Shown: positions 1 to 64,000 of the stretch, one piece after another
Position numbering within the stretch: the first letter of the stretch is position 1
How the letters are laid out: each line of letters opens with the position of its first letter
Source: Gracilimonas mengyeensis
Lineage (GTDB): Bacteria; Bacteroidota; Rhodothermia; Balneolales; Balneolaceae
Assembly (NCBI RefSeq): GCF_900182705.1
Contig: NZ_FXTP01000006.1
Span: forward strand, 62,001 to 126,000
Length of the DNA: 64,000 nucleotides
Direction: 5' to 3'
Program-made: the position numbers and the translations under genes
Notes under the pieces: generated by a model
What the model was told of the DNA's origin: nothing
The model's input: the letters and a program-made list of their open reading frames with translations, nothing else
The model's database searches: none

Positions 1-5
1 GATTT

Positions 6-39
6 AAGCCGGAGTGTGTTATTCGCTCCGGCTTTTTTT
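6..39 (+). terminator. Intrinsic terminator of an upstream gene
   Basis: A perfect 9-bp stem (AAGCCGGAG, 6-14, with CTCCGGCTT, 26-34) around an 11-nt loop runs into seven T residues. It would end a plus-strand gene lying before the window. Confidence 0.85.
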
Positions 40-151
40 ATTCCCTGTGATTTATCCTGTCAAAGATCTTCAATCACAAAAAACAGATTCTACTATAAAT
101 GGTTGTTTAGGAAAAAGCGTTGTATCATCTCACACAAAAATAAACCCCATC

Positions 152-1213
152 ATGAGTTTTTTTAAGAAGATGATTTTATGGATTGCTGGAATTTTCCTAA
201 TCGCTGCGGTGACAATAGCTACAGTAGGCTGGATGATTTCCGAACCCGGTTACCAGGGCCCCAAAACTGACCACTTTAACGGCACTACCTTTGAGAATCC
301 GGGAGACATTCCTTCCAAAGGATTCACAGATGTAATGCGCTGGTACATAAACCGCGATCAGGGCGAATGGAGTGAGTCTGCGGGCCGGCCAGAAACAGCG
401 CCCGCGCAACCGGCCGACCGTATTGAAGACGGACTCGAAATCACCTACGTAAATCATTCTACTTTTTTGATTCAGGTGGATGGACTCAATATCCTCACCG
501 ATCCGGTGTGGAGCGAGCGTGTGAGTCCTTTTACTTTTGCCGGACCGAAACGCTACCGCGAACCGGGCATCCGCTTTGAAGACTTGCCGGAAATTGATCT
601 GATTGTACTCAGTCATAATCACTACGACCATCTCGATATCGAAACCCTGAAAAAGCTGAATCAATCGTATCAACCCAAAGTAATTGCTCCATTGGGCGTG
701 CCGCTGATGTTGAATAAATACGGCATCCAGGATACAGAAGCTTTGGACTGGTGGGAGCATACTTCCGGTATGGATGAGATTGCCATCCATGCGGTTCCGG
801 CCCAGCACTTTTCAGCTCGTGGCATGTTTGACCGGGACAAAACGTTGTGGGCGGGTTACATCATCCAAACCGCCCATGGTGATATCTATTTTGCCGGGGA
901 TACCGGTTATGCACCCTTTTTTACAGAAATCGGGGAGAAATTCCCCAACATAAAAATTGGGTTGATACCCATCGGGGCCTACAAACCACGCTGGTTTATG
1001 AAGCCCATGCACGTAAATCCTGCCGAGGCTATCCAAATTCACAAAGATGTTGGCGCCGACATCAGCTTTGGCATGCACTTCGGCACCTTCCCGCTGGCCG
1101 ATGACGGGCAGATGGATCCTATTAACGATTTCAACGAAGAAATGCAGAAATCCGAAAACCGCGGGGTGAATTTTAAGTTGTTAACCGAGGGAGATCAGTT
1201 TAGTATTCAGTAA
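152..1213 (+). CDS. MBL-fold metal-dependent hydrolase (UlaG / NAPE-PLD-like)
   Basis: A 353-residue metallo-beta-lactamase-fold hydrolase. The metal-binding motif SHNHYDH is at residues 154-160 (His155, His157, Asp159, His160), and later blocks (FAGDTGY, GMHFGTF) supply the other expected metal ligands. The segment NHSTFLIQVDGLNILTDPVW is typical of the UlaG/NAPE-PLD-like branch, whose members cleave phosphoester or lactone bonds. Residues 8-27 form one hydrophobic segment, so the enzyme is probably membrane-anchored and faces the periplasm. The ATG at 152 is chosen because upstream alternative starts would run back into the terminator at 6-39. The substrate cannot be read from sequence. Confidence 0.85.
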   Translation: MSFFKKMILWIAGIFLIAAVTIATVGWMISEPGYQGPKTDHFNGTTFENPGDIPSKGFTDVMRWYINRDQGEWSESAGRPETAPAQPADRIEDGLEITYVNHSTFLIQVDGLNILTDPVWSERVSPFTFAGPKRYREPGIRFEDLPEIDLIVLSHNHYDHLDIETLKKLNQSYQPKVIAPLGVPLMLNKYGIQDTEALDWWEHTSGMDEIAIHAVPAQHFSARGMFDRDKTLWAGYIIQTAHGDIYFAGDTGYAPFFTEIGEKFPNIKIGLIPIGAYKPRWFMKPMHVNPAEAIQIHKDVGADISFGMHFGTFPLADDGQMDPINDFNEEMQKSENRGVNFKLLTEGDQFSIQ

Positions 1214-1215
1214 AA

Positions 1216-1326
1216 GTAATTTGGAATGAGGAATTTTGAGTTTTGAATTATAGAGTTGCTGAATACATGCAATCCCGAGTTTAGTCAATGAACTTTCCTT
1301 CTTGGTAGGGGATTGAGGGGTGAGTA
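1216..1326. repeat. Composite intergenic repeat A, copy 1 (decayed)
   Basis: An AT-rich part built from TTGA/TTTTGA words (GAATTTTGAGTTTTGAATT, 1231-1249) is followed by a GC-rich part (CTTGGTAGGGGATTGAGGGG, 1301-1320). The same two-part layout recurs at 5864, 6850 and 9284. This copy has lost the perfect CCCC...GGGG hairpin. Confidence 0.6.
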
Positions 1327-1352
1327 ATGTTTCAAAAGGGTATTAATTTTCA

Positions 1353-1404
1353 CGCGAACCGGGAGGTTCGACCAGGCATTCCGCAGCAGAGCGGCGGAAC
1401 GAGG
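1353..1404. repeat. Double-hairpin intergenic repeat B, copy 1
   Basis: This contains GCGAACC-GGGA-GGTTCG, a near-complete hairpin, followed by ATTCCGCAGCAGAG...CGGAACGAG, a second TTCCG/CGGAA hairpin. Nearly identical copies lie at 2158 and 2977, always between genes. Confidence 0.8.
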
Positions 1405-1450
1405 GCCAAGGATGGGTTGATTTAATGCTTATCATTTAGATTACGTATCA

Positions 1451-2074
1451 ATGAAGAAAGCTTTATCCATAATAATTTTCATTAGCATTTATTTGAATGG
1501 CTTTGCCCAGACAAATGATAGATTGATTAACCAGACAGAAGGGCAAAACGGTCACGTCATAAATTATATCACTGCCCAAACTCTTATAGATGGAAGGATT
1601 AATCATACTCTAAATCTAAAAGAGGTTTTAAACAACAAAACGTTGGAAGAGACGATCAGGATTTGGGGTGAACCGATTAACATCAAATCAGAACAGGATG
1701 TAGCAAATGACGGGACGGTTTTGTTTGAAAGAAAGATGGGTTACTACCCGGGATTGAGGCTTATTTTTCCAGAAAAGAACGGGAAGTATGTTTTAAGCAG
1801 AATTGATTTCATAACAAATAAATCAAACCTAAAACTCGGTGACACATCTTTTTCATTAGGAATGGAAGTAGATAAGCTTCTTCCTACTGCCAATAAAATA
1901 AAATCTGGAGAAGGTAAAAGAGATATTGATATTCGGGTGCTAGAAACCGATCATACCGGAAAAATTAAGAAGACCGATCAAGGGGTATTTCAGTCCCGAA
2001 GTGAATTGCTTAAAATAGAAACCGATTCTGCTGGAAGAATTAGGAGCATGTCTTTATTGATGTATACGATTTGA
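1451..2074 (+). CDS. Secreted protein of unknown function
   Basis: A 207-residue protein with a clear Sec signal peptide (lysines at 2-3, hydrophobic core, likely cleavage after GFAQ at residue 20). I do not recognise the mature domain. It contains a conserved-looking core (KTLEETIRIWGEPINIKSEQ) of a type seen in small periplasmic proteins of this phylum. The gene stands alone, flanked on both sides by copies of the double-hairpin repeat. GC content is lower than in the neighbouring hydrolase gene. The call as a real gene rests on the signal peptide and reading-frame length. Confidence 0.65.
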   Translation: MKKALSIIIFISIYLNGFAQTNDRLINQTEGQNGHVINYITAQTLIDGRINHTLNLKEVLNNKTLEETIRIWGEPINIKSEQDVANDGTVLFERKMGYYPGLRLIFPEKNGKYVLSRIDFITNKSNLKLGDTSFSLGMEVDKLLPTANKIKSGEGKRDIDIRVLETDHTGKIKKTDQGVFQSRSELLKIETDSAGRIRSMSLLMYTI

Positions 2075-2157
2075 TGGGGATGATCCAATGAGAATATGAT
2101 GGTTTGGGTGAGGCGAAATAGTCCTGCAGGGAAGACACCCAAAGCTGTTTATTTTCT

Positions 2158-2208
2158 CGCGAACCGGAGGTTCGCTGAGGCATTCCGCAGCAGAGTTGAC
2201 GGAACGAG
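2158..2208. repeat. Double-hairpin intergenic repeat B, copy 2
   Basis: CGCGAACC-GGA-GGTTCG plus CATTCCGCAGCAGAGTTGACGG. It has the same two-hairpin layout as the copies at 1353 and 2977, with a 3-nt rather than 4-nt first loop. Confidence 0.8.
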
Positions 2209-2237
2209 AGTTAATGCCGGGCATACAACCTTTTTCT

Positions 2238-2708
2238 TTACTTCTGGTAATTCACCGATTTAAAATTGCCGTCTTCATCGATGATGTTGGTTTCGGCGCC
2301 GGGTACTATATCGGTGTTTTGGGCGGATACACAAATCCAGTGATCGCCCTCTTTCTGAACCACAAATGAAAACAGGTTTTGCCGGAGGGAAGGAGTTTCC
2401 ACATTCCCTTTTGGGCTTTGATTTTTGAGTCGCATCCGAGCATGTAAAACAGTAATATCTTCGGATAGGTTTTTCACTGAAGTTTGCATCAGGCGCAAAT
2501 CCGAATCACCAAAGATCTTTTCAAAACCATAAGCGTGCGCTTTTCGGATGTCTTTTCGGTTATGCCACCATAAGCCCACCACGTTTACAAATTCCGCGTC
2601 TTCTGCAAATAACGAGGCCAGCATATCGGCATCGCGCTGCATCCAGGCTTCCACAAATAGGGTGGGGATGTTTTCCGGTGATTTGGCTTTTTTGAAGGTA
2701 TTAGACAT
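2238..2708 (-). CDS. SnoaL/NTF2-like protein (SgcJ/EcaC type)
   Basis: A 156-residue single-domain protein with the NTF2-like fold signature: an N-terminal helix (ENIPTLFVEAWMQRDADMLASLFAEDAEFVNV) in which a work-horse DADxLASLFAEDAEF-type motif leads into strands, then LHARMRLK and FSFVVQKEGDHWICVSAQNTD. This matches the SgcJ/EcaC and DUF4440 group, small cytoplasmic proteins that bind small ligands or act as isomerase- or hydrolase-like enzymes. No signal peptide. It lies alone on the minus strand between repeats. The family call is good; the substrate is unknown. Confidence 0.75.
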   Translation of the reverse strand: MSNTFKKAKSPENIPTLFVEAWMQRDADMLASLFAEDAEFVNVVGLWWHNRKDIRKAHAYGFEKIFGDSDLRLMQTSVKNLSEDITVLHARMRLKNQSPKGNVETPSLRQNLFSFVVQKEGDHWICVSAQNTDIVPGAETNIIDEDGNFKSVNYQK

Positions 2709-3180
2709 AAGAAAGATGGTAATGATCTTTTCAGTCTAAAGCGCAGCGATGACTGGAAAGTTCCAGCTCAGGAAGTCTTTGGCTTCTATTGAGGGTAAAA
2801 TGTTTGAATCTTGCTTTGAAAAAGATGTAGTCTCACTGTACGACTTAAGAGATGATCTAAACTCAGTTCGTGATAAGAAATAAGTTGCTCCGACCTGAAG
2901 ACCGGAGCAATTACAGTGAAAGTCGAGATTTTATCTCGAACGGACGTTAATCTAACAATCCAGGCTTTCAAAATTACGCGAACCGGGAGGTTCGCCGAGG
3001 CATTCCGCAGCAGAGCTGACGGAACGAGGATGAATTGTGTTGGTGGAATGCAAGTCAGAGACTTGCTTGGCTTGTACTCTTAAGTCAGCGCTCGATAAAT
3101 GTGTTCTTCAATTAAAACACGGTGGGCTCGCTGTAAGACTTAAGAGATCAACAATGATGTTTTTAGATATTCTATCACAA
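2709..3180. other. Intergenic region rich in small palindromes
   Basis: I see no gene here. It holds perfect hairpins at 2885-2910 (TTGCTCCG/CGGAGCAA), 2923-2939 (TCGAGAT/ATCTCGA) and 3051-3065 (CAAGTC/GACTTG), plus repeat B copy 3. A 61-codon minus-strand frame at 2786-2971 spans these hairpins and has no protein-like features. Confidence 0.6.
2977..3029. repeat. Double-hairpin intergenic repeat B, copy 3
   Basis: CGCGAACC-GGGA-GGTTCGC (perfect 7-bp stem GCGAACC/GGTTCGC) followed by ATTCCGCAGCAGAGCTGACG and GAACGAGG. This is the best-preserved copy of the family. Confidence 0.85.
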
Positions 3181-3184
3181 CAAA

Positions 3185-3208
3185 AAAAGCCGCGGTAACG
3201 CGGCTTTT
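3185..3208 (-). terminator. Terminator of the 5750-3250 amidohydrolase operon
   Basis: A perfect 10-bp stem AAAAGCCGCG/CGCGGCTTTT (3185-3194, 3199-3208) with a GTAA loop. Read on the minus strand it ends in TTTTTTT, 42 nt past the stop codon of the second amidohydrolase gene. The structure is nearly symmetrical and could act on both strands. Confidence 0.9.
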
Positions 3209-3249
3209 GTATATAGATGTCTGAAAAATGGTGAATTGTAGTTCGTGGT

Positions 3250-4446
3250 TTACTTCACCTTTTCGCCGTTGATGATCACACCGGTTACTTTGGTGAGGTA
3301 CTCTAGCGGGTCGCCGTCAAACATAGCCACATCGGCATCTTTACCGGCTTCCAGAGAACCCACACGGTTGTCGATTTCAAGTAGTTCGGCGGCATCAATG
3401 GTCAGTACTTTCAGGGCGTTCTCCATGCCCAGTCCGTTGGCCGCCGCTAATCCGGCTTCATAAAGTACTACGCGCGTTTTGGGCACATAGCCTTCAAAGC
3501 CACTTTGGAAAGCGATGGGGATACCGGCTTCATACAATTTACCGGGCGTTTCCATGGAGGCATTTTTGGCATCGCCGCCGGGACGTATCATAGTGGGATG
3601 CACCACTATCGGGTAACCGGCTTCTTTGAGTTCGTCCATAATCAGGTAGGCTTCCGCTACCCCATCCAGTACCATCGGGAAGCCAAACTCTTCCTGCAGG
3701 CGAATGGCCGACATAATATCATGGGCGCGGTGTACCGTAACCAGCGCTTTGATCTTTCCTTCCAGCAGATCAGCCAGGGCATCCATGCCGATGTCTCGAG
3801 AAGGAGGATTGTCGCTGTTGCGCTTTTCCAGATAGTCCTGCGCTTTAATCAGTTCCTGCCGCAGCATGGCGATGCCTTTGGCGCGGGTACCGGGTTTGCT
3901 GAATGCACGGCTCAGGTTGTTACCCAGGGTAAAAGCCAGCATGGTGGTTGAATCTACCAAAGCATCCTGCACCGTATTGCCGGTGGTTTTCACAATCATG
4001 GTTTGGCCGCTGATGAGGGCGCCGGGACCGTGACCCGTATGTACCGTGGTGATGCCATGATTACGGAGATGGCCTACCAAAGCTTCCCGTGCGTTATAGG
4101 CATCCATAGCCCGCAGTTCAGGTTGAATGGGATTGGATGTTTCCAGCTGATCCTGATCGGCATCCACATTTAAGTATCCGGCCAGGCCTACCACGGAATG
4201 GGCATCAATGAGGCCGGGTGTGACCACCATGGCTTCATACACTTCATAATTGGAAGGAATATTGATGCTGGAAGCAGATCCCACGCGTTCAATTTTTCCA
4301 TCTTTGATGAGTACTACTCCGTTTGAGATGGGATCACCCGCCATGGTGTAAACGGTTTCGCCTTTAACGGCAATCTGGGCATCCGTCGTACTGTAAGCTG
4401 ATAACAGCAGGGCTGGTATCAGTACTAAAAGTTTGATCAATTTCAT
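3250..4446 (-). CDS. Secreted amidohydrolase paralogue with degenerate metal site
   Basis: A 398-residue protein of the imidazolonepropionase-like amidohydrolase superfamily with a signal peptide (cleavage near residue 23, TTDA/Q). Fold hallmarks are present: the N-terminal strand pattern, MVVTPGLIDAH, and the C-terminal GSLEAGKDADVAMFDGDPLEY. The metal ligands are largely missing. The usual HxH is His83-Ser-Val85, and the positions matching QH and HTDD in the upstream partner read DG and QSGF. The start codon overlaps the partner's stop (ATGA, 4446-4443), so the two are translationally coupled. It may be a non-catalytic subunit or scaffold of a heteromer; that is inference. Confidence 0.85.
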   Translation of the reverse strand: MKLIKLLVLIPALLLSAYSTTDAQIAVKGETVYTMAGDPISNGVVLIKDGKIERVGSASSINIPSNYEVYEAMVVTPGLIDAHSVVGLAGYLNVDADQDQLETSNPIQPELRAMDAYNAREALVGHLRNHGITTVHTGHGPGALISGQTMIVKTTGNTVQDALVDSTTMLAFTLGNNLSRAFSKPGTRAKGIAMLRQELIKAQDYLEKRNSDNPPSRDIGMDALADLLEGKIKALVTVHRAHDIMSAIRLQEEFGFPMVLDGVAEAYLIMDELKEAGYPIVVHPTMIRPGGDAKNASMETPGKLYEAGIPIAFQSGFEGYVPKTRVVLYEAGLAAANGLGMENALKVLTIDAAELLEIDNRVGSLEAGKDADVAMFDGDPLEYLTKVTGVIINGEKVK

Positions 4447-5750
4447 TGTGAACCTCCTTCATGATGGGTGTGAATAGTACCCGGGTAAATTTGATAACCG
4501 CCGGTGGCGTATTTGCGATCTTCTTCATTGGCGCGGTCCCATACTTTGGCCCCTTCAATCCAGGTTTCTTCCACATGGGTGTATACGCTCAGGGGATCGC
4601 CGGAGAGGATGATGAAGTCGCCGTCTTTGCCTTTTTCAAGGGTGCCAGTGCGGTCGTCAATGTCCATCATTTTAGCATTGGCAATAGTTACGGCTTCAAG
4701 GGCTTTTTGGCGGCTCATTCCGTTTTTAACCCCTACAGCAGCAGAGCGCAGGAACAAGCGGGAATCGGTGATACCATCGTCGGTATGGAAGCCAACCAAT
4801 ACGCCGGCATCTTCCAGAATCGCCCCGTTGGAGTTTTTGATTTCGGCCGCTTCTACTTTTCCGCCAAAAGAATCCAGCGTAATGATAGAGGCGGAAACAC
4901 CGGCTTCTGCAATTTCATCGGCCACTTTCCATGCTTCACTCACGTGTTGCAGAACCAGGCGATAGCCAAATTCCTGCGAAAGACGGACGGCGGTTAAAAT
5001 ATCCTGATGCTTGTGGGTGTGGTTGTGTACGGTTCGTTTGCCTTCCAGTACTTCCACCAGTGTTTCCAGCTGCAGGTTACGGGGCGGCATTTTGCTTTCA
5101 TCGCCGTCAGCAGCGTCAATTTTCTTTTTGTATTCCTGGGCTTGCACATACAAGTCACGAACCATGGCCGCCGCTTTGGCACGGGTTCCTGGCCTTGGAC
5201 CAGAACCCATGGGGTTTGTTCCGTTGGCCATTTTTAGTCCGCCGTAGATGTTATTTTCTTCATCCACCACCAACAGCATGTCCTCAATGGTATTGGCATC
5301 ACGGAGTTTCAGGTACACGGTTTGTCCGCTAATAAGCAATCCGGAGCCCGGCATTACATTTACGGAGGTGATGCCACCGGCCAGTGCCCGTTTAAAGCTG
5401 TCGCTTCTCGGGTTGATGGAGTCCATAATGCGGGCATCCGGGTGCATGGCCGCAGAACGGTCGCCGCCATCGCCTTCCCCAATGTGAGAGTGGGTGTCAA
5501 CAAGTCCGGGCATGATCACTTTGCCGGAGACGTCGTGCACGTCAGCATTATTGGGAATACGGGTATTGGACCCGCCTACCGCTGTTATTTTTCCATTGTG
5601 TACTACAAGAACTCCGTTGTTTATCGGCTCGCCGGAGATAGGGATGATTTGTGCGCCGGTAAAGGCCTGGGGAGTGGATTGCGAGAATCCATTCACCCCA
5701 AACAACAGCACACAAGCCACCGCGAGCAACAGGCTTCGGATTGGCTTCAT
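4443..5750 (-). CDS. Secreted amidohydrolase (imidazolonepropionase-like), intact metal site
   Basis: A 435-residue periplasmic hydrolase. The ATG at 5750 gives a clean signal peptide (MKPIRSLLLAVACVLLFGVNGFSQ split near residue 24). A longer reading frame to 5891 would add a non-signal leader. The metal-binding HxH is PGLVDTHSH (His87, His89). Further ligands are in the HNHTHKH cluster near 241-247, LQHVSEAW near 267 and FHTDDGITDSR near 320. The C-terminus has the usual GTLEKGKDGDFIILSGDP. The family acts on cyclic amides, dipeptides or related bonds; the substrate is not identifiable. First gene of a two-gene operon ending at the terminator at 3185. Confidence 0.88.
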   Translation of the reverse strand: MKPIRSLLLAVACVLLFGVNGFSQSTPQAFTGAQIIPISGEPINNGVLVVHNGKITAVGGSNTRIPNNADVHDVSGKVIMPGLVDTHSHIGEGDGGDRSAAMHPDARIMDSINPRSDSFKRALAGGITSVNVMPGSGLLISGQTVYLKLRDANTIEDMLLVVDEENNIYGGLKMANGTNPMGSGPRPGTRAKAAAMVRDLYVQAQEYKKKIDAADGDESKMPPRNLQLETLVEVLEGKRTVHNHTHKHQDILTAVRLSQEFGYRLVLQHVSEAWKVADEIAEAGVSASIITLDSFGGKVEAAEIKNSNGAILEDAGVLVGFHTDDGITDSRLFLRSAAVGVKNGMSRQKALEAVTIANAKMMDIDDRTGTLEKGKDGDFIILSGDPLSVYTHVEETWIEGAKVWDRANEEDRKYATGGYQIYPGTIHTHHEGGSQ

Positions 5751-5863
5751 AATGTGTATATCGTAGTTAGTGTTAACTGTTAAGCATAATAGCGGCATCA
5801 ATTTAGAAAAAAAGGGCAGGTAGTAAAGCGGAGTTTCGTAAAAAGAGGAAAACGGAAGATCAG

Positions 5864-6026
5864 GGAATATTGAATATTGAACAATGAACAAGGAATGGTG
5901 AAGTAAGTGGGAATGGTGAATTTTGAGTGTTGAATTTTGAATTTGGTTTCTTGCTGGATGGGTACTTTCGATACAAAATGTAGCTACCGAGTTTTCCCCG
6001 CTCGGGCGGGGATTAAGGGGTGGGTA
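5864..6026. repeat. Composite intergenic repeat A, copy 2
   Basis: The AT-rich part TATTGAATATTGAACAATGA and GAATTTTGAGTGTTGAATTT is followed about 55 nt later by CCCCGCTCGGGCGGGGATTA and AGGGGTGGGT. The GC part forms a CCCGCTCGGGCGGG hairpin. It lies between divergent genes (5750 and 6178), so it also covers their promoter region; no clear promoter is visible. Confidence 0.75.
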
Positions 6027-6177
6027 AAATGTAGCCAGGAACTGAGTAATCGAAAGCAGCTAATCCTTTTACCACAATCCATAATCTGTAATCTGAAATT
6101 CTTCCCAACCTCTTCAACATGGAACAAAATCACCCTTTCTGCCTTTTAACCCAATGAATGTTAACTAAAACAACGTG

Positions 6178-6849
6178 ATGAAAAATAAAGGAATCAAAAT
6201 TGTTGGCGGAATTGTGGCGGTATTAATAGTGGCTTTTTCCGTGTTTACTTTATCTATTGACGGGATGGTAAAGTCGGGGATAGAAGAAAACGGCTCGGAG
6301 CTGCTGGGTACCGAAGTTTCAGTGGATGATGTGGATGTTTCCCTGTTTGATGGCAGTGGCAGCATCAATGGTTTTACTGTGGAGAATCCCGAAGGCTTTA
6401 GTGATGAACCAGCTATAGAGATCGGTCAGGCTTCTATGCAGGTGGATTTGGGTTCGCTGTTTTCGGATCAGATTATCGTTGAAGAGATCATAGTGAAAAG
6501 TCCGGAGTTATTTTTTGAGCAGAAGGGTATCGGGGCTAATCTTAAAACCCTGAATGATAACATGAGCAGTGGCGAGGATACCTCTTCCGAAACCAGCCTG
6601 GTCATCAACTACCTGCGGGTTGAAAATGGAAAAGTGAAAGTCAGTACAACCATTGACCGCGAACGCACTGCCGAGGCAAGTCTTTCCGAGATTGAACTGG
6701 AAGGTATTGGTAAGGATGGCAGCAATACCGTTCAGCAGAGCATAAGGCAGGTAATGGAACCGTTATTGCAAGAAGCGGTTGAGCAAGCGGTTAAAGGCGG
6801 CATAACGGATCAAATTGAAGATAAAGTGCAGGATCTGCTGGGGAACTGA
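6178..6849 (+). CDS. AsmA-like membrane-anchored protein
   Basis: A 223-residue protein with an N-terminal transmembrane anchor (residues 5-25). The mature part begins with a pattern typical of AsmA/DUF748-type proteins: a short helix, then VSVDDVDVSLFDGSGSINGFTVENPEGF, then AIEIGQASMQVDLGSLFSDQIIVEEIIVKSPELFFE. This resembles the N-terminal repeat of AsmA family proteins, which sit in the inner membrane and project into the periplasm. The C-terminal 40 residues form an amphipathic helical tail (EPLLQEAVEQAVKGGI). A GTG lies directly before the ATG (6175); the ATG is used. Monocistronic between repeat copies. The exact role is unknown. Confidence 0.7.
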   Translation: MKNKGIKIVGGIVAVLIVAFSVFTLSIDGMVKSGIEENGSELLGTEVSVDDVDVSLFDGSGSINGFTVENPEGFSDEPAIEIGQASMQVDLGSLFSDQIIVEEIIVKSPELFFEQKGIGANLKTLNDNMSSGEDTSSETSLVINYLRVENGKVKVSTTIDRERTAEASLSEIELEGIGKDGSNTVQQSIRQVMEPLLQEAVEQAVKGGITDQIEDKVQDLLGN

Positions 6850-6999
6850 AGAATATCGAACATTGAATATTGAACGAGGAACGCTGAAGTAATTTTGAAT
6901 GATGAATTTTGAGTGTTGAGTTTTGAATTCTTTTCATGTCTGTTAAATATAGTCGAAACTAAAGCGTTTCCCCGCTTGGGCGGGGATTAAGGGGTGGGT
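6850..6999. repeat. Composite intergenic repeat A, copy 3
   Basis: GAATATCGAACATTGAATAT and GAATTTTGAGTGTTGAGTTT, then CCCCGCTTGGGCGGGGATTA and AGGGGTGGGT. The GC part CCCCGCTTGGGCGGGG folds as a hairpin. It begins directly at the stop codon of the AsmA-like gene. Confidence 0.8.
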
Positions 7000-7093
7000 T
7001 GATGTGGCCAGAGAAAGGATATTAGACTAAGATTACCAATCATTCCAAAAATCAACTCACACAGAGATAAGTACTAAGCAACAAGCTGGCAAC

Positions 7094-7846
7094 TTAATCC
7101 ACCACTTCGGTAACAATCCTTTCCAAAACCGGTTCTACTTCGGAAGCATTCAGGCCGGTGTCCATTTCTGGATGGTATAACAAAGAGATCAGGGCTTTAT
7201 CGAGATCGGAATATTCGGTGACCGAACCGGAATACGAACTTTGGAAAATACTGTTCTGGTATTTGGGAGAGTCTTTGGCCAGCCCCAGTGATTGCGTTAG
7301 CTCTTCCCGCAACAAGTGGAGTTGGTTTACTTGTTCGGGGCGATACAGATCTACATACATGGCTCCGCGATTCAGCTCATTGCGGCTGTTCCAATACACC
7401 CAAAAAAGCCCATAGTTGTTGGCTGTTTGACCTCTGGCGGGCTCAAAACGATCTTCAAACTCCTGACCTGAACCTAAGAATAGATAGAAATTGGAACGGG
7501 ATGAGTCCGCTGTGGTACGAATCTCAACTCCGTCGGCAGCCAGCATTTCATTTAGCTCCAGTATTACATCCTCCAGCTCAGTCATCAGATAGTCTTTTTT
7601 CTCTCCGCCCACGTAGATGACCATATCTTCATCCCATTTACGGGTTATCTCTGAAGCACTGCCCAGTTCAAAACCAAGGGCGATTTCTTTAAAATAATCG
7701 ATGGCTTCGCGTTGGGTAGCACTTAGTTCCTGATTGTCATTGTCATCATTATCATTGCCGCTACATCCTGCAATACCCGTAAAAAGTAGTATAGCAGACA
7801 GAAAAAATATAAAGTGAGGATGTTTTTTGTACCGCTTAATTAGCAT
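7094..7846 (-). CDS. DUF2927-type lipoprotein
   Basis: A 250-residue predicted lipoprotein: an N-terminal basic stretch, a hydrophobic core and the lipobox TGIAGC (Cys28), followed by an Asn/Asp-rich linker. The mature region fits DUF2927: IDYFKEIALGFE at the start and LLREELTQSLGLAKDSPKYQNSIF near residues 178-201. The EELTQSLGL block aligns with the HExxH region of zinc metallopeptidases but lacks the histidines, so catalysis is doubtful. Its start overlaps the end of the amidohydrolase gene upstream by 11 nt, which indicates translational coupling and probably joint export to the envelope. Confidence 0.75.
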   Translation of the reverse strand: MLIKRYKKHPHFIFFLSAILLFTGIAGCSGNDNDDNDNQELSATQREAIDYFKEIALGFELGSASEITRKWDEDMVIYVGGEKKDYLMTELEDVILELNEMLAADGVEIRTTADSSRSNFYLFLGSGQEFEDRFEPARGQTANNYGLFWVYWNSRNELNRGAMYVDLYRPEQVNQLHLLREELTQSLGLAKDSPKYQNSIFQSSYSGSVTEYSDLDKALISLLYHPEMDTGLNASEVEPVLERIVTEVVD

Positions 7847-9209
7847 AATAAGCTTCTATCTCTTCCAGTTTTTTATTGATCATTTCTCTCGAATACCATT
7901 TACCCTGCACCATCACCCCGGAATGATTTTGGATTGCAGATAAATCTTCCAGCGGGTTGCCATTCACTAACACCAAATCGGCACGTTGGTCTTTTTGAAT
8001 GGTTCCAAATTCATCTTCATTCGCAAAATATTCGCCTACTTTTTGGGTGCCGCTTTGCAGGATTTCATAGTTGGTCATGCCTGCGGCTTGCATATGAGGC
8101 AGCTCGCGGTGAATAGAGAAGCCGGGCACGCTGAACAGCTGTGGGGCGTCGGTACCCATCAGAATGTTAACGCCGGCCTTGTTCATTTCTTCGAGCAGCT
8201 TGCGTCGTAATTCAGCCTGCTCTTCCGGGCTGCCAATGGTATAGCTGCTTCCGGGATTATCCGCAAAAGCAAAATAGTTTTCTTTTACCGCTTTTGGGAT
8301 GTATTTGAGTTCATCGTACTGCTTCATTGCTTCGTAGTCGGCTGCGCCGATAATGGTTTCCCAAAGTGCTTGGGTGGGTACAATCCATACACCATGATTT
8401 ATCGTCATCTGGATGATGTCGGCCATCTTCTGCTCCCGTTCTGCTTCCTCAAAAGCATCCAGATAAGCCACATAGCCGTCAATATGGTCGATAGATATTT
8501 GCCCGCTTTCGATGGCATGCACTACACCCACCTCGGCGGGAACGTGTCCGCCAAAGGTGATATCATTTTTATGAGCGGCGTTGGCCATCGCATCGTATTC
8601 TTCCCGCGATAAGCCGGGGTGCACTTTCAGTAGATCCCAGCCTTCTTCCACGTGTTCTTGTACCCGCTCGGCGGCTTGTTCAGGAGAGGATACCGTGTTG
8701 CCGTTAAAACTGGGTCCGGCCAAGTACAGGTTGGGACCAATAAGCTCACCGCTGTTTACCCGATCTTTTAGCTCCAGCTGATTGGGATATCCCAGCATTC
8801 CGCGCACGGTGGTGATACCGGCTGAGACATACAGGAATAGCGTACTTTCCACATATTCATCATCAAAATAGGCGGGGGCATCAGGGCCGGGATCGGTGGG
8901 TGGCACGTGGCCGTGCATCTCTGCCAGACCGGGCATCAGGTACTGGCCCGTGCCGTCAATTACAGTAGCACTTTTGGGGATCTTTGCTTCAGAGGATGGG
9001 ACTACTTCAACGATACGGTCGCCGCGGGTGATGACCGTATAGTTTTCCAGTATAATTTCTTCGTGCATTGGCAGCACATTTACATTGGTAAAGGCATAAA
9101 CGGGAGAGTCATAATCTTCAACAATAGAGCCTTCTCCGAGTTTTGGTCCTGCAAAATACAAGGTGATTAACAGAACAGGAATTGCAATAAAACCGACGAT
9201 CTTTTTCAT
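7836..9209 (-). CDS. Membrane-anchored amidohydrolase with complete metal site
   Basis: A 457-residue amidohydrolase of the imidazolonepropionase-like group with an N-terminal hydrophobic anchor or signal (residues 4-20). Metal-site residues look complete: MPGLAEMHGH (His99, His101), the DLLKVHPG lysine, FGGHVPAEVG, SIDHIDGY and the MGTDAPQ aspartate. The C-terminus carries GTIQKDQRADLVLVNGNPLEDL. It differs in sequence from the pair at 3250-5750, so it is a separate subfamily member. It forms a two-gene operon with the DUF2927 lipoprotein. The family includes prolidase- and amidase-like enzymes; no substrate can be named. Confidence 0.87.
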   Translation of the reverse strand: MKKIVGFIAIPVLLITLYFAGPKLGEGSIVEDYDSPVYAFTNVNVLPMHEEIILENYTVITRGDRIVEVVPSSEAKIPKSATVIDGTGQYLMPGLAEMHGHVPPTDPGPDAPAYFDDEYVESTLFLYVSAGITTVRGMLGYPNQLELKDRVNSGELIGPNLYLAGPSFNGNTVSSPEQAAERVQEHVEEGWDLLKVHPGLSREEYDAMANAAHKNDITFGGHVPAEVGVVHAIESGQISIDHIDGYVAYLDAFEEAEREQKMADIIQMTINHGVWIVPTQALWETIIGAADYEAMKQYDELKYIPKAVKENYFAFADNPGSSYTIGSPEEQAELRRKLLEEMNKAGVNILMGTDAPQLFSVPGFSIHRELPHMQAAGMTNYEILQSGTQKVGEYFANEDEFGTIQKDQRADLVLVNGNPLEDLSAIQNHSGVMVQGKWYSREMINKKLEEIEAYYAN

Positions 9210-9283
9210 AGGATTAGGAATGAATTTCTGATTGTTACAACATTAATGAAATTACTCATAAAAAGGAGGAGAAGAATGGAGGG

Positions 9284-9401
9284 CAAGGAATGTTGAATTT
9301 TGAGTGTTGAGTTTTGAATTTCTTGATAGCTGGATGAAACTTGCTCGACTTTAAATCATGCCAATGTATTTCCCCTCTTGGGAGGGGATTAAGGGGAGGG
9401 T
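9284..9401. repeat. Composite intergenic repeat A, copy 4
   Basis: GAATGTTGAATTTTGAGTGT and TGAGTTTTGAATTTC, then CCCCTCTTGGGAGGGGATTA and AGGGGAGGGT. Here the GC hairpin has compensatory changes (CCCCTC...GAGGGG) relative to the copies with CCCCGC...GCGGGG, which supports selection on, or mobility of, the folded form. Confidence 0.8.
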
Positions 9402-9540
9402 CAATGCTGCCAAGGGCAATTAGTCATGAATTTTACTAACAAACTATCAACAAAAAATAGGGTCGGAATATCGAATATTGAATATTCAACATTGAATTTC
9501 GAAGTAATTTGGAATGATGAATTAGAAATCTTGAATTTAC

Positions 9541-9603
9541 CAGCAACCAGCAACCAGCAACCAGCAACCAGCAACCAGCAACCAGCAACCAGCAACCAGC
9601 AAC
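9541..9603. repeat. Tandem heptanucleotide repeat (CAGCAAC)9
   Basis: Nine perfect copies of CAGCAAC followed by a degenerate CAGCAGT, 140 nt upstream of the response-regulator start. AT-rich TTGAATATTGAA-type sequence precedes it. The copy number is likely to vary between isolates. Confidence 0.95.
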
Positions 9604-9696
9604 CAGCAGTCAGACTTCGCAATCTTCAATTTTTAATCTTGAATCCAAAAAAGGCCGTAACAATTTCTTAATGCGCTAAATCTTATATTAAAACGG

Positions 9697-9704
9697 TACC
9701 TTTG
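9697..9704 (+). promoter_or_regulatory. Likely -7 box of the two-component operon
   Basis: TACCTTTG matches the Bacteroidota TAnnTTTG -7 consensus, 40 nt upstream of the start at 9745. No convincing TTG -33 element is seen at the expected spacing. Confidence 0.5.
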
Positions 9705-9744
9705 TACCTATCAAATACGGAACTCATCACAAAACACCAACACC

Positions 9745-10422
9745 GTGGCTAAGCAAACCATACTTGTAGTTGACGACGAAAAGGATCTTCTGGACCTGAT
9801 TGAATACAACCTGAAGAAGGAAGGTTTCGATGTAATTAAAGCAGAGAACGGAGAAGAAGGCATTAAAAAAGCCAAAGAGCATAATCCCAACCTTGTGTTG
9901 ATGGATATTATGATGCCCAAGATGGACGGGATGGAAGCGGTGGAGAAAATGCGCGCTGATGATGAGCTGAAAGCCATCCCCATCATTTTTCTAACAGCCC
10001 GCAGTGATGAAAAAACCGAAGTGGAAGGCCTGGATAAAGGCGGCGATGACTACATCACCAAGCCGATCAGTACTACCAAGTTAATTTCCAGAATCAAGGC
10101 TGTAATGCGCCGCTTTGAAGAAACCCAGGAAGAAGTGAATCGCCTGGACGTACACGACCTGTCTATCGACAAAGATCGCTACATTGTGACCAAAGGCGAT
10201 GAGGAATTCCAGCTGCCACGTAAAGAATTTGAACTGCTGTATTACCTGGCCAGCCGCAAAGGAAAAGTACGCGACCGGCAAACACTGCTTAATAAAGTTT
10301 GGGGAGATAACATCTATGTGGTGGATCGCACGGTGGACGTTCACGTGCGTAAAATCCGGGAAAAACTGGGTGACCACTACATTGAAACAGTAAAAGGGGT
10401 AGGATATCGTTTTAAGGAATGA
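9745..10422 (+). CDS. OmpR/PhoB-family response regulator
   Basis: A 225-residue two-component response regulator. The receiver domain (1-118) has the acidic pocket Asp10-Asp11, the phospho-acceptor Asp54 (VLMDIMMP), Thr84 and Lys106 (TKP). The C-terminal winged helix (about 130-224) ends with VDRTVDVHVRKIREKLG and TVKGVGYRFKE, the OmpR/PhoB pattern that contacts DNA. It starts with GTG, and the last codons overlap the kinase start (ATGA at 10419-10422). Its partner is therefore the next gene. The regulon is not evident; the protein resembles PhoB, but no phosphate genes lie nearby. Confidence 0.95.
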   Translation: MAKQTILVVDDEKDLLDLIEYNLKKEGFDVIKAENGEEGIKKAKEHNPNLVLMDIMMPKMDGMEAVEKMRADDELKAIPIIFLTARSDEKTEVEGLDKGGDDYITKPISTTKLISRIKAVMRRFEETQEEVNRLDVHDLSIDKDRYIVTKGDEEFQLPRKEFELLYYLASRKGKVRDRQTLLNKVWGDNIYVVDRTVDVHVRKIREKLGDHYIETVKGVGYRFKE

Positions 10423-11504
10423 GCCAATCAAAAAGGGATAAACAAAAGTTACTTTTTCGCTTTGGGTTCAGGATAGCATTTCGGGTGGCGGCTGCCTCCG
10501 CTGTGTTTCTGTACCTCTTGTTTTGGCTGTATTTGCAGCTTGTACCAAAGGAAGCCGCTAGTCTTGCTTTAATAACGGGACTATTTATTCTCCTGCTCAC
10601 CTACGGCATCAGTTATTTTTATGCCAAGCAACGCTTCAAGATTGTTGAACGACTGTTTAAAAACATTGCGCGCAAACGGTTTATGGAATATGCGGAGGTT
10701 TCTTCTTCGCAGCGTGATGAACTGGATTACCTGACCAAACAGGGCATCAAATCAAGCCGGACGATTGAGCGGGAGATTCAGCGCTTGAACCGGATTGAAA
10801 ACTACCGCAAGGAATTTATTGGGGATATTTCTCATGAGCTGAAAACACCCATTTTTGCTATCCAGGGTTTTATCGAAACGTTGCTGAATGGTGCTTTGGA
10901 AGATGAAGAGGTGAACCGGGAGTTTCTTCGCAAAGCTATGCGAAATGTGAACCGGCTGATCTATCTCACCAAAGATCTTATGGAGATTTCCAAGCTGGAA
11001 ACCGGGGAGCTTAAATCTGAGATTGAGGAAATTTATCTCTACGAGGTAATCCATGACATTATCGAGAGCCTGAATTACAAGGCCGAGAAGGAGAACATTA
11101 AGCTCACCATCCACGACTTTGATAAGAACCTGAAGGTGAAGGTGGACAAGAACCAGGTGAAGCAGGTGTTCATCAACCTGATAGAAAATGCCATTAAGTA
11201 CAACGTGCCCAACGGGGAAGTGGAAGTGTATGTGTACGTGAAGCCGAAACAGCCCGAGCGCGTGTTTGTATCGGTGAAGGATACGGGGATTGGTATCGAC
11301 GAAAAAGATATTCCAAGGGTAACGGAACGCTTTTTTCGGGTTGATAAATCGCGGTCGCGAGAACGGGGCGGCACCGGACTGGGACTGGCCATTGTAAAAC
11401 ACATCATGGAAGCCCACGGGGAGAAGTTCCATATTGAAAGCGAACCCAACAAAGGCTCTACCTTTACCATTAGCCTGCACCGTGCGGATATGGTTAGGGT
11501 TTAG
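10419..11504 (+). CDS. Sensor histidine kinase (PhoR-like)
   Basis: A 361-residue inner-membrane kinase. Two transmembrane helices lie at about residues 18-40 and 48-66 with almost no periplasmic loop, so sensing is probably within the membrane or through partners. The H-box is FIGDISHELKTPIF with phospho-acceptor His139. The ATPase domain has the N box (NLIENAIKYN), G1 (DTGIGI), F box (ERFFRVDKSRSR) and G2 (GGTGLGLAIVKH). It overlaps the response-regulator stop by 4 nt. No PAS domain is evident between the membrane segments and the H-box. Confidence 0.95.
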   Translation: MSQSKRDKQKLLFRFGFRIAFRVAAASAVFLYLLFWLYLQLVPKEAASLALITGLFILLLTYGISYFYAKQRFKIVERLFKNIARKRFMEYAEVSSSQRDELDYLTKQGIKSSRTIEREIQRLNRIENYRKEFIGDISHELKTPIFAIQGFIETLLNGALEDEEVNREFLRKAMRNVNRLIYLTKDLMEISKLETGELKSEIEEIYLYEVIHDIIESLNYKAEKENIKLTIHDFDKNLKVKVDKNQVKQVFINLIENAIKYNVPNGEVEVYVYVKPKQPERVFVSVKDTGIGIDEKDIPRVTERFFRVDKSRSRERGGTGLGLAIVKHIMEAHGEKFHIESEPNKGSTFTISLHRADMVRV

Positions 11505-11867
11505 ACGTTTTGAATGTTGAGTTTTGAGTGTTTAGTGAACTGGCGTTTGACTTAAGAGCTTTCTCTGCTTGGGTGGTTCTGGCTAATTCGGGGTAGGTAG
11601 GTGGGTTTTTAGTAAAAAGTGAAAGGGGAAAAGTGAAAATTAGCCGGGTGGTTTTGTAGATTTTCTATTTTACTTAAGCATCCTGCCTGAGATAAAAAAA
11701 TGATCCGTAGGATCAGAATGTGGGTAGAAATGGATCAACAAAGACAACAAACCTCTGCCCGGTTGGTTTACAGGTGATATTGGTTTTCAGAGGTTGGCAT
11801 CCGTTCTTAACGAGAAAAAGGCTACATCTTAGCGACCATGTAGATTTACAAATAAACAGGTTTTCAT
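11505..11867. other. Intergenic region with decayed repeats
   Basis: No gene seen. A decayed composite repeat A follows the kinase stop (GAATGTTGAGTTTTGAGTGT at 11511, then CTCTGCTTGGGTGG). At 11701-11715 there is a palindrome TGATCC-GTA-GGATCA, followed by sequence ending just before the broken gene at 11868, which looks like an inserted repeat segment. Confidence 0.5.
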
Positions 11868-12054
11868 ATGACGGGTAAATCAGATCAGAAAAAAAAACAA
11901 CACTGGAATGGGCGTGGGTTTAGGCTTGGCCATTGGGACAGCCCTCGGTGTGGCTCTCGATAACCTGGCGCTTTGGCTGAGTATTGGAATTGCCATAGGT
12001 GCCAGCTTTGGTAGTTTTATAGGTGGAAAGAAAGGGAAGTCTGGGGATAAGTGA
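11868..12054 (+). pseudogene. Frameshifted small glycine-zipper membrane protein
   Basis: The ATG at 11868 opens MTGKSDQKK, then meets a run of nine A residues (11889-11897). The rest of the protein continues one base out of frame from about 11896 and ends at TGA 12052-12054: NNTGMGVGLGLAIGTALGVA followed by LDNLALWLSIGIAIGASFGS and FIGGKKGKSGDK. Removing one A would give a single 61-residue protein with a Gly-rich transmembrane hairpin, a common small-protein type in this phylum. It could be a true mutation, a sequencing error in the homopolymer, or a slippage site; alternatively ATG 11908 may be the start of a 48-residue product. Confidence 0.65.
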
Positions 12055-12287
12055 TCTGTAAGGCTAGTTGCTAAGAGCTGTCATTTTTCTACAATAAGTT
12101 CTTGTATATGCTGTTTCTTAGAGCTATCTCTGCTTGCTAAAGTGGGGGAGATTGTTATATTGGAGAGGAATTCGGGGAGTTTATGCGAATAAGAAGGTTT
12201 GGGACATATAAAGTCGTTTTGGGTTGTTCGCCTTAATTCCATTTTCTTCTCATAAGATGATATCAGCTTTCATTTAGAATAAAACTT

Positions 12288-13145
12288 ATGGCCAGAAAAA
12301 AGAAGACAGATTTTCAAATTTACAGATATCAAATTCTTCCAATATCCAGAAATATACAGAAGGATTTTTTTGATGGAATTGAATCAATTGAAGAATTGAT
12401 TGCAAAGAAAAATCAATTTTTCGAAGAGGCAATTCTTAAAATAAATGACTTTGATTATTCTTATTCAGAGCTTGCACACAAAATTAGGCACAAGGATGAT
12501 GATTTTTTTCTATTTAAATTTGGGGTAAACAGGTCCATTAGTAGAGAAACTAGAGAATTTACAGAAGAAGAAATTGACAATTGGCCCTCTTTTTATGTTG
12601 GTATTTGGAATAGTCCTGATAAACAATTTTTTGTTGTTGAAGAAAGAAGAGACGCATTTCAACAAACTAAATCCTTTGTTAAACTTTTCGAAGAGAACGT
12701 AAATAGAGTTTTGGAAAGGTATAATCTTGTATGTTTGATTGAACCATTATTTGAAGAGAATTCTTTTTGGGCTGTAGTTGATGAATATCAGGAAAGAATA
12801 GTTGCTGTTGAATTTGAATTAATAACTCCAAATCTGGCTAACATATCTGGGAAGTTAAGCGATGAGTTAAAGGATTTTGCGAAGGCTACAAATTCGCAAA
12901 AGACAAACATGAAAATTCAATCTGATAAGTCTTCTCATTTGGATATTCAGGAAGAAAACAAGAATATAGATGGTTTAGTTGATTATTCGAGTGAAGGTGG
13001 AGGTGATATCAAGTTCAGAATCAAAAACTTAAAAAAAATGATAAGTTTAGGAGAATCAGTCAAAACTATTGAAATTGACGATATTTATATTTCCGGTATT
13101 AATTCAAAGGAAATAACTGATTTGTTGAAGGATCTTTTGGAATGA
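12288..13145 (+). CDS. Unknown protein, first gene of an AT-rich two-gene module
   Basis: A 285-residue cytoplasmic protein I do not recognise. It begins MARKKKTDFQIYRYQILPI and has no signal peptide or membrane segment. Central features are FYVGIWNSPDKQFFVVEERR and PLFEENSFWAVVDEYQERIVAVEFELITPN, which suggest a mixed alpha/beta domain. A charged linker (about residues 190-235) leads to a C-terminal GGGDIKFRIKNLKK segment. The gene is markedly AT-rich compared with flanking genes, with AAA/AAT/TTT-rich codon use. It overlaps the next gene, which encodes a membrane protein, by 4 nt. A soluble protein plus a small membrane protein next to a toxin-antitoxin pair resembles the layout of many anti-phage systems, but no known family is assigned. 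Confidence 0.7.
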   Translation: MARKKKTDFQIYRYQILPISRNIQKDFFDGIESIEELIAKKNQFFEEAILKINDFDYSYSELAHKIRHKDDDFFLFKFGVNRSISRETREFTEEEIDNWPSFYVGIWNSPDKQFFVVEERRDAFQQTKSFVKLFEENVNRVLERYNLVCLIEPLFEENSFWAVVDEYQERIVAVEFELITPNLANISGKLSDELKDFAKATNSQKTNMKIQSDKSSHLDIQEENKNIDGLVDYSSEGGGDIKFRIKNLKKMISLGESVKTIEIDDIYISGINSKEITDLLKDLLE

Positions 13146-13573
13146 ATGATGTTTTTAAAAATATTTTTATTTCACTTGGAATCGCATTCATCTTGGTGGC
13201 GATACAAACTTCTGTTAACTCAGAATATTTAAATGAGTTTTTAAAAAACAATTTAATCACTCTTTTGGTGGCATTACTTGCTATTAATTCTGCTACCCTT
13301 GGAATAATTCTAACTAAATTAAGAGACCTTATTGATAAGAATAGTTCTGCAAATTTTCTTCAAACAAAGAATGAAATGCTACTTTCAATTAAAGAGCAAA
13401 TAGGTCTTATAGCTTTTTCAGTAGTGGTTATGCTTTTGAAATACTCGCACTTATATAATTCAATTTGTATTAAGGATTACTTTATTGACACTATCATTAT
13501 TGGAATTTTTGTCTATGCTATTCTCATTCTGTATGATACTGCTAAATCGGTTTTTCTACTTTTAGATCTCTAA
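13142..13573 (+). CDS. Small four-helix membrane protein, second gene of the AT-rich module
   Basis: A 143-residue protein with about four predicted transmembrane helices: residues 5-23, 34-55, 85-103 and 112-135. A charged cytoplasmic or periplasmic loop (KLRDLIDKNSSANFLQTKNE) lies between the second and third. The ATG overlaps the preceding stop (ATGA, 13142-13145), so the two products are made together. Base composition is as AT-rich as its partner. It is not recognised; a membrane effector is one possibility, based only on the layout. Confidence 0.7.
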   Translation: MNDVFKNIFISLGIAFILVAIQTSVNSEYLNEFLKNNLITLLVALLAINSATLGIILTKLRDLIDKNSSANFLQTKNEMLLSIKEQIGLIAFSVVVMLLKYSHLYNSICIKDYFIDTIIIGIFVYAILILYDTAKSVFLLLDL

Positions 13574-13682
13574 ACTTTTGCTGAAATACCCAGTTGGGGA
13601 TGCCTGAAAGGACCACCTGGTCCAGAAGACTTGTATACCCACATTAATCTCGTTGCCAAATTCCTAGGTAGAAAAAAATACT

Positions 13683-14099
13683 ATGCGTCTAATAAGCTAT
13701 TCTTTTTTTTGTTCGATATTGTTGTTTTCCGCTTGTTCACTCAAAACAAATGGCGATGATTCCTCCACGGATATCAATCTGGAAGAACTAACCCAACATT
13801 GGGTTCATTCCTATGAGGAAGAGCCGCAGGGCAGCGACGTGAGTGTTTACAGGCCTCATGATTACAAGGAATTCCCTCCGAGTCGCTTTAGAATGCAGTA
13901 TATTTTTGAAGCAGATGGTTATTGCACGTGGTTTTATCTTGCTCCGGATGATGGGCATCATTTCAGGCCCGGAAAGTGGCAGCTGGATGCCCAAGATCAT
14001 AAAGTTATAATCATTGAGCAAGATGATGAAATATTGCGATATCGAATCACCGAACTGAACAAAGAAGTACTTCGCATGCAACTATTGGGGAAAATCTAA
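13683..14099 (+). CDS. Small lipoprotein of unknown function
   Basis: A 138-residue predicted lipoprotein: a signal segment ending LLFSAC (Cys18). The mature domain reads LTQHWVHSYEEE, VYRPHDYKEFPPSRFRMQYIFEADGYCTWFYLAPDDGHHF, GKWQLDAQDHKVIII. This looks like a small beta-barrel or lipocalin-like fold shared by several hypothetical lipoproteins in Bacteroidota. It sits between the AT-rich module and a methyltransferase remnant. The function is unknown. Confidence 0.7.
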   Translation: MRLISYSFFCSILLFSACSLKTNGDDSSTDINLEELTQHWVHSYEEEPQGSDVSVYRPHDYKEFPPSRFRMQYIFEADGYCTWFYLAPDDGHHFRPGKWQLDAQDHKVIIIEQDDEILRYRITELNKEVLRMQLLGKI

Positions 14100-14108
14100 C
14101 AAAAAAAG

Positions 14109-14171
14109 ATGAAAAAAGACCCCACCAACGCTTATGAAGCAGTAGTCCTTAATCTATTTTCCAATTACTAA
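14109..14171 (+). pseudogene. 5' remnant duplicate of the methyltransferase gene
   Basis: ATG 14109 opens MKKDPTNAYEAVV, matching the start MKKDPANGYESVA of the intact methyltransferase at 14961. About 37 of the first 42 bases are identical. Similarity then stops abruptly and the frame ends after 20 codons. The toxin-antitoxin pair lies between this fragment and the intact gene, so this is a truncated tandem copy or the edge of an insertion. Confidence 0.7.
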
Positions 14172-14275
14172 GTTGGAGTGGTTGAATGAAACACACGGTC
14201 CATAAGGTTAATAACTGATAGAAAAGTCTGTCCGTTTTAATTAAATTGATTGAGTGCAAAAATGATATTGTATCA

Positions 14276-14581
14276 ATGGCTACGAATATAGATTTCCATT
14301 CTGAACAACTTAAGCAACTTTGTAAGAAGTACAATGTGGAGAAGCTATATCTGTTTGGATCTGCAATTACAAATGATTTCACTGAAGACAGTGATTTGGA
14401 TTTCATGGTTAAATTTAAACGTCAGGGTTTTGAAGGTGCATTTGATCAATTTATTGGGTTCAAGCAGGAGTTGGAGCAAATTTATGGCCGGCCTGTAGAC
14501 TTATATCACTTCAAAAAGTTCAGGAATTCGATCTTTCAGCAGGAAGTAGAACAGACCAAAGAGCTTCTCTATGCCGCATAA
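14276..14581 (+). CDS. MNT-type nucleotidyltransferase (MntA-like antitoxin)
   Basis: A 101-residue minimal nucleotidyltransferase. The catalytic signature is LFGSAITNDFTEDSDLDFMV: the GS pair followed by the DxD motif (SDLD). The C-terminal RPVDLYHFKKFRNSIF is also typical. In HEPN/MNT pairs this protein adds AMP to the HEPN toxin and silences it. A TTG start at 14246 would add ten residues; the ATG at 14276 is preferred. It overlaps the downstream HEPN gene by 11 nt, the normal arrangement. Confidence 0.88.
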   Translation: MATNIDFHSEQLKQLCKKYNVEKLYLFGSAITNDFTEDSDLDFMVKFKRQGFEGAFDQFIGFKQELEQIYGRPVDLYHFKKFRNSIFQQEVEQTKELLYAA

Positions 14582-14903
14582 AGCCAGAAAATTACTCCTT
14601 GATATAAGCCTTTCATGTCAGGAAATTCTGGATTTTATTGAGGGTAAAAGTTTTGAGGATTTTCAGGAGGAACGCATACTCCAGCTTGCAATAGAAAGAG
14701 AGTTTGAAATCATCGGGGAAGCGTTGCTCAGGTTATCCCGAATTGAAGAAGATTCGCTTGCAGATAAAATTCCTGAATACCGCAAAATTATAGATTTCAG
14801 AAATATCATAGCTCATGGGTATGATATAATTGATGAGGCAGCAATGTGGGATTTTGCAGTAAATCGGGTTCCTGTACTGTTGGAAAAAGTAAAAAATTAT
14901 TGA
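14571..14903 (+). CDS. HEPN-domain RNase toxin (HepT/DUF86)
   Basis: A 110-residue all-helical HEPN protein. The RNase motif Rx4-6H is RNIIAH (residues 86-91), followed by the conserved GYDIID in which the tyrosine is the adenylylation site in characterised HepT proteins. The start MPHKARKLLLDISLSCQEI and the core ILQLAIEREFEIIGEALLRL are characteristic. It forms a type VII toxin-antitoxin pair with the overlapping MNT gene. Both genes look intact. Confidence 0.9.
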   Translation: MPHKARKLLLDISLSCQEILDFIEGKSFEDFQEERILQLAIEREFEIIGEALLRLSRIEEDSLADKIPEYRKIIDFRNIIAHGYDIIDEAAMWDFAVNRVPVLLEKVKNY

Positions 14904-14960
14904 TGCAAATTCCTAACACCTGAGAACAAGCCGAAGGTCTGGAATCCAACCAGATAAACC

Positions 14961-15542
14961 ATGAAAAAAGACCCTGCCAACGGTTATGAATCAGTAGCCA
15001 GGGAGTTTATAGCTCACCGCAGTCAATCAACGGTTGGGGCAGATAAAGTTCGTTTGTGGGCACAAACCTTGAAGCCAAATGCCACGATCCTGGATCTGGG
15101 TTGCGGCAACGGCATTCCTATTACCAAAACGTTGGTGCAAGAGGGTCACACTCTTTATGGGGTCGATGCTTCTCCAACGCTCGTGCAATCCTTTCGTGAA
15201 CACTTTCCTGATGTGCCTGTGGCTTGTGAGCCCGTAGAAAGTTCGGATTTCTTCAGCAGAACATTTGATGGGGTGATAGCTTGGGGTTTGATGTTTTTGT
15301 TAGATGAAAATGCCCAATCCGAATTAATCCATCGCGTAGTAAACATTCTTAAACCGGGCGGACAGTTTTTGTTCACCTCTCCCAAACAAGCCTGTCGGTG
15401 GACGGATGTAATGGCTGGTGCAACATCTCGGTCGCTGGGAGCTGAGGAATATGAGCGCATTTTATCCTCCGCCGGATTATCCCTCATTGATCAATATATA
15501 GATGAAGGAGAGAACTATTATTATGTGGCCCGGCAAACCTGA
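14961..15542 (+). CDS. Class I SAM-dependent methyltransferase
   Basis: A 193-residue methyltransferase with a Rossmann core: motif I ILDLGCGNGIPI (about residues 41-52), the acidic end of strand 2 (GVDASPTLVQSF), motif IV FDGVIAWGLMFLL, and LKPGGQFLFTSP. The length and layout fit a stand-alone small-molecule methyltransferase. No substrate domain can be seen. A truncated copy of its first codons lies at 14109, on the other side of the HEPN/MNT pair. Confidence 0.85.
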   Translation: MKKDPANGYESVAREFIAHRSQSTVGADKVRLWAQTLKPNATILDLGCGNGIPITKTLVQEGHTLYGVDASPTLVQSFREHFPDVPVACEPVESSDFFSRTFDGVIAWGLMFLLDENAQSELIHRVVNILKPGGQFLFTSPKQACRWTDVMAGATSRSLGAEEYERILSSAGLSLIDQYIDEGENYYYVARQT

Positions 15543-15752
15543 GAAGGAAAGACAGCTTCAGTCTTTTAAGGAACATTTGCGCACTAACTGCATCTAACTT
15601 GTTACGATAAAAAGAAGAGTATCAGACTATTTTCGCCATGTCTCTGTATTCACTGATATTGATATGGAAGAGGGCATATTAAAACAACAATACCTGATTA
15701 GCCTCAAGTCTTTTAAGTAAAAGTTTTCCGCCATTTTATTTGGTTACATAGC

Positions 15753-18611
15753 ATGAATACTATTAATGAAGGAATTTTATCTACAATTGGGCGTACACCA
15801 CTCATTGAGTTGAAAAAGGTGTGCGCTGATTTTCCATTGAGGTTGTATGCCAAGCTGGAAATGTTTAACCCCGGCGGAAGCATTAAAGACCGCCCTGCCT
15901 CTCGAATTATCCTTGATGCTTTAGAAAACGGAGATCTCAAACCGGGCGCTACCGTTATTGAATCAAGTTCCGGCAATATGGCGATTGGCCTCGCCCAGTT
16001 GTGCCGTTATTATGATTTGAACCTGGTTGTGGTGGTGGATCCTAAAATTAACCGCCATACTTTAAACATTCTTAAAGCCTTTGGAGTCCGCATCGAAAAG
16101 GTGGAAACGCCCGATGAACACGGTAATTATCTCTCCGGCAGGTTGCAAAGGGTGCAGGATTTGTTAGATATGATTCCGAATAGCTACTGGCCTAATCAAT
16201 ATGCGAATAAGGCCAATCCACACGCGCATCACCAAACCATGGCAGAGATCGTGGAGAGCATGGATAATCCGCCCGATTACCTGTTTGCCTCCACCAGTAC
16301 CTGCGGCACCATTATGGGATGTGCCGAATATGTACGAAGCCAAAATTTACACACCAAAATGGTGGCCGTTGATGCCTTGGGAAGTGTGATTTTTGGTTCT
16401 TCTGCAGCAGAACGTTTGGTGCCCGGTCATGGAGCGGGGCGTTCTTCTAAACTGTTAAATAAAGACTTTATCGATCACGTGGTACACATCAACGACAAGG
16501 AATGTGTTGGCGGTTGCCATAGATTGCTGAACAAAGAAGCGATTCTTGCCGGGGGATCGTCGGGTGCTGTTATTGCTGCAGTTGAGAAATTGAGGTCGCA
16601 AATTCCGGATGGATCAAGCTGCGCGCTCATCTTGCCCGATAATGGCGAGCGCTACCTGGATACTATTTATAATGATGAATGGATAAAGGCTCATTTTGAG
16701 AAATCAGAATGTTCAATCGCTGTCAAAGGCAGAGCACAAGAAGTAGAAGTTGATGCAGAAGAAAGTGATGATCTCCAAAAAATTGCCATCATAGGCGGCG
16801 GACCCAAAGGAATGTATGGCTTTGAACGACTGGCGGCTCAATTCAAGGCGCACCTGGTAGAGCATAAAGTTGAAATCCACGTGTACAACAAAACGGCCCA
16901 TTTTGGTGCGGGCGATATTTATCAACCTAACCAACCGGAGTATTTACTAATGAATAACCCGATTGGGGATGTCAATATGTGGATTGATGAGCAGCCGCGT
17001 CCGGTAGTACCCGAGCCTCTGTCGCTAACCGAATGGCTTCAAAAGAAAAAGAATCGTACTGTAATTGAAAAGGAGTATGCAAGCCGGGCGTTGGTTGGCG
17101 AATATCTGGAAGATGGCTTCAATGCAATTGCGAACCACTTGCCGGAGGGTGTAAGAGGTTCATACTTTCAGGGAGAAGTCATTGATCTTGAAAAAGAGAA
17201 CGAAGATGAGTGCTATTCCATCCACGTAAAAACAGCTCGCGGTGATGTCCAAAAGATGCCGCATCAATACGATCAGGTGCTGCTTGCTACCGGACATCCC
17301 AAAAATAAATTGACGGAAGAAGAAAAAGAGTATCAACAATTTGCTCAACAGAATGAAGGCACTGGTTTTGTTCCTTTTATATACCCGGTAAATTCTGAAC
17401 TGCAAGAGGTTGCAGCCGGCAGTTCCGTAGCGGTGAAAGGCATCGGCCTTACGTTTGTGGATGCAGTGCTCGCCTTAACAGAAGGCCGGGGCGGCACCTT
17501 TGAACGCGAGGGTGATTCGCTCAAATATGTATCCTCTGGAAAGGAGCCGAAGGTAATGTATCCTTTTTCCCGCAGCGGCTTGCCGATGATTCCGCGCGGA
17601 CCCGCTCCCCAAAATCCCACGCCCTTAAAATTCTTCACCAAAAAGGCATTCAGCCGGTTAAAAGCAGATTTACACGGAGCAAAGCTTGATTTTAAAGCAC
17701 ACATTCTGCCGGTGTTGTACCAGGAGATGAATGTTGCTTTTTATGATGTTCAGCTGAAAAAGTACGAATACAAGGTAGACCTGCAGGACTGTGAAACATA
17801 TGCGGAAATAGAACATCATATTGAGCGATTTCATCAGCAACATCCGGACATTCAGCGCTTTGATCCGGTCTTATTTTTATCTCATCTTGATGGGCCGGAT
17901 TTCCTCCATGCGGATTCATTTCACGCCAAAATTAAAGAGTACCTGGAGTTCTTTTTAGCCGAAGCAAAGAAGGGCGAGTTACACAGTCCCTGGGCGGCGG
18001 CAAGTGCGGTATGGCGTAAGGCCACCCCGGTATTTGGCGATTTATATGCTTTCGGCGGTTTGGAGCCAGAATCACAAGCGTATGTTGATAGCAGATTCCG
18101 GCGCCTGCTGAACCGCGTAACATTCGGTCCGCCCATAGAAAGCAGTGAGAAAATCCTGGCACTGATAAAGGCAGGTATGCTAAATTTCCGGATGGCTCAA
18201 AATCCTTCCTTACAAACGAGTGAAGATGATCATACCTTTGTGCTCTATTCGGAAGATTTGGATGAAAGTGTAGCCACCAATTATTTGATTGATGCCCGGA
18301 TTGCCAATGTTTCCATCGATGAGAATCAATCGTTGCTCTATAAAAACCTGCAGCAGCGTGGGCTCATCACCTTATTCAAAAATGAAGCCCAAAACCATGT
18401 CTACCAGCCCGGCTGTGCGGCTATTTCACGCGAAGGGTTTACGGTGGATGAATCCGGCAACCCTAATCCCTCCATTGCATGTACCGGCACCCCTACCGAG
18501 GGCGTAACTTTTGATAATGATGCGCTTTCCCGAAACCGAAATAATTTTGTAAGTGATTGGGCGGCAATGGTTCGAAAGTCGCACCGCGTCCCATCTCCAA
18601 TAAAATCCTAA
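15753..18611 (+). CDS. Fusion: SbnA-like amino-acid synthase + FAD/NAD(P)-binding domain
   Basis: A 952-residue two-part protein. Residues 1-325 are a fold-type II PLP enzyme close to S. aureus SbnA: NPGGSIKDRP with PLP lysine Lys45, IESSSGNMAIGLA, YWPNQYAN, AVDALGSVIFG, ILAGGSSGAVIAA, ILPDNGERYLD. SbnA condenses O-phosphoserine with glutamate to give N-(2-amino-2-carboxyethyl)-glutamate, a precursor of diaminopropionate. Residues 343-950 begin with a Rossmann dinucleotide motif (IAIIGGGPKGMYGFERL) and have LLMNNPIGDVNMW and VLLATGHPKN, matching the NAD_binding_9-type FAD/NAD(P) family. The fused second domain may replace the separate SbnB oxidase; that is inference. A decarboxylase gene follows 10 nt downstream. 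Confidence 0.85.
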   Translation: MNTINEGILSTIGRTPLIELKKVCADFPLRLYAKLEMFNPGGSIKDRPASRIILDALENGDLKPGATVIESSSGNMAIGLAQLCRYYDLNLVVVVDPKINRHTLNILKAFGVRIEKVETPDEHGNYLSGRLQRVQDLLDMIPNSYWPNQYANKANPHAHHQTMAEIVESMDNPPDYLFASTSTCGTIMGCAEYVRSQNLHTKMVAVDALGSVIFGSSAAERLVPGHGAGRSSKLLNKDFIDHVVHINDKECVGGCHRLLNKEAILAGGSSGAVIAAVEKLRSQIPDGSSCALILPDNGERYLDTIYNDEWIKAHFEKSECSIAVKGRAQEVEVDAEESDDLQKIAIIGGGPKGMYGFERLAAQFKAHLVEHKVEIHVYNKTAHFGAGDIYQPNQPEYLLMNNPIGDVNMWIDEQPRPVVPEPLSLTEWLQKKKNRTVIEKEYASRALVGEYLEDGFNAIANHLPEGVRGSYFQGEVIDLEKENEDECYSIHVKTARGDVQKMPHQYDQVLLATGHPKNKLTEEEKEYQQFAQQNEGTGFVPFIYPVNSELQEVAAGSSVAVKGIGLTFVDAVLALTEGRGGTFEREGDSLKYVSSGKEPKVMYPFSRSGLPMIPRGPAPQNPTPLKFFTKKAFSRLKADLHGAKLDFKAHILPVLYQEMNVAFYDVQLKKYEYKVDLQDCETYAEIEHHIERFHQQHPDIQRFDPVLFLSHLDGPDFLHADSFHAKIKEYLEFFLAEAKKGELHSPWAAASAVWRKATPVFGDLYAFGGLEPESQAYVDSRFRRLLNRVTFGPPIESSEKILALIKAGMLNFRMAQNPSLQTSEDDHTFVLYSEDLDESVATNYLIDARIANVSIDENQSLLYKNLQQRGLITLFKNEAQNHVYQPGCAAISREGFTVDESGNPNPSIACTGTPTEGVTFDNDALSRNRNNFVSDWAAMVRKSHRVPSPIKS

Positions 18612-18620
18612 ACCCCTGAT

Positions 18621-20048
18621 ATGAACACCGGTTTTTTTCCACCTCTTACTCCCATTACTTCGCCATGGATGCATGATTTATTGGCCGACAAAGAGGCCTT
18701 GAAAACCCTTTTTGAGCAGCATGGCTCCCCGATAAATGTGCATCAGATGGAGCCGTTTGAGGCTAATTACGAAACGTATCAGGCGGTATTTAATCGGCAT
18801 GAGGTTAAGCATAAGGTGTTTTTTGCCCGCAAAGCCAACAAATGTCGGGCTTATGTACAGAAAGCAAAGGAACTGGATATAGGGGTGGATGTGGCGAGTT
18901 ATCAGGAGCTTAAGCAATGCCTGGATCTGGGATGTGATTCAGAAAACCTGGTATTAACCGCCGCCATAAAAACTGAACGATTGGTTCGTTTGGCGTTGGC
19001 TAATGACGTGCTCATTGTGTTGGATAATGAAGAGGAATGCTCTCTTATAAATCGCATAGCCGGCGAGCTTGGCAAGACGCCCACCGTAGCTTTGCGCATT
19101 AGCGGATTCCGGTTTGAAGGCGAAAAACTCTACAGCCGGTTCGGTTTTGACATCGAAAAAGCACAGGAATTTATTACCCAAGGCTTAGGGACGCATAACG
19201 CACATCATAACCTCCGGTTTGGCGGCTTTCATTTTCACCTGGATGGATACTCTATAAGACAACGCGCCGAAGCGTTATTGCAGACCATAGAACTGAGCGA
19301 AACGTTGGCCGGACAACACATTGAAACTTCTTTTATTGATATAGGAGGAGGCTTGTTGACGAGATACGTAGCAGCCCGGGATGAATGGATGACTTTTTGG
19401 GAGGAACTTAAAAAGGCACTACAAGGTAAGCGTGAGCCGGTCACTTTTGGGAATAACCCGTTGGGGTTTGTAACCAGAGAGGATAAGGTAGAGGGCAAGC
19501 CAAATGTGTATCCCTATTTTAATGAGACACCCAAGGCAAAGTTTCTTGAACATGTGCTGTCCTATGAAGACCCACAGGGGAACACGGTTGCTGAGCGGTT
19601 ACGTGAGCAGGATATTGAGCTTCGTATTGAGCCGGGACGATCGCTGTTGGACCAGGTAGGTATGACGATGGCCAAAGTGGCCCATCGCAAGAAAGATATG
19701 CGAGGTGATTGGCTGGTGGGGCTGGAAATGAATCGGAGTCAGCTGTTTAGTTCCAGCGAGGATTTCCTGGTTGATCCCCTTTTTGTTTCCATGCAGCCAT
19801 CAGTAGAGATACAGGAACCGGCATCCGTCTATTTTACCGGGGCTTATTGTCTTGAGCAGGACATCATCCTGAAACGGAAAATCACGCTTCCTCAACTTCC
19901 TGAAATTGGGGATGTCATTGCTTTTCCCAACACGGCCGGTTATATGATGCATTTTTACGAGACCCGCTCGCACTTACATCCCTTTACCAAAAATGTGATA
20001 ATGAATGCAGACTCACCGACCGAATTTACCATGGACACCGATATTTGA
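18621..20048 (+). CDS. Y4yA/SbnH-like PLP-dependent decarboxylase
   Basis: A 475-residue fold-type III PLP enzyme of the diaminopimelate/ornithine decarboxylase group, best matching the Y4yA subfamily. The PLP lysine is Lys71 in VFFARKANK. Other active-site blocks are GVDVASYQEL, GGFHFHLDGYS, FIDIGGGLLTRY (phosphate-binding glycines), RIEPGRSLLDQVG and GAYCLEQD. An insertion near 260-300 (KREPVTFGNNPLGFV) is unlike diaminopimelate decarboxylase. It starts 10 nt after the SbnA-FAD gene, so the two form one operon and probably act in sequence on a non-protein amino acid. The substrate is unknown. Confidence 0.85.
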   Translation: MNTGFFPPLTPITSPWMHDLLADKEALKTLFEQHGSPINVHQMEPFEANYETYQAVFNRHEVKHKVFFARKANKCRAYVQKAKELDIGVDVASYQELKQCLDLGCDSENLVLTAAIKTERLVRLALANDVLIVLDNEEECSLINRIAGELGKTPTVALRISGFRFEGEKLYSRFGFDIEKAQEFITQGLGTHNAHHNLRFGGFHFHLDGYSIRQRAEALLQTIELSETLAGQHIETSFIDIGGGLLTRYVAARDEWMTFWEELKKALQGKREPVTFGNNPLGFVTREDKVEGKPNVYPYFNETPKAKFLEHVLSYEDPQGNTVAERLREQDIELRIEPGRSLLDQVGMTMAKVAHRKKDMRGDWLVGLEMNRSQLFSSSEDFLVDPLFVSMQPSVEIQEPASVYFTGAYCLEQDIILKRKITLPQLPEIGDVIAFPNTAGYMMHFYETRSHLHPFTKNVIMNADSPTEFTMDTDI

Positions 20049-20070
20049 AGCAGTTCACCGCTTAGTAACG

Positions 20071-20145
20071 CCACAAAGACACTAAGGATCACAAGGAATG
20101 ATGAAAAGCTACTTGGTGAATCTTCGTGCCCTTGTGTCTTTGTGG
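20071..20145. repeat. Inverted repeat between decarboxylase and sigma-factor genes
   Basis: CCACAAAGACAC (20071-20082) and its exact reverse complement GTGTCTTTGTGG (20134-20145) bracket about 51 nt that are themselves partly complementary. It separates the two transcription units and could act as a terminator or be an inserted palindromic repeat. Confidence 0.8.
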
Positions 20146-20249
20146 TCTTAAACAGGTTGAATAATCCTCACCATATTTACCGCTTATTCAGGTTTTAGAA
20201 GACAAAATATTTTAGCTTAGCACTTCTACTTTTCTCAACTCTCGCCATC

Positions 20250-20792
20250 TTGGAAGCTGAAAAGATCTTACGTCAACTTTTTGATGAACAATTCTATCCC
20301 CTGGTATTTCACGCTTACCGGTATGTGAAGGACTACGAGCAAGCCAGGGAAATTGTGCAGGACGTGTTCGTAAAAGTGTGGCAGAACGTAGACCAACTTC
20401 AGCAGGTCCGCGATAAGGAAGCCTATTTGTACAAGGCGGTCAAACATTCATCCCTGAACTTCCTGAAACATGTGGAAGTACGTAAGCGATATGTGGAGGA
20501 AGAAAAGTCGGGCGGGCAGGAGACGGCTTCATCCCCGGAAGAAAAAATTATCAGTGAAGAAACCCAGCGGCAGGTGCACGACGCTATCAACAAGCTGCCG
20601 GCACACTGGAAAGAAGCGTTGGTTTTGAGCAAGTATCAGGGACTTAACTACCGGGATATCGCCACACGCATGAATATTTCCCAGAAAACCGTAGAGAAGT
20701 ATATCTCTAAAGCATATCGTTTTTTGAGGGGAGAATTAAATGAGCTGCTGCTGCTCGTACTACTGATTCTGGAACTATTTAAAAAAAATTGA
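20250..20792 (+). CDS. ECF sigma factor (FecI-like)
   Basis: A 180-residue extracytoplasmic-function sigma-70 factor. Region 2 is FDEQFYPLVFHAYRYVKDYEQAREIVQDVFVKVW; region 4 is LPAHWKEALVLSKYQGLNYRDIATRMNISQKTVEKYISKAYRFLR, a helix-turn-helix. It ends in a hydrophobic tail (LLLLVLLILELF) often seen in the Bacteroidota FecI-like group. The start is TTG at 20250; I see no in-frame ATG nearby upstream. It is followed by its FecR anti-sigma factor and a TonB receptor, so it very likely controls expression of that uptake system. Confidence 0.93.
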   Translation: MEAEKILRQLFDEQFYPLVFHAYRYVKDYEQAREIVQDVFVKVWQNVDQLQQVRDKEAYLYKAVKHSSLNFLKHVEVRKRYVEEEKSGGQETASSPEEKIISEETQRQVHDAINKLPAHWKEALVLSKYQGLNYRDIATRMNISQKTVEKYISKAYRFLRGELNELLLLVLLILELFKKN

Positions 20793-20841
20793 TCACAGGT
20801 GTAGGGTAAATGCAAAGTGAGTTGTCATACAAGTACAAAGG

Positions 20842-21858
20842 ATGAGTAAACAACAGAAACATATTGATGAAGTGATCATGCTGCGGATACTCGAAAACCG
20901 GTCGACAAAAAGGGAAGAAGACCTTTTTGAAGAGTGGCTGAAGGAATCCAAAGAGCATGAAGAACTCTACCGTCAGTTTAGAAAGACGGCTGAACTCACT
21001 TTATGGTCTACAACATCTGCAGAGAAAAGCTGGGAAGCCATCACGCGAAAAGCAAAAAGCGGCGAACCCGTGCCATCGTATATTGAACTCCCGTCGGCCA
21101 ACACTACTCGGCTATGGGGGATCTCCCAAAAGATGCTTCGTGTGGCAGCGGCCGTGGTTTTTCTCATAGGCGCTTCCTTTCTGTTGATGCACATCCTTTC
21201 ACAACCTGAACAGCTTATTATTTCGGGCAACAACTACGGGCCGGATACGCCCTATGTGTTGCCGGATGGATCACAGGTGTTTTTGAACAACGATGCCGAA
21301 CTAACCATCATGGAAAATTTCGGGGATACAAACCGCAGGCTTTCGCTTAAAGGCGAAGCCTTTTTCGAGGTTGAAAGGAATGAGGACCTTCCTTTTGTCG
21401 TCGGTGTGCAGAATACAACGGTCAGCGTGTTGGGTACCAGTTTTAATGTTTTTTCGGATTCACTGAAAGAGGTAAAGGTATCGGTGGTGACGGGCATAGT
21501 AGAGTTCTTCGCGGAGGACACCACGGCTAAAGTCAGGCTGCAAAAAGGCGAGGAAGGGCAGTATCGTCCTCAGCTTGGAGCAGTTACCAAGGCCCCGATT
21601 GACAACCCCAATTTCCTTTCCTGGAAAACGGGCGTCTTTACCTTCGATCATACCCCGGTGCAGGAAGCATTACAACAGCTGGCCGCGTATTACAATCAGC
21701 CCATGGTATATGAGCATGATACCAACCGACCGGCGCCTGAACTTACCACCACCTTTGATCAACCATCATTAGAAGCTGTTTTGGATGAAATACAGCTGTT
21801 ATTAAACGCTTCAACCACCATCAGAAATGACACGATCATATTTACCCCTCGTCACTAA
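20842..21858 (+). CDS. FecR-type anti-sigma factor / signal transducer
   Basis: A 338-residue inner-membrane protein. The cytoplasmic N-terminal part (1-85, EEDLFEEWLKESKEHEELYRQF) binds the sigma factor; a transmembrane helix lies at about 97-115; the periplasmic FecR domain follows (VLPDGSQVFLNNDAELTI, RRLSLKGEAFFEVERNEDLPFVV, VSVLGTSFNVFS, VVTGIVEF) with a C-terminal DUF4974-like STN-type segment (FTFDHTPVQEALQQLAAYYN). It passes the signal from the loaded receptor to the sigma factor. Its last 32 nt overlap the receptor gene. Confidence 0.93.
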   Translation: MSKQQKHIDEVIMLRILENRSTKREEDLFEEWLKESKEHEELYRQFRKTAELTLWSTTSAEKSWEAITRKAKSGEPVPSYIELPSANTTRLWGISQKMLRVAAAVVFLIGASFLLMHILSQPEQLIISGNNYGPDTPYVLPDGSQVFLNNDAELTIMENFGDTNRRLSLKGEAFFEVERNEDLPFVVGVQNTTVSVLGTSFNVFSDSLKEVKVSVVTGIVEFFAEDTTAKVRLQKGEEGQYRPQLGAVTKAPIDNPNFLSWKTGVFTFDHTPVQEALQQLAAYYNQPMVYEHDTNRPAPELTTTFDQPSLEAVLDEIQLLLNASTTIRNDTIIFTPRH

Positions 21859-24358
21859 AGGCTTTCTCATCTTGGCCTGTTTACTAAATTATTCTGCAAG
21901 AGAGCTCACGGCACAACCTACTCAATCCAATCCCTCTATTCAGGTACCCGGTTTCCAGGGAACGGCGGAAGCGCTGCTGGATTCCATCGAAAAAAATGAA
22001 CGCATCACTTTTTCCTATTCCAGCGCCATATCGCTGGACTTCCCCGTAGATTACGAGCCGGAAACGCACCAGTTGGATTATTTTCTCGAGCACCTTTTTA
22101 AGGAGCAATCGATAGCTTACAAAATTTCAGGAGAAAAAGTGCTGCTTTTCCCTGCCGATACCTCGCCTGAAGTTACCCAGGTGGTAAAAGGCCGGGTTAT
22201 TGATCAACAAACCAAAGTGGGGTTAATTGGCGCCCACGTAATTGTACAGGGAACCGATATCGGTGCAGCCACAAATTCCCATGGAGATTTTATTATTCAT
22301 AAGGTCCCGCTGTGCCGGCATACGTTTAAGGTGATGTATGTGGGATACAAGCCACGCATCATCCCCGAAATAATGGTGGGTTCTGCCAAGCAAGTAGTGC
22401 TGAATGTTGAGCTGGAAGAAGACGTGGTGGAAGAAGCCCGGCGCTATGCGGGAGGTTTTGACGACCCGGCGCGGCTGGCATCCAGTTTTGCAGGCGTCAC
22501 CTATGGCAATCCTCAGGATAATGCCATTATCATTCGGGGAAATGCGCCGAAGGGATTGCTTTGGCGCCTGGAAGGCATTGAAATTCCCAACCCAAACCAC
22601 TTTCCGGAAGGCAACGTAATTGGTGGCGGCTTGTTTACTATTTTCAGCAACCAGCTACTGGCGGACTCCGATTTCTTCACCGGCGCTTTCCCGGCCGAAT
22701 ACGGCAACGCCCTGTCCGGGGTTTTTGACATGAAACTGCGCAACGGAAACAGCGACGTACGGGAGTACACCTTCCAGGCCGGGATGATGGGACTCGATTT
22801 TGCCACCGAGGGCCCTTTCTCTACACGCAGCAATGCTTCTTACCTTATCAACTACCGATACTCCACACTTGGGTTGATGACCGACCTGCAATTCATCGAT
22901 ACCGAGCAGGAAATTCGCTACCAGGATCTGTCTTTTAAACTAAATTTTCCTACTCGCAAAGCCGGTACTTTTGGCCTGTGGGGTATCGGCAGTCTTGATG
23001 GGTTGGATGAAGCGGAAGAACAAGATTCTACCCAATGGAAATATGAGTATGACCGGATGGATTTTGAAGCCGGCTTCAGCGTAGGGGCTTTGGGTTTGAA
23101 TCATAAATACATTCTGGGGAAATCCACCTTTATCAATTCTACGGCAGCGGTCTCGGTGCAGGATATCTGGTATGATATGGACCGGGTGGATGACAACCTC
23201 ACCCTTCGCGATAATGAATACATCCAAAGTCTGAGCGGCCAACTTACGCTGACCTCTAAAGTGAATCACAAATTTAGTGCACGGTTCAATCAAACCACAG
23301 GCATTATCTGGAATTACCTGTTTTATGATATGGATTTCAAAGCTACCACCAACGATGATCCTGATACTTACCAAACTTACGTAGCGGAACAGGGCAACAG
23401 CCAGCTTGTTCAGGCTTTTACGCAGGCTCAGTACAGCTTTGGTCCTACGGTGAAAGCGACCGGTGGCGTGCACTTTCAGTACTTTATGCTGAATGATAAC
23501 TACTCGGTGGAACCACGGGCTGGTATCAGCTGGGAAGTGCATCCCCGGCACCGGCTAAGTTTTGGATACGGTCGTCACAGCCAGCTTGAAGATCTGCAGT
23601 ATTACCTGGGCGTCCGTGAAACCGAAACGGGGTCCTATCAACCCAATAAAAACCTGGACTTTACCCGGGCCGATCACTTCGTATTGGGCTATGATGTTCG
23701 CTTAACACCCAACACCCGCATCAAAATTGAGCCGTATTACCAGTACCTGTTTGATGTTCCGGTGATCCCGGACAGCTCATTCTCCATGATCAACCTGAGG
23801 GACGAGCGTTATATCAATGAGCCCATGAGGAATGAAGGTACCGGTGAAAACTATGGCGTTGATTTCACACTGGAGAAATTCCTGAGTGACGGCTATTACT
23901 ATATGGCTACAGCTTCTGTTTTTGATTCCAGGTACAAAGGCGGTGATGGAGTGGAGCGGGATACGCGGTACAACCGAAAGTATGCCTTCAATTTTTTGGG
24001 TGGGAAGGAATTCAACGTAAAGGAAAACAATATTTTCGGGGTGAATGCGCGTCTCACCTATATGGGCGGTGAAAGAACCTATCCGCTTTTGTGGGAAGAA
24101 TCTATGCAACAAAAACGGGCTGTGCTGGATGAAAGCCGGGCCTTCGAGCATTCCCTGGATGGCAGCATCTTTTTGGATGTGACACTCAGCTACCGGATGA
24201 ACCATCGCCACGCAGCCCACGTGCTGGCCCTGCAAGTTAAAAACCTCTTAGGTGCTCCCACCAAGTATGATTACGAGTACAACTACGAAACCAACACCCT
24301 GGAACGTGAAGAAACCGTGATTTTGCTGCCTTCTATTAATTATAAGGTAGAGTTTTAG
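21827..24358 (+). CDS. TonB-dependent receptor with STN signalling and carboxypeptidase-like domains
   Basis: An 843-residue outer-membrane transporter. A signal peptide (to about residue 29) is followed by an STN signalling domain (about 45-115: EALLDSIEKNERITFSYSSAI), a carboxypeptidase-regulatory-like beta-sandwich (VVKGRVIDQQTKVGLIGAHVIVQGTDIGAATNSHGDF), a plug (NAIIIRGNAPKGLLWRLEGIEIPNPNH) and a C-terminal barrel ending in INYKVEF, an aromatic terminal residue as in outer-membrane barrels. The STN domain and adjacent FecI/FecR genes show it takes part in cell-surface signalling. Its cargo is not known; a metal chelate made by the neighbouring PLP enzymes is a reasonable guess, as is a peptide or glycan. 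Confidence 0.9.
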   Translation: MTRSYLPLVTKGFLILACLLNYSARELTAQPTQSNPSIQVPGFQGTAEALLDSIEKNERITFSYSSAISLDFPVDYEPETHQLDYFLEHLFKEQSIAYKISGEKVLLFPADTSPEVTQVVKGRVIDQQTKVGLIGAHVIVQGTDIGAATNSHGDFIIHKVPLCRHTFKVMYVGYKPRIIPEIMVGSAKQVVLNVELEEDVVEEARRYAGGFDDPARLASSFAGVTYGNPQDNAIIIRGNAPKGLLWRLEGIEIPNPNHFPEGNVIGGGLFTIFSNQLLADSDFFTGAFPAEYGNALSGVFDMKLRNGNSDVREYTFQAGMMGLDFATEGPFSTRSNASYLINYRYSTLGLMTDLQFIDTEQEIRYQDLSFKLNFPTRKAGTFGLWGIGSLDGLDEAEEQDSTQWKYEYDRMDFEAGFSVGALGLNHKYILGKSTFINSTAAVSVQDIWYDMDRVDDNLTLRDNEYIQSLSGQLTLTSKVNHKFSARFNQTTGIIWNYLFYDMDFKATTNDDPDTYQTYVAEQGNSQLVQAFTQAQYSFGPTVKATGGVHFQYFMLNDNYSVEPRAGISWEVHPRHRLSFGYGRHSQLEDLQYYLGVRETETGSYQPNKNLDFTRADHFVLGYDVRLTPNTRIKIEPYYQYLFDVPVIPDSSFSMINLRDERYINEPMRNEGTGENYGVDFTLEKFLSDGYYYMATASVFDSRYKGGDGVERDTRYNRKYAFNFLGGKEFNVKENNIFGVNARLTYMGGERTYPLLWEESMQQKRAVLDESRAFEHSLDGSIFLDVTLSYRMNHRHAAHVLALQVKNLLGAPTKYDYEYNYETNTLEREETVILLPSINYKVEF

Positions 24359-24450
24359 GAGGGAATGGGTTTGATCATATTAAGATGGCTTCCCAACTGA
24401 AGATAGATTTATCAGTTATTATCTAGTGTTGAAAAATTTGCCTAAACATT

Positions 24451-24864
24451 ATTTTAATAAACGGGTTTACCGGTTAGAATATCATTTAAATGGGGGGCAG
24501 AACGGAGTAACATTGCCAGCCCCCAAACCTCAGCATCCTGAAGGGATGCCACGTGAATAACCCCGGGTGTAGCCTGCGCAACCCGGGGGGAATAAAATCC
24601 CCAAAAAGGCCCAACCCTGAAAGGGTTGAACAAGAAAACCACCCGTATGTATGCAAAATGTCTCCCAAAAGTTGAACCCCTTCAGGGTTCGCATCCAAAT
24701 GCATATTTATCCACGGGTTGCGGTCGTTGCCCGACCTTCACCCGTGGCTATTCACGTTAAACCCCATTCGGGGGTTTCCAGGGGTGAGAGGATTGCTTGT
24801 GCGTCCATAGGTATAACTTTTGATCTGTTAAAAATTTTAGCCGGTAAACGCGTTTTTAATAAAC
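24451..24864. repeat. About 410-bp imperfect palindrome with terminal inverted repeats (MITE-like)
   Basis: The ends match in inverted orientation: AACGGGTTTACCGGTTA (24460-24476) against TAGCCGGTAAACGCGTT (24838-24854), extending a few bases further with mismatches. Inner segments are also paired: AACCCTGAAAGGGTTGAAC near 24613 with GTTGAACCCCTTCAGGGTT near 24671, and the CACGTGAATAACCCCGGGTG arm with TTCACCCGTGGCTATTCACG. It contains no gene. It fills the gap after the TonB receptor and may be a non-autonomous mobile element. Confidence 0.7.
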
Positions 24865-24905
24865 TAATTTAGCTGCTGTAAGCAAATAAGTGGTCTTGAC
24901 TTTTT

Positions 24906-25124
24906 TTATTCATACACGGTAGTTTCTATTGAATACTCTTCTCCGCTTATAGCAAAATCCAAAGCCATTTTCATAAGGTCTTTACGGGTGTAATCTTCGC
25001 CTGGTATTGCATCCATGGCTAAAAATCCGGATTCAATTTCACGAGCAATAAGATAAAGTGCATCTCTCAAATCTTTCATGCCACCGTGATGAACATTCAT
25101 TGGTACAAGTCGTTTACTTTCCAT
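24906..25124 (-). CDS. Small hypothetical protein
   Basis: A 72-residue soluble protein with an alpha-helical look: MKDLRDALYLIAREIESGFLAMDAIPGEDYTRKDLMKMALDFAIS. A ribosome-binding-like AGGTAG lies about 8 nt upstream of the ATG. No family is recognised. It stands alone between the palindromic element and the glycosyltransferase gene, in AT-rich sequence. It could be a small regulator or antitoxin-like protein, but no partner gene is visible. Confidence 0.5.
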   Translation of the reverse strand: MESKRLVPMNVHHGGMKDLRDALYLIAREIESGFLAMDAIPGEDYTRKDLMKMALDFAISGEEYSIETTVYE

Positions 25125-25295
25125 AGTAGGCTACCTATTTAGATATTATTAGTTAAAATGAGTTTAGTTAATTACTTGAGTAATTGGCAGGATAAAATTT
25201 TGAATAAAGTCAGGTGACTTTTCTTTTCATTTTAATATAAATCTTAAGATGCTAATGTTTATAACTTTATAGGATAAAAAACTTAATTCCAGGCA

Positions 25296-26792
25296 TCAAT
25301 CAAACACATGCTCTTCATAACTTTGCCACCATTCCGGGATAACCACTTTGGGTTTTCGGCAGATATATAGCGGAATGCCGTTTTCTTCCCCAATGGCATA
25401 TTTGTGGGTGATGATTTTGACCAGCTCCACTTCTTCAAAAACGTGATGTACGGCCTCCGGCTCATTCCCCAGGCTGATCCACACCTCGGCATCGGCATTG
25501 CCATAGCCCCACAGCCAAAAACTACCATGCCGGCTGATGGGGTCCGGTAGACCATATTTATCACCCAAAATTTTAATGGCCCCAGCTTCCCCGTAATTTT
25601 CTGCCCAGATGACCGCATTTTCCTGCTCTTGCGGGCTAAGCGATCGATACACGCTATCCACCAGTGCCACCTGTTCTTCCCAGCCAAACATATCGGCATA
25701 ATCACCGGTGAGCTCAACCCGGCCATCTTCATTTTCTTCAAGATCCATGTAAGCAATGTGTTTTTCGATAGGCAGAATCGGGATGGCTTCGGGGACGAAA
25801 GGAATTATGGGGAGTAGTATCACAGCTGCGACTACGTAGTTTAGTTTGGGTCGATTTTGGAACCAGTGCTCAATTTGAACGGCTCCGGCCGCAAACATCA
25901 CCGGGTAGGCCGCAAAGAAATAATAGGCCTTGGATTTCAAAATCCACATCGTAGCAAAAATCACTAAAAAGGCGATGCCTGCGCTCCGGTATTTTTTTAG
26001 GTGCTGAGTAAATATCACCCCATATAGACCAATCAAACTGACGACTAGCGTAAAGGGAAGCTCCAGCTGGGCGAGTCCAAATTCGAAGGGATCTATGCCG
26101 GACAACTGTTTTTGATTCAGGGATTCCATGTGCAGGAAAAAGGGCATGTCGTGCTGAATTTGCCACAGCAGGTTGGGCAAGAATACGAGAAAAGCGATCA
26201 CACCGGAGACATACAGCCAGATTGATTTATAAAGCCTCCCACGCTCATAAAACATCAACCCAATAGCAATGCCAAAGCCCCAGACCAGCATGGTGTATTT
26301 ATTGAGAAGGCCAAGCCCGGCCACTAATCCCAGGAGTAACAAGTGCTCTTTTTTTTCTGTGTTGATGAATTTGATAAGCAGGTAGAAACCGAGGGTCCAA
26401 AAGAACTGATCAAAGGCTACGGGCTGAAATAACAGGTGATTACGAAAGAAGGGAATGAATGCAAGCGTACAAATCCCAGCCAGGAAGACGGCTTTATTTT
26501 TGCCACCCATTTCTTTTGCCATCAAACAGCAGAGGATGAGAATGCCCAGTCCCGCCAGGGTGGGAAAGAGGCGCATGCCCATGAGAGAATAATCAAAGAG
26601 CAGGCAGGAGAGTTTTCCAATCCAGGCAATGAGTGGCGGAAACTCAAAATAACCCCAGGCCAGATGCTCGCTTACGGAAAGGTGGAGCAGCTCATCACGG
26701 TGAAAACCATAATTTTGATTGCCAAACCAGTGAATGGTGAGTTTTATAAATCCAAGTGCCGCTATGATGGGCAAAACTTTTTTTGATTGCAT
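25296..26792 (-). CDS. ArnT/PMT-like glycosyltransferase (GT-C, family 39)
   Basis: A 498-residue integral membrane glycosyltransferase. It opens with a transmembrane helix and the loop motif GFHRDELLHLSVSEHLAWGYFEFPPLIAW, in which the acidic RDE is the catalytic-loop signature of dolichyl-phosphate-mannose/ArnT enzymes. About ten further hydrophobic segments follow to residue 340, then a soluble C-terminal periplasmic domain (about 345-498). Such enzymes transfer a sugar from a lipid carrier to protein or lipid in the periplasm. Acceptor and sugar are unknown. It is monocistronic on the minus strand. Confidence 0.85.
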   Translation of the reverse strand: MQSKKVLPIIAALGFIKLTIHWFGNQNYGFHRDELLHLSVSEHLAWGYFEFPPLIAWIGKLSCLLFDYSLMGMRLFPTLAGLGILILCCLMAKEMGGKNKAVFLAGICTLAFIPFFRNHLLFQPVAFDQFFWTLGFYLLIKFINTEKKEHLLLLGLVAGLGLLNKYTMLVWGFGIAIGLMFYERGRLYKSIWLYVSGVIAFLVFLPNLLWQIQHDMPFFLHMESLNQKQLSGIDPFEFGLAQLELPFTLVVSLIGLYGVIFTQHLKKYRSAGIAFLVIFATMWILKSKAYYFFAAYPVMFAAGAVQIEHWFQNRPKLNYVVAAVILLPIIPFVPEAIPILPIEKHIAYMDLEENEDGRVELTGDYADMFGWEEQVALVDSVYRSLSPQEQENAVIWAENYGEAGAIKILGDKYGLPDPISRHGSFWLWGYGNADAEVWISLGNEPEAVHHVFEEVELVKIITHKYAIGEENGIPLYICRKPKVVIPEWWQSYEEHVFD

Positions 26793-27010
26793 GGCACGCC
26801 TTAACGAAAAGAGTAGCTTGGGGTTTCACATCTGTTGGGTTCAGAATATCTGCAATTCAGAAACAACTTCGGTGCTAATTGTTTTAATACTGTCATAAAT
26901 AAATCCTAATGCAGGATCGTGTTAAAAATCAGGTTCTTGCCTTGCACATGCTCCGTATTCCTGTTAACCTTTCTTCCAAAATCAAAAGAGTACAAACACA
27001 ACGATACATT

Positions 27011-28096
27011 ATGGTTTATGCAGTAATAATGGCCGGGGGATCCGGTACGAGGTTTTGGCCCAAAAGCACCAAAAAGCTTCCCAAGCAATTTCTTTCACTT
27101 TTTGGGGAAGGCACGATGATTCAGAATACGGTCCATCGGATTGAGGAGTTGATTCCGCAAGAACGCACGCTGGTGATTACCAATGACAATTACACAGACA
27201 TCGTGAAGGAACAGCTTCCCGGTGTGCCCGACCAAAATATTGTGGGTGAACCGGTGGCGAAAAATACCGCGCCCTGTGTAGCCATTGCGGCGCAAATGCT
27301 GCACAAGAAAGATCCGGAAGCAGTGATGGTGGTGTTGCCGGCTGATCATCACATTACCAATCCCGAGGCTTTTAATGAGATTTTGAAATCGGCCATCGAG
27401 AAAGCCAAGAGCGGCAAAAATTTGGTAACTATTGGAATCAACCCGGACCGGCCGGAAACGGGCTACGGCTATATCCACGCCGATGATGCCTTGAAAGAAA
27501 GTTATAACGGGCACGAGGTACATCCCGTCAAAGCGTTCAAAGAAAAACCAGACCTGGAGACGGCAAAGGAATTTGTAGCTTCAGGCGATTATTTTTGGAA
27601 CAGCGGGATGTTCATCTGGTCGGCCGACACCATTTTGCAGGAGTTTGAGGCACATCTACCCAAAATGTACGAGCAGGTGCAGGAAAGCCGTTCCGGTTTG
27701 TATGAGGAGAATCATGAGGAAGCCATCAACACCTTTTACCATGCTTGCGAGTCGGTGTCTATTGATTACGGCATTATGGAAGATGCCAAAGAGGTGTTTG
27801 TAGTACCCGGCGAATTTGGCTGGAATGATGTGGGCAGTTGGACCGCCGCTTACGAGCTGGCTGATAAAACAAAGGACGGTCATGTGGTAAATGCAGATCA
27901 AGCCACGTTTAGCGAATCAAAGAATGTGTACGTCTCTTCTGATTCCGGTAAGATGATATCTGTGGTTGGTCTTGAGGATGTGGCCGTGGTGGAAACCGAT
28001 GATGCCATCCTGGTGTGTAAGCTCGACAAAGCCCAGAACGTGAAGGATATCGTTCAGCAGCTGAAAGACAAGGAAGAGTTTAGAAAGTTTTTGTAG
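27011..28096 (+). CDS. manC: Mannose-1-phosphate guanylyltransferase
   Basis: A 361-residue sugar nucleotidyltransferase that makes GDP-mannose from GTP and mannose-1-phosphate. The signature YAVIMAGGSGTRFWPKSTKKLPKQFL opens the protein. FVEKPxxE-type sequence is FKEKPDLETAKEF, with DYFWNSGMFIW and SIDYGIMEDAKEVFVVPGEFGWNDVGSW downstream. It lacks the C-terminal isomerase domain of bifunctional enzymes. The ATG at 27011 is used because family members begin just before AVIMAGG; upstream codons to 26909 do not fit. GDP-mannose would feed polysaccharide synthesis, consistent with the flippase and glycosyltransferase in the window. Confidence 0.93.
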   Translation: MVYAVIMAGGSGTRFWPKSTKKLPKQFLSLFGEGTMIQNTVHRIEELIPQERTLVITNDNYTDIVKEQLPGVPDQNIVGEPVAKNTAPCVAIAAQMLHKKDPEAVMVVLPADHHITNPEAFNEILKSAIEKAKSGKNLVTIGINPDRPETGYGYIHADDALKESYNGHEVHPVKAFKEKPDLETAKEFVASGDYFWNSGMFIWSADTILQEFEAHLPKMYEQVQESRSGLYEENHEEAINTFYHACESVSIDYGIMEDAKEVFVVPGEFGWNDVGSWTAAYELADKTKDGHVVNADQATFSESKNVYVSSDSGKMISVVGLEDVAVVETDDAILVCKLDKAQNVKDIVQQLKDKEEFRKFL

Positions 28097-28120
28097 GCCT
28101 TGATAAACTTCAGTTTCCTT

Positions 28121-28196
28121 TGCCTGCACCATCACCCGGCTCATTTTTGGAGGACATTTTGAGCTTTTGAGACTGAGCCGAATGATGGGGCAGAGG
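28121..28196. repeat. Long imperfect hairpin between convergent genes
   Basis: TGCCTGCACCATCACCCGGC TCA (28121-28143) pairs with 28174-28196 over 23 positions with about four mismatches, around a 30-nt loop. It lies between the convergent ends of manC and the MBL gene and may serve as a shared terminator-like structure, although no T-tract follows directly. Confidence 0.65.
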
Positions 28197-28260
28197 TATT
28201 GAATCCATTTCAAGAACTTTGGCTAAAACGAATCCTTAATCTGTAATTTTTAATCTTGAA

Positions 28261-29019
28261 TTATATTTCAATGATTTGTTGATCATACGCCAGACGGATA
28301 TGATCAGGGAGTTTCTGATTGGTGGGTTCGTGATCCACGTAGCTGTTCATGTGAATGAGATAGGCCTTTGGAATATCCAACTCTTCGATGATTTCTACAG
28401 CTTCCGGGATGGTGAGGTGGGTAGGATGTTCCGGCGCCCAACGGAGAGCACTCAGGGCAATGACTTTAGCTCCTTTGATAAGCTCTTTTGTTTTTTTGGG
28501 GATGTATTTCACATCCGTCAGGTACACGAAGTCATCGATCCGGTAACCCAGAATTTCCAGTTCACCGTGTAGCACGGGTAATGGGGTTACTTTAACATCT
28601 CCAATAGAAAAGGGAGCGGTTGCAACATGTAAATCCAGGGAAGTAGCACCGGGATAGCGGTTATCTCCAAATAGATAATCAAACCTTTTTTTGATGGAGG
28701 TAATACATTCTTCGTTTGCGTGAGCGGGAATAGGTTCCTCATTGAGATAGGAAAATATCCGGAGATCGTCGATACCCGAGATATGGTCCATATGTTGATG
28801 AGTGATCAGCACATGATCGATATGCTGAATCTTGGCCCGGATGCTTTGGATACGAAATTCCGGCCCTGCATCCACCAAAATTGATTTTTCCGGCGTTTGC
28901 ACCCATACCGAACAGCGAGTACGTTCGTTTCGGGGGTCGTGTATGAGGTTTTCACGCCTAAAGCCCCCGGCTACAGGAACGCCCATGGATGTACCGGTTC
29001 CTAAAAAAGTAATATTCAT
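28261..29019 (-). CDS. MBL-fold phosphodiesterase (PhnP/RNase Z-like)
   Basis: A 252-residue metallo-beta-lactamase-fold enzyme. It begins MNITFLGTGTSMGVPVAGG, the RNase Z/PhnP start. Metal residues: DAGPEF, THQHMDH (HxHxDH), PVLHGELEILGY, VYLTDVKYIP and YLIHMNSYVDHE. These enzymes hydrolyse cyclic phosphodiesters or nucleic acid; it is shorter than tRNase Z and closer to PhnP. It is the third gene of a coupled minus-strand operon, with its ATG overlapping the previous stop by 4 nt. Known bacterial members near unknown small proteins, as here, are uncharacterised. Confidence 0.85.
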   Translation of the reverse strand: MNITFLGTGTSMGVPVAGGFRRENLIHDPRNERTRCSVWVQTPEKSILVDAGPEFRIQSIRAKIQHIDHVLITHQHMDHISGIDDLRIFSYLNEEPIPAHANEECITSIKKRFDYLFGDNRYPGATSLDLHVATAPFSIGDVKVTPLPVLHGELEILGYRIDDFVYLTDVKYIPKKTKELIKGAKVIALSALRWAPEHPTHLTIPEAVEIIEELDIPKAYLIHMNSYVDHEPTNQKLPDHIRLAYDQQIIEI

Positions 29020-29315
29020 TCTAACTCAAAATCTTCCGGGCTTTCCTCGGGCGTCACAGCCAGCTGATCCCACAGTTCTTCCAGCCGTTTACGTACGGCC
29101 GGTTTAATATACACGCCTGCCAGGTCAATTTGGCTTAAAACTCTGCCCATAGTACCAAGCTGCGATTCTATCGGTTTATTCTTGTTTACCACTACCAGTT
29201 TATTTCCCTCCATAATGCATTCATCTCCCCGGAACGAACCACGTTCTTTGCGCAGGGAGTAGCCTGCCTGTTCAAGGATTTGCTCCATCTCTAAAAGGAA
29301 TTTTTCTGGTTTCAC
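29016..29315 (-). CDS. Small conserved-looking cytoplasmic protein
   Basis: A 99-residue soluble protein: KFLLEMEQILEQAGYSLRKERGSFRGDECIMEGNKLVVVNKNKP. The pattern GSFRGDECIMEGNKLVVVNKNKPIE suggests a compact alpha/beta domain. It overlaps its neighbours by 4 nt on both sides, so it is clearly translated as part of the operon 30040-28261. I know similar small proteins as hypothetical in this phylum; no function can be stated. Confidence 0.75.
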   Translation of the reverse strand: MKPEKFLLEMEQILEQAGYSLRKERGSFRGDECIMEGNKLVVVNKNKPIESQLGTMGRVLSQIDLAGVYIKPAVRKRLEELWDQLAVTPEESPEDFELE

Positions 29316-30040
29316 AGTGATATACCGAGTGTTATAGTGTGTCCGGTAAAATCGTAATCTAAATCTTCCCCATCAATGTTATATGAATCAAAATCATAAT
29401 TATAGCCTAAGCTTACATTTCGGCCAAAAATAAGGTTTAGGAAATTGACGCGGGCTTCGCCGGTGAGGGAAAATACACTACCGCCAAACAATCCGCCCCG
29501 GGCCGTACTAAAGCCATAGTGTGGCATAAAGTTGGCAGTAATAGAAAACCGTTGTGGAACATATACGCTCAAGATACCCCCGCCGCCAATGCTTAAATTG
29601 GTTTGTGAGAAATTGTCATTGATATCATCTCGGTTAACATTAGTGAGCTTACTGCCTAATTGAATAGGGAAGCCGGCTGCAAAGCGGGGTTCACGTATTA
29701 GGAAAAAGGCATTGCTGAAATTTAGATTGAGGTCAAAATATTTTACATCATCAATACCTGTAGCGTTGTTGCCGAGTGAGGCGCTTAAACTGAAACCACC
29801 GGATTCAAAACCTAAGTGTGCCGCTGTTCCTGTAAAAGCAAAACGATCGGCAGGGATTCCTGAGGTAGTGGAAGCATTTCCCTGGTAGGCAAAATCGATG
29901 ATGCGCACTCCACCTCGCACATAAGGAGAAAATGGATTGGCTTGCCTCCGGTTTTCATCATCTACCGAGAACATCTGGGCATGAACTTCCGCGGGAAGAA
30001 TAAAAATGAATGAGAGTATGGAAAGAATAATTATTTTCAT
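29312..30040 (-). CDS. Outer-membrane beta-barrel protein
   Basis: A 242-residue secreted protein with a signal peptide (cleavage after VHAQ, residue 22). The mature part alternates short hydrophobic strands with turns (GFESGGFSLSASLGNN, KYFDLNLNFSNAFFLI, FSITANFMPHYGFS, FSLTGEARVNFLNL, GHTITLGISL), and the C-terminus is a typical last barrel strand. Probably a small 8- to 10-stranded porin-like protein. First gene of the three-gene operon. It is divergent from the glutathione peroxidase with 61 nt between the two starts. Confidence 0.8.
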   Translation of the reverse strand: MKIIILSILSFIFILPAEVHAQMFSVDDENRRQANPFSPYVRGGVRIIDFAYQGNASTTSGIPADRFAFTGTAAHLGFESGGFSLSASLGNNATGIDDVKYFDLNLNFSNAFFLIREPRFAAGFPIQLGSKLTNVNRDDINDNFSQTNLSIGGGGILSVYVPQRFSITANFMPHYGFSTARGGLFGGSVFSLTGEARVNFLNLIFGRNVSLGYNYDFDSYNIDGEDLDYDFTGHTITLGISL

Positions 30041-30101
30041 GGGAATGATATTTATACAACAATCAGTTTACACACTAACGAGCGAAGAAAAAAATAGTAC
30101 T

Positions 30102-30650
30102 ATGAAACTTATAATCACACTGATTTCTTTAATGGCTGCTATGGGTATGATCTCACAAAGTGAAACACTATACGATTTTGAAGTCGAAAATATTGACGGT
30201 GAACCCGTTACTTTAGAAGCTTATAAAGGCAACGTAATACTTGTGGTTAACGTTGCCTCAAAATGTGGATATACCCCGCAATATGACGGATTGCAAGCTA
30301 TTTATGAAAAATATAAAGATGATGGCTTAGTGGTTTTGGGATTTCCTGCCAATAATTTTAATAATCAAGAGCCTGGTTCGGACGAAGACATTAAACAATT
30401 CTGTCGTTTAAACTATGGTGTTGAGTTTCCTATGTTTTCAAAAGTCTCGGTGAAAGGGGATGATCAGGCTCCTCTGTTTAGTTATTTGACTTCTCAGCCA
30501 AATCCAGATTTTGAAGGAGAAATAAAATGGAATTTCGAGAAATTTTTGATCGATAAAAATGGTTCTTTAGAACGAAGGTTCCGAAGTCAGGTAGAACCAG
30601 AAAGTGAAGAACTTATTTCTGCAATCGAAGCGGAACTGAAGAAAGATTAA
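30102..30650 (+). CDS. Glutathione peroxidase family protein, exported
   Basis: A 182-residue thiol peroxidase with an N-terminal signal-like segment (1-19). The catalytic site is VASKCGYTPQY (peroxidatic Cys55), with LGFPANNFNNQEPG and KWNFEKFLID supplying the Gln/Trp/Asn residues of the family. It reduces peroxides, probably in the periplasm, using thioredoxin-like donors because only one conserved Cys is obvious. The ATG at 30102 is used; a longer frame to 30006 runs into the divergent gene. A strong terminator follows at 30690. Confidence 0.9.
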   Translation: MKLIITLISLMAAMGMISQSETLYDFEVENIDGEPVTLEAYKGNVILVVNVASKCGYTPQYDGLQAIYEKYKDDGLVVLGFPANNFNNQEPGSDEDIKQFCRLNYGVEFPMFSKVSVKGDDQAPLFSYLTSQPNPDFEGEIKWNFEKFLIDKNGSLERRFRSQVEPESEELISAIEAELKKD

Positions 30651-30689
30651 AACGTACGTTTAAAGCGTTTAAATTTACCATCCCGATAA

Positions 30690-30726
30690 GAGGATTGCGA
30701 TTGAGTTCGCAATCCTCATTTTTTTG
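30690..30726 (+). terminator. Terminator after the glutathione peroxidase gene
   Basis: The stem GAGGATTGCGA/TCGCAATCCTC (30690-30700, 30707-30717; 11 bp) with a short loop is followed by ATTTTTTTGG. Confidence 0.88.
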
Positions 30727-30746
30727 GAATTAATTTCGGAAAAAGC

Positions 30747-30778
30747 TTGACATCCTTTCGGAATCGTCTGTATATTTG
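30747..30778 (+). promoter_or_regulatory. Promoter of tRNA-Asp
   Basis: TTGACA (30747-30752), an 18-nt spacer, then TATATTTG (30771-30778), 16 nt before the tRNA. It combines a classical -35 with the TAnnTTTG -7 box of Bacteroidota. Confidence 0.75.
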
Positions 30779-30794
30779 ATGCTCTCGAAAACAA

Positions 30795-30868
30795 GGTCCG
30801 GTAGTTCAGTTGGTTAGAACGCCTGCCTGTCACGCAGGAGGTCGAGGGTTCGAGTCCCTTCCGGATCG
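30795..30868 (+). tRNA. tRNA-Asp (GTC)
   Basis: A 74-nt cloverleaf. Acceptor GGTCCGG pairs with CCGGATC with one G-U pair. D-arm GTTCAGTTGGTTAGAAC; anticodon stem CCTGC/GCAGG with anticodon GTC at 30829-30831; T-arm GAGGGTTCGAGTCCCTT. The discriminator is G and the CCA end is not encoded (CA follows). Confidence 0.97.
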
Positions 30869-30876
30869 CACATATT

Positions 30877-30912
30877 AAGCCGCTAATTCTCAAAGAGTTA
30901 GCGGCTTTTTTA
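30877..30912 (+). terminator. Terminator after tRNA-Asp
   Basis: Stem AAGCCGCTAA/TTAGCGGCTT (30877-30886, 30898-30907) followed by TTTTTA. Confidence 0.88.
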
Positions 30913-31024
30913 TTGGCTCAGTTTTTTTCTTTTGCAGATTTTGGGACAAGGATGGGACAAGACTTTTGTTTGTACCTGAGAATGATACAGAAGGGTAGAT
31001 TAACTTTTCGTGCGCATCTGAGGT

Positions 31025-32182
31025 TTATTCGGTAATGAATTCATTTTTGCATGAGGAAGGAGCACTCACCGGATTACAACGCCCCGGATTATTGGTGCCG
31101 GGAAGTCGCACTATATAGGTAGAGTCAAAAGGACTGGCCTCGGGGTAGTCGGTGCTGATGTAATGGGCTCCACTTTGTAAAGCAAGGTCACGGCGTGTAG
31201 TATCCCCTGAACGGGCTTCCTGAGTTGGTATGTCCGCTCGGGTACGAATGATGTAGCCTTTTTCCACATACTCTTTTATCTCTTCCCCTTGTTCTGGTAC
31301 ATCGTTCATTTTAATAAAGCCTGCAGTTGATTCACCCGGATAGGAGCTCACAAAGGCAGCTCGATTCTGCAAAACTTCATTTCCTGCTAAATATAGATTT
31401 CGAACTTCGTTCGTGTTGTCCAAAGCGAATATAACTTTTCCCCGACTTTGCTCAAGAGACGGCCAGCCGTTTGTGAGAATGGCTTCTTCGAGAGTATCAT
31501 AATTGCCCCGCACATCATCAGGGGTGATTGCATGATCTTTCTCAAAAACCGACCAGATTTCATCATCTACTCCTTTTACTAACTCCTCATTAAGATCCAG
31601 TGCCTTTGTAAAAGTGAAAGAACCTCGGGGGGAGGGGGTACCTTGTTTAACTTCCAGCATAATCATGATGGGAAGGTGTTTCGGGTTTTGTACTGACCAG
31701 TCTTTGATTTCCTGCAAACAGTCAACCAATGTTAAACAGGTGCTTCGGTAATCAATATCTTGTATATGAATCACCTTAAAACCAGGTTTTTGCATTTCAG
31801 TACGACCCAGGTATTCTCCATCACCAATTAATTGCGCTCCTTTAGGATTTGCGAATAGGCCACCGGCAGTATCTGCATAAATATCCAATTCAAATTTACG
31901 TATACCCAGGTTTTCAAGTTGATAGGATAATGGGCGATGTTCGTATTCTAATCCGGTAGACCATCCGGGGGTTTCTCTGTTAATTTTCTGTATGAGTGAA
32001 TCGGATGGTTTTAGCTTATAACTGTTGTGGGTGCCTAATACCTGTATTTGATTTAACCGGAGACACTGATCGGCGTTGTCTGCTTTAATATTCTCACAAT
32101 TTGGTTCAATTTTGGAGGATTTTAGTTTGTCGCAGCTGAATGTTAACAAAAGGGGTATCAGAAATAAAAGAGAATACTTCAT
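31025..32182 (-). CDS. Phosphoinositide phospholipase C-like lipoprotein
   Basis: A 385-residue predicted lipoprotein (lipobox LLTFSC, Cys17). The mature protein matches the Ca2+-dependent phosphatidylinositol-specific phospholipase C1-like family: QIQVLGTHNSYKLKPSD at the start (catalytic His in GTHNSY), EYEHRPLSYQLENLGIRKFELDIYAD, FKVIHIQDIDYRS, LPIMIMLEVKQ and AHYISTDYPEASPF. Such enzymes are TIM-barrel phosphodiesterases. The substrate in bacteria may be a lipid or phosphodiester from the environment. Monocistronic; the 290-nt region upstream is shared with mnmG. Confidence 0.85.
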   Translation of the reverse strand: MKYSLLFLIPLLLTFSCDKLKSSKIEPNCENIKADNADQCLRLNQIQVLGTHNSYKLKPSDSLIQKINRETPGWSTGLEYEHRPLSYQLENLGIRKFELDIYADTAGGLFANPKGAQLIGDGEYLGRTEMQKPGFKVIHIQDIDYRSTCLTLVDCLQEIKDWSVQNPKHLPIMIMLEVKQGTPSPRGSFTFTKALDLNEELVKGVDDEIWSVFEKDHAITPDDVRGNYDTLEEAILTNGWPSLEQSRGKVIFALDNTNEVRNLYLAGNEVLQNRAAFVSSYPGESTAGFIKMNDVPEQGEEIKEYVEKGYIIRTRADIPTQEARSGDTTRRDLALQSGAHYISTDYPEASPFDSTYIVRLPGTNNPGRCNPVSAPSSCKNEFITE

Positions 32183-32398
32183 ATGATTGATTTAAAAGAG
32201 ATGTAATTAGCATTCCTAAATAATGAATGCCTTGTAAACACAGTATTACCTTTAAAATAAGTTTGCTATAGGTTTTATTTTATATAAACAATTGATTGTG
32301 TTGTGTTTATGTTGTAAAAGTACATTTCTTTTCTAAGGTATTTTGTCTTTTGACTAAAGGGTATCTGCTTAAGACTTGTATAAGAGTATACTATTAGC

Positions 32399-32426
32399 TT
32401 GGGGATTGAATTATTTGTTATCTTTC
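32399..32426 (+). promoter_or_regulatory. Candidate promoter of mnmG
   Basis: TTG (32399-32401) and TATCTTTC (32419-32426) are separated by 17 nt, 46 nt before the start codon. The -7 box differs from TAnnTTTG at the last base. Confidence 0.4.
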
Positions 32427-32472
32427 ATGCTTGCATTCTAATCAACGAATCCTATAAACAGAACAGAGAGTA

Positions 32473-34359
32473 ATGTCGGTATTACATCCTCAATATGATG
32501 TTATTGTAGTAGGCGCAGGCCACGCCGGAAGTGAAGCCGCGGGTGCTGCAGCACAGATGGGAGCTAAAACCCTTTTAATTACTATGAACCTTGAAGCCAT
32601 TGCAAAAATGTCTTGCAACCCGGCTATGGGGGGAGTGGCTAAAGGACAGTTAGTGCGCGAAATCGATGCTTTGGGCGGATTATCCGGAATTGTCAGTGAT
32701 CAAACTGGTGTTCAATTCCGAATGCTTAACCTGAGTAAAGGCCCGGCAATGTGGAGTCCTCGTTGTCAAAGCGACCGTATGTTATATTCCCAGAAAATGC
32801 GGGAACAGCTAGAACAGAAAGAGAATCTTTATTTCCGGCAAGATAATGTAGTGGACCTGATCTCGGAAGACGACGACAAGATTAAAGGCGTGGTCACCCA
32901 AACAGGGCAAAAGTTTTATTCCAAATCTGTTGTTCTAACTACCGGTACTTTTGGGAATGGGTTGATTCACATCGGAGAAACGAATTATGGAGGAGGGCGT
33001 TCAGGAGAAAGAGCCTCTATTGGTATCTCTGCGGCATTGGAAAAATTGGGTTTCGAAGTAGGTCGTTTGAAAACAGGTACTCCTCCAAGGGTAGATGGCC
33101 GTACCGTTGATTACAGTCAGCTTGAAGAACAATTTGGTGACGAAGATCCCTCTGGCTTTTCTTTCACGACAAACCAATTGCCCTCTCTGCAGGAGCAACT
33201 TTCTTGCTGGATTGGATATACCAATGAAGAAGTGCATGATATGCTACGCACCGGCTTTGACCGAAGTCCGATGTTTAATGGCCGGATAAAGTCAATAGGC
33301 CCCCGTTACTGCCCAAGTATTGAGGATAAAATCAATCGATTTGCTGATAAGGATCGACATCAGTTATTTCTGGAGCCGGAGGGATGGAACACCTATGAGA
33401 TGTATTTGAATGGATTTTCAACTTCCTTACCAGAGGATGTTCAATATAAAGCACTGCGAACTATTCCTGGCTTTGAAGAAGTAATTATGATTCGTCCTGG
33501 TTATGCGATTGAATATGATTACTTCCCACCACATCAAATTAAGCGCACTTTGGAGACCAAAAGAGTCAATGGTTTATTCTTTGCAGGACAAATCAATGGT
33601 ACTACCGGGTATGAGGAAGCTGCTTGCCAGGGACTTATGGCAGGAATTAATGCAGCTCTTTCTGTACAGGAGAAGGAACCTTTAGTTCTCCAGCGATCTG
33701 AGGCATACATCGGTGTATTGATTGATGACCTCATTAATAAGGGTACAGAGGAGCCTTACCGTATGTTCACTTCCCGGGCTGAGCACCGGATTCTTTTACG
33801 TCAGGATAATGCGGACCTTCGCTTAACAGAAATAGGCTATAAGTTGGGGCTTGCCAGTGAAGAGCGTTATGAGCAGATGAAGCAAAAACGCAAAGAAATA
33901 GATCAACTGGATGATTTAATTAAAGATTATACGGTTCGGCCGGAACAAATGGACCCAATGCTTGAAGCCAAAGATAGCTCAACCATGAGTCAGCCTATGA
34001 AGGCAGAAAAGATCCTATTACGGCCAGAAGTATCTTTAGATGATATGCTTAAAGCTGATTCTGAACTTTCTGAAAAAGTACATGAAATTACCACTGACAA
34101 GAAGGCTTTAGAACAGGTGGAAATTCAAATTAAGTATGCCGGGTATATTGAGAAAGAGTTTGAGATGGTTAAAGAAATGGAAAAACAAGAGAATATGATC
34201 ATTCCAGAGCAAATTGAGTACTCACATATTAAGAGTTTATCCACAGAAGGCACGCAGAAACTTGATAAAATCCGGCCAGAAACGATTGGTCAGGCAAGCA
34301 GGATAAGTGGGGTTTCTGCCAGCGACCTCTCTGTACTAATGGTATACCTGAAAAACTAA
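32473..34359 (+). CDS. mnmG: tRNA uridine-5-carboxymethylaminomethyl modification enzyme MnmG (GidA)
   Basis: A 628-residue FAD-dependent enzyme. With MnmE it installs the cmnm5 group at wobble uridine 34 of certain tRNAs. The FAD-binding motif is [19 protein letters not shown] at residues 13-31. Conserved blocks: [98 protein letters not shown] and [21 protein letters not shown]. Normal family length. rsmG follows after 15 nt, the common gidA-gidB order. Confidence 0.97.
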
Positions 34360-34374
34360 ACCTTTCTAAATGGA

Positions 34375-35028
34375 ATGTTCCACGTGAAACATAGCATAGA
34401 CTATCTCGATTTTAGCCCGGAGAGTGTAGCTGAAACAAAAAAACTCTTTAAGGATAACGAGTCATCTTTAGTGGAATATGTTTCTAAATTGATGTGGTGG
34501 AACAAGAAAATAAACCTTGTAAGTCGAGATGTTTCACGTGAAACATTGATGCGCCATGTTGAGCACTCGCTTACTATTGCTACATCTGAGTTATATAGCA
34601 AAGCTTCATCTATAGTTGATTCCGGAACCGGGGGCGGATTGCCGGGAATTCCTTTAGCAATTGTCAGTTCGGATAAAGAGATGGTGCTTAATGATATTGT
34701 ATCGAAGAAGATAACAGCTTGCAAGCACATGGCTTCAGTGTTAAAGTTGAAGAATGTAGAAGGGGGGGCGCGTTCCGTGGAAGAAGTCCAGCCGAATGAA
34801 GGGGCATTGTTAGTCTCCAAACATGCATTTAAAATCAATGATTTGTATGGAATGATTGGGCGCTTGCCCTACTCAGGGGTAATACTATTAAAGGGAAAAG
34901 ATGATGTTAGGCAAGAGTTAGAAGGGGTGAAGGGTTCATTGCAAATAAAGGTATTTGATTTATATTCCGGTTTTGAAGATCCTTTTTATAAGGGTAAAGC
35001 TTTAGTAGAAATCACAAAAAAGAAATAG
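34375..35028 (+). CDS. rsmG: 16S rRNA (guanine-527-N7)-methyltransferase RsmG (GidB)
   Basis: A 217-residue SAM methyltransferase acting on G527 of 16S rRNA. The SAM motif is SIVDSGTGGGLPGIPLAIV; the N-terminal LVEYVSKLMWWNKKINLVSRD and LMRHVEHSLTIA are typical. The first six codons (MFHVKH) are dictated by a parS-like palindrome that covers the start codon, and a second, perfect parS lies inside the gene at 34530. It follows mnmG directly. The usual parA-parB genes are not found downstream; a WYL regulator is there instead. Confidence 0.95.
   Translation: MFHVKHSIDYLDFSPESVAETKKLFKDNESSLVEYVSKLMWWNKKINLVSRDVSRETLMRHVEHSLTIATSELYSKASSIVDSGTGGGLPGIPLAIVSSDKEMVLNDIVSKKITACKHMASVLKLKNVEGGARSVEEVQPNEGALLVSKHAFKINDLYGMIGRLPYSGVILLKGKDDVRQELEGVKGSLQIKVFDLYSGFEDPFYKGKALVEITKKK
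34376..34391. promoter_or_regulatory. parS-like centromere site at the rsmG start
   Basis: TGTTCCACGTGAAACA differs by one base from the widely conserved parS sequence bound by ParB. It includes bases 2-3 of the rsmG start codon. Confidence 0.8.
34530..34545. promoter_or_regulatory. Perfect parS centromere site within rsmG
   Basis: TGTTTCACGTGAAACA, a perfect 16-bp palindrome identical to consensus parS, lies 154 nt downstream of the first site. ParB would load here to organise the origin region. Confidence 0.9.
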
Positions 35029-35034
35029 TCATAT

Positions 35035-35991
35035 ATGAAAAACTCGGAAAGGAGAATGAAGCTAATCCTTCTTCTTCAGCAACCTGGTAAGCGTTTGACG
35101 GTAGATGAACTGGCAGAACGTTTTGGGGTAAGCCGGCGTACTATATTCAGAGATTTTAATGCCTTAGATGAAATGAATGTGCCTGTTACCTGGGATCGGT
35201 ATTCCGGGTATGGCGTCATTGAAGGGTATAAGATTCCGCCCTTGATGTTCACCTCTAAAGAGCTTGCAACCATTATGGTTGGATTGAATTTTGTGAAATC
35301 TCAGGTTAATCAGGAATTGGTAGATGATGCGAAGGGGGTTGAGCTAAAAATCAAGAACGTGCTCCCGGATGAACTCAAAACATTTATGACTTCCCTGGAG
35401 GGCCGAACTATAGTGGATCCCTATCTAAAGTTTGGAGGGAAAAAGAAAAAAGGAGGGAGTTGGTATTTACTTAGCAGTGCCATAGCCCAGAAGAAAAGAG
35501 TTCAGTTTAGATATACTACCAAATCCGGAGAAACTGATACACGAAAAATCGACCCGTATATTTTGGTCTTTTATGAAGATCACTGGAATGTAATTGGTAA
35601 ATCACATTTGAGAGGTGAAATTCGGAATTTTATCCTCGAAAATGTTGAAGAGGTGCTAATTTTAGACGAAAAATACCAACTTGATAATGAATTGGACGTA
35701 GAGGGCTTAATTTTCCGTTCTGACAGCACATCGCAATTAATAATACTACAGGTCGAAAAATCTGAGATAGAGCGTCTGGAGGCGAATTTGCCGGCTAAAA
35801 TTTTTAAGAAAACAGCCCAAAAAAATAAAAAAATTAAGGTTGAGTTCTATTTTGATAATTTGGGTTATATCAACCAATGGCTGCTTCAGTTTGGAAAAAA
35901 AGTTGAAGTTGTTGCTCCCAAAAGCTTAATTGAGGAGAGAAAAAAATTACTAAGAGAAATGCTTGGAAAAGTGGAGGGGTATGAGCCTTGA
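35035..35991 (+). CDS. WYL-domain transcriptional regulator
   Basis: A 318-residue regulator. The N-terminal helix-turn-helix is RLTVDELAERFGVSRRTIFRDFNALDEMNVPV (residues 19-50). The central WYL domain (about 135-215) shows VQFRYTTKSGETDTRKIDPYILVFYEDHWNVIGKSHLRGEIRNF. The C-terminal WCX-type extension is QWLLQFGKKVEVVAPKSLIEERKKLLREML. WYL domains bind ligands such as nucleic acids or nucleotides. It lies 6 nt after rsmG and overlaps the next gene by 11 nt, so it is likely co-transcribed with that gene. Confidence 0.92.
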   Translation: MKNSERRMKLILLLQQPGKRLTVDELAERFGVSRRTIFRDFNALDEMNVPVTWDRYSGYGVIEGYKIPPLMFTSKELATIMVGLNFVKSQVNQELVDDAKGVELKIKNVLPDELKTFMTSLEGRTIVDPYLKFGGKKKKGGSWYLLSSAIAQKKRVQFRYTTKSGETDTRKIDPYILVFYEDHWNVIGKSHLRGEIRNFILENVEEVLILDEKYQLDNELDVEGLIFRSDSTSQLIILQVEKSEIERLEANLPAKIFKKTAQKNKKIKVEFYFDNLGYINQWLLQFGKKVEVVAPKSLIEERKKLLREMLGKVEGYEP

Positions 35992-36766
35992 AGATTTTGG
36001 AAATGAATATAATGATCCGGAGCTGATACCAGGAATATTTAACTATTGTGACCGATGGTGTGAGCGTTGTCGACTCTCTTCGTATTGCCTCGTTTATAAA
36101 ATGGAGCATCAGAGTATAAATGGACAGAAAAATTATGATTCTGCAAATGAAAGGGAGGAAGACTTTTGGGAACAGCTGAAAAGCACATTGAAAAAGACTC
36201 ATGACTTAGTCATTGAACTGGCAGAAGAAATGGATCTGGATACTGATGATCTTGATAAGCTCAAGATTGATGAGGGATCAAAACAAGAAAAAGCTATTCT
36301 AAAACATCCGGTGACCAAAGCTGCCGAACAATACTTCTTTTTAGCCAGAGATTGGTTGCTAAATAACGGGCAGTTGTTACAAAGAAAAGGTCGCTTGATA
36401 AAGTACCAATCAGGAGTAAAGAAGAAGAGAAAGAGCGCGGATATATATCTGATTTTAAATGATTTATATGACATAATAAACTGGTATCACTCCATGATTC
36501 CTGTAAAAGCTAAACGAGCAGTAGCAGGCATTGGCAAAGAGGAGTGGGGTGATGAGATACAAAATGATATGAATGGTACGGCTAAGGTGTTAAACCTGTG
36601 TGTGGAACGCTCGCTATTTGCGTGGAATAGTATTGAACGTCACCTGGAAAAAGGGAAAGAAGAGATAGAACTGAATAAAAAATATCTTAACAAGCTACAG
36701 GAACTTATCGAGCACCACTTCCCAAATGCAGAAGAATTCATTAGGCCGGGCTTTGATGAACAATGA
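35981..36766 (+). CDS. Cys-rich-motif protein of unknown function coupled to WYL regulator
   Basis: A 261-residue cytoplasmic protein. Near the N-terminus is FNYCDRWCERCRLSSYCLVY, with four cysteines spaced C-x3-C-x2-C-x5-C, suitable for zinc or an iron-sulfur cluster. The rest is helical and charged, with HPVTKAAEQYFFLARDWL, SADIYLILNDLYDIINWYHSMIPVKAKRA and a long C-terminal helix. I know similar N-terminal motifs in unnamed Bacteroidota proteins. The ATG at 35981 is preferred over a TTG at 35963 because a GGAGGGG ribosome-binding site precedes it. The 11-nt overlap with the WYL regulator points to a shared function. Confidence 0.75.
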   Translation: MSLEDFGNEYNDPELIPGIFNYCDRWCERCRLSSYCLVYKMEHQSINGQKNYDSANEREEDFWEQLKSTLKKTHDLVIELAEEMDLDTDDLDKLKIDEGSKQEKAILKHPVTKAAEQYFFLARDWLLNNGQLLQRKGRLIKYQSGVKKKRKSADIYLILNDLYDIINWYHSMIPVKAKRAVAGIGKEEWGDEIQNDMNGTAKVLNLCVERSLFAWNSIERHLEKGKEEIELNKKYLNKLQELIEHHFPNAEEFIRPGFDEQ

Positions 36767-36873
36767 ATAACCCATAACCGGCACCAGTCTGAGGTTATAA
36801 GTCTGGAGTAGTATTAGCGCAAAGATTATTTACAAAACATTGTTAATACGTAACGAAAGTAAATATTTCGCAT

Positions 36874-36908
36874 AAAAAAAGGCCCCAAAAATTAATTTGG
36901 AGCCTTTA
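36874..36908 (-). terminator. Terminator after gyrA
   Basis: AAAGGCCCCAAA...TTTGGAGCCTTT (36878-36907) forms a long stem with one mismatch. On the minus strand it continues into TTTTTTT, 29 nt past the gyrA stop. It also lies downstream of the plus-strand gene ending at 36766 and may serve both. Confidence 0.85.
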
Positions 36909-36936
36909 AGTAAATCACTATTGGTACAAATAGTTG

Positions 36937-39423
36937 CTATTCGTCGTCGGAATCCGAGTCAGAATCTGTATCCGTATCTGCCTCATCTTCATTAACAACG
37001 CGGGTTACAGCGGCGATAGATCCGTCGGAATCAAGACGCATGATACGAACACCTTGCGTATTTCTTCCCATGGTTCGAATGCCGTCACAGCTCATTCGGA
37101 TTACTTTTCCTTGCTCTGTGATAATCATCAAATCATCTTGATCAGTCACTTCTTTAAGTGCGATAAGAGCTCCGGTTTTCGGCGTAACCTTCAATGTAAT
37201 CACACCTTTACCGCCACGAGATTGCTCTCTGTAGTCATCCACAAGCGAACGCTTACCGTAGCCATTTTCTGACATGGCGAGTACGGTAGCCTCGTGTGTA
37301 TTCCGGATGACCACCATATCTACAATCTCATCATCTTTGCCGAGATCCATGCCTTTCACACCGGAAGTGTTACGGCCCATCTCTCTAACATCACTCTCGT
37401 GGAAGCGGATAGCCCGGCCACTCTTGTTAGCTAAGATGATATTGCTGTCGCCATCGGTAAGTTCGGCAGCCAATAAGCTATCTCCTTCTTTAATGTTGAT
37501 GGCAATAATTCCATCACGACGCGGACGGCTGTATGCTTCAAGGGTGGTTTTCTTAACCTGCCCTTGCTTGGTGGTCATGATAATGGAGTGGTCGTTGATG
37601 TAATCTTCGTCTTCCAGTGTCTTGACCGGAACAAAGGCCTTAATGGCATCGTCTTTTTCCAGTTCAATCAGGTTCACGATGGCTCGTCCACGGGCAAGTC
37701 GTCCACCTTCAGGAATTTCATAGACTTTCAGCCAGTAACAATTTCCTTTTTCGGTGAAGAATAAGATATAATTATGGGTTGTGGCCACAAACAGATGTTC
37801 CACATATTCCTCATCCCGGGTAGTCGTGCCTTTCATGCCTTTACCACCACGTCGTTGTCGGCGGTATCCACTTACAGGCATACGCTTGATAAAGCCTTTG
37901 TTGGAAATGGTAACTACCACATCCTCATCCGCAATCATATCTTCGATGCTGAAATCGTCAGCGGAGTGCACAATCTGTGTACGTCGCTCATCACCGTAGC
38001 GATCTTTAAGTTGCGAAAGTTCGTCTTTAATAATTGCCGTTTGCTTACTGCGGTCAGATAAGATTTCGCGGTAATCGTTAATCTTATCGATAATCTCACG
38101 ATACTCACCGTCAATCTTTTCACGCTCCAGTCCAGTCAGTTTCTGAAGACGCATATCCAGAATGGCCTTGGCTTGGATGTCGGTCAAGGCAAATTTCTTG
38201 CGCAATTCCTGATTGGCCTCTTGCGGACTGTTAGAGGCCCGGATGGTTTTAATAACTTCATCCAGGTTGTCGAGGGCAATTTTGAGCCCCTCAAGAATAT
38301 GAGCCCGGGCTTCTGCCTGATCCAAGTCGTACATGGTACGACGAATGATGACATCCACACGGTGCTCAACAAAGTGGTAAATCAGCTCTTTCAGGTTCAT
38401 AACCTTAGGACGCCCTTTAACCAGCGCCAGGTTAATCACTCCAAAAGTGGTCTGCATTTGGGTGTATTTGTACAGCTGGTTAAGAACTACACCGGCATTA
38501 GCTGAACGCTTCAGAATAATAACGATACGAATACCTTCACGGTCCGATTCATCCCGAACTTCAGAGATTTCTGTAATCTTTTCATCGTTTACAAGGCTCG
38601 CAATCTTTTGGATGAGCGTGCTCTTGTTTACCTGGTAAGGAATTTCGGTGATTACGATTTGCTCGCGATTTCCGCGGAGCTCTTCGGTATTAGCACGAGC
38701 TCTCAGGGTGATTTTACCACGTCCTGTTTCATAGGCTTCCTTCACACCTTCATATCCGTAAATAATACCGGCCGTTGGGAAGTCAGGAGCCTTGATGTGC
38801 TGCATCAGCTCCTTAATTTCAATATCAGGATTATCAATGTAAGCCTGTATACCGTCAATGGTTTCCGTCATGTTGTGGGGGGCCATGTTGGTGGCCATAC
38901 CTACGGCAATACCGGAAGCGCCATTTAATAAGAGGTTAGGAATCATGCTGGGGAGCACGGTAGGCTCTTCCAGGGTGTCATCAAAGTTGGAACTGAAGTC
39001 AACCGTTTCCTTATTGATGTCAGAAAGCAGCTCTTCGGAGAGACGATCCATACGGACCTCTGTATAACGCATCGCCGCAGCGCTGTCACCATCAATGGAG
39101 CCAAAGTTACCCTGGCCGTCTACCAGCGGGTAGCGCAGGGAAAAATCCTGAACCATACGAACGATCGAATCATATACGGCCGAGTCGCCGTGCGGGTGGT
39201 ATTTACCTAATACCTCACCTACAATACGGGCACTTTTCTTGTAATTTCGATTATGGTACATACCCAAATCGTTCATACCGAACAATATACGGCGGTGAAC
39301 GGGTTTCAATCCGTCACGCACATCCGGAAGGGCACGCGATACAATCACCGACATCGAATAATCGATGTAGGACGACTGCATTTCGTCTTCAATAGTTATA
39401 GGAATTATTTTTTCTCTGGCCAT
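36937..39423 (-). CDS. gyrA: DNA gyrase subunit A
   Basis: An 828-residue type IIA topoisomerase subunit that cuts and rejoins DNA during negative supercoiling. The catalytic tyrosine is Tyr120 in [10 protein letters not shown]. The quinolone-resistance region [12 protein letters not shown] has Ser81 and Asp85, the residues associated with sensitivity at E. coli positions 83 and 87. The C-terminal pinwheel includes the GyrA box ([10 protein letters not shown], about residue 530). The protein ends in an acidic tail ([13 protein letters not shown]). It follows gyrB with a 55-nt gap in the same operon. Confidence 0.98.
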
Positions 39424-39478
39424 AAATCAGTTAAGTAAAAAATCAGTTAAATGTCTTAATTATACGTTTAACAATAGG

Positions 39479-41548
<2,070 letters not shown>

Positions 41549-41619
41549 TTATAGAAAAGATGTAAAATGTGGATAACTCAAGAAATTGTGAATAATTTGA
41601 ATTTTCATGGTGCAAAACA

Positions 41620-41650
41620 TTGAACTTTGATATTTATACCTCTATCTTTG
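41620..41650 (+). promoter_or_regulatory. Promoter of the rpmB-rpmG operon
   Basis: TTG (41620-41622), 20-nt spacer, TATCTTTG (41643-41650). This is the Bacteroidota TTG-N19/20-TAnnTTTG pattern, 37 nt before the rpmB start. Confidence 0.75.
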
Positions 41651-41686
41651 GTGTCTATTTTCAAAAGGAATTAACAGAATATACAG

Positions 41687-41932
41687 ATGTCGCGAAAAGA
41701 CGATATTACAGGAAAAGGAGCCCTGAACGGTTACCGTTCTTCCAAGTCAAATAATAAGACCAAGCACCGCTTTCAGCAGAATCTGCAGAAGCGTCGTTTT
41801 TATGTGCCGGAAGAAGACCGGTGGATCACATTGAAAGTATCCGCTAAAACCGTCAGAACGATAAACAAAAAAGGAATTTCCGCAGTATTGAAGGAAGCGC
41901 GGAAAAAAGGAACTCTTTTAAAAGACGTATAG
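41687..41932 (+). CDS. rpmB: 50S ribosomal protein L28
   Basis: An 81-residue bL28. It begins [63 protein letters not shown] with the bL28 [27 protein letters not shown] core. The normal CxxxG zinc residues are absent ([10 protein letters not shown]), as in many zinc-free forms. First gene of a three-gene ribosomal operon with rpmG and a DUF4295 gene. Confidence 0.97.
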
Positions 41933-41936
41933 AACT

Positions 41937-42101
41937 ATGGCAAAAGGAAACAGAGTTCAAGTAATTTTGGAATGCACCGAAAAGCCCGGTTCATCCCGCT
42001 ATGTTACGACTAAGAACCGAAGAACGACGACTGAACGACTTGAACTGAAAAAATACAACCCGGTTCTTCGCAAACATACCATTCATAAAGAAATTAAGTA
42101 A
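41937..42101 (+). CDS. rpmG: 50S ribosomal protein L33
   Basis: A 54-residue bL33: [20 protein letters not shown], then [20 protein letters not shown], then [14 protein letters not shown]. Only one cysteine remains (LECT), so this is the zinc-independent form. It starts 4 nt after the rpmB stop. Confidence 0.95.
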
Positions 42102-42109
42102 GCAGAGAT

Positions 42110-42280
42110 ATGGCTAAGCAACAAGCATTCGGACAAGAAGCATTACAGGCGAAAGCTGCCCATCGTAAGATGGCGAAGGTTATTGTGGCAACCAAAAACA
42201 ACAAAGGGAAATACGCCTACAAAGAAGTAATGGTTGAGCAGGATAATGTACAGGAGTACATTCAACAGAATAAATCCTGA
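42110..42280 (+). CDS. DUF4295 ribosome-associated protein (bL38-type)
   Basis: A 56-residue basic protein: MAKQQAFGQEALQAKAAHRK followed by MAKVIVATKNNKGKYAYKEV. This matches the DUF4295 family, found in Bacteroidota next to rpmB-rpmG; as I recall, the Flavobacterium ribosome structure identified such a protein as bL38. It is too short for usual gene-length cut-offs. The terminator at 42306 follows. Confidence 0.9.
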   Translation: MAKQQAFGQEALQAKAAHRKMAKVIVATKNNKGKYAYKEVMVEQDNVQEYIQQNKS

Positions 42281-42305
42281 TAAATCCTGTTTTTTGGAAT
42301 ATCTT

Positions 42306-42340
42306 AGGTTACGCAAGAGCATTGTGTAACCTTTTTTTTT
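42306..42340 (+). terminator. Terminator of the rpmB operon
   Basis: AGGTTACGCA (42306-42315) pairs with TGTGTAACCT (42323-42332) with one G-U pair, then TTTTTTTT. The following gene's -33 element lies within the right arm. Confidence 0.92.
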
Positions 42341-42351
42341 GCTTATTTTTG
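42322..42351 (+). promoter_or_regulatory. Promoter of the YqeY-cvpA-tyrS operon
   Basis: TTG (42322-42324), 19-nt spacer, TATTTTTG (42344-42351): an exact TTG-N19-TAnnTTTG promoter, with the -33 element inside the preceding terminator stem and the -7 box just after its T-tract. Confidence 0.7.
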
Positions 42352-42368
42352 TCTAAACGGAGATGCAC

Positions 42369-42827
42369 ATGACTATCAAAGATCAAATTATTGCGGATAT
42401 AAAAGAAGCTATGAAAGCCAAAGACCAGGATCGCCTGCGGGTGCTACGGTCTTTAAAAGCCAAGCTGATGGAAAAAGAGATCAGCGAGCGCAAAGGTAAC
42501 GATGTAGAGCTTACTGACGAACAAGCGGTGGAAGTGCTGATGAAAGCTGCTAAACAGCGAAAAGAATCCATCGAACAGTTTGAACAGGGAGGCCGTGAAG
42601 ACCTTGCTGAAAATGAAAAAGCAGAGCTGAAAATCATCGACGAATACTTACCGCAAATGATGACTGAAGACGAAGTGCGGGGTGTAGTTCAAGAAAAGAT
42701 AAAAGCATTGAGTGCTTCCGGTCCCGAACATATGGGCAAAGTTATGGGTCCGCTGATGGGACAATTGAAAGGAAAAGCGGAAGGTTCGTTGGTAAGCCGA
42801 ATTGTAAAAGAAGAGTTAAACAAATAG
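42369..42827 (+). CDS. GatB/YqeY-domain protein
   Basis: A 152-residue YqeY-like protein: MTIKDQIIADIKEAMKAKDQDRLRVLRSLKAKLMEKEI, then EAVEVLMKAAKQRKESIEQFEQGGREDLAENEKAELKIIDEYLPQMM and GPEHMGKVMGPLMGQLKGKAEGSLVSRIVKEEL. This domain forms the tRNA-binding tail of GatB amidotransferase and also occurs alone. ATG 42369 is preferred over ATG 42363 because the GGAG at 42359 is then at normal spacing. It begins a cluster with the cvpA-like gene and tyrS. Confidence 0.93.
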   Translation: MTIKDQIIADIKEAMKAKDQDRLRVLRSLKAKLMEKEISERKGNDVELTDEQAVEVLMKAAKQRKESIEQFEQGGREDLAENEKAELKIIDEYLPQMMTEDEVRGVVQEKIKALSASGPEHMGKVMGPLMGQLKGKAEGSLVSRIVKEELNK

Positions 42828-42848
42828 CCATTAACTAACCACGCCCGG

Positions 42849-43409
42849 ATGTCCGTTCTCGACCTCATCATTGGAATTCCCATTTTGTACTTTGGTTACA
42901 GAGGTGTTGTCAATGGTTTGGTGAAAGAGATTCTCAACATCGTGGCGATAATCCTCGCCGTTTTTCTCACCTTTAATTACATGGATGCCCTTGCCGGTAT
43001 CATAGCGCCTTTCTTTGAAGAAGGTGCCTCGTATGTTCCTTTTGTTTCCGGAGCATTGATTTTTTTAGGCACCCTGATTGTAGTAGCCCTGATTGCGTGG
43101 GGTACCAAAGAACTGCTGGAAGCGGTAAACCTGAGTTTGGTAAACCGGATTTTTGGGGCACTGTTTGGAGCTTTGAAAAGCGGAGTGGTGGTGAGTGCTA
43201 TTCTATTACTACTGGCTGGTTTCAATATACCGTCTGAACAAACCCGTGAAGAGTCTTATCTTTATCCGGCGGTAATTTATATTGCGCCAATGACTTACAA
43301 CGCTATTGCATCAATTTACCCCGGGGCAGAAAATTATACCGAGACCCTGAAGAAGAATATTGGGGAATACAATCCCTTAGAAAACATTCCATTTTTAAAC
43401 GATAATTAA
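42849..43409 (+). CDS. CvpA-family membrane protein
   Basis: A 186-residue inner-membrane protein with four to five hydrophobic helices (about 4-22, 27-45, 63-86, 103-124) and the CvpA/colicin V-production signature LDLIIGIPILYFGYRGVVNGLVKEILNIVAIILAVF and FGALFGALKSGVVVSAILLLL. The C-terminal 50 residues are soluble. CvpA proteins are linked to cell-envelope integrity; the molecular role is unclear. It lies 21 nt after the YqeY-like gene and 8 nt before tyrS. Confidence 0.88.
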   Translation: MSVLDLIIGIPILYFGYRGVVNGLVKEILNIVAIILAVFLTFNYMDALAGIIAPFFEEGASYVPFVSGALIFLGTLIVVALIAWGTKELLEAVNLSLVNRIFGALFGALKSGVVVSAILLLLAGFNIPSEQTREESYLYPAVIYIAPMTYNAIASIYPGAENYTETLKKNIGEYNPLENIPFLNDN

Positions 43410-43417
43410 ACAAACAC

Positions 43418-44632
43418 ATGTCATTTATACCTGTTGATCAGCAAATGGAAATCATTCGCCGCGGTACGGTTGAGATTCTCCCTGAAGAAGAGCTGATTGA
43501 AAAGCTGAAGAAATCCAGAAAAGAAAATAAACCGCTTAAAATTAAACTGGGTGTAGACCCAACCCGGCCTGATTTACATCTGGGCCACTCGGTTATTTTA
43601 CGAAAGATGCGCCAGTTTCAGGATTTAGGCCACGAGGTAATTTTAATTATCGGTGGTTTTACCGCTATGATCGGGGATCCTACGGGACAGAATAAAACCC
43701 GTCCGCCACTGAGCCTGGAAGAGGTTAGGGAAAATGCCGAAACCTATATCGAGCAGGCCAATAGTATCTTGGATGAAAGTAAGCTTACGCTGACTAACAA
43801 CTACGACTGGCTAGGCGAGATGGATTTCATGGATGTGATAAAACTATCCTCTAAGCTGACTGTGGCTCGCATGATTGAGCGGGATGATTTCTCCAAACGT
43901 TTTGAAAACAACGAGCCCATTTCGCTGCACGAGTTTCTGTATCCGCTGGCGCAGGGACAAGATTCGGTACACCTGAAGTCGGATGTAGAGCTGGGGGGAA
44001 CCGATCAGAAGTTTAACTTGCTGGTTGGACGACAGCTTCAGAAAGAAGACGGACAGGAGCCTCAGGTTTGCCTGATGATGCCATTGTTGGTGGGAACCGA
44101 CGGTTCGGCGAAGATGTCCAAGTCGTACGACAACTACATCGGCATCAACGAAGCGCCTAATGATATGTACGGCAAGTCGCTGTCTATTCCCGATGACCTG
44201 ATCTACACCTACTACGAATTGGTGACGGATGTGGACACCAGTGAACTCCCCGCGATCAAAGAAAAAATTGAAAGCGATCCACGCAACGCAAAGCATGATT
44301 TGGCGTTCACTATTGTGCGTATGTATCATGGGGAAGAAGCTGCCAAAGCGGCCGTGAAACACTTTGAGCAAACCGTCATCAACAAAGAGGTTCCGGATGA
44401 TGCTCCCGAATTTCAGTTTGAAACCGGTGAAGAACTTCGCTTGTTGGATATTATTTCAGAAACAGGCTTCACTTCCAGTAACGGAGAAACCAAGCGCATG
44501 ATTAAGCAGGGAGGAGTGACCTTAGATGACAAAAAAATCACCGATAAAAATTACTCGCTGACTTTTAAAGAAGGTGATGAATTTACTCTCAAAGTAGGAA
44601 AGCGAAATTTCGGAATTTTAAAAGCGAAGTAA
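43418..44632 (+). CDS. tyrS: Tyrosyl-tRNA synthetase
   Basis: A 404-residue class I synthetase that charges tRNA-Tyr. HIGH-type motif DLHLGHSVILR (His54, Gly56, His57); KMSKS motif AKMSKSYDNYIG from about residue 231; GGFTAMIGDPTGQNKTRP; QGQDSVHLKSDVELGGTDQKFNLLVGR. The C-terminal S4 RNA-binding domain (about 340-404) has ETKRMIKQGGVTLDDKKI. It belongs to the longer TyrZ-like bacterial branch. It ends a few nt before the next gene. Confidence 0.96.
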   Translation: MSFIPVDQQMEIIRRGTVEILPEEELIEKLKKSRKENKPLKIKLGVDPTRPDLHLGHSVILRKMRQFQDLGHEVILIIGGFTAMIGDPTGQNKTRPPLSLEEVRENAETYIEQANSILDESKLTLTNNYDWLGEMDFMDVIKLSSKLTVARMIERDDFSKRFENNEPISLHEFLYPLAQGQDSVHLKSDVELGGTDQKFNLLVGRQLQKEDGQEPQVCLMMPLLVGTDGSAKMSKSYDNYIGINEAPNDMYGKSLSIPDDLIYTYYELVTDVDTSELPAIKEKIESDPRNAKHDLAFTIVRMYHGEEAAKAAVKHFEQTVINKEVPDDAPEFQFETGEELRLLDIISETGFTSSNGETKRMIKQGGVTLDDKKITDKNYSLTFKEGDEFTLKVGKRNFGILKAK

Positions 44633-44638
44633 TTCGGT

Positions 44639-45406
44639 TTGATTAAAATCAGTTCTTTTAACGTTAATGGAATTAGAGCCGCTCACCGTAAGGGTTTTGT
44701 GGATTGGGTTGAGGAAAGCGACCCCGATATCATCTGCATACAGGAATTGCGAGCCCTGGAAAATCAGGTGCCCAAACAGATTCGTGAGCTCGATTATCAC
44801 GAAAACTACCATGTAGCTGATAAGAAAGGCTACTCCGGCGTGGCTATTTATAGCAAAGAAGAACCACTGAAAGTAGAACACGGTATTGGTGTAGATTGGA
44901 TTGACCGGGAAGGTCGCATCATTATGGCGGAATTTGAAAAGTTCCGGGTTTTCAGTATTTATGCACCCAGCGGAACCACCGGTGACGTGCGCCAGGATAT
45001 GAAAATGAAGTTTCTGGCGGACTTTATTCGATTTGGTGAGCGCTATGCCAATGATGATAAGCCTTCGGTATTTTGTGGGGATTATAATATTTGTCACACC
45101 GAAATTGATATCCATAATCCATCAAAACAACACAAAACTTCCGGATTTTTACCGGAAGAACGCCAGTGGGTAACTGAGTTTCTTGAAGTGGGTTATCAAG
45201 ATGTGTTTCGGGAATTGCATCCTGGCGAAGAAGACTTGTATAGCTGGTGGAGTTATCGGGCCGCATCAAAAGAAAGGAACAAAGGCTGGCGGATTGACTA
45301 CCACTTGGCAACACCTAAGATGGCAGAAAAGGCTGAAGAAGCTGAAATTGAAATGAAGTGGGACTTGTCGGATCACGCGCCGGTGAGTATATCCTACAAG
45401 TTATAA
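44639..45406 (+). CDS. xth: Exodeoxyribonuclease III (AP endonuclease)
   Basis: A 255-residue Mg-dependent exo/endonuclease that cuts at abasic sites during base-excision repair. Motifs: SFNVNGIRAAHRKGF (Asn), IICIQELRALENQVP (metal Glu), YSGVAIYSKE, FCGDYNICHTEIDIHNP (Asp/Asn), WWSYRAASKERNKGWRIDYHLATP and LSDHAPVSI (catalytic Asp-His). It starts with TTG at 44639, 7 nt after the tyrS stop, so it is likely in the same operon. Confidence 0.95.
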   Translation: MIKISSFNVNGIRAAHRKGFVDWVEESDPDIICIQELRALENQVPKQIRELDYHENYHVADKKGYSGVAIYSKEEPLKVEHGIGVDWIDREGRIIMAEFEKFRVFSIYAPSGTTGDVRQDMKMKFLADFIRFGERYANDDKPSVFCGDYNICHTEIDIHNPSKQHKTSGFLPEERQWVTEFLEVGYQDVFRELHPGEEDLYSWWSYRAASKERNKGWRIDYHLATPKMAEKAEEAEIEMKWDLSDHAPVSISYKL

Positions 45407-45469
45407 CTGAACGGATAAATCCTGTAGCAGGTTTAAGCCGGTCAGCAACATACATACCTGATCACAGTT

Positions 45470-45931
45470 ATGGGAACACATTACAAAGGAAGCAAAGAAG
45501 AGCAGGAAACGCTGAATGCGTTTATAAAATTAACACGCGCCAGCGAAAGTGTGAACGGCCGGCTTTCAAGACATCTTTCAGAAGCCAACCTGACCGTAAC
45601 GCAATTTGGTACGCTTGAGGCGTTGTTGCATCTGGGCCCTTTAAATCAAAGAGAGTTGGGCCAAAAGCTATTGAAGAGCGGGGGCAACATCACGCTGGTG
45701 ATTGATAACCTGCAAAAAAGCGATTTGGTTGAAAAGAAAACCGATCCCAACGATCGTCGCGCTGTAATCATCAGCCTCACCGAAAAAGGAAAAAAGTACA
45801 TAGAAGACGTTTTTCCGCGTCACCTCGAAAAGATTAAAGAAGAATTTGCTGAGTTAAGTTCTGAAGAGAAAAATCAACTGGCTCGTATTTGCAAAAAGCT
45901 GGGAAGGAAGCCTGAAGAGGAGTCATGTTGA
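45470..45931 (+). CDS. MarR-family transcriptional regulator
   Basis: A 153-residue winged-helix repressor: NAFIKLTRASESVNGRLSRHLSEANLTVTQFGTLEALLHLGPLNQRELGQKLLKSGGNITLVIDNLQKSDLVEKKTDPNDRRAVIISLTEKGKKYIEDVFP. The recognition-helix region is KSGGNITLVIDNL and the wing is NDRRAVIISLTEKG, both typical of MarR. No obvious target operon is adjacent; the next gene is convergent. Confidence 0.94.
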   Translation: MGTHYKGSKEEQETLNAFIKLTRASESVNGRLSRHLSEANLTVTQFGTLEALLHLGPLNQRELGQKLLKSGGNITLVIDNLQKSDLVEKKTDPNDRRAVIISLTEKGKKYIEDVFPRHLEKIKEEFAELSSEEKNQLARICKKLGRKPEEESC

Positions 45932-45937
45932 GGAGAT

Positions 45938-46044
45938 AAGTTGATAAGGGAATAGGGGAGAATCTGTGATTGATACTTGTTTGGTCCCCGTTCCTCACAC
46001 ACTGCGTTGGAACGTAGAGTGGACGCTTATTTCCTTATCAACTT
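45938..46044. repeat. Palindromic element between convergent genes
   Basis: The ends AAGTTGATAAGG (45938-45949) and CCTTATCAACTT (46033-46044) are exact inverted repeats. The middle holds CGTTCC...GGAACG, a hairpin related to the second arm of repeat B at 1353-3029. It looks like an inserted palindromic element of about 107 bp. Confidence 0.75.
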
Positions 46045-46063
46045 TTTTCCTAAGATCTACACC

Positions 46064-46879
46064 CTAAGGCGCACTCACCAGCACAATATCATTAGCAATC
46101 AGGCCTTTGTCATTTTCGGTAATATCGAATTCAAAAATGAGCTCGCGACTGGGCAGGTAGTTAGAATCGAAATCTTCTTCAAATTGGGAAATGTGAGCAA
46201 ATACGGTGCTGTAGGGAGAGTCGGGGTCACGGGAGTCAGTGATCCAGAGTTTGTTGCTTCCGGGAGTAAGAAAGCGCAGGAAGCCATAGCCTTCATCTTG
46301 GCTAAAATCATAGCAAACGCCCCGTACACGTGATCCATTTTCGCCCCAATCATAAGGAGAGTCAATGGGGAGAAGCCCGGGAATAAGGTATCCCGAAACA
46401 GAAGAATCCACGGTTTTTTTAAGCGAACCGGAGATATTATCAAAACCAATAAGCTCAACCCTGCAACCTTTGTTTTGTAAGGCATTGACCACACTCACAT
46501 AGCTTCCGCTGCTGCTTAGCAGAACCACTTTATCCAGGTGATCAGCTTGTACCATCATGTCTACCGCCATATCCATATCTATAGTAGACTTGCTTACTGT
46601 TTCATCGGTCTCGTGATCGGTGTAGGTATGAACCGGCTTTTTGGTGACTTTAAACTCAAAATCACGCAGCATATCACAGAAGCAACGTGTTTTGTGTCGG
46701 TATTCCTTGTCTGTTTTCAGGCGTTCTTCATCGTAGCACAGGTACACATTTAATCGCTGAGGAATGCCTCCGCCCCGACAGGCAAACCTTCTCAAGATAT
46801 CATATCGCAGGCCATAACCGCCGTTCATAGTTACATTTACCGCATCCACGTAGATGCCTACTCGTTCCTTCGTATTCAT
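46064..46879 (-). CDS. NYN-domain RNase-like protein with cold-shock domain
   Basis: A 271-residue protein. Residues 6-160 are a LabA-type NYN (PIN-like) domain: VGIYVDAVNVTMNGGYGLRYDIL (metal Asp), TIDMDMAVDMMVQ (second acidic cluster) and VVLLSSSGSYVSVVNALQNKGCRVELIGF. Residues 195-271 look like a cold-shock/OB domain: GVCYDFSQDEGYGFLRFL, VFAHISQF and LIFEFDITENDKGLIANDIVLV. NYN domains are metal-dependent nucleases and cold-shock domains bind single-stranded nucleic acid, so an RNA-processing enzyme is likely. Not assigned to a named gene. Confidence 0.85.
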   Translation of the reverse strand: MNTKERVGIYVDAVNVTMNGGYGLRYDILRRFACRGGGIPQRLNVYLCYDEERLKTDKEYRHKTRCFCDMLRDFEFKVTKKPVHTYTDHETDETVSKSTIDMDMAVDMMVQADHLDKVVLLSSSGSYVSVVNALQNKGCRVELIGFDNISGSLKKTVDSSVSGYLIPGLLPIDSPYDWGENGSRVRGVCYDFSQDEGYGFLRFLTPGSNKLWITDSRDPDSPYSTVFAHISQFEEDFDSNYLPSRELIFEFDITENDKGLIANDIVLVSAP

Positions 46880-47043
46880 AATAGTATTCCAACAACTGAT
46901 CTTATTAATAATAGAAGCGGCTCGTATTCCCTAATTATAACGTTAAGTCCGCCAGGCAATTAACCGAAAAATAAAGCAGAGAAGCAACTTTTTGGAAGAT
47001 TACCTGTCTGAAGGCTTTGTACGGTACGTTTTATTGCCAAGGA

Positions 47044-47086
47044 GTAAAATCCCCGGCTACATTCGACATCCTTTTTGGATTTATAT
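47044..47086. repeat. Palindromic repeat C, copy 1 (decayed)
   Basis: TAAAATCCCCGGCTACATTC and GACATCCTTTTTGGATTTAT match the layout of better copies at 48329 and 49718, which bracket the following tandem gene pair. Confidence 0.7.
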
Positions 47087-47196
47087 TTCCAAAACCTATA
47101 CACTCACAGCACCTTGCGCCTAAACCCTGATTTTTGAGTTACAAATAATTTGCTGAGAAATTTTCTACCTTAATGCATGAACAGTAGTTCCTGATC

Positions 47197-47204
47197 TACT
47201 TTTG
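47197..47204 (+). promoter_or_regulatory. Likely -7 box before the first propeller-like lipoprotein gene
   Basis: TACTTTTG fits TAnnTTTG and is conserved with its surroundings before the second gene copy (48488-48495). No -33 match is clear. Confidence 0.45.
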
Positions 47205-47257
47205 GTAATAACAAGAGAAACCATTAACCCTTTTTAAAAGCTCATGTTGATAGATAA

Positions 47258-48242
47258 ATGTGTCAAGAGAACATGCGGAATTATTGCTTACTTGTCTTTC
47301 TAACTCTTTTTTCTGCCTGCGGATTACTCAGTTCTGATGACAAATTGGGGGGCTTCGCCAAATGATGTGTGGATTGGTTCAGCTGGTGGCTTCGATAAAC
47401 TCTGGTATTATGATGGCGCTAACTGGGCTCCCTATCCTTACCGGGAAGGGCCCTCCGGTTTTTCAGGCGATTTCTACAGCATCTTCGGCTTTGCTAAGGA
47501 TGATGTTTGGATGGGGGGAGGCGATGGAGAAATCTTTCATTATAATGGGGAAAGGTGGGAGCTGTTCTATAGATTTGAGAAGCAAGGATATAATATTACT
47601 CTTGTTAGCGACATTTGGGGTACTGCCACATCCGATATTTATGCCGTTGGGAATGCTATTGAAAATGAAACCTCTAGTTATAAAGGGTTCTTATTACATT
47701 ACGATGGAGAGAAGTGGGAAGAGCTACTCGTGACTGATTTTGGAGCTCAATTCCAGCGGGTGCGCAAAGGTAAAGAAGGATTAATAATAAGGGGTTCACA
47801 TAGGGCAGATGGGGAACCAAGTACATTATCTTTTTTCAAATACTCTGATCATCAATTTAAAACACTCCTTTCCGAAACAGCAGGTGAAGTGGAAACCCTG
47901 TGGATGAATAATGTAGGAGAAGACATCTATTATATTGTTGGAAATGAACTTAAACAAAGACGCAACAGAGCGTTTAAAACGTTTCTTTCAACTACCGAAA
48001 ATAGTACTCCGATAGGAATAAACGGCAGACATGAGAAAGACCTTTTTATTGTGACAGAAAATGGAGTGACCCATTATAATGGTCAGGATTATTACACTCT
48101 GGTTAACCTTGAAAACGAAGTTTCATATGTATTTAGAGAGTTAGTTTTTGAGAGAGACATCTTCTTTTTAGTGAATGACTATGGCGCAGGAACAAATTTA
48201 ATATACCACGGAACATTAACCGAAGAGGAACAGGGGGAATAA
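47258..48242 (+). pseudogene. Frame-disrupted copy of the propeller-like lipoprotein gene
   Basis: The start ATG 47258 (MCQENM, shared with the second copy) encodes a lipoprotein signal (CLLVFLTLFSAC) but this frame stops shortly after LSSDDK. The rest of the protein, NWGASPNDVWIGSAGG onwards, lies in another frame (from 47337). Compared with the copy at 48566, about 35 codons between signal and first repeat are deleted, breaking the frame. The later part (SGDFYSIFGFAKDDVWMGGGDGEIFHYNGERWELF, GTLTEEEQG) is intact and closely related. The downstream frame could still be translated from ATG 47337, but the product would lack a signal peptide. Confidence 0.75.
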
Positions 48243-48328
48243 TGCTAATACAAATAAAATAGGAGTGAAGCCCAATGAGAAGAACCTTCAGGTACCTCTG
48301 GTTCCAAATGGTTGATTAGCAAATATAG

Positions 48329-48372
48329 CCTAAAGTCCGAGGCTACATTCGCTTATCCCTCCGAGATTTATA
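48329..48372. repeat. Palindromic repeat C, copy 2
   Basis: CCTAAAGTCCGAGGCTACAT followed by TCGCTTATCCCTCCGAGATT. It lies between the two tandem gene copies. Confidence 0.75.
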
Positions 48373-48565
48373 TTCGAAAAAAATAATACTAAAACCTAAA
48401 AAAGTAGGATCCAGAACCTAAGTCCTAAGCAAAAATAATTTGCTGAAAAATTTTCTACCTTAATGCGTGAATAAGTAGCTCCTGATCTACTTTTGGTAAT
48501 AACAAGAGAAACCAATAATCCTTTTTTAAAATCTCATGTGGATATATAAAATGTGTCAAGAGAAC

Positions 48566-49609
48566 ATGCCATTAATTATTTTTATCGCATTGCTTTCCTT
48601 TTTTTCTTCTTGTGAAATTTTAGGAATTGATGAGGATAATGAATCCCTTGACCCCGGGCCGCGAAATTATGAGTGGACAGTAGATAGCGTGGGTGGAGCC
48701 CCCGATATGTGGGTCGGGTGGGCGAACACCATCTGGGGCTCGGCCCCAAACGATGTATGGATTGGCTTAAGTGGGGGCTATTACAATCTCTGGCACTATG
48801 ATGGAGAAACTTGGAGCCCCTGGCCTTATCGGGAGGGGCCAGATGGTTTTACAGGTAGTTTTTACAGCATCTATGGATTTGCACAGGATGATGTTTGGAT
48901 GGGCGGAGGCGATGGAGAACTCTGGCATTTTGATGGGAGTACCTGGAAATTATTTTATACCTATAACCCCGAAGGATTGGGTGGGCCTAATATTTTTGAC
49001 ATCTGGGGAACTTCTCCTTCAGATATCTATGCCGTAGGTACCGTGTCTACTGGCCTGGATAATCCATCCTATAAAGGATTTATCTTGCATTACGATGGAA
49101 GGCGCTGGAGAGAATTGCTGGTGACAGATTTTGGCATGCAGTTTAATAGAATCAGAAAAGAAAACAGGGGTATATACCTGTCTGGATCAGGTCCCTACTC
49201 CTACCAAACCATTTCTGACAGTGTCTCTTTGTATATATTAAATAACAAAAGTTTAAACGTGCTGTATTCAAAAAGTCGAAAAGAGGCAAGTTCTGTAAAT
49301 CTTAATAAATTTGGCAATAGGATATATTTTGTAATTGAAAATGAGGTCACTGATAAATATTTCAATAGCATTTTGCCATTTACGCTCTCGGAGGATGTTT
49401 ATCATGTAAATGGTCGTCATGAGAAGGATATGTTCATTACATCAGAGGACGGGATAGCGCATTATAATGGAGAGGACATTCAGTTATTAGTTAATGATGT
49501 AGTTCAGCCAAGTGCAGTGCTTTTTGAGAAGGATGTCTTCTTCTTTGCAAATGACTATGTTGAGGGAACAAATTTAATATACCACGGAACATTAACTAAG
49601 AAAGATTAG
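48566..49609 (+). CDS. Predicted lipoprotein with propeller-like WxG-N-DVW repeats
   Basis: A 347-residue protein with lipobox LLSFFSSC. The mature part has repeated blocks of a beta-propeller-like type: WGSAPNDVWIGLSGGYYNLWHYDGETWSPW, FAQDDVWMGGGDGELWHFDGSTWKLF and WGTSPSDIYAVG...ILHYDGRRWREL. Each has an xxDVW turn, a G-rich stretch and HYDGxxW. Such repeats fold as propeller blades in secreted proteins. ATG 48566 is used; ATG 48551 or 48536 are possible. It is the intact member of a tandem duplication with the gene at 47258. The function is unknown; surface binding is possible. Confidence 0.75.
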   Translation: MPLIIFIALLSFFSSCEILGIDEDNESLDPGPRNYEWTVDSVGGAPDMWVGWANTIWGSAPNDVWIGLSGGYYNLWHYDGETWSPWPYREGPDGFTGSFYSIYGFAQDDVWMGGGDGELWHFDGSTWKLFYTYNPEGLGGPNIFDIWGTSPSDIYAVGTVSTGLDNPSYKGFILHYDGRRWRELLVTDFGMQFNRIRKENRGIYLSGSGPYSYQTISDSVSLYILNNKSLNVLYSKSRKEASSVNLNKFGNRIYFVIENEVTDKYFNSILPFTLSEDVYHVNGRHEKDMFITSEDGIAHYNGEDIQLLVNDVVQPSAVLFEKDVFFFANDYVEGTNLIYHGTLTKKD

Positions 49610-49717
49610 GAAGAGTAATGCTCAGAAAAGTAAAATAGGAGCAATAGCCTAACCTCCTGTAACCAATGAAAATCACTAACATCAAACGGGGCGCAGGTTT
49701 AATTGGGCGGTTTTTTA

Positions 49718-49761
49718 CCACGGACTAAAGTCCGTGGCTACATTCGATCATCCCTGCGGGA
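49718..49761. repeat. Palindromic repeat C, copy 3
   Basis: CCACGGAC-TAAA-GTCCGTGG (49718-49737, perfect 8-bp stem) followed by CTACATTCG and ATCCC-TGC-GGGAT (49749-49761). It is the best copy of the repeat that flanks the tandem genes. Confidence 0.85.
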
Positions 49762-49820
49762 TTTAGTCATCCAAAAAAAACCTCAACACTAACCACTCAA
49801 CATTCAACACTATTCATCGC

Positions 49821-51281
49821 CTAAATCGACTTCACTGAAGCATAAGTAATGCCCCCAGCCGCCAGTAGCCCCGAGATAAACAACAACAGGGAGGCCGCCC
49901 ATTCATTCAACCCAAAACTGATGATGCTTGGTTTCAGGTAATAAAGTCCGGCCACAATCACCATCACCCCAAAACCGGATAGCAGGTTGTAGGGCACAGA
50001 AAATGCTTTGGTGGAGTAGTAGAAAATGAGCAGTGCCATGGAGGCGTAGCTGATGAGGGTGGCAATGGCTGAGCCCATCATACCGAAATAGGGGATAAGC
50101 GCCAGGTTAGCAATGATGGTAATAGCGGCGCCCATCAGGGTGATTTGGGCCAGGCGTTTAGTCGTTTCACTAATGAAAATGCCCGCTGAAAAGTTGATGT
50201 ACCAGCCCTGAAACCAGTAGGCCATCAATAGCACAGGTACGATGATGAGCCCTTCCCAGAACTTTTCATCGACCAGGTAAAAATCGAGGATGGGGATTTT
50301 GATGGAGACAATCTGTTCCACAAAAAGAGCTACAAAAAGGAAAACAGCTGCGGCAGCCAGGTTGAAGAAACTAAAGGTCTGGGCAAAAGTTTGAGGGGCA
50401 GATTGCTCCTCCGACTGGCGCATAAAAAACGGCTGCCAGGCCATTCGAAACATCTGTACGATGAGCAGCATGAAAACCGCCAGCTTGTAACAGGCGCCGT
50501 AGATGCCTACGATATCATCTGAAGTATAATCCTGTCCGTACAGTTGTTGCACCGTTGATGGATCCATGGATTTGAGGAAAAAACGGTCTACCAGTTCGTT
50601 GATGGCGTGACCAAAGCCGGCGGGAATAAAGGGCAGGCCGAACAGCAGGGCTTTTTTAAGGAAGTCGGTGTCCCAACTGCCTTTGAAGAGGGGGAGAGTC
50701 ATGAGCGCCGTAGCGATGGCGGTAAGCAGGGAAGCTACGAGGTTGCTGATGAAGACGGCTTCTATGCCATAGTTGAGCCCGAGGATCAGGTAGAAGTTGA
50801 GGCCCAGGTTGATAAGCACATTCCCGGTTTTGATAATGGCAAAAGAGATGGATTTGCGGACCAGCCGGAGCTCGGCAAAGGGTACGATGGCAAGGGTGTC
50901 AAAAAAGAGAATCCCCAGCAGCATCCAGAGAATGGGATCTCCGGTTTCCAAACCGACCAGGGGGGCGATTAAAGGTTGTGCCAGCCATATGATGGCAACC
51001 AATATTGCCGATGATCCCAGCAAAAACAGCTGCAGGGTTTTGAAGATGGATTTGGCTTTATCACGATCTTTGCCATAACGGATGTAGGCCGACTCCATCC
51101 CCATCTGGAAAATCACATTGAAGAAAGCAATAGCCGCAAATACCAGGCTGATCACCCCGTACTGATCTTCCTGGAAAACCCCCGTATGCAGCGGAACCAA
51201 CAGATAGCCGATAAACCGTGCCAGCACACTGCTGATGCCGTACACAATGGTATCCGAAAAAAGTTCTTTGAGTTTGGTCAA
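49821..51281 (-). CDS. Oligosaccharide flippase (Wzx-like)
   Basis: A 486-residue integral membrane protein with about 14 hydrophobic helices, typical of the MVF/Wzx polysaccharide exporters: LFSDTIVYGISSVLARFIGYLLVPLHTGVF at the N-terminus and a repeated two-bundle layout. It would flip lipid-linked glycan units across the inner membrane. No glycosyltransferases or polymerase are adjacent, so it may serve a glycan made elsewhere. A 16-bp perfect inverted repeat lies upstream of its start. Confidence 0.87.
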   Translation of the reverse strand: MTKLKELFSDTIVYGISSVLARFIGYLLVPLHTGVFQEDQYGVISLVFAAIAFFNVIFQMGMESAYIRYGKDRDKAKSIFKTLQLFLLGSSAILVAIIWLAQPLIAPLVGLETGDPILWMLLGILFFDTLAIVPFAELRLVRKSISFAIIKTGNVLINLGLNFYLILGLNYGIEAVFISNLVASLLTAIATALMTLPLFKGSWDTDFLKKALLFGLPFIPAGFGHAINELVDRFFLKSMDPSTVQQLYGQDYTSDDIVGIYGACYKLAVFMLLIVQMFRMAWQPFFMRQSEEQSAPQTFAQTFSFFNLAAAAVFLFVALFVEQIVSIKIPILDFYLVDEKFWEGLIIVPVLLMAYWFQGWYINFSAGIFISETTKRLAQITLMGAAITIIANLALIPYFGMMGSAIATLISYASMALLIFYYSTKAFSVPYNLLSGFGVMVIVAGLYYLKPSIISFGLNEWAASLLLFISGLLAAGGITYASVKSI

Positions 51282-51357
51282 GGGCTGATGGTGGCTTTAG
51301 GTGATATCGGGGGTAAGGTAGAATTAAGTTATCAAAAATGTGGTGTTAATGTGCCAA

Positions 51358-51411
51358 GGTGTTATGGTGTTACAATGCTATAGTGGCTTAGAGCCGTAAC
51401 ACCATAACACC
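51358..51411. repeat. GTAACAC-type inverted repeat, copy 1
   Basis: GGTGTTATGGTGTTAC (51358-51373) and GTAACACCATAACACC (51396-51411) are perfect 16-bp inverted repeats around a 22-nt loop. Further GTAACAC words follow to 51428. It lies between the flippase start and the aat end. Confidence 0.92.
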
Positions 51412-51425
51412 GTAACACTGTAACA

Positions 51426-52010
51426 CTATAATAAAAACTCACACTCTTTGACTAAAGCCTGATCCAGCATTTGGGCGTACTCTGAGGCTTCGATTTCTAT
51501 ACAGCCGAATTGGGCCAAGTGTTCCGTGTAGAACTGGGTGTCCCACAGCAGGAAGTCATTTTTCTGCAGGATTTCGTGGCAATAGTAAAGTGCTACTTTG
51601 TCCGCCCATTTTTCTTTTTTGAACATGCTTTCCCCGAAGAAGGCAGCTTTCAGTTTTACGCCGTAAAGCCCGCCAGCCAATTTATCATCCCGATAACACT
51701 CCACGCTGTAGGCATTGCCATACTGACTGAGTACATCGTAGGAGTTGACGATGAGGTCGTTGATCCAGGAGGTCTCACGATTGGCACAATTCTTAACTAC
51801 TTCCCGAAAGTTGCTGTTTACCCGGATTTGAAAGCGCTCTTGGCGAATGACCCGTGCCAGGTTTTTAGAGGTGTGAAAATTTCCAATGGGAATAATACCC
51901 CGCTTGCGCGCCGAGTACCATTCTACGTTTTCGGCTTCTTTATGATCGGCCATGGGGAAGATGCCCTGGGAATAAGCCTCTAACAGATTTTCGGGTGGGA
52001 TGATACGCAT
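51426..52010 (-). CDS. aat: Leucyl/phenylalanyl-tRNA-protein transferase
   Basis: A 194-residue transferase that adds Leu or Phe to N-terminal Arg/Lys of proteins, marking them for the Clp N-degron pathway. Motifs: LLEAYSQGIFPMAD near the N-terminus, WYSARKRGIIP, GNAYSVECYRDDKLAGGLYGVKLKAAFFGESMF (FGESMF is diagnostic) and LLWDTQFYTEHLAQFG. Family-typical short form without the extra N-terminal domain. It has palindromic GTAACAC repeats on both flanks. Confidence 0.95.
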   Translation of the reverse strand: MRIIPPENLLEAYSQGIFPMADHKEAENVEWYSARKRGIIPIGNFHTSKNLARVIRQERFQIRVNSNFREVVKNCANRETSWINDLIVNSYDVLSQYGNAYSVECYRDDKLAGGLYGVKLKAAFFGESMFKKEKWADKVALYYCHEILQKNDFLLWDTQFYTEHLAQFGCIEIEASEYAQMLDQALVKECEFLL

Positions 52011-52034
52011 GGACTTCGGTGTTAGGGTGTTTTA

Positions 52035-52081
52035 GTGTTACGGTGTTATTAGTTATTCAAAAGAACATAACACCGTAACAC
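52035..52081. repeat. GTAACAC-type inverted repeat, copy 2
   Basis: GTGTTACGGTGTTAT (52035-52049) and ATAACACCGTAACAC (52067-52081) are perfect 15-bp inverted repeats around a 17-nt loop, between aat and the metalloprotease gene. Confidence 0.92.
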
Positions 52082-52099
52082 GGTCTCACTGTAACACAT

Positions 52100-54511
52100 T
52101 TAGAACTTACAAAAATATATTGCATCACTTCCAATCGGAGAACCGGGTGGGGTTGCCGGCGCTTGTGGCACATCAAAGGTTTCCGGGTTGGTGAGGAAGT
52201 TGCCAATGGTATACACCGCGAATTTGCTGTCGGCATCATCCCTTTGTGAAAGGCGGGATTGGAGATCTCGCAGGGCTTTATGCGTGATGGCTTTAGTGAC
52301 GGGGTTGGCATCCTCAGCGGCCGCCAGCAGAATCATATTTCGCAGCACTACGTGATTTACCATGCGTTGAATGGAGCCATAATACCCGTTTGGAGCTTTC
52401 TTTCCCCAGCTGGCGGCAACTAATTCATTTAATACCGTTTCCAAACTAAGATTGCCTTCCCGAGCAGAGTATTCCACTAAGCGATTAGCACGTGCAGGAT
52501 TTAAGATCAGGCTTACGGGCAATTCGGCAGCGGTTTCTGCTATGCCTAAGGCATCCAAAGTAGGACCGGTATTGCCATTAAAAAGTTCACGGGAATATCC
52601 GAGTCCGGCAGGGCGGGGAGGAATCAGTTCCAGCAAATCTTCAGGAACGGCCAGCGCTTCTGGAGTGATGGTTTTGAGCATTTCATCCAGAGCTGCTTGC
52701 TGTGTTTTCTTGTCTACAATTTCAGGATAGGCTTGGTTGTCGCCTTTCACTTTGTAGGTGTAATCCAATCCACCGATGAGCTTAACGGTAGCTTCTACCT
52801 GGTAGCGATGGAAGAGGTAGATGGGAACCAGCACATCTTCCAGCTCTGCCAGCGGGCGACCGGTTTTCAGGTTGGCTTCTCCAAAATTCTCCAGTGCTGT
52901 TTTTCGAATATCCATGATGGTAGGCAGCTGTGCTACCGGATCATCCCCAAACTCCCACAAATGGGCATATGGATGCGCTCCGCCCTGTGGACGAGCATCC
53001 TGATCAGAAATATATTTTAAGCCTGAACCATAGCCTTCTTCCAACATCTCGTTTAATGCGGCATCTTCATCGGTTCCTTCCGGGAAATCCTGGTAGCCAT
53101 AGGCTACGGCCAGTTTATCCCATTCACCAATTCCTGTGTCATAAGGGTTAGAAAGGTCGATTTCGCCATTCACGATTTTGGGTTGGGGATGCGGATAATC
53201 CATCACCGAAGCATCACCCGTAATACTTGCTGCAAAGTTATGGGCAATACCGATAGTGTGACCAATCTCATGCGCAGAAAGCTGGCGAATACGCGCCAGG
53301 GCCATTTCCTGCATAGTTGTGTTTTGGGTTGATTCGTCGGCATATGGAGCCAGCAAACCTTCGGCAATCAGAAAATCCTGCCGAACACGTAGAGACCCGA
53401 GTGATACATGGCCTTTGATAATTTCACCCGTTCGCGGGTCACGGACTGACGAACCATACGACCAACCGCGGGTGGAGCGGTGTATCCATTGAATGACGTT
53501 GTAGCGTACATCCAGCGGGTGCGCATCCTCAGGCAACACCTTCACTATAAATGCATCTTTGTAGCCGATGGCTTCAAAGGCTTCATTCCACCAACGGGCG
53601 CCATCCAGCAAGGCGCTACGCACGGGTTCGGGCGTTCCGTTATCCAGGTAATACACGATCGGTTCAACCGGTTCACTGATTTCAGTTTCCGGGTTTTTCT
53701 TTTCCAGACGGTGACGTGAGATAAATCGTTTTACCAGTGGCTCGTCGATGGGTGTGCCATAATCCTGATAGGTGATTCCAAAATAGCCGGCTCGGGGATC
53801 GTACTCTCGCTTCTCATAACCATCATCGGGTAGTTCCACAAAAGAGTGATGTTGCCGCACGGTGATAGCCTCCGGCGTGGGAACCACCGAACGCACATAA
53901 CCCCCGGGACTACTGCCGGCAAAAGTAAGCGTCGCTTCAAATTCGGTGTTTTTAGGGAAGTTCATGGTGCCTTCGGAGTATAAGGCTGAGCGATTTTTAT
54001 CCAGGCTGTAGGAACCTTGGTCTTGGCGCTGCAGAGAAGTCGTTACGCCATGAGCATCCTGCAGTAAAAAAGGAGTGAGGTCAATGAGCACCTTGCCATC
54101 TTCTTCAGCGGCAACCTCAAAGCCAGCCAGAATAGATTTGGCAAAAGCTTCCCGGACCGATTTCTTCTCGAGTTCATTATCCGTTTCTGCGCGATATTCG
54201 TAGTTGGGTTGTACCATCAGTACTTTGGGTCCCCGGCGCTCGAAATAAACGATGCGGGTGTCTCCCAGTTGTCCGCGATCCAGGCCGATATCGTTGGAGC
54301 CAATGCCAGCCGTGAGGGAATTCACATAAATGAATTCCGAATCAAGCTTGTCGACTTCCAGCCAGAGTTGGTCTTGGGCTTCATCGTAGTAATAATCAAA
54401 AAAGCCTTCGGTTTTAGTCAGGCTTTCGGTTTTTTCGGAGATCGTGGGGAGTTGGGCAATGGCGGAACTGGAAACCAAAGCCAGCATCAAAGCTAGTATC
54501 GCTCTTTTCAT
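52100..54511 (-). CDS. Secreted zinc-dependent metalloprotease (DUF5117/DUF4953 type)
   Basis: An 803-residue exported protein with signal peptide MKRAILALMLALVSSSAIAQ. The zinc site is SAHEIGHTIGIAHNFAAS near residue 415: HExxHxxGxxH. The N-terminal region (YYDEAQDQLWLEVDKLDSEFIYVNSLTAGIGSNDIGLDRGQ) is characteristic of the DUF5118/DUF5117 group, and the C-terminal part contains GLGYSRELFNGNTGPTLDALGIAETAA. These large metzincin-like proteases are common in Bacteroidota and act outside the inner membrane; substrates are not defined. Single-gene unit. Confidence 0.9.
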   Translation of the reverse strand: MKRAILALMLALVSSSAIAQLPTISEKTESLTKTEGFFDYYYDEAQDQLWLEVDKLDSEFIYVNSLTAGIGSNDIGLDRGQLGDTRIVYFERRGPKVLMVQPNYEYRAETDNELEKKSVREAFAKSILAGFEVAAEEDGKVLIDLTPFLLQDAHGVTTSLQRQDQGSYSLDKNRSALYSEGTMNFPKNTEFEATLTFAGSSPGGYVRSVVPTPEAITVRQHHSFVELPDDGYEKREYDPRAGYFGITYQDYGTPIDEPLVKRFISRHRLEKKNPETEISEPVEPIVYYLDNGTPEPVRSALLDGARWWNEAFEAIGYKDAFIVKVLPEDAHPLDVRYNVIQWIHRSTRGWSYGSSVRDPRTGEIIKGHVSLGSLRVRQDFLIAEGLLAPYADESTQNTTMQEMALARIRQLSAHEIGHTIGIAHNFAASITGDASVMDYPHPQPKIVNGEIDLSNPYDTGIGEWDKLAVAYGYQDFPEGTDEDAALNEMLEEGYGSGLKYISDQDARPQGGAHPYAHLWEFGDDPVAQLPTIMDIRKTALENFGEANLKTGRPLAELEDVLVPIYLFHRYQVEATVKLIGGLDYTYKVKGDNQAYPEIVDKKTQQAALDEMLKTITPEALAVPEDLLELIPPRPAGLGYSRELFNGNTGPTLDALGIAETAAELPVSLILNPARANRLVEYSAREGNLSLETVLNELVAASWGKKAPNGYYGSIQRMVNHVVLRNMILLAAAEDANPVTKAITHKALRDLQSRLSQRDDADSKFAVYTIGNFLTNPETFDVPQAPATPPGSPIGSDAIYFCKF

Positions 54512-54973
54512 TGGAGTGAGATTGAAAATTATAAATGTTGAATTTTGAATGGGCTCTGTGAATATGCGAAAGTAGAGGGGATAATAAAACCGACGGGACA
54601 GACAGCGAAAAAGGTTTTACATGTTGAGGTGCTTATATAGACGAACACCCTCCGCATGTTTTGATACATCAAAACATGGCACCTCCCTCAAGGGAGGACT
54701 TATCTATGCCTGCCATCAATATTCATATCATTGGTTTGAGCTTTTTCTATAGCGAGTAGTAAAAGGGGAAAATCCCTCTTTGAAGAGGGACCGAAAATGA
54801 ACTTGTTCATTTTCAGGGGGATGTACGATGGTTTAAATGGATATGAAACCCAAGATTGATATCGTTGGCACTAACATCCCACCCGGGAAAAGCCCTCCGA
54901 CTGCTCGGAGCTTCAAAGGAAGATTTTCTTTTGGGATAATGGAACTGAACTATTTTTTATCAAGTAGAGTATC
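54512..54973. other. Intergenic region with palindromic repeats
   Basis: No gene is supported. After a short TTGAATTTTGAATG fragment of composite repeat A (54537), hairpins CCTCCCTCAAGGGAGG (54681-54696) and CCCTCTTTGAAGAGGG (54774-54789), and a GAAAATGAAC-TT-GTTCATTTTC palindrome (54794-54815), are visible. A 61-codon plus-strand frame at 54837-55022 derives from repeat sequence and overlaps the symporter gene. Confidence 0.6.
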
Positions 54974-56320
54974 CTACTTCTTATACTCCTTAAACTCCCC
55001 GGCTTTTAATCGATTGAAATAATCTTTGGAAGCCTCCCGTACTCTGGGTGAAAGCAACAAGGCTGAAATCATCGTAGGAACGGCCATAAGGGCAAACATG
55101 CCGTCAATGAGGTTGATGACCGCATCCAGAGACGCTACCGCTCCAAATACGATGGAAAGGACATAAAAATAGTTGTAGTAATGCTGCCGTTCGGCGCCTA
55201 ATAAAAAGCCCAGGCATTTTGAGCCGTAGTAAGAATAAGATAGCATAGAGCTCACGCTGAACGTGAGTACCGAAATCAGCAACAGGTAGGTGCCCCAGAC
55301 CGGCAGGGCTTCATTAAAAGCATTCAGGGTAAGGGTCACTCCGTTGGCTTCAGTCGTTTGCCATACGCCCGTTACCAGGATAGCGAGGGCGGTCATGGTA
55401 CACACAATCAGGGTATCGATGGCGGGTTCCATCATGGCTACCAGTCCTTCACGAACCGGCTCTTTGGTTTTGGAAGCGCCATGAGCCAGCGATTCGGTTC
55501 CGATGCCGGCCTCATTCGAGAAGGCGGCGCGCTGCACACCAATGATAATCAACTGCCCAACAGCACCGCCCATCACGGCTTTGCCGGTGAAAGCATCGGT
55601 TACAATCAACCCGAGGTAATAGGGGATATCATCAATGTGTACGGCCAGGATGAATAAAACAGACACAAAATAAATCACGACCATAGAAGGGACTAGCTTG
55701 GAGGCCACTTTGCCAATCTTGGTAATCCCGCCAAAAATAACCAGTGAAACGAGTGCTACCAGTACAATCCCGGTAATCAGGTTGCCGGTGAAGGCGGCAT
55801 CAGCTTCTACCCAGCCGTTGGGGATGTAAATAAAGTCGCGTAAAATCTGTACCAGCTGGTTGGTTTGAAAAATGGGGAGCGGACCAAATAATCCGGCAAC
55901 GGCAAACAGGTAGGCCAATGGCATCCATTTGCTGCTGAGTCCTTCTCGGATCACGTACATAGGGCCACCCTGGATTTTGCCCTGTGTGTCTTCACCCCTG
56001 TACATGATGGAAAGCGTACAGGTGAAAAACTTGGTGGCCATGCCCACGATGGCGCTCATCCACATCCAGAACAGCGCGCCGGGTCCTCCCATAAAAATAG
56101 CCACAGCCACCCCGCTGATATTTCCCATGCCTACGGTTGACGCCAGGGCCGTGGAAAGAGCTTCAAAGTGATTGATATCGCCGGGATCATCGGGGTTATC
56201 ATATTTTCCACGCACCAAATCGATGGCGTGGAAGAAAAAGCGGAAAGGAGTGAAGCCGGAGGAGATCAGGAAAAAGAGTCCGCCACCGACCAATAAAATG
56301 ACGAGCGGGTATCCCCACAT
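54974..56320 (-). CDS. Sodium:alanine/amino-acid symporter (AgcS family)
   Basis: A 448-residue inner-membrane transporter with about eleven helices. AgcS signatures: ALSTALASTVGMGNISGVAVAIFMGGPGALFWMW, IQGGPMYVI, FSNEAGIGTESLAHGASKT and EGLVAMMEPAIDTLIVCTMTALAI. It imports alanine or glycine-like amino acids with sodium. The annotated ATG begins at MWGYPLVILLVGGG, but related proteins carry a short helix before this, and the open frame extends 14 codons upstream (LALLEELLASFSSF) with only a CTG at 56362 as a start. The true N-terminus is therefore uncertain. Confidence 0.9.
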   Translation of the reverse strand: MWGYPLVILLVGGGLFFLISSGFTPFRFFFHAIDLVRGKYDNPDDPGDINHFEALSTALASTVGMGNISGVAVAIFMGGPGALFWMWMSAIVGMATKFFTCTLSIMYRGEDTQGKIQGGPMYVIREGLSSKWMPLAYLFAVAGLFGPLPIFQTNQLVQILRDFIYIPNGWVEADAAFTGNLITGIVLVALVSLVIFGGITKIGKVASKLVPSMVVIYFVSVLFILAVHIDDIPYYLGLIVTDAFTGKAVMGGAVGQLIIIGVQRAAFSNEAGIGTESLAHGASKTKEPVREGLVAMMEPAIDTLIVCTMTALAILVTGVWQTTEANGVTLTLNAFNEALPVWGTYLLLISVLTFSVSSMLSYSYYGSKCLGFLLGAERQHYYNYFYVLSIVFGAVASLDAVINLIDGMFALMAVPTMISALLLSPRVREASKDYFNRLKAGEFKEYKK

Positions 56321-56521
56321 GAAGGAGGAAAAAGACGCAAGAAGTTCTTCGAGGAGTGCCAGGGTATTGTCCGTTTAATTACAATTGAGCGGTGAAACTA
56401 ATGAATAGATAGCTTAAATGCGGATTGAAGATAATTTTTCCGATTTTTCTCTTCAACCATTAGATTAAAGAGAACATTTCCTAAACTGCTTTAACATCAA
56501 AGAAAACAAGAGACGAGAGTT

Positions 56522-58411
56522 ATGAGGAAAATTATTTTAGGTATATGGGTGCTGTTTGCGCTGTACTTTATGGGGTGCAAAAACGGAACCAAAAGTAGTC
56601 CCAATCAAGAAGCCGCATTGCTGGAATTCACTATCGAAGAGCTTCCAAACACGGTTTTTTCGGTTGATGAAGAAGATGGCTTGGTGAAAGTAACTAACCG
56701 TTCGTCTATTGACGGAGAGGTAGACTGGACATCGCTTAAGGCTTCTTTTGAGGTGTCGGAGGGGGCAAAGGTGTTGGTGCAAGAGACGGAACAGGTTTCG
56801 GGTGAAACGGTAAATGATTTCTCAGAGGGGGTCTTTTATACCATCATTTCTGAAGATGAAGCCACACAACAAACTTATTTTGTGTATTTAACCCGGGATC
56901 TTCCGATGAATTATTTGTTGTTGGAAGAACCAGAGGTTCAGCTCAATCCCAGTGGAAAGAATCCTTTGGCTGCCTTGGTACATTTAAAGAAACGCGAAAC
57001 TATATCCGTAAATATGGATGTTTTAGGCGATATTCCAATTGAAAAAAACTTCATACTTGAGGACGCACAAAATTCGATACCGGTATTAGGTCTTTACCCG
57101 GATACACAAAATCAGGTGGTGTTATACATTTATAATAACGACGGCCAAAGCGCGCGCGATACGTTAATAATGGAAACTGAGCCTCTGCCTGACTTTTTTC
57201 CGACCCCAGAAATAAACATAGTGAAAGAAGACCAAATGGAACCGGGCATGCATTTCAACGATTTCCATATTGGCAACAATGGGGTGTTCAATTCCTACCC
57301 GTTTATTTTTGATAATAACGGAGATATCCGATGGGTGATGGATTTATCCGATGTGGGTAAGGCGGTTTGGTCGGTTCATTTTTATGATAATAAAGCTAAC
57401 ACCCTTTACTTTACCCATAGCAGTTCTATTTTTGAATACGATATGCTGGGGAATGAACTGAATGAGATCAATATGGGCGGACATATCACCCATCACGAAG
57501 TACGAAAAATCCCCAATGGTAATTACCTGGTGGCAGTGAATAAAGATGGGGCCACGATGATTCAGGATGGGCAGGAAAAGACCAGTTTGGAAGATTTTGT
57601 TTTTGAAGTGGACCAGGCAGGAAACATCGTGAAGGAGTGGGACATGGCAGAAGTATTGGATGTCAATCGCACCGATTTGGTTGACGGCGGCCAAGACTGG
57701 TTTCATATGAATGCTATTTGGTATGACAGCAACGACCGCGGGCTGATTATCTCAGGCAGAAAACAGGGGTTGGTAAAGGTTGATCAGGATAACGACCCGC
57801 AATGGATATTGGCTCCTCATAAAGGTTGGGGACAAGCGGGGCGCTACGAAAAAACCGGGGACACCGAACCCTATCTTTTAACGGCGGTAAATCGATTTAC
57901 GGGCACGCCGTATAATGAAGAAGTTCAGCTGGGCACGGAAGAAAGCGACCAGTTTTCATGGGTGTGGGGACAGCATGCCCCCTTAATTCTTCCGAATGGG
58001 AACCTCCTGGTGTTTGATAATGGCTTTAACCGCAACTTTGGTGAGGCCGGTTCTGACTATTCACTCATCACAGAATACGAAATTGATGAGGAAAACATGA
58101 CCGTGAGCGAAGTTTGGAGCTATGGACGGGAAAGAGGCGAAGAATTGTTTTCCAATATCATAAGCGATGTGGATTTCCTCCCTGAAACTGGCAACCGGCT
58201 GTTTATGCCGGGGGTGGTTAATTATGGCGGAGGATCTTATTCGAAAATGGTGGAGTTATCTTACCCGCATAAAGAAGTGGTTTTTGAGGCTACCGTGCAT
58301 TTTAAAAACCAGCTAGCCAATGGTCAGGGTTGGGGGAATATCGATATCACCTACCGGGGAGAACGAGTTAAGCTATACCGAAACGAAATTATTTTCTCAG
58401 AAAAAAGATAA
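56522..58411 (+). CDS. Arylsulfotransferase-like lipoprotein (ASST)
   Basis: A 629-residue predicted lipoprotein (lipobox ALYFMGC, Cys19). An N-terminal beta-sandwich (about 30-125, DUF5018-like) precedes a six-bladed-propeller arylsulfotransferase domain: GGHITHHEVRKIPNGNYLVAVN, DWFHMNAIWYD and WGQHAPLILPNGNLLVFDNG, containing the histidines used in sulfuryl transfer from phenolic sulfates. The family is otherwise periplasmic. Its 3' end overlaps the end of the convergent dinB fragment by 23 nt. No arylsulfatase is nearby. Confidence 0.85.
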   Translation: MRKIILGIWVLFALYFMGCKNGTKSSPNQEAALLEFTIEELPNTVFSVDEEDGLVKVTNRSSIDGEVDWTSLKASFEVSEGAKVLVQETEQVSGETVNDFSEGVFYTIISEDEATQQTYFVYLTRDLPMNYLLLEEPEVQLNPSGKNPLAALVHLKKRETISVNMDVLGDIPIEKNFILEDAQNSIPVLGLYPDTQNQVVLYIYNNDGQSARDTLIMETEPLPDFFPTPEINIVKEDQMEPGMHFNDFHIGNNGVFNSYPFIFDNNGDIRWVMDLSDVGKAVWSVHFYDNKANTLYFTHSSSIFEYDMLGNELNEINMGGHITHHEVRKIPNGNYLVAVNKDGATMIQDGQEKTSLEDFVFEVDQAGNIVKEWDMAEVLDVNRTDLVDGGQDWFHMNAIWYDSNDRGLIISGRKQGLVKVDQDNDPQWILAPHKGWGQAGRYEKTGDTEPYLLTAVNRFTGTPYNEEVQLGTEESDQFSWVWGQHAPLILPNGNLLVFDNGFNRNFGEAGSDYSLITEYEIDEENMTVSEVWSYGRERGEELFSNIISDVDFLPETGNRLFMPGVVNYGGGSYSKMVELSYPHKEVVFEATVHFKNQLANGQGWGNIDITYRGERVKLYRNEIIFSEKR

Positions 58412-58628
58412 AATCGGTGCCTGGTGGAGTGACCCCGGCTTGCCGCAAGAGTCTGGCTATTTGGGCCCGGTGATGTTGCCCATGGATAGTTAGGTGCATC
58501 AGGATTTCTTCGACTGTGTTTGTAAAAGTCTCGCCCTTTGAGTTTTGATATTGAATAGTTTCACCGGCGCGAGGAATCAAAGATGTAATTTTTTTGGGGT
58601 GATGAGAGAGCTGGACTTGCAACAAAAA
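58389..58628 (-). pseudogene. DinB-family gene, C-terminal half (interrupted by IS)
   Basis: The C-terminal 78 codons of a DinB-family protein: SHHPKKITSLIPRAGETIQY, then FTNTVEEILMHLTIHGQHHR with metal-binding histidines. The N-terminal half is at 59898-60135. The IS3-type element at 58629-59897 separates them, and AAAA is duplicated on either side. Removing the element and one AAAA restores a 157-codon open reading frame. Confidence 0.85.
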
Positions 58629-58651
58629 AGTGGACAGTGAATTAAGGATGA

Positions 58652-59536
58652 TTATGCAGCCTGTTGTAGTTTTTGTTTAAGTTCTTGCTCAGCCTCAGCT
58701 GGTGTTTTGTATCCCAGTGAAGAATGTAGGCGTTTTCGGTTGTACCAGCCTTCGATATATTCGAATATGGCTGCACGTGCTTGTTGGTAATCCCGAAAGA
58801 TGCCCGTCTGTGATACCAGTTCTGCTTTCAGCGTTTTAAAGAAACTTTCCGCCGGTGCATTATCCCAACAATTGCCTTTGCGTGACATACTTTGGATGAG
58901 TTGGTGTTTGCTAAGCAGGTTGGTAAACGCTGAACATGCGTACTGCATGCCCCGGTCGGAATGGAAGATCATCCCTTTCCGGGCCGGGCGTTTGGTGTGC
59001 GCTTCACAAAAGGCGGCCGTTGTAGTTTGCTCAGCGCTCATGGAGGTAGACAGGGACCATCCCAGTATTTGTCGATCGGCCAGGTCCATAACCGTCGTTA
59101 AATATAGCCATCCTTGCTGGCTGGGCAGGTAGGTAATATCACTCACCCATACTTGGTTCAACTGCGTGGGGGTAAACCGACGGTCCAGCAGGTTCCCCGC
59201 CACCGGATGGCTATGCTTCGAATTCGTGGTCTTTACCCACTTCTTGCGCAACTGGCTGGAGATACCCATTTTCCTCATCAGCCGGGCCACGCGTGGACGC
59301 GATACCTGCCAGCCCCGACGTAGCAACTCCTGGTAAATTCGCGGGGCTCCATATATACGCTTGGACAGTACCCAAACCAGCCGAATAGATTCTTTAAGTC
59401 GCCTATTCTGCCTCGCCCGTTTGCTTGGCGGACGCCCAAGCCACCGGTAATATCCACTGGGGGACACCCCAAATACTTGCGACATCTTCCGAATGGGGAA
59501 CCGGTGGCTGTAATCGGCCATAAACTGGTAAATCAC
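58652..59536 (-). CDS. IS3-family transposase, orfB (rve integrase core)
   Basis: A 294-residue DDE transposase. An N-terminal HTH_21-like region (VSPSGYYRWLGRPPSKRARQNRRL) precedes the integrase core with VSDITYL (first Asp), FHSDRGMQYA (second Asp) and DNAPAESFFKTLKAEL (catalytic Glu). It ends with WYNRKRLHSSLGYKTPAEAE. It begins with GTG and overlaps orfA by 4 nt. In this family orfAB is made by frameshifting and orfB alone is a minor product. Confidence 0.95.
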   Translation of the reverse strand: MIYQFMADYSHRFPIRKMSQVFGVSPSGYYRWLGRPPSKRARQNRRLKESIRLVWVLSKRIYGAPRIYQELLRRGWQVSRPRVARLMRKMGISSQLRKKWVKTTNSKHSHPVAGNLLDRRFTPTQLNQVWVSDITYLPSQQGWLYLTTVMDLADRQILGWSLSTSMSAEQTTTAAFCEAHTKRPARKGMIFHSDRGMQYACSAFTNLLSKHQLIQSMSRKGNCWDNAPAESFFKTLKAELVSQTGIFRDYQQARAAIFEYIEGWYNRKRLHSSLGYKTPAEAEQELKQKLQQAA

Positions 59537-59847
59537 CCATCGCTCTTGCCGAAGATGCCAATGGCCTTTTTTAAGATATCTCGCTCCATTTTTGCATCGG
59601 CTAGCTGACGCTTTAAGTGTGCAATCTCTTGTTGTTCCGGGCTCATAGCAGCTACGCCTTGACCGGTAAACACAGGAGTATCTGAGCCTGCACGTTGTTC
59701 ATAAGCAGCTCGCCACTTGTAAATTAACGCCGGTCGTAACCCTAATTCACCAGCCAGTTCCCGGATGTTATCACGAAGGTAACTCTGTTGGATAACATCC
59801 AGCTTGAATTCTTTACTATATTTTTTTCGTGTCGGTTTATTTCCCAT
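59533..59847 (-). CDS. IS3-family transposase, orfA
   Basis: A 104-residue DNA-binding protein: KKYSKEFKLDVIQQSYLRDNIRELAGELGLRPALIYKWRAAYEQR (helix-turn-helix), then a leucine-zipper-like segment EQQEIAHLKRQLADAKMERDILKKAIGIF. The slippery site is near the end of this gene. Confidence 0.95.
   Translation of the reverse strand: MGNKPTRKKYSKEFKLDVIQQSYLRDNIRELAGELGLRPALIYKWRAAYEQRAGSDTPVFTGQGVAAMSPEQQEIAHLKRQLADAKMERDILKKAIGIFGKSDG
59566..59572 (-). other. Probable -1 frameshift site of the IS3 transposase
   Basis: On the minus strand A-AAA-AAG (in DILKKAI) matches the classical IS3 slippery heptamer. The -1 frame is open from here through to orfB, so slippage gives an orfAB fusion. Confidence 0.8.
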
Positions 59848-59897
59848 TTGTAGGTGTTGTTAGTTCAGCCACAATATACCTTAACTTCCTGTCTACT

Positions 59898-60135
59898 AAA
59901 ATGTAGTAACTCCAAGCCTCCTTTCCATTTCTTCCATGCTTAGCTCCGGCCAAATAGCTAACGCTGGTTTTTCCCCGTTGATACGATTTATCCACACATC
60001 CTGAGCCCCTAAAACGTGCGCAAACATATGGTGCATTTCGGGTAATTCTTCTGCGTCGTTATTCACCTTACGTATGGCATCAAAAATCCTTTGATTGGCC
60101 CAATGGTCGTAATCGATGAGTTGGTTAAGGTCCAT
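59898..60135 (-). pseudogene. DinB-family gene, N-terminal half (interrupted by IS)
   Basis: The first 79 codons: MDLNQLIDYDHWANQRIFDA and MHHMFAHVLGAQDVWINRI are the DinB four-helix bundle start with metal-binding His. The frame stops at the edge of the insertion. The C-terminal part is at 58389-58628. DinB proteins are thiol- or damage-related metal-binding enzymes. The insertion is probably recent because both halves are still in frame and undamaged. Confidence 0.85.
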
Positions 60136-60355
60136 AAAACTTCTGGAATTTATTGGGGATGATTTATACAGGAGATAGTAATGAGGAGGCTTAATTAAAA
60201 CAAAATTGCCGGTATAATTGCAATGAAGCTGGAGCTACAAACCAAGATTTCCAAGCAGGAGCATAGAGACCAGTCCCAAATGATCACACCCTTAGACCCA
60301 ACCCCAAATACTAAATCACCATATTACCATATCACTATATCTCCTTACCACTAAA

Positions 60356-61030
60356 TCATCCAATCCCGTAAAACTTGGAGATACCGTTGATGATAAACTG
60401 CACGCCTATAGCCAGTACAATGAACCCCATCATACGGGTGATGACGGTCATGCCGGAGCTACCAATATATTTAACCAATCGTGGTGCCACGCGCAAAATC
60501 AGATAAGCCAGGATAGCGGTGGCAAACACGGCCAGGCCGCTTACGAAATAGTCGGTGACGCCCTGTGCTTCTGATCCAAATCCAATCACCACAGCAATAC
60601 TACCTGGACCGGAAAGCAGAGGCATGGCTAGGGGGCTAAAGGAAACATCTTCTTTTTCCTTGGCTGCCACTTGATCTTTCTTGCTAAGTTTACGCCCGCC
60701 ATTTTGAGGACTCAACATCGAAAATCCGGAGCGTACAATTACCAAACCCCCGGCTATTTGAATACCAGGCAGGCTGATTCCAAAAAAGCTGAGAATGTAG
60801 GTTCCGATCAGCAGAAAGATGATCAGCACACAAAACATGTAGGTGCTGGCTTTGCGGGCGGTCCATTTCTTTTCCTCATCAGTATGGCCTTCCATCAAAG
60901 AAATATACACCGGCATAGTGGCAAAAGGATTTACCACGGAAAACAGCGAAGAAAAACTGGCCGCAAAAAGACCAAGTGCGCTCATGAACATAGTAGAAAA
61001 CGGGATAATATCTGTAAAAAACTCTTCCAT
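60356..61030 (-). CDS. MarC-family membrane protein
   Basis: A 224-residue integral membrane protein with six hydrophobic helices. MarC/UPF0056 signatures: FSSLFSVVNPFATMPVYISLMEG and SFSPLAMPLLSGPGSIAVVIGF. The family function is not established, although it was once linked to multiple antibiotic resistance. A -7-like TATCTTTG on the minus strand at 61045-61038 is only 8 nt from the start, so transcription may be nearly leaderless. Confidence 0.9.
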   Translation of the reverse strand: MEEFFTDIIPFSTMFMSALGLFAASFSSLFSVVNPFATMPVYISLMEGHTDEEKKWTARKASTYMFCVLIIFLLIGTYILSFFGISLPGIQIAGGLVIVRSGFSMLSPQNGGRKLSKKDQVAAKEKEDVSFSPLAMPLLSGPGSIAVVIGFGSEAQGVTDYFVSGLAVFATAILAYLILRVAPRLVKYIGSSGMTVITRMMGFIVLAIGVQFIINGISKFYGIG

Positions 61031-61159
61031 AGACCATCAAAGATACAGAGGATTTAGGGAATTTCATGAACATGTTTTTTGCTTTACACAAAGCGTATCT
61101 TTACCGATAATAAGAGACATCACCCATTCATCATTAAACATTGTAGAATTAATTGAGCT

Positions 61160-61633
61160 ATGAGTACTGCCGAACTTACCTCTTATGAAACATTGGTTTC
61201 TAAGACCGACGAGATATTAAACAAAGAAGTAACCCGAGACGAAAAGCTTTTTGCCATTTGCGAGCTGTTGGCCGACAACGTAGATACCTTCGACTGGGTT
61301 GGATTTTATATGGCAGATCCCGAAGGAAAGAAAGAGCTGGTGCTGGGACCCTTTGTAGGGCCTGCTACCGATCACAAACGCATTCCTTTTGGCCGTGGTA
61401 TTTGCGGGCAGGTCGCTGAAAGTCATGAGACTTTTGTTTCTCAGGATGTGAAGAGCGAAGAAAACTATCTTTCTTGCAGCGTATCGGTGCAATCTGAAAT
61501 TGTGGTGCCCATAATGAAGGGCGAGGAGTTTGTAGCTCAGCTGGATATTGATTCCAATACCAAAGGATCGATCACAGACGAACAGCAAAAACTATTGGAA
61601 GAGATCTGTGAAAAGTTATCCCGGGAATTTTAA
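61160..61633 (+). CDS. GAF-domain protein, free methionine-R-sulfoxide reductase-like
   Basis: A 157-residue single GAF domain. FDWVGFYMADPEGKKELVLGPFVGPATDHKRIPFGRGICGQVAESHETFVSQDVKSEENYLSCSVSVQSEIVVPIM matches fRMsr enzymes, which reduce free Met-R-sulfoxide. Cys82 and Cys106 correspond in spacing to E. coli Cys94 and Cys118. The position of the third family cysteine (E. coli Cys84) appears to be replaced in ATDHKR, so activity may differ. It begins after a short intergenic region divergent from marC. Confidence 0.85.
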   Translation: MSTAELTSYETLVSKTDEILNKEVTRDEKLFAICELLADNVDTFDWVGFYMADPEGKKELVLGPFVGPATDHKRIPFGRGICGQVAESHETFVSQDVKSEENYLSCSVSVQSEIVVPIMKGEEFVAQLDIDSNTKGSITDEQQKLLEEICEKLSREF

Positions 61634-61634
61634 T

Positions 61635-61982
61635 TCAACGCTCAAAAGAGCGGGGAGTGTTTTTAAGGGCTGCACCTGTTAAGGCCGCTAACCCGCTCAC
61701 CAGGCCGCCAAGTATTCCCGTAGCCAGCACTACGAGCCACGGCGAGCCCACCTGAAGCATCTCAGCAATACGCGAACTAAGTATGCCATCATTTGCCAGG
61801 TGGATGTACAGGGCTTGTCCGCCCCAAAGCAGGAAAAGAGCCAGGAATCCCCATCCGAAAGAAACCCACATTTGCTTGTTAAAAACATAGCCCAAAATTA
61901 AACCGGGCAGGGCAATACTCCACCAGGGCAGAAACAGGTTTAGCAAAAAGGCAGAAATGAGGATTAAAAGGGATAGAAGCAT
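61635..61982 (-). CDS. Small membrane protein of unknown function
   Basis: A 115-residue protein with three to four hydrophobic helices (about 3-20, 22-35, 38-58, 78-108), MLLSLLILISAFLLNLFLPWWS at the start. The ATG at 61982 begins the membrane protein; an extended frame to 62147 adds unlikely soluble sequence. It is convergent with the GAF gene, with one base between the two stop codons. Not recognised; it resembles small unnamed membrane proteins of this phylum. Confidence 0.75.
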   Translation of the reverse strand: MLLSLLILISAFLLNLFLPWWSIALPGLILGYVFNKQMWVSFGWGFLALFLLWGGQALYIHLANDGILSSRIAEMLQVGSPWLVVLATGILGGLVSGLAALTGAALKNTPRSFER

Positions 61983-62069
61983 ACGGTTGGGGTCGTTGTG
62001 ATAAGGCAAATAGAATTGAAGTGTAGCAATAATTTCAAAAAGTTTTGGGTGTTTTTTGTAATATAAGCA

Positions 62070-62309
62070 ATGCCTACTGTGCTTAGAATACAAGGATATC
62101 GCTTCTTTTTCTTTAGCAATGAAGGAAATGAACCAGTACACATCCATATTGAAAGTGGAGATGGGTATTGTAAATTTTGGATTGAATCTATTACACTTGC
62201 TTATTCAAGTGGCTATCATTCTGCAGAATTGAATAAGATTCGAAAACTGGTGGAAGAACATAAAGATGAATTAGAAACTGCTTGGCATGAGTTCTTTAGT
62301 AATACATAA
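62070..62309 (+). CDS. DUF4160 protein
   Basis: A 79-residue protein: MPTVLRIQGYRFFFFSNEGN, EPVHIHIESGDGYCKFWIES and ITLAYSSGYHSAELNKIRKLVEEHKDELETAWHEFF, the DUF4160 signature with the HIHI motif. It overlaps the following DUF2442 gene by 23 nt, an arrangement often seen and suspected to be toxin-antitoxin-like. Confidence 0.88.
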   Translation: MPTVLRIQGYRFFFFSNEGNEPVHIHIESGDGYCKFWIESITLAYSSGYHSAELNKIRKLVEEHKDELETAWHEFFSNT

Positions 62310-62526
62310 ACCTGTAAAGGCAAAAGAAGTTTGGTTTTTGGATAAAAAACTTTGTGTTCTCTTGGAGGATGGGAGAGAGATCGCAGTACCGTTAGAATGG
62401 TTCCCAAAATTAAGAGAGGCATCCATAGAAGAACTTAAAGCCTGGAGGTTTATTGGTGGAGGAGTCGGTATTCATTGGGAAGAACTTGATGAAGACCTCT
62501 CTGTTGAAGCTTTTTTGAATACCTAG
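62287..62526 (+). CDS. DUF2442 protein
   Basis: A 79-residue protein: KAKEVWFLDKKLCVLLEDGREIAVPLEWFPKLREASIEELKAWRFIGGGVGIHWEELDEDLSVEAFL. This is the DUF2442 core (LxDGRxIxVPLxWFPxL, GIHWEELDEDLSV). It is the partner of the overlapping DUF4160 gene. Confidence 0.88.
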   Translation: MSSLVIHKPVKAKEVWFLDKKLCVLLEDGREIAVPLEWFPKLREASIEELKAWRFIGGGVGIHWEELDEDLSVEAFLNT

Positions 62527-62609
62527 CCTGATTCCAAAGGTTTGATAATCATTATGGTGTAAACATTTTTAACTCAAACGGCTTCTATTCATATTACCAT
62601 ATATAAATC

Positions 62610-63407
62610 TTAAGTAACTTTCTGATTCTTCAAAATTTTATTCAGCAAAGTAGGGGAGATACGCTGTACCCAAATAGCGAGTCCTTCTTTAAACCCTGTC
62701 ACATAAATTTCCTCTTTCTGCTTTTTGATGTCAGGCATCACCTTTTTAACCATTTCATCGGCGGTCATGGCATCCTTGTGGGCATCACCCATCTTTCCAA
62801 ACTTGGCCCCGTCACCGGTCAATGCATTTTTACTGATGTTGGTTTTGATAAAGCCCGGGCACAACAAAGTAACAGCAACGTTGTGTTCATACATTTCCTG
62901 GCGCAGTGAATTGAAAAAGCCCTGAACGGCATGTTTACTGGCAGCATATCCCGAACGCTGTTTGGTTCCAATTTTACCGGCCACACTGCTGGTTACCACA
63001 ATGTGTCCGCTTTGCCTTTCCACCATATGGGGTAACACCTGTTTGGTTAAACCCACTGCCCCAAAATAGTTGATTTCCATCAGGCGGCGGTAGGTGTCCA
63101 TTTCTGTTTCAGCCACGGTAGCACGCTGACTTACCCCGCCGTTGTTCATCAGCATATCAATTTGGCCAAAAGCTTTTAGCGCTTGCTCGGTTTTTTCAGG
63201 AAAAGTTTCAGTTTGGGTGAGATCCAGCGGAAGTATGAATACTCGTGATTTGTCTGCTCCCAAGCTTTCTTTTACTTGCTTTAATGCCCCTTCTCGGCGA
63301 GAAGATAAGATCAGGTTGGCGCCCTCTTTATACAAGGCTCTCGCAAAGGCTTCTCCAATTCCTGAAGAGGCACCGGTAATCCATATGGTTTTTCCTTGGT
63401 AATTCAT
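62610..63407 (-). CDS. Short-chain dehydrogenase/reductase (DHRS7-like)
   Basis: A 265-residue NAD(P)-dependent oxidoreductase. Cofactor motif TGASSGIGEAFARAL; NNGGVS; catalytic serine in VVTSSVAGKIG; YxxxK as YAASKHAV. The ATG at 63407 (MNYQGKT) fits the family start. The C-terminal 60 residues (KKVMPDIKKQKEEIYVTGFKEGLAIWVQRI) match the membrane-associated DHRS7B-like branch. Substrate unknown. Single gene. Confidence 0.92.
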   Translation of the reverse strand: MNYQGKTIWITGASSGIGEAFARALYKEGANLILSSRREGALKQVKESLGADKSRVFILPLDLTQTETFPEKTEQALKAFGQIDMLMNNGGVSQRATVAETEMDTYRRLMEINYFGAVGLTKQVLPHMVERQSGHIVVTSSVAGKIGTKQRSGYAASKHAVQGFFNSLRQEMYEHNVAVTLLCPGFIKTNISKNALTGDGAKFGKMGDAHKDAMTADEMVKKVMPDIKKQKEEIYVTGFKEGLAIWVQRISPTLLNKILKNQKVT

Positions 63408-63464
63408 GCGTAAATTCGGATTTTTAGCCAAAGGTAAACATTTGAACAGAATCGCACACATCTA

Positions 63465-63579
63465 TAGTGCTAAAGTGCGATGGTGTTGCAGTGTTTGTGT
63501 GCTACAATGTCATTTCGGCTTGTCGAGCGCCCCAACACTGTATCACCCAAACACTTTAACATCGTAATACCATCACACC
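63465..63579. repeat. GTAACAC-type inverted repeat, copy 3 (imperfect)
   Basis: The left arm TAGTGCTAAAGTGCGATGGT and GTTGCAGTGTTTG pairs imperfectly with CCAACACTGTATCACCCAAA and CACTTTAACATCG. It is related to the exact copies at 51358 and 52035 and lies just before the response regulator. Confidence 0.6.
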
Positions 63580-63583
63580 AAAT

Positions 63584-64000
63584 ATGAGCAATAAACACAC
63601 TATTCTGTTAGTAGAAGACGAGGAAGAATCCGGAGAAATGTTAGCCAACTTTCTGGAGTTGAATAACTACGATGTGCTCTGGGCCAAAGACGGCAAAAAA
63701 GCATTCGAATATATTGATGACAACGCCAATGATATTCATCTGGCGATATTGGACATCATGGTTCCTCATCACGATGGAAAAGAAATTTGTAAACAAATTC
63801 GTCAGCATCCGGTAATTTACGATATCCCTGTGCTTTTCCTTACCGCACGCGATGAAGAAAAAGACGAAATTGAAGGTCTCGAACTGGGCGCCGACGACTA
63901 CATTAAAAAACCTGCCAGCCTGAACCTGGTAAAGGCGCATGTGGAAACTCAACTCCGCCGGCGTTCTCCCGATAAAAGTAACTGGATTCAGTACGGTCAC
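63584..64000 (+). CDS. Response regulator, N-terminal receiver part (truncated by window end)
   Basis: The first 139 codons of a two-component regulator, open to the window end. Receiver motifs: ILLVEDEEESGEML (acidic pocket), AILDIMVPHHDGKE (phospho-acceptor Asp), VLFLTARDEEKDE and ADDYIKKPASLNLVKAHVETQLRRR. It could be a receiver-only protein, an OmpR-type regulator or a GGDEF/HATPase hybrid; the output part lies beyond the window. Confidence 0.9.
   Translation, partial: MSNKHTILLVEDEEESGEMLANFLELNNYDVLWAKDGKKAFEYIDDNANDIHLAILDIMVPHHDGKEICKQIRQHPVIYDIPVLFLTARDEEKDEIEGLELGADDYIKKPASLNLVKAHVETQLRRRSPDKSNWIQYGH

Follow-up and report, generated by a model that had tools for sequence, protein, structure and literature searches.

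Production of staphyloferrin B in Staphylococcus aureus relies on the SbnA/SbnB pair, the decarboxylase SbnH and an NIS synthetase. In SbnA, residues R132, Y152 and S185 are credited with the selection of O-phosphoserine (PMC12414870). N-citryl-diaminopropionate is the substrate of SbnH and N-citrylornithine that of FigC; MccE works on a 3-amino-3-carboxypropyl group (PMC7857480). Members of the L-aspartate N-hydroxylase family, which includes FzmM, CreE and the Streptomyces sp. V2 enzyme of PDB entry 8CP2, oxidise free aspartate (PMC10404684); their genomic partner is a nitrosuccinate lyase. The Y4yA genes of Sinorhizobium are described as enigmatic (PMC3973906).

Here, we analysed a stretch of 64,000 nucleotides from Gracilimonas mengyeensis (contig NZ_FXTP01000006.1), hereafter the window, in which two adjacent genes combine elements of these systems. 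As in the staphyloferrin B module, a true SbnA with its O-phosphoserine residues is followed by a PLP-dependent decarboxylase of the alanine-racemase fold. The window differs from that module by lacking SbnB, SbnH and an NIS synthetase, by the fusion of its SbnA to a flavin N-hydroxylase-like domain, and by the Y4yA family membership of its decarboxylase. The flavin domain shows end-to-end homology with the L-aspartate N-hydroxylases (about 26% identity), although it is paired with SbnA and Y4yA and not with a nitrosuccinate lyase. The features are as follows.

15753..16730, + strand: SbnA domain, residues 1-326, a PLP fold type II synthase (TIGR03945 at 420 bits, PDB 5d84, residue mapping)
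16692..16773, + strand: acidic linker, about residues 314-340, with no in-frame start codon (three-frame translation)
16770..18611, + strand: flavin-dependent N-hydroxylase-like domain of class B monooxygenase type, residues 340-952 (PF13454, PDB 8cp2, residue mapping)
18621..20048, + strand: Y4yA-family fold-III PLP decarboxylase, 475 aa (PF02784, Y4yA-annotated relatives, invariant columns)

A true SbnA joined to a flavoprotein and followed by a Y4yA enzyme

The ORF at 15753-18611 (+) is a single uninterrupted frame of 952 aa that encodes SbnA (residues 8-311) and a complete flavoprotein (PF13454 from residue 345, homology over residues 343-927). Three-frame translation of the junction revealed no in-frame ATG, GTG or TTG from about residue 314 to M356. 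The flavoprotein therefore lacks a start codon of its own in this stretch, and the single chain proposed by the sequence-only reading, an SbnA-like synthase plus a FAD/NAD(P)-type domain, holds. Among the intact loci compared, the fusion is found in the window only; the relatives examined encode SbnA and the flavoprotein in two ORFs, which overlap or are no more than about 10 nt apart. Given this arrangement, the fusion corresponds to two already neighbouring genes having been joined in place, and a single-base error in the window assembly may underlie it.

The SbnA domain scores 420.3 bits against TIGR03945, whose curated cut-off is 349.95, and matches the SbnA structure 5d84 with an E value of 1.6e-84. 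By alignment with this structure, the PLP lysine is K45 (K47 in SbnA), and R130, Y150 and S182 correspond to the O-phosphoserine-selecting residues R132, Y152 and S185. The passed cut-off together with these three residues rules out an ordinary cysteine synthase; judged on its sequence, the domain is a true SbnA that keeps its cofactor and O-phosphoserine residues, which sharpens the initial description of it as SbnA-like. Its nucleophile would most likely be L-glutamate, and its predicted product N-(2-amino-2-carboxyethyl)-L-glutamate (ACEGA).

The second ORF (18621-20048, +) encodes 475 aa and starts 9 nt past the stop of the first one. The protein matches PF02784 (Orn_Arg_deC_N) with 82 bits, and its best annotated relatives, carried on plasmids, are labelled "Y4yA family PLP-dependent enzyme", the one from Sulfitobacter sharing 40% identity. 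K71, H206, G242-244 (GGG), E337-R340 (EPGR), C410 and Y441 are invariant across four relatives and are what we take to be the residues expected of fold-III PLP decarboxylases. The top PDB match is diaminopimelate decarboxylase 2p3e (64 bits), and SbnH is absent from the 25 PDB matches obtained down to an E value of 1e-3. An SbnH identity is thus unsupported, diaminopimelate decarboxylases being nearer, and from the earlier label of "Y4yA/SbnH-like" we keep the Y4yA half, which the annotated relatives bear out.

The flavin domain has lost most of the aspartate-binding residues

The flavin domain scores 102.9 bits against PF13454 and aligns with the L-aspartate N-hydroxylase 8CP2 over its full length (residues 4-577, E 6.1e-40), the only relative returned by the PDB search. 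What had been read as a FAD/NAD(P)-binding domain is therefore a flavoprotein, although not a generic one, since it belongs to the aspartate N-hydroxylase fold family. It shares with these enzymes the FAD and NADPH motifs (GxGPKG for FAD and GxGLTFVD as second dinucleotide motif) and the equivalents of the catalytic-site residues N62, R266, R409 and R577 of 8CP2, which are N401, R615, R755 and R927 in the window protein. Elsewhere it departs from them: R13 is replaced by K352, R276 by L625 or a proline depending on the alignment, N413 by P759 and R416 by G762, and R412 is altered as well. Of the aspartate entry-chamber set (R13, R276, N413, R416 and R577), only R577 is retained. Among the nine flavoproteins linked to SbnA and Y4yA, the R412/N413/R416 cluster is missing from all, the R13 position holds a lysine in eight and an arginine in that of Tsukamurella, and N62, which lies above the flavin, is conserved in all nine, with R577 in six.

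In the phylogenetic tree, the seven flavoproteins of the window's phylum fall into one clade (98/97), which also holds a flavoprotein (genome G059) whose partners were lost or never present. 8CP2 and the other GPRG-type enzymes form a separate clade beside it (100/97). The flavoproteins of Sulfitobacter and Tsukamurella are long-branched and group with each other (88/82), away from those of the window's phylum, a placement by which the tree does not show that all linked flavoproteins share one origin.

The lost binding cluster and the position outside the 8CP2 clade rule out an aspartate N-hydroxylase proper, and for the same reasons the substrate is probably not aspartate; with R276, R412, N413 and R416 all altered, it is not readable from the sequence. 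Homology and motifs suggest that the domain most likely remains an NADPH- and O2-dependent N-oxygenase with an altered substrate. N-oxygenation is suggested by the fold and the cofactor motifs, and flavoproteins of the Pfam family could perform other oxidations. The AlphaFold model of the domain has a mean pLDDT of 54, too weak for pocket inspection or structure search. Two flavoprotein relatives outside the linked group adjoin genes resembling nitronate monooxygenases, as judged from annotation and sequence, a neighbourhood in keeping with chemistry of nitro compounds in the family at large.

SbnA, the flavoprotein and Y4yA form a conserved unit

We surveyed 394 genomes of the window's phylum, a sample drawn around genome G399, for Y4yA and flavoprotein matches at an E value of 1e-40. 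Each was found in 10 of the 394 genomes and both in eight. Fisher's test of this co-occurrence gives a p value of 1.5e-13 when genomes are counted and of 4e-10 when genera are. The genes SbnA-flavoprotein-Y4yA are intact, in the same order and on the same strand, in seven genomes of this phylum, and the eighth co-occurrence locus (G364) is interrupted by contig ends. The six other SbnA genes that exceed the cut-off in the sample all lie within such an operon. A plasmid of Sulfitobacter pontiacus is annotated with the three genes in this order as well. On one of Tsukamurella paurometabola, an intact flavoprotein ORF of 480 codons (L024, 6460-7902), of which the gene table gives only part as a partial hypothetical protein, lies between the SbnA and Y4yA genes. 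The intact loci thus amount to nine, from three phyla, and SbnA, the flavoprotein and Y4yA are a conserved unit. The possibility that the fused domain is unconnected to the decarboxylase is set aside by the eight shared genomes and the nine intact loci. Of the wider association raised by the sequence-only reading, that of the fusion with both Y4yA and IucA/IucC, the linkage of flavoprotein, SbnA and Y4yA is borne out; IucA/IucC is absent from the window's genome and nine related ones, and among the intact loci the fusion is confined to the window. A peptide-pattern scan of the genome contigs returned only four distant flavoproteins, the patterns being too loose.

Around the intact loci we found no further conserved neighbour of the module. 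A larger conserved cluster is ruled out, as the neighbours vary at every intact locus, save for synteny between near relatives, and no gene for use of the product, export or resistance is conserved with the module. For lack of such conservation, the methyltransferase upstream and the sigma/FecR/outer-membrane genes downstream in the window were excluded from it. Two loci of one genus have the same flanks, of which one holds the full operon and the other a diverged flavoprotein only (L074, 8394-10232, and L068, 7984-12164).

Siderophore partners and genomic surroundings

The absence of SbnB and of an NIS synthetase near the operon, pointed out from the sequence, proved true and extends to the whole genome. 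No IucA/IucC was found in the genome of the window or in nine related genomes, the E. coli and Haloferax controls being positive, and SbnB above the cut-off was found in none of the seven linked genomes tested. The module has no conserved NRPS, NIS synthetase, exporter or receptor gene accompanying it, and in other genomes the operon has no conserved metal regulator as a neighbour. The metallophore route considered at the outset is hence unsupported as a direct role.

Several other elements lie in the window. Directly 3' of the operon are a sigma-70 ECF factor, a FecR anti-sigma factor and a large CarboxypepD_reg outer membrane protein (20250-24358), a set that is not a conserved neighbour of the module in other genomes. 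An imperfect inverted repeat with 22-nt arms, 82% complementary, stands just past the operon (20066-20150); the genome holds a single additional copy, at 78%. A nucleotidyltransferase and HepT-like pair resembling the MntA/HepT toxin-antitoxin system is located just upstream (14246-14903), and farther away the whalefall-1 and Acido-Lenti-1 small RNAs of Rfam match over their gathering scores (54770-54825 and 49718-49763).

Y4yA also occurs in modules of other composition. In the rhizobial region y4yB-y4yA-y4xP-y4xO-y4xN-y4xM of the Sinorhizobium T3SS island, as in the window, Y4yA adjoins a gene of the cysteine-synthase family. That region differs by an octopine-dehydrogenase-type oxidoreductase and by IucA/IucC and MFS genes, and its SbnA-like partner is under the SbnA cut-off. 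The modules of Mycobacterium plasmids and of Agrobacterium Ti plasmids likewise have synthase, oxidoreductase and Y4yA adjacent, and the neighbours listed for them include no NIS synthetase, but their oxidoreductase is of the ornithine-cyclodeaminase (OCD)/SbnB type, as in Aureimonas, their synthase is divergent, and in Mycobacterium a MATE exporter is present. The three synthases tested from other Y4yA modules are divergent SbnA relatives that score 235-244 bits, below the cut-off. With a different oxidoreductase and a divergent synthase in those modules, the flavin-type module differs from them in two of its three parts. The position of these oxidoreductases and that of the flavoprotein are consistent with a shared slot. 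Another Y4yA cluster (L073, 2672-9520) contains, as read from sequence, a cysteine synthase-rhodanese-like fusion and cysteine desulfurase-like, flavin desaturase-like and GNAT-like genes. On a Deefgea plasmid (L035, 2997-7434), SbnA, SbnB and an aspartate-hydroxylase-like flavoprotein are consecutive and followed by a ThrH-like phosphatase, possibly an N-oxygenated diaminopropionate pathway of other design. Our literature search found no description of the SbnA-flavoprotein-Y4yA combination.

A proposed pathway and its alternatives

The reading that we prefer, although we would put it slightly short of an even chance, is a self-contained pathway of three activities whose end product is small and probably an N-oxygenated 1,2-diamine; we infer its nucleophile, step order, oxidation state and product purpose. 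The SbnA domain would condense an amino acid, most likely L-glutamate, with O-phospho-L-serine to give ACEGA. In SbnB's place, the flavin domain would use NADPH and O2 to oxygenate a nitrogen, either in this adduct or after its decarboxylation. If the secondary amine were attacked, the N-hydroxy compound could pass through a nitrone to 2-oxoglutarate and (N-hydroxy-)diaminopropionate. Y4yA would strip the serine-derived carboxylate to leave a 1,2-diaminoethane (ethylenediamine-type) unit; we picture it acting on a substituted amino acid because the related alanine-racemase-fold decarboxylases SbnH, FigC and MccE do. Since the flavin domain belongs with class B monooxygenases of the N-hydroxylase type, the product is likely oxygenated or oxidatively cleaved at nitrogen. 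The compact two-gene pathway to an amine or diamino acid first proposed from the sequence thus keeps its conserved set of activities, but not the view of the flavin domain as simply an SbnB-like dehydrogenase making a diamino acid.

It is rather unlikely that the flavin domain only does SbnB's job, converting ACEGA to L-2,3-diaminopropionate and 2-oxoglutarate with no oxygen left on nitrogen, and that Y4yA then yields unmodified ethylenediamine or has a conjugate formed later as its substrate. A true SbnA in genomes that lack SbnB above the cut-off argues for it, as does the OCD/SbnB-type or octopine-dehydrogenase-type enzyme that occupies the flavoprotein's place in other Y4yA modules. However, the nearest solved relative, 8CP2, is an N-hydroxylating monooxygenase and not a dehydrogenase or oxidase, and the Deefgea flavoprotein, a member of the aspartate-hydroxylase-like clade, has SbnB as well as SbnA next to it, so family membership need not mean SbnB replacement. 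We also consider unlikely a secreted aminopolycarboxylate chelator of the EDDS, EDHA or rhizobactin type, for which SbnA and Y4yA would assemble an amino acid bearing an N-(2-aminoethyl) group, with tailoring by the flavin domain, even though metallophore is a possible use of the product. Rhizobactin consists of ethylenediamine with alanine, lysine and malate (PMC7676072); related chelators are EDDS and EDHA. The Sinorhizobium T3SS-island modules, in which Y4yA and a cysteine-synthase-like gene meet octopine dehydrogenase and IucA/IucC, point the same way, as does the sigma/FecR/TonB-type outer membrane protein set immediately downstream in the window. Against this stand the missing IucA/IucC in its own and nine related genomes, the lack, in other genomes, of any conserved neighbour that is a receptor, an exporter or a metal regulator, and the divergence of the SbnA-like partners in metallophore-type modules, under the cut-off at 235-244 bits.

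The order of the steps could also be reversed, the flavin domain N-hydroxylating an amino acid that the fused SbnA then adds to O-phosphoserine, with decarboxylation by Y4yA last. The physical closeness of the two catalytic domains, fused in the window and encoded by overlapping or closely spaced genes elsewhere, would suit such a handover, and family members do oxidise a free amino acid, aspartate (PMC10404684). With the aspartate-binding arginine cluster largely lost, this order appears very improbable. We know of no hydroxylamine-type nucleophile for SbnA, which also speaks against it.

More tentatively than the pathway itself, we propose a new route, with representatives in three phyla or more. 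A flavin monooxygenase would stand in for SbnB and either cleave the SbnA adduct oxidatively or oxygenate it at nitrogen, and the three enzymes together may yield a compound of ethylenediamine type that is N-oxygenated, as a hydroxylamine, oxime or nitro group, and serves as a signal, antimetabolite or metal ligand. If true, this would be a minimal pathway uniting siderophore-type diaminopropionate chemistry with the N-oxygenase family of nitro and diazo natural products, and Y4yA would thereby gain a defined chemical context. As two genes encode all three activities, the question is directly testable.
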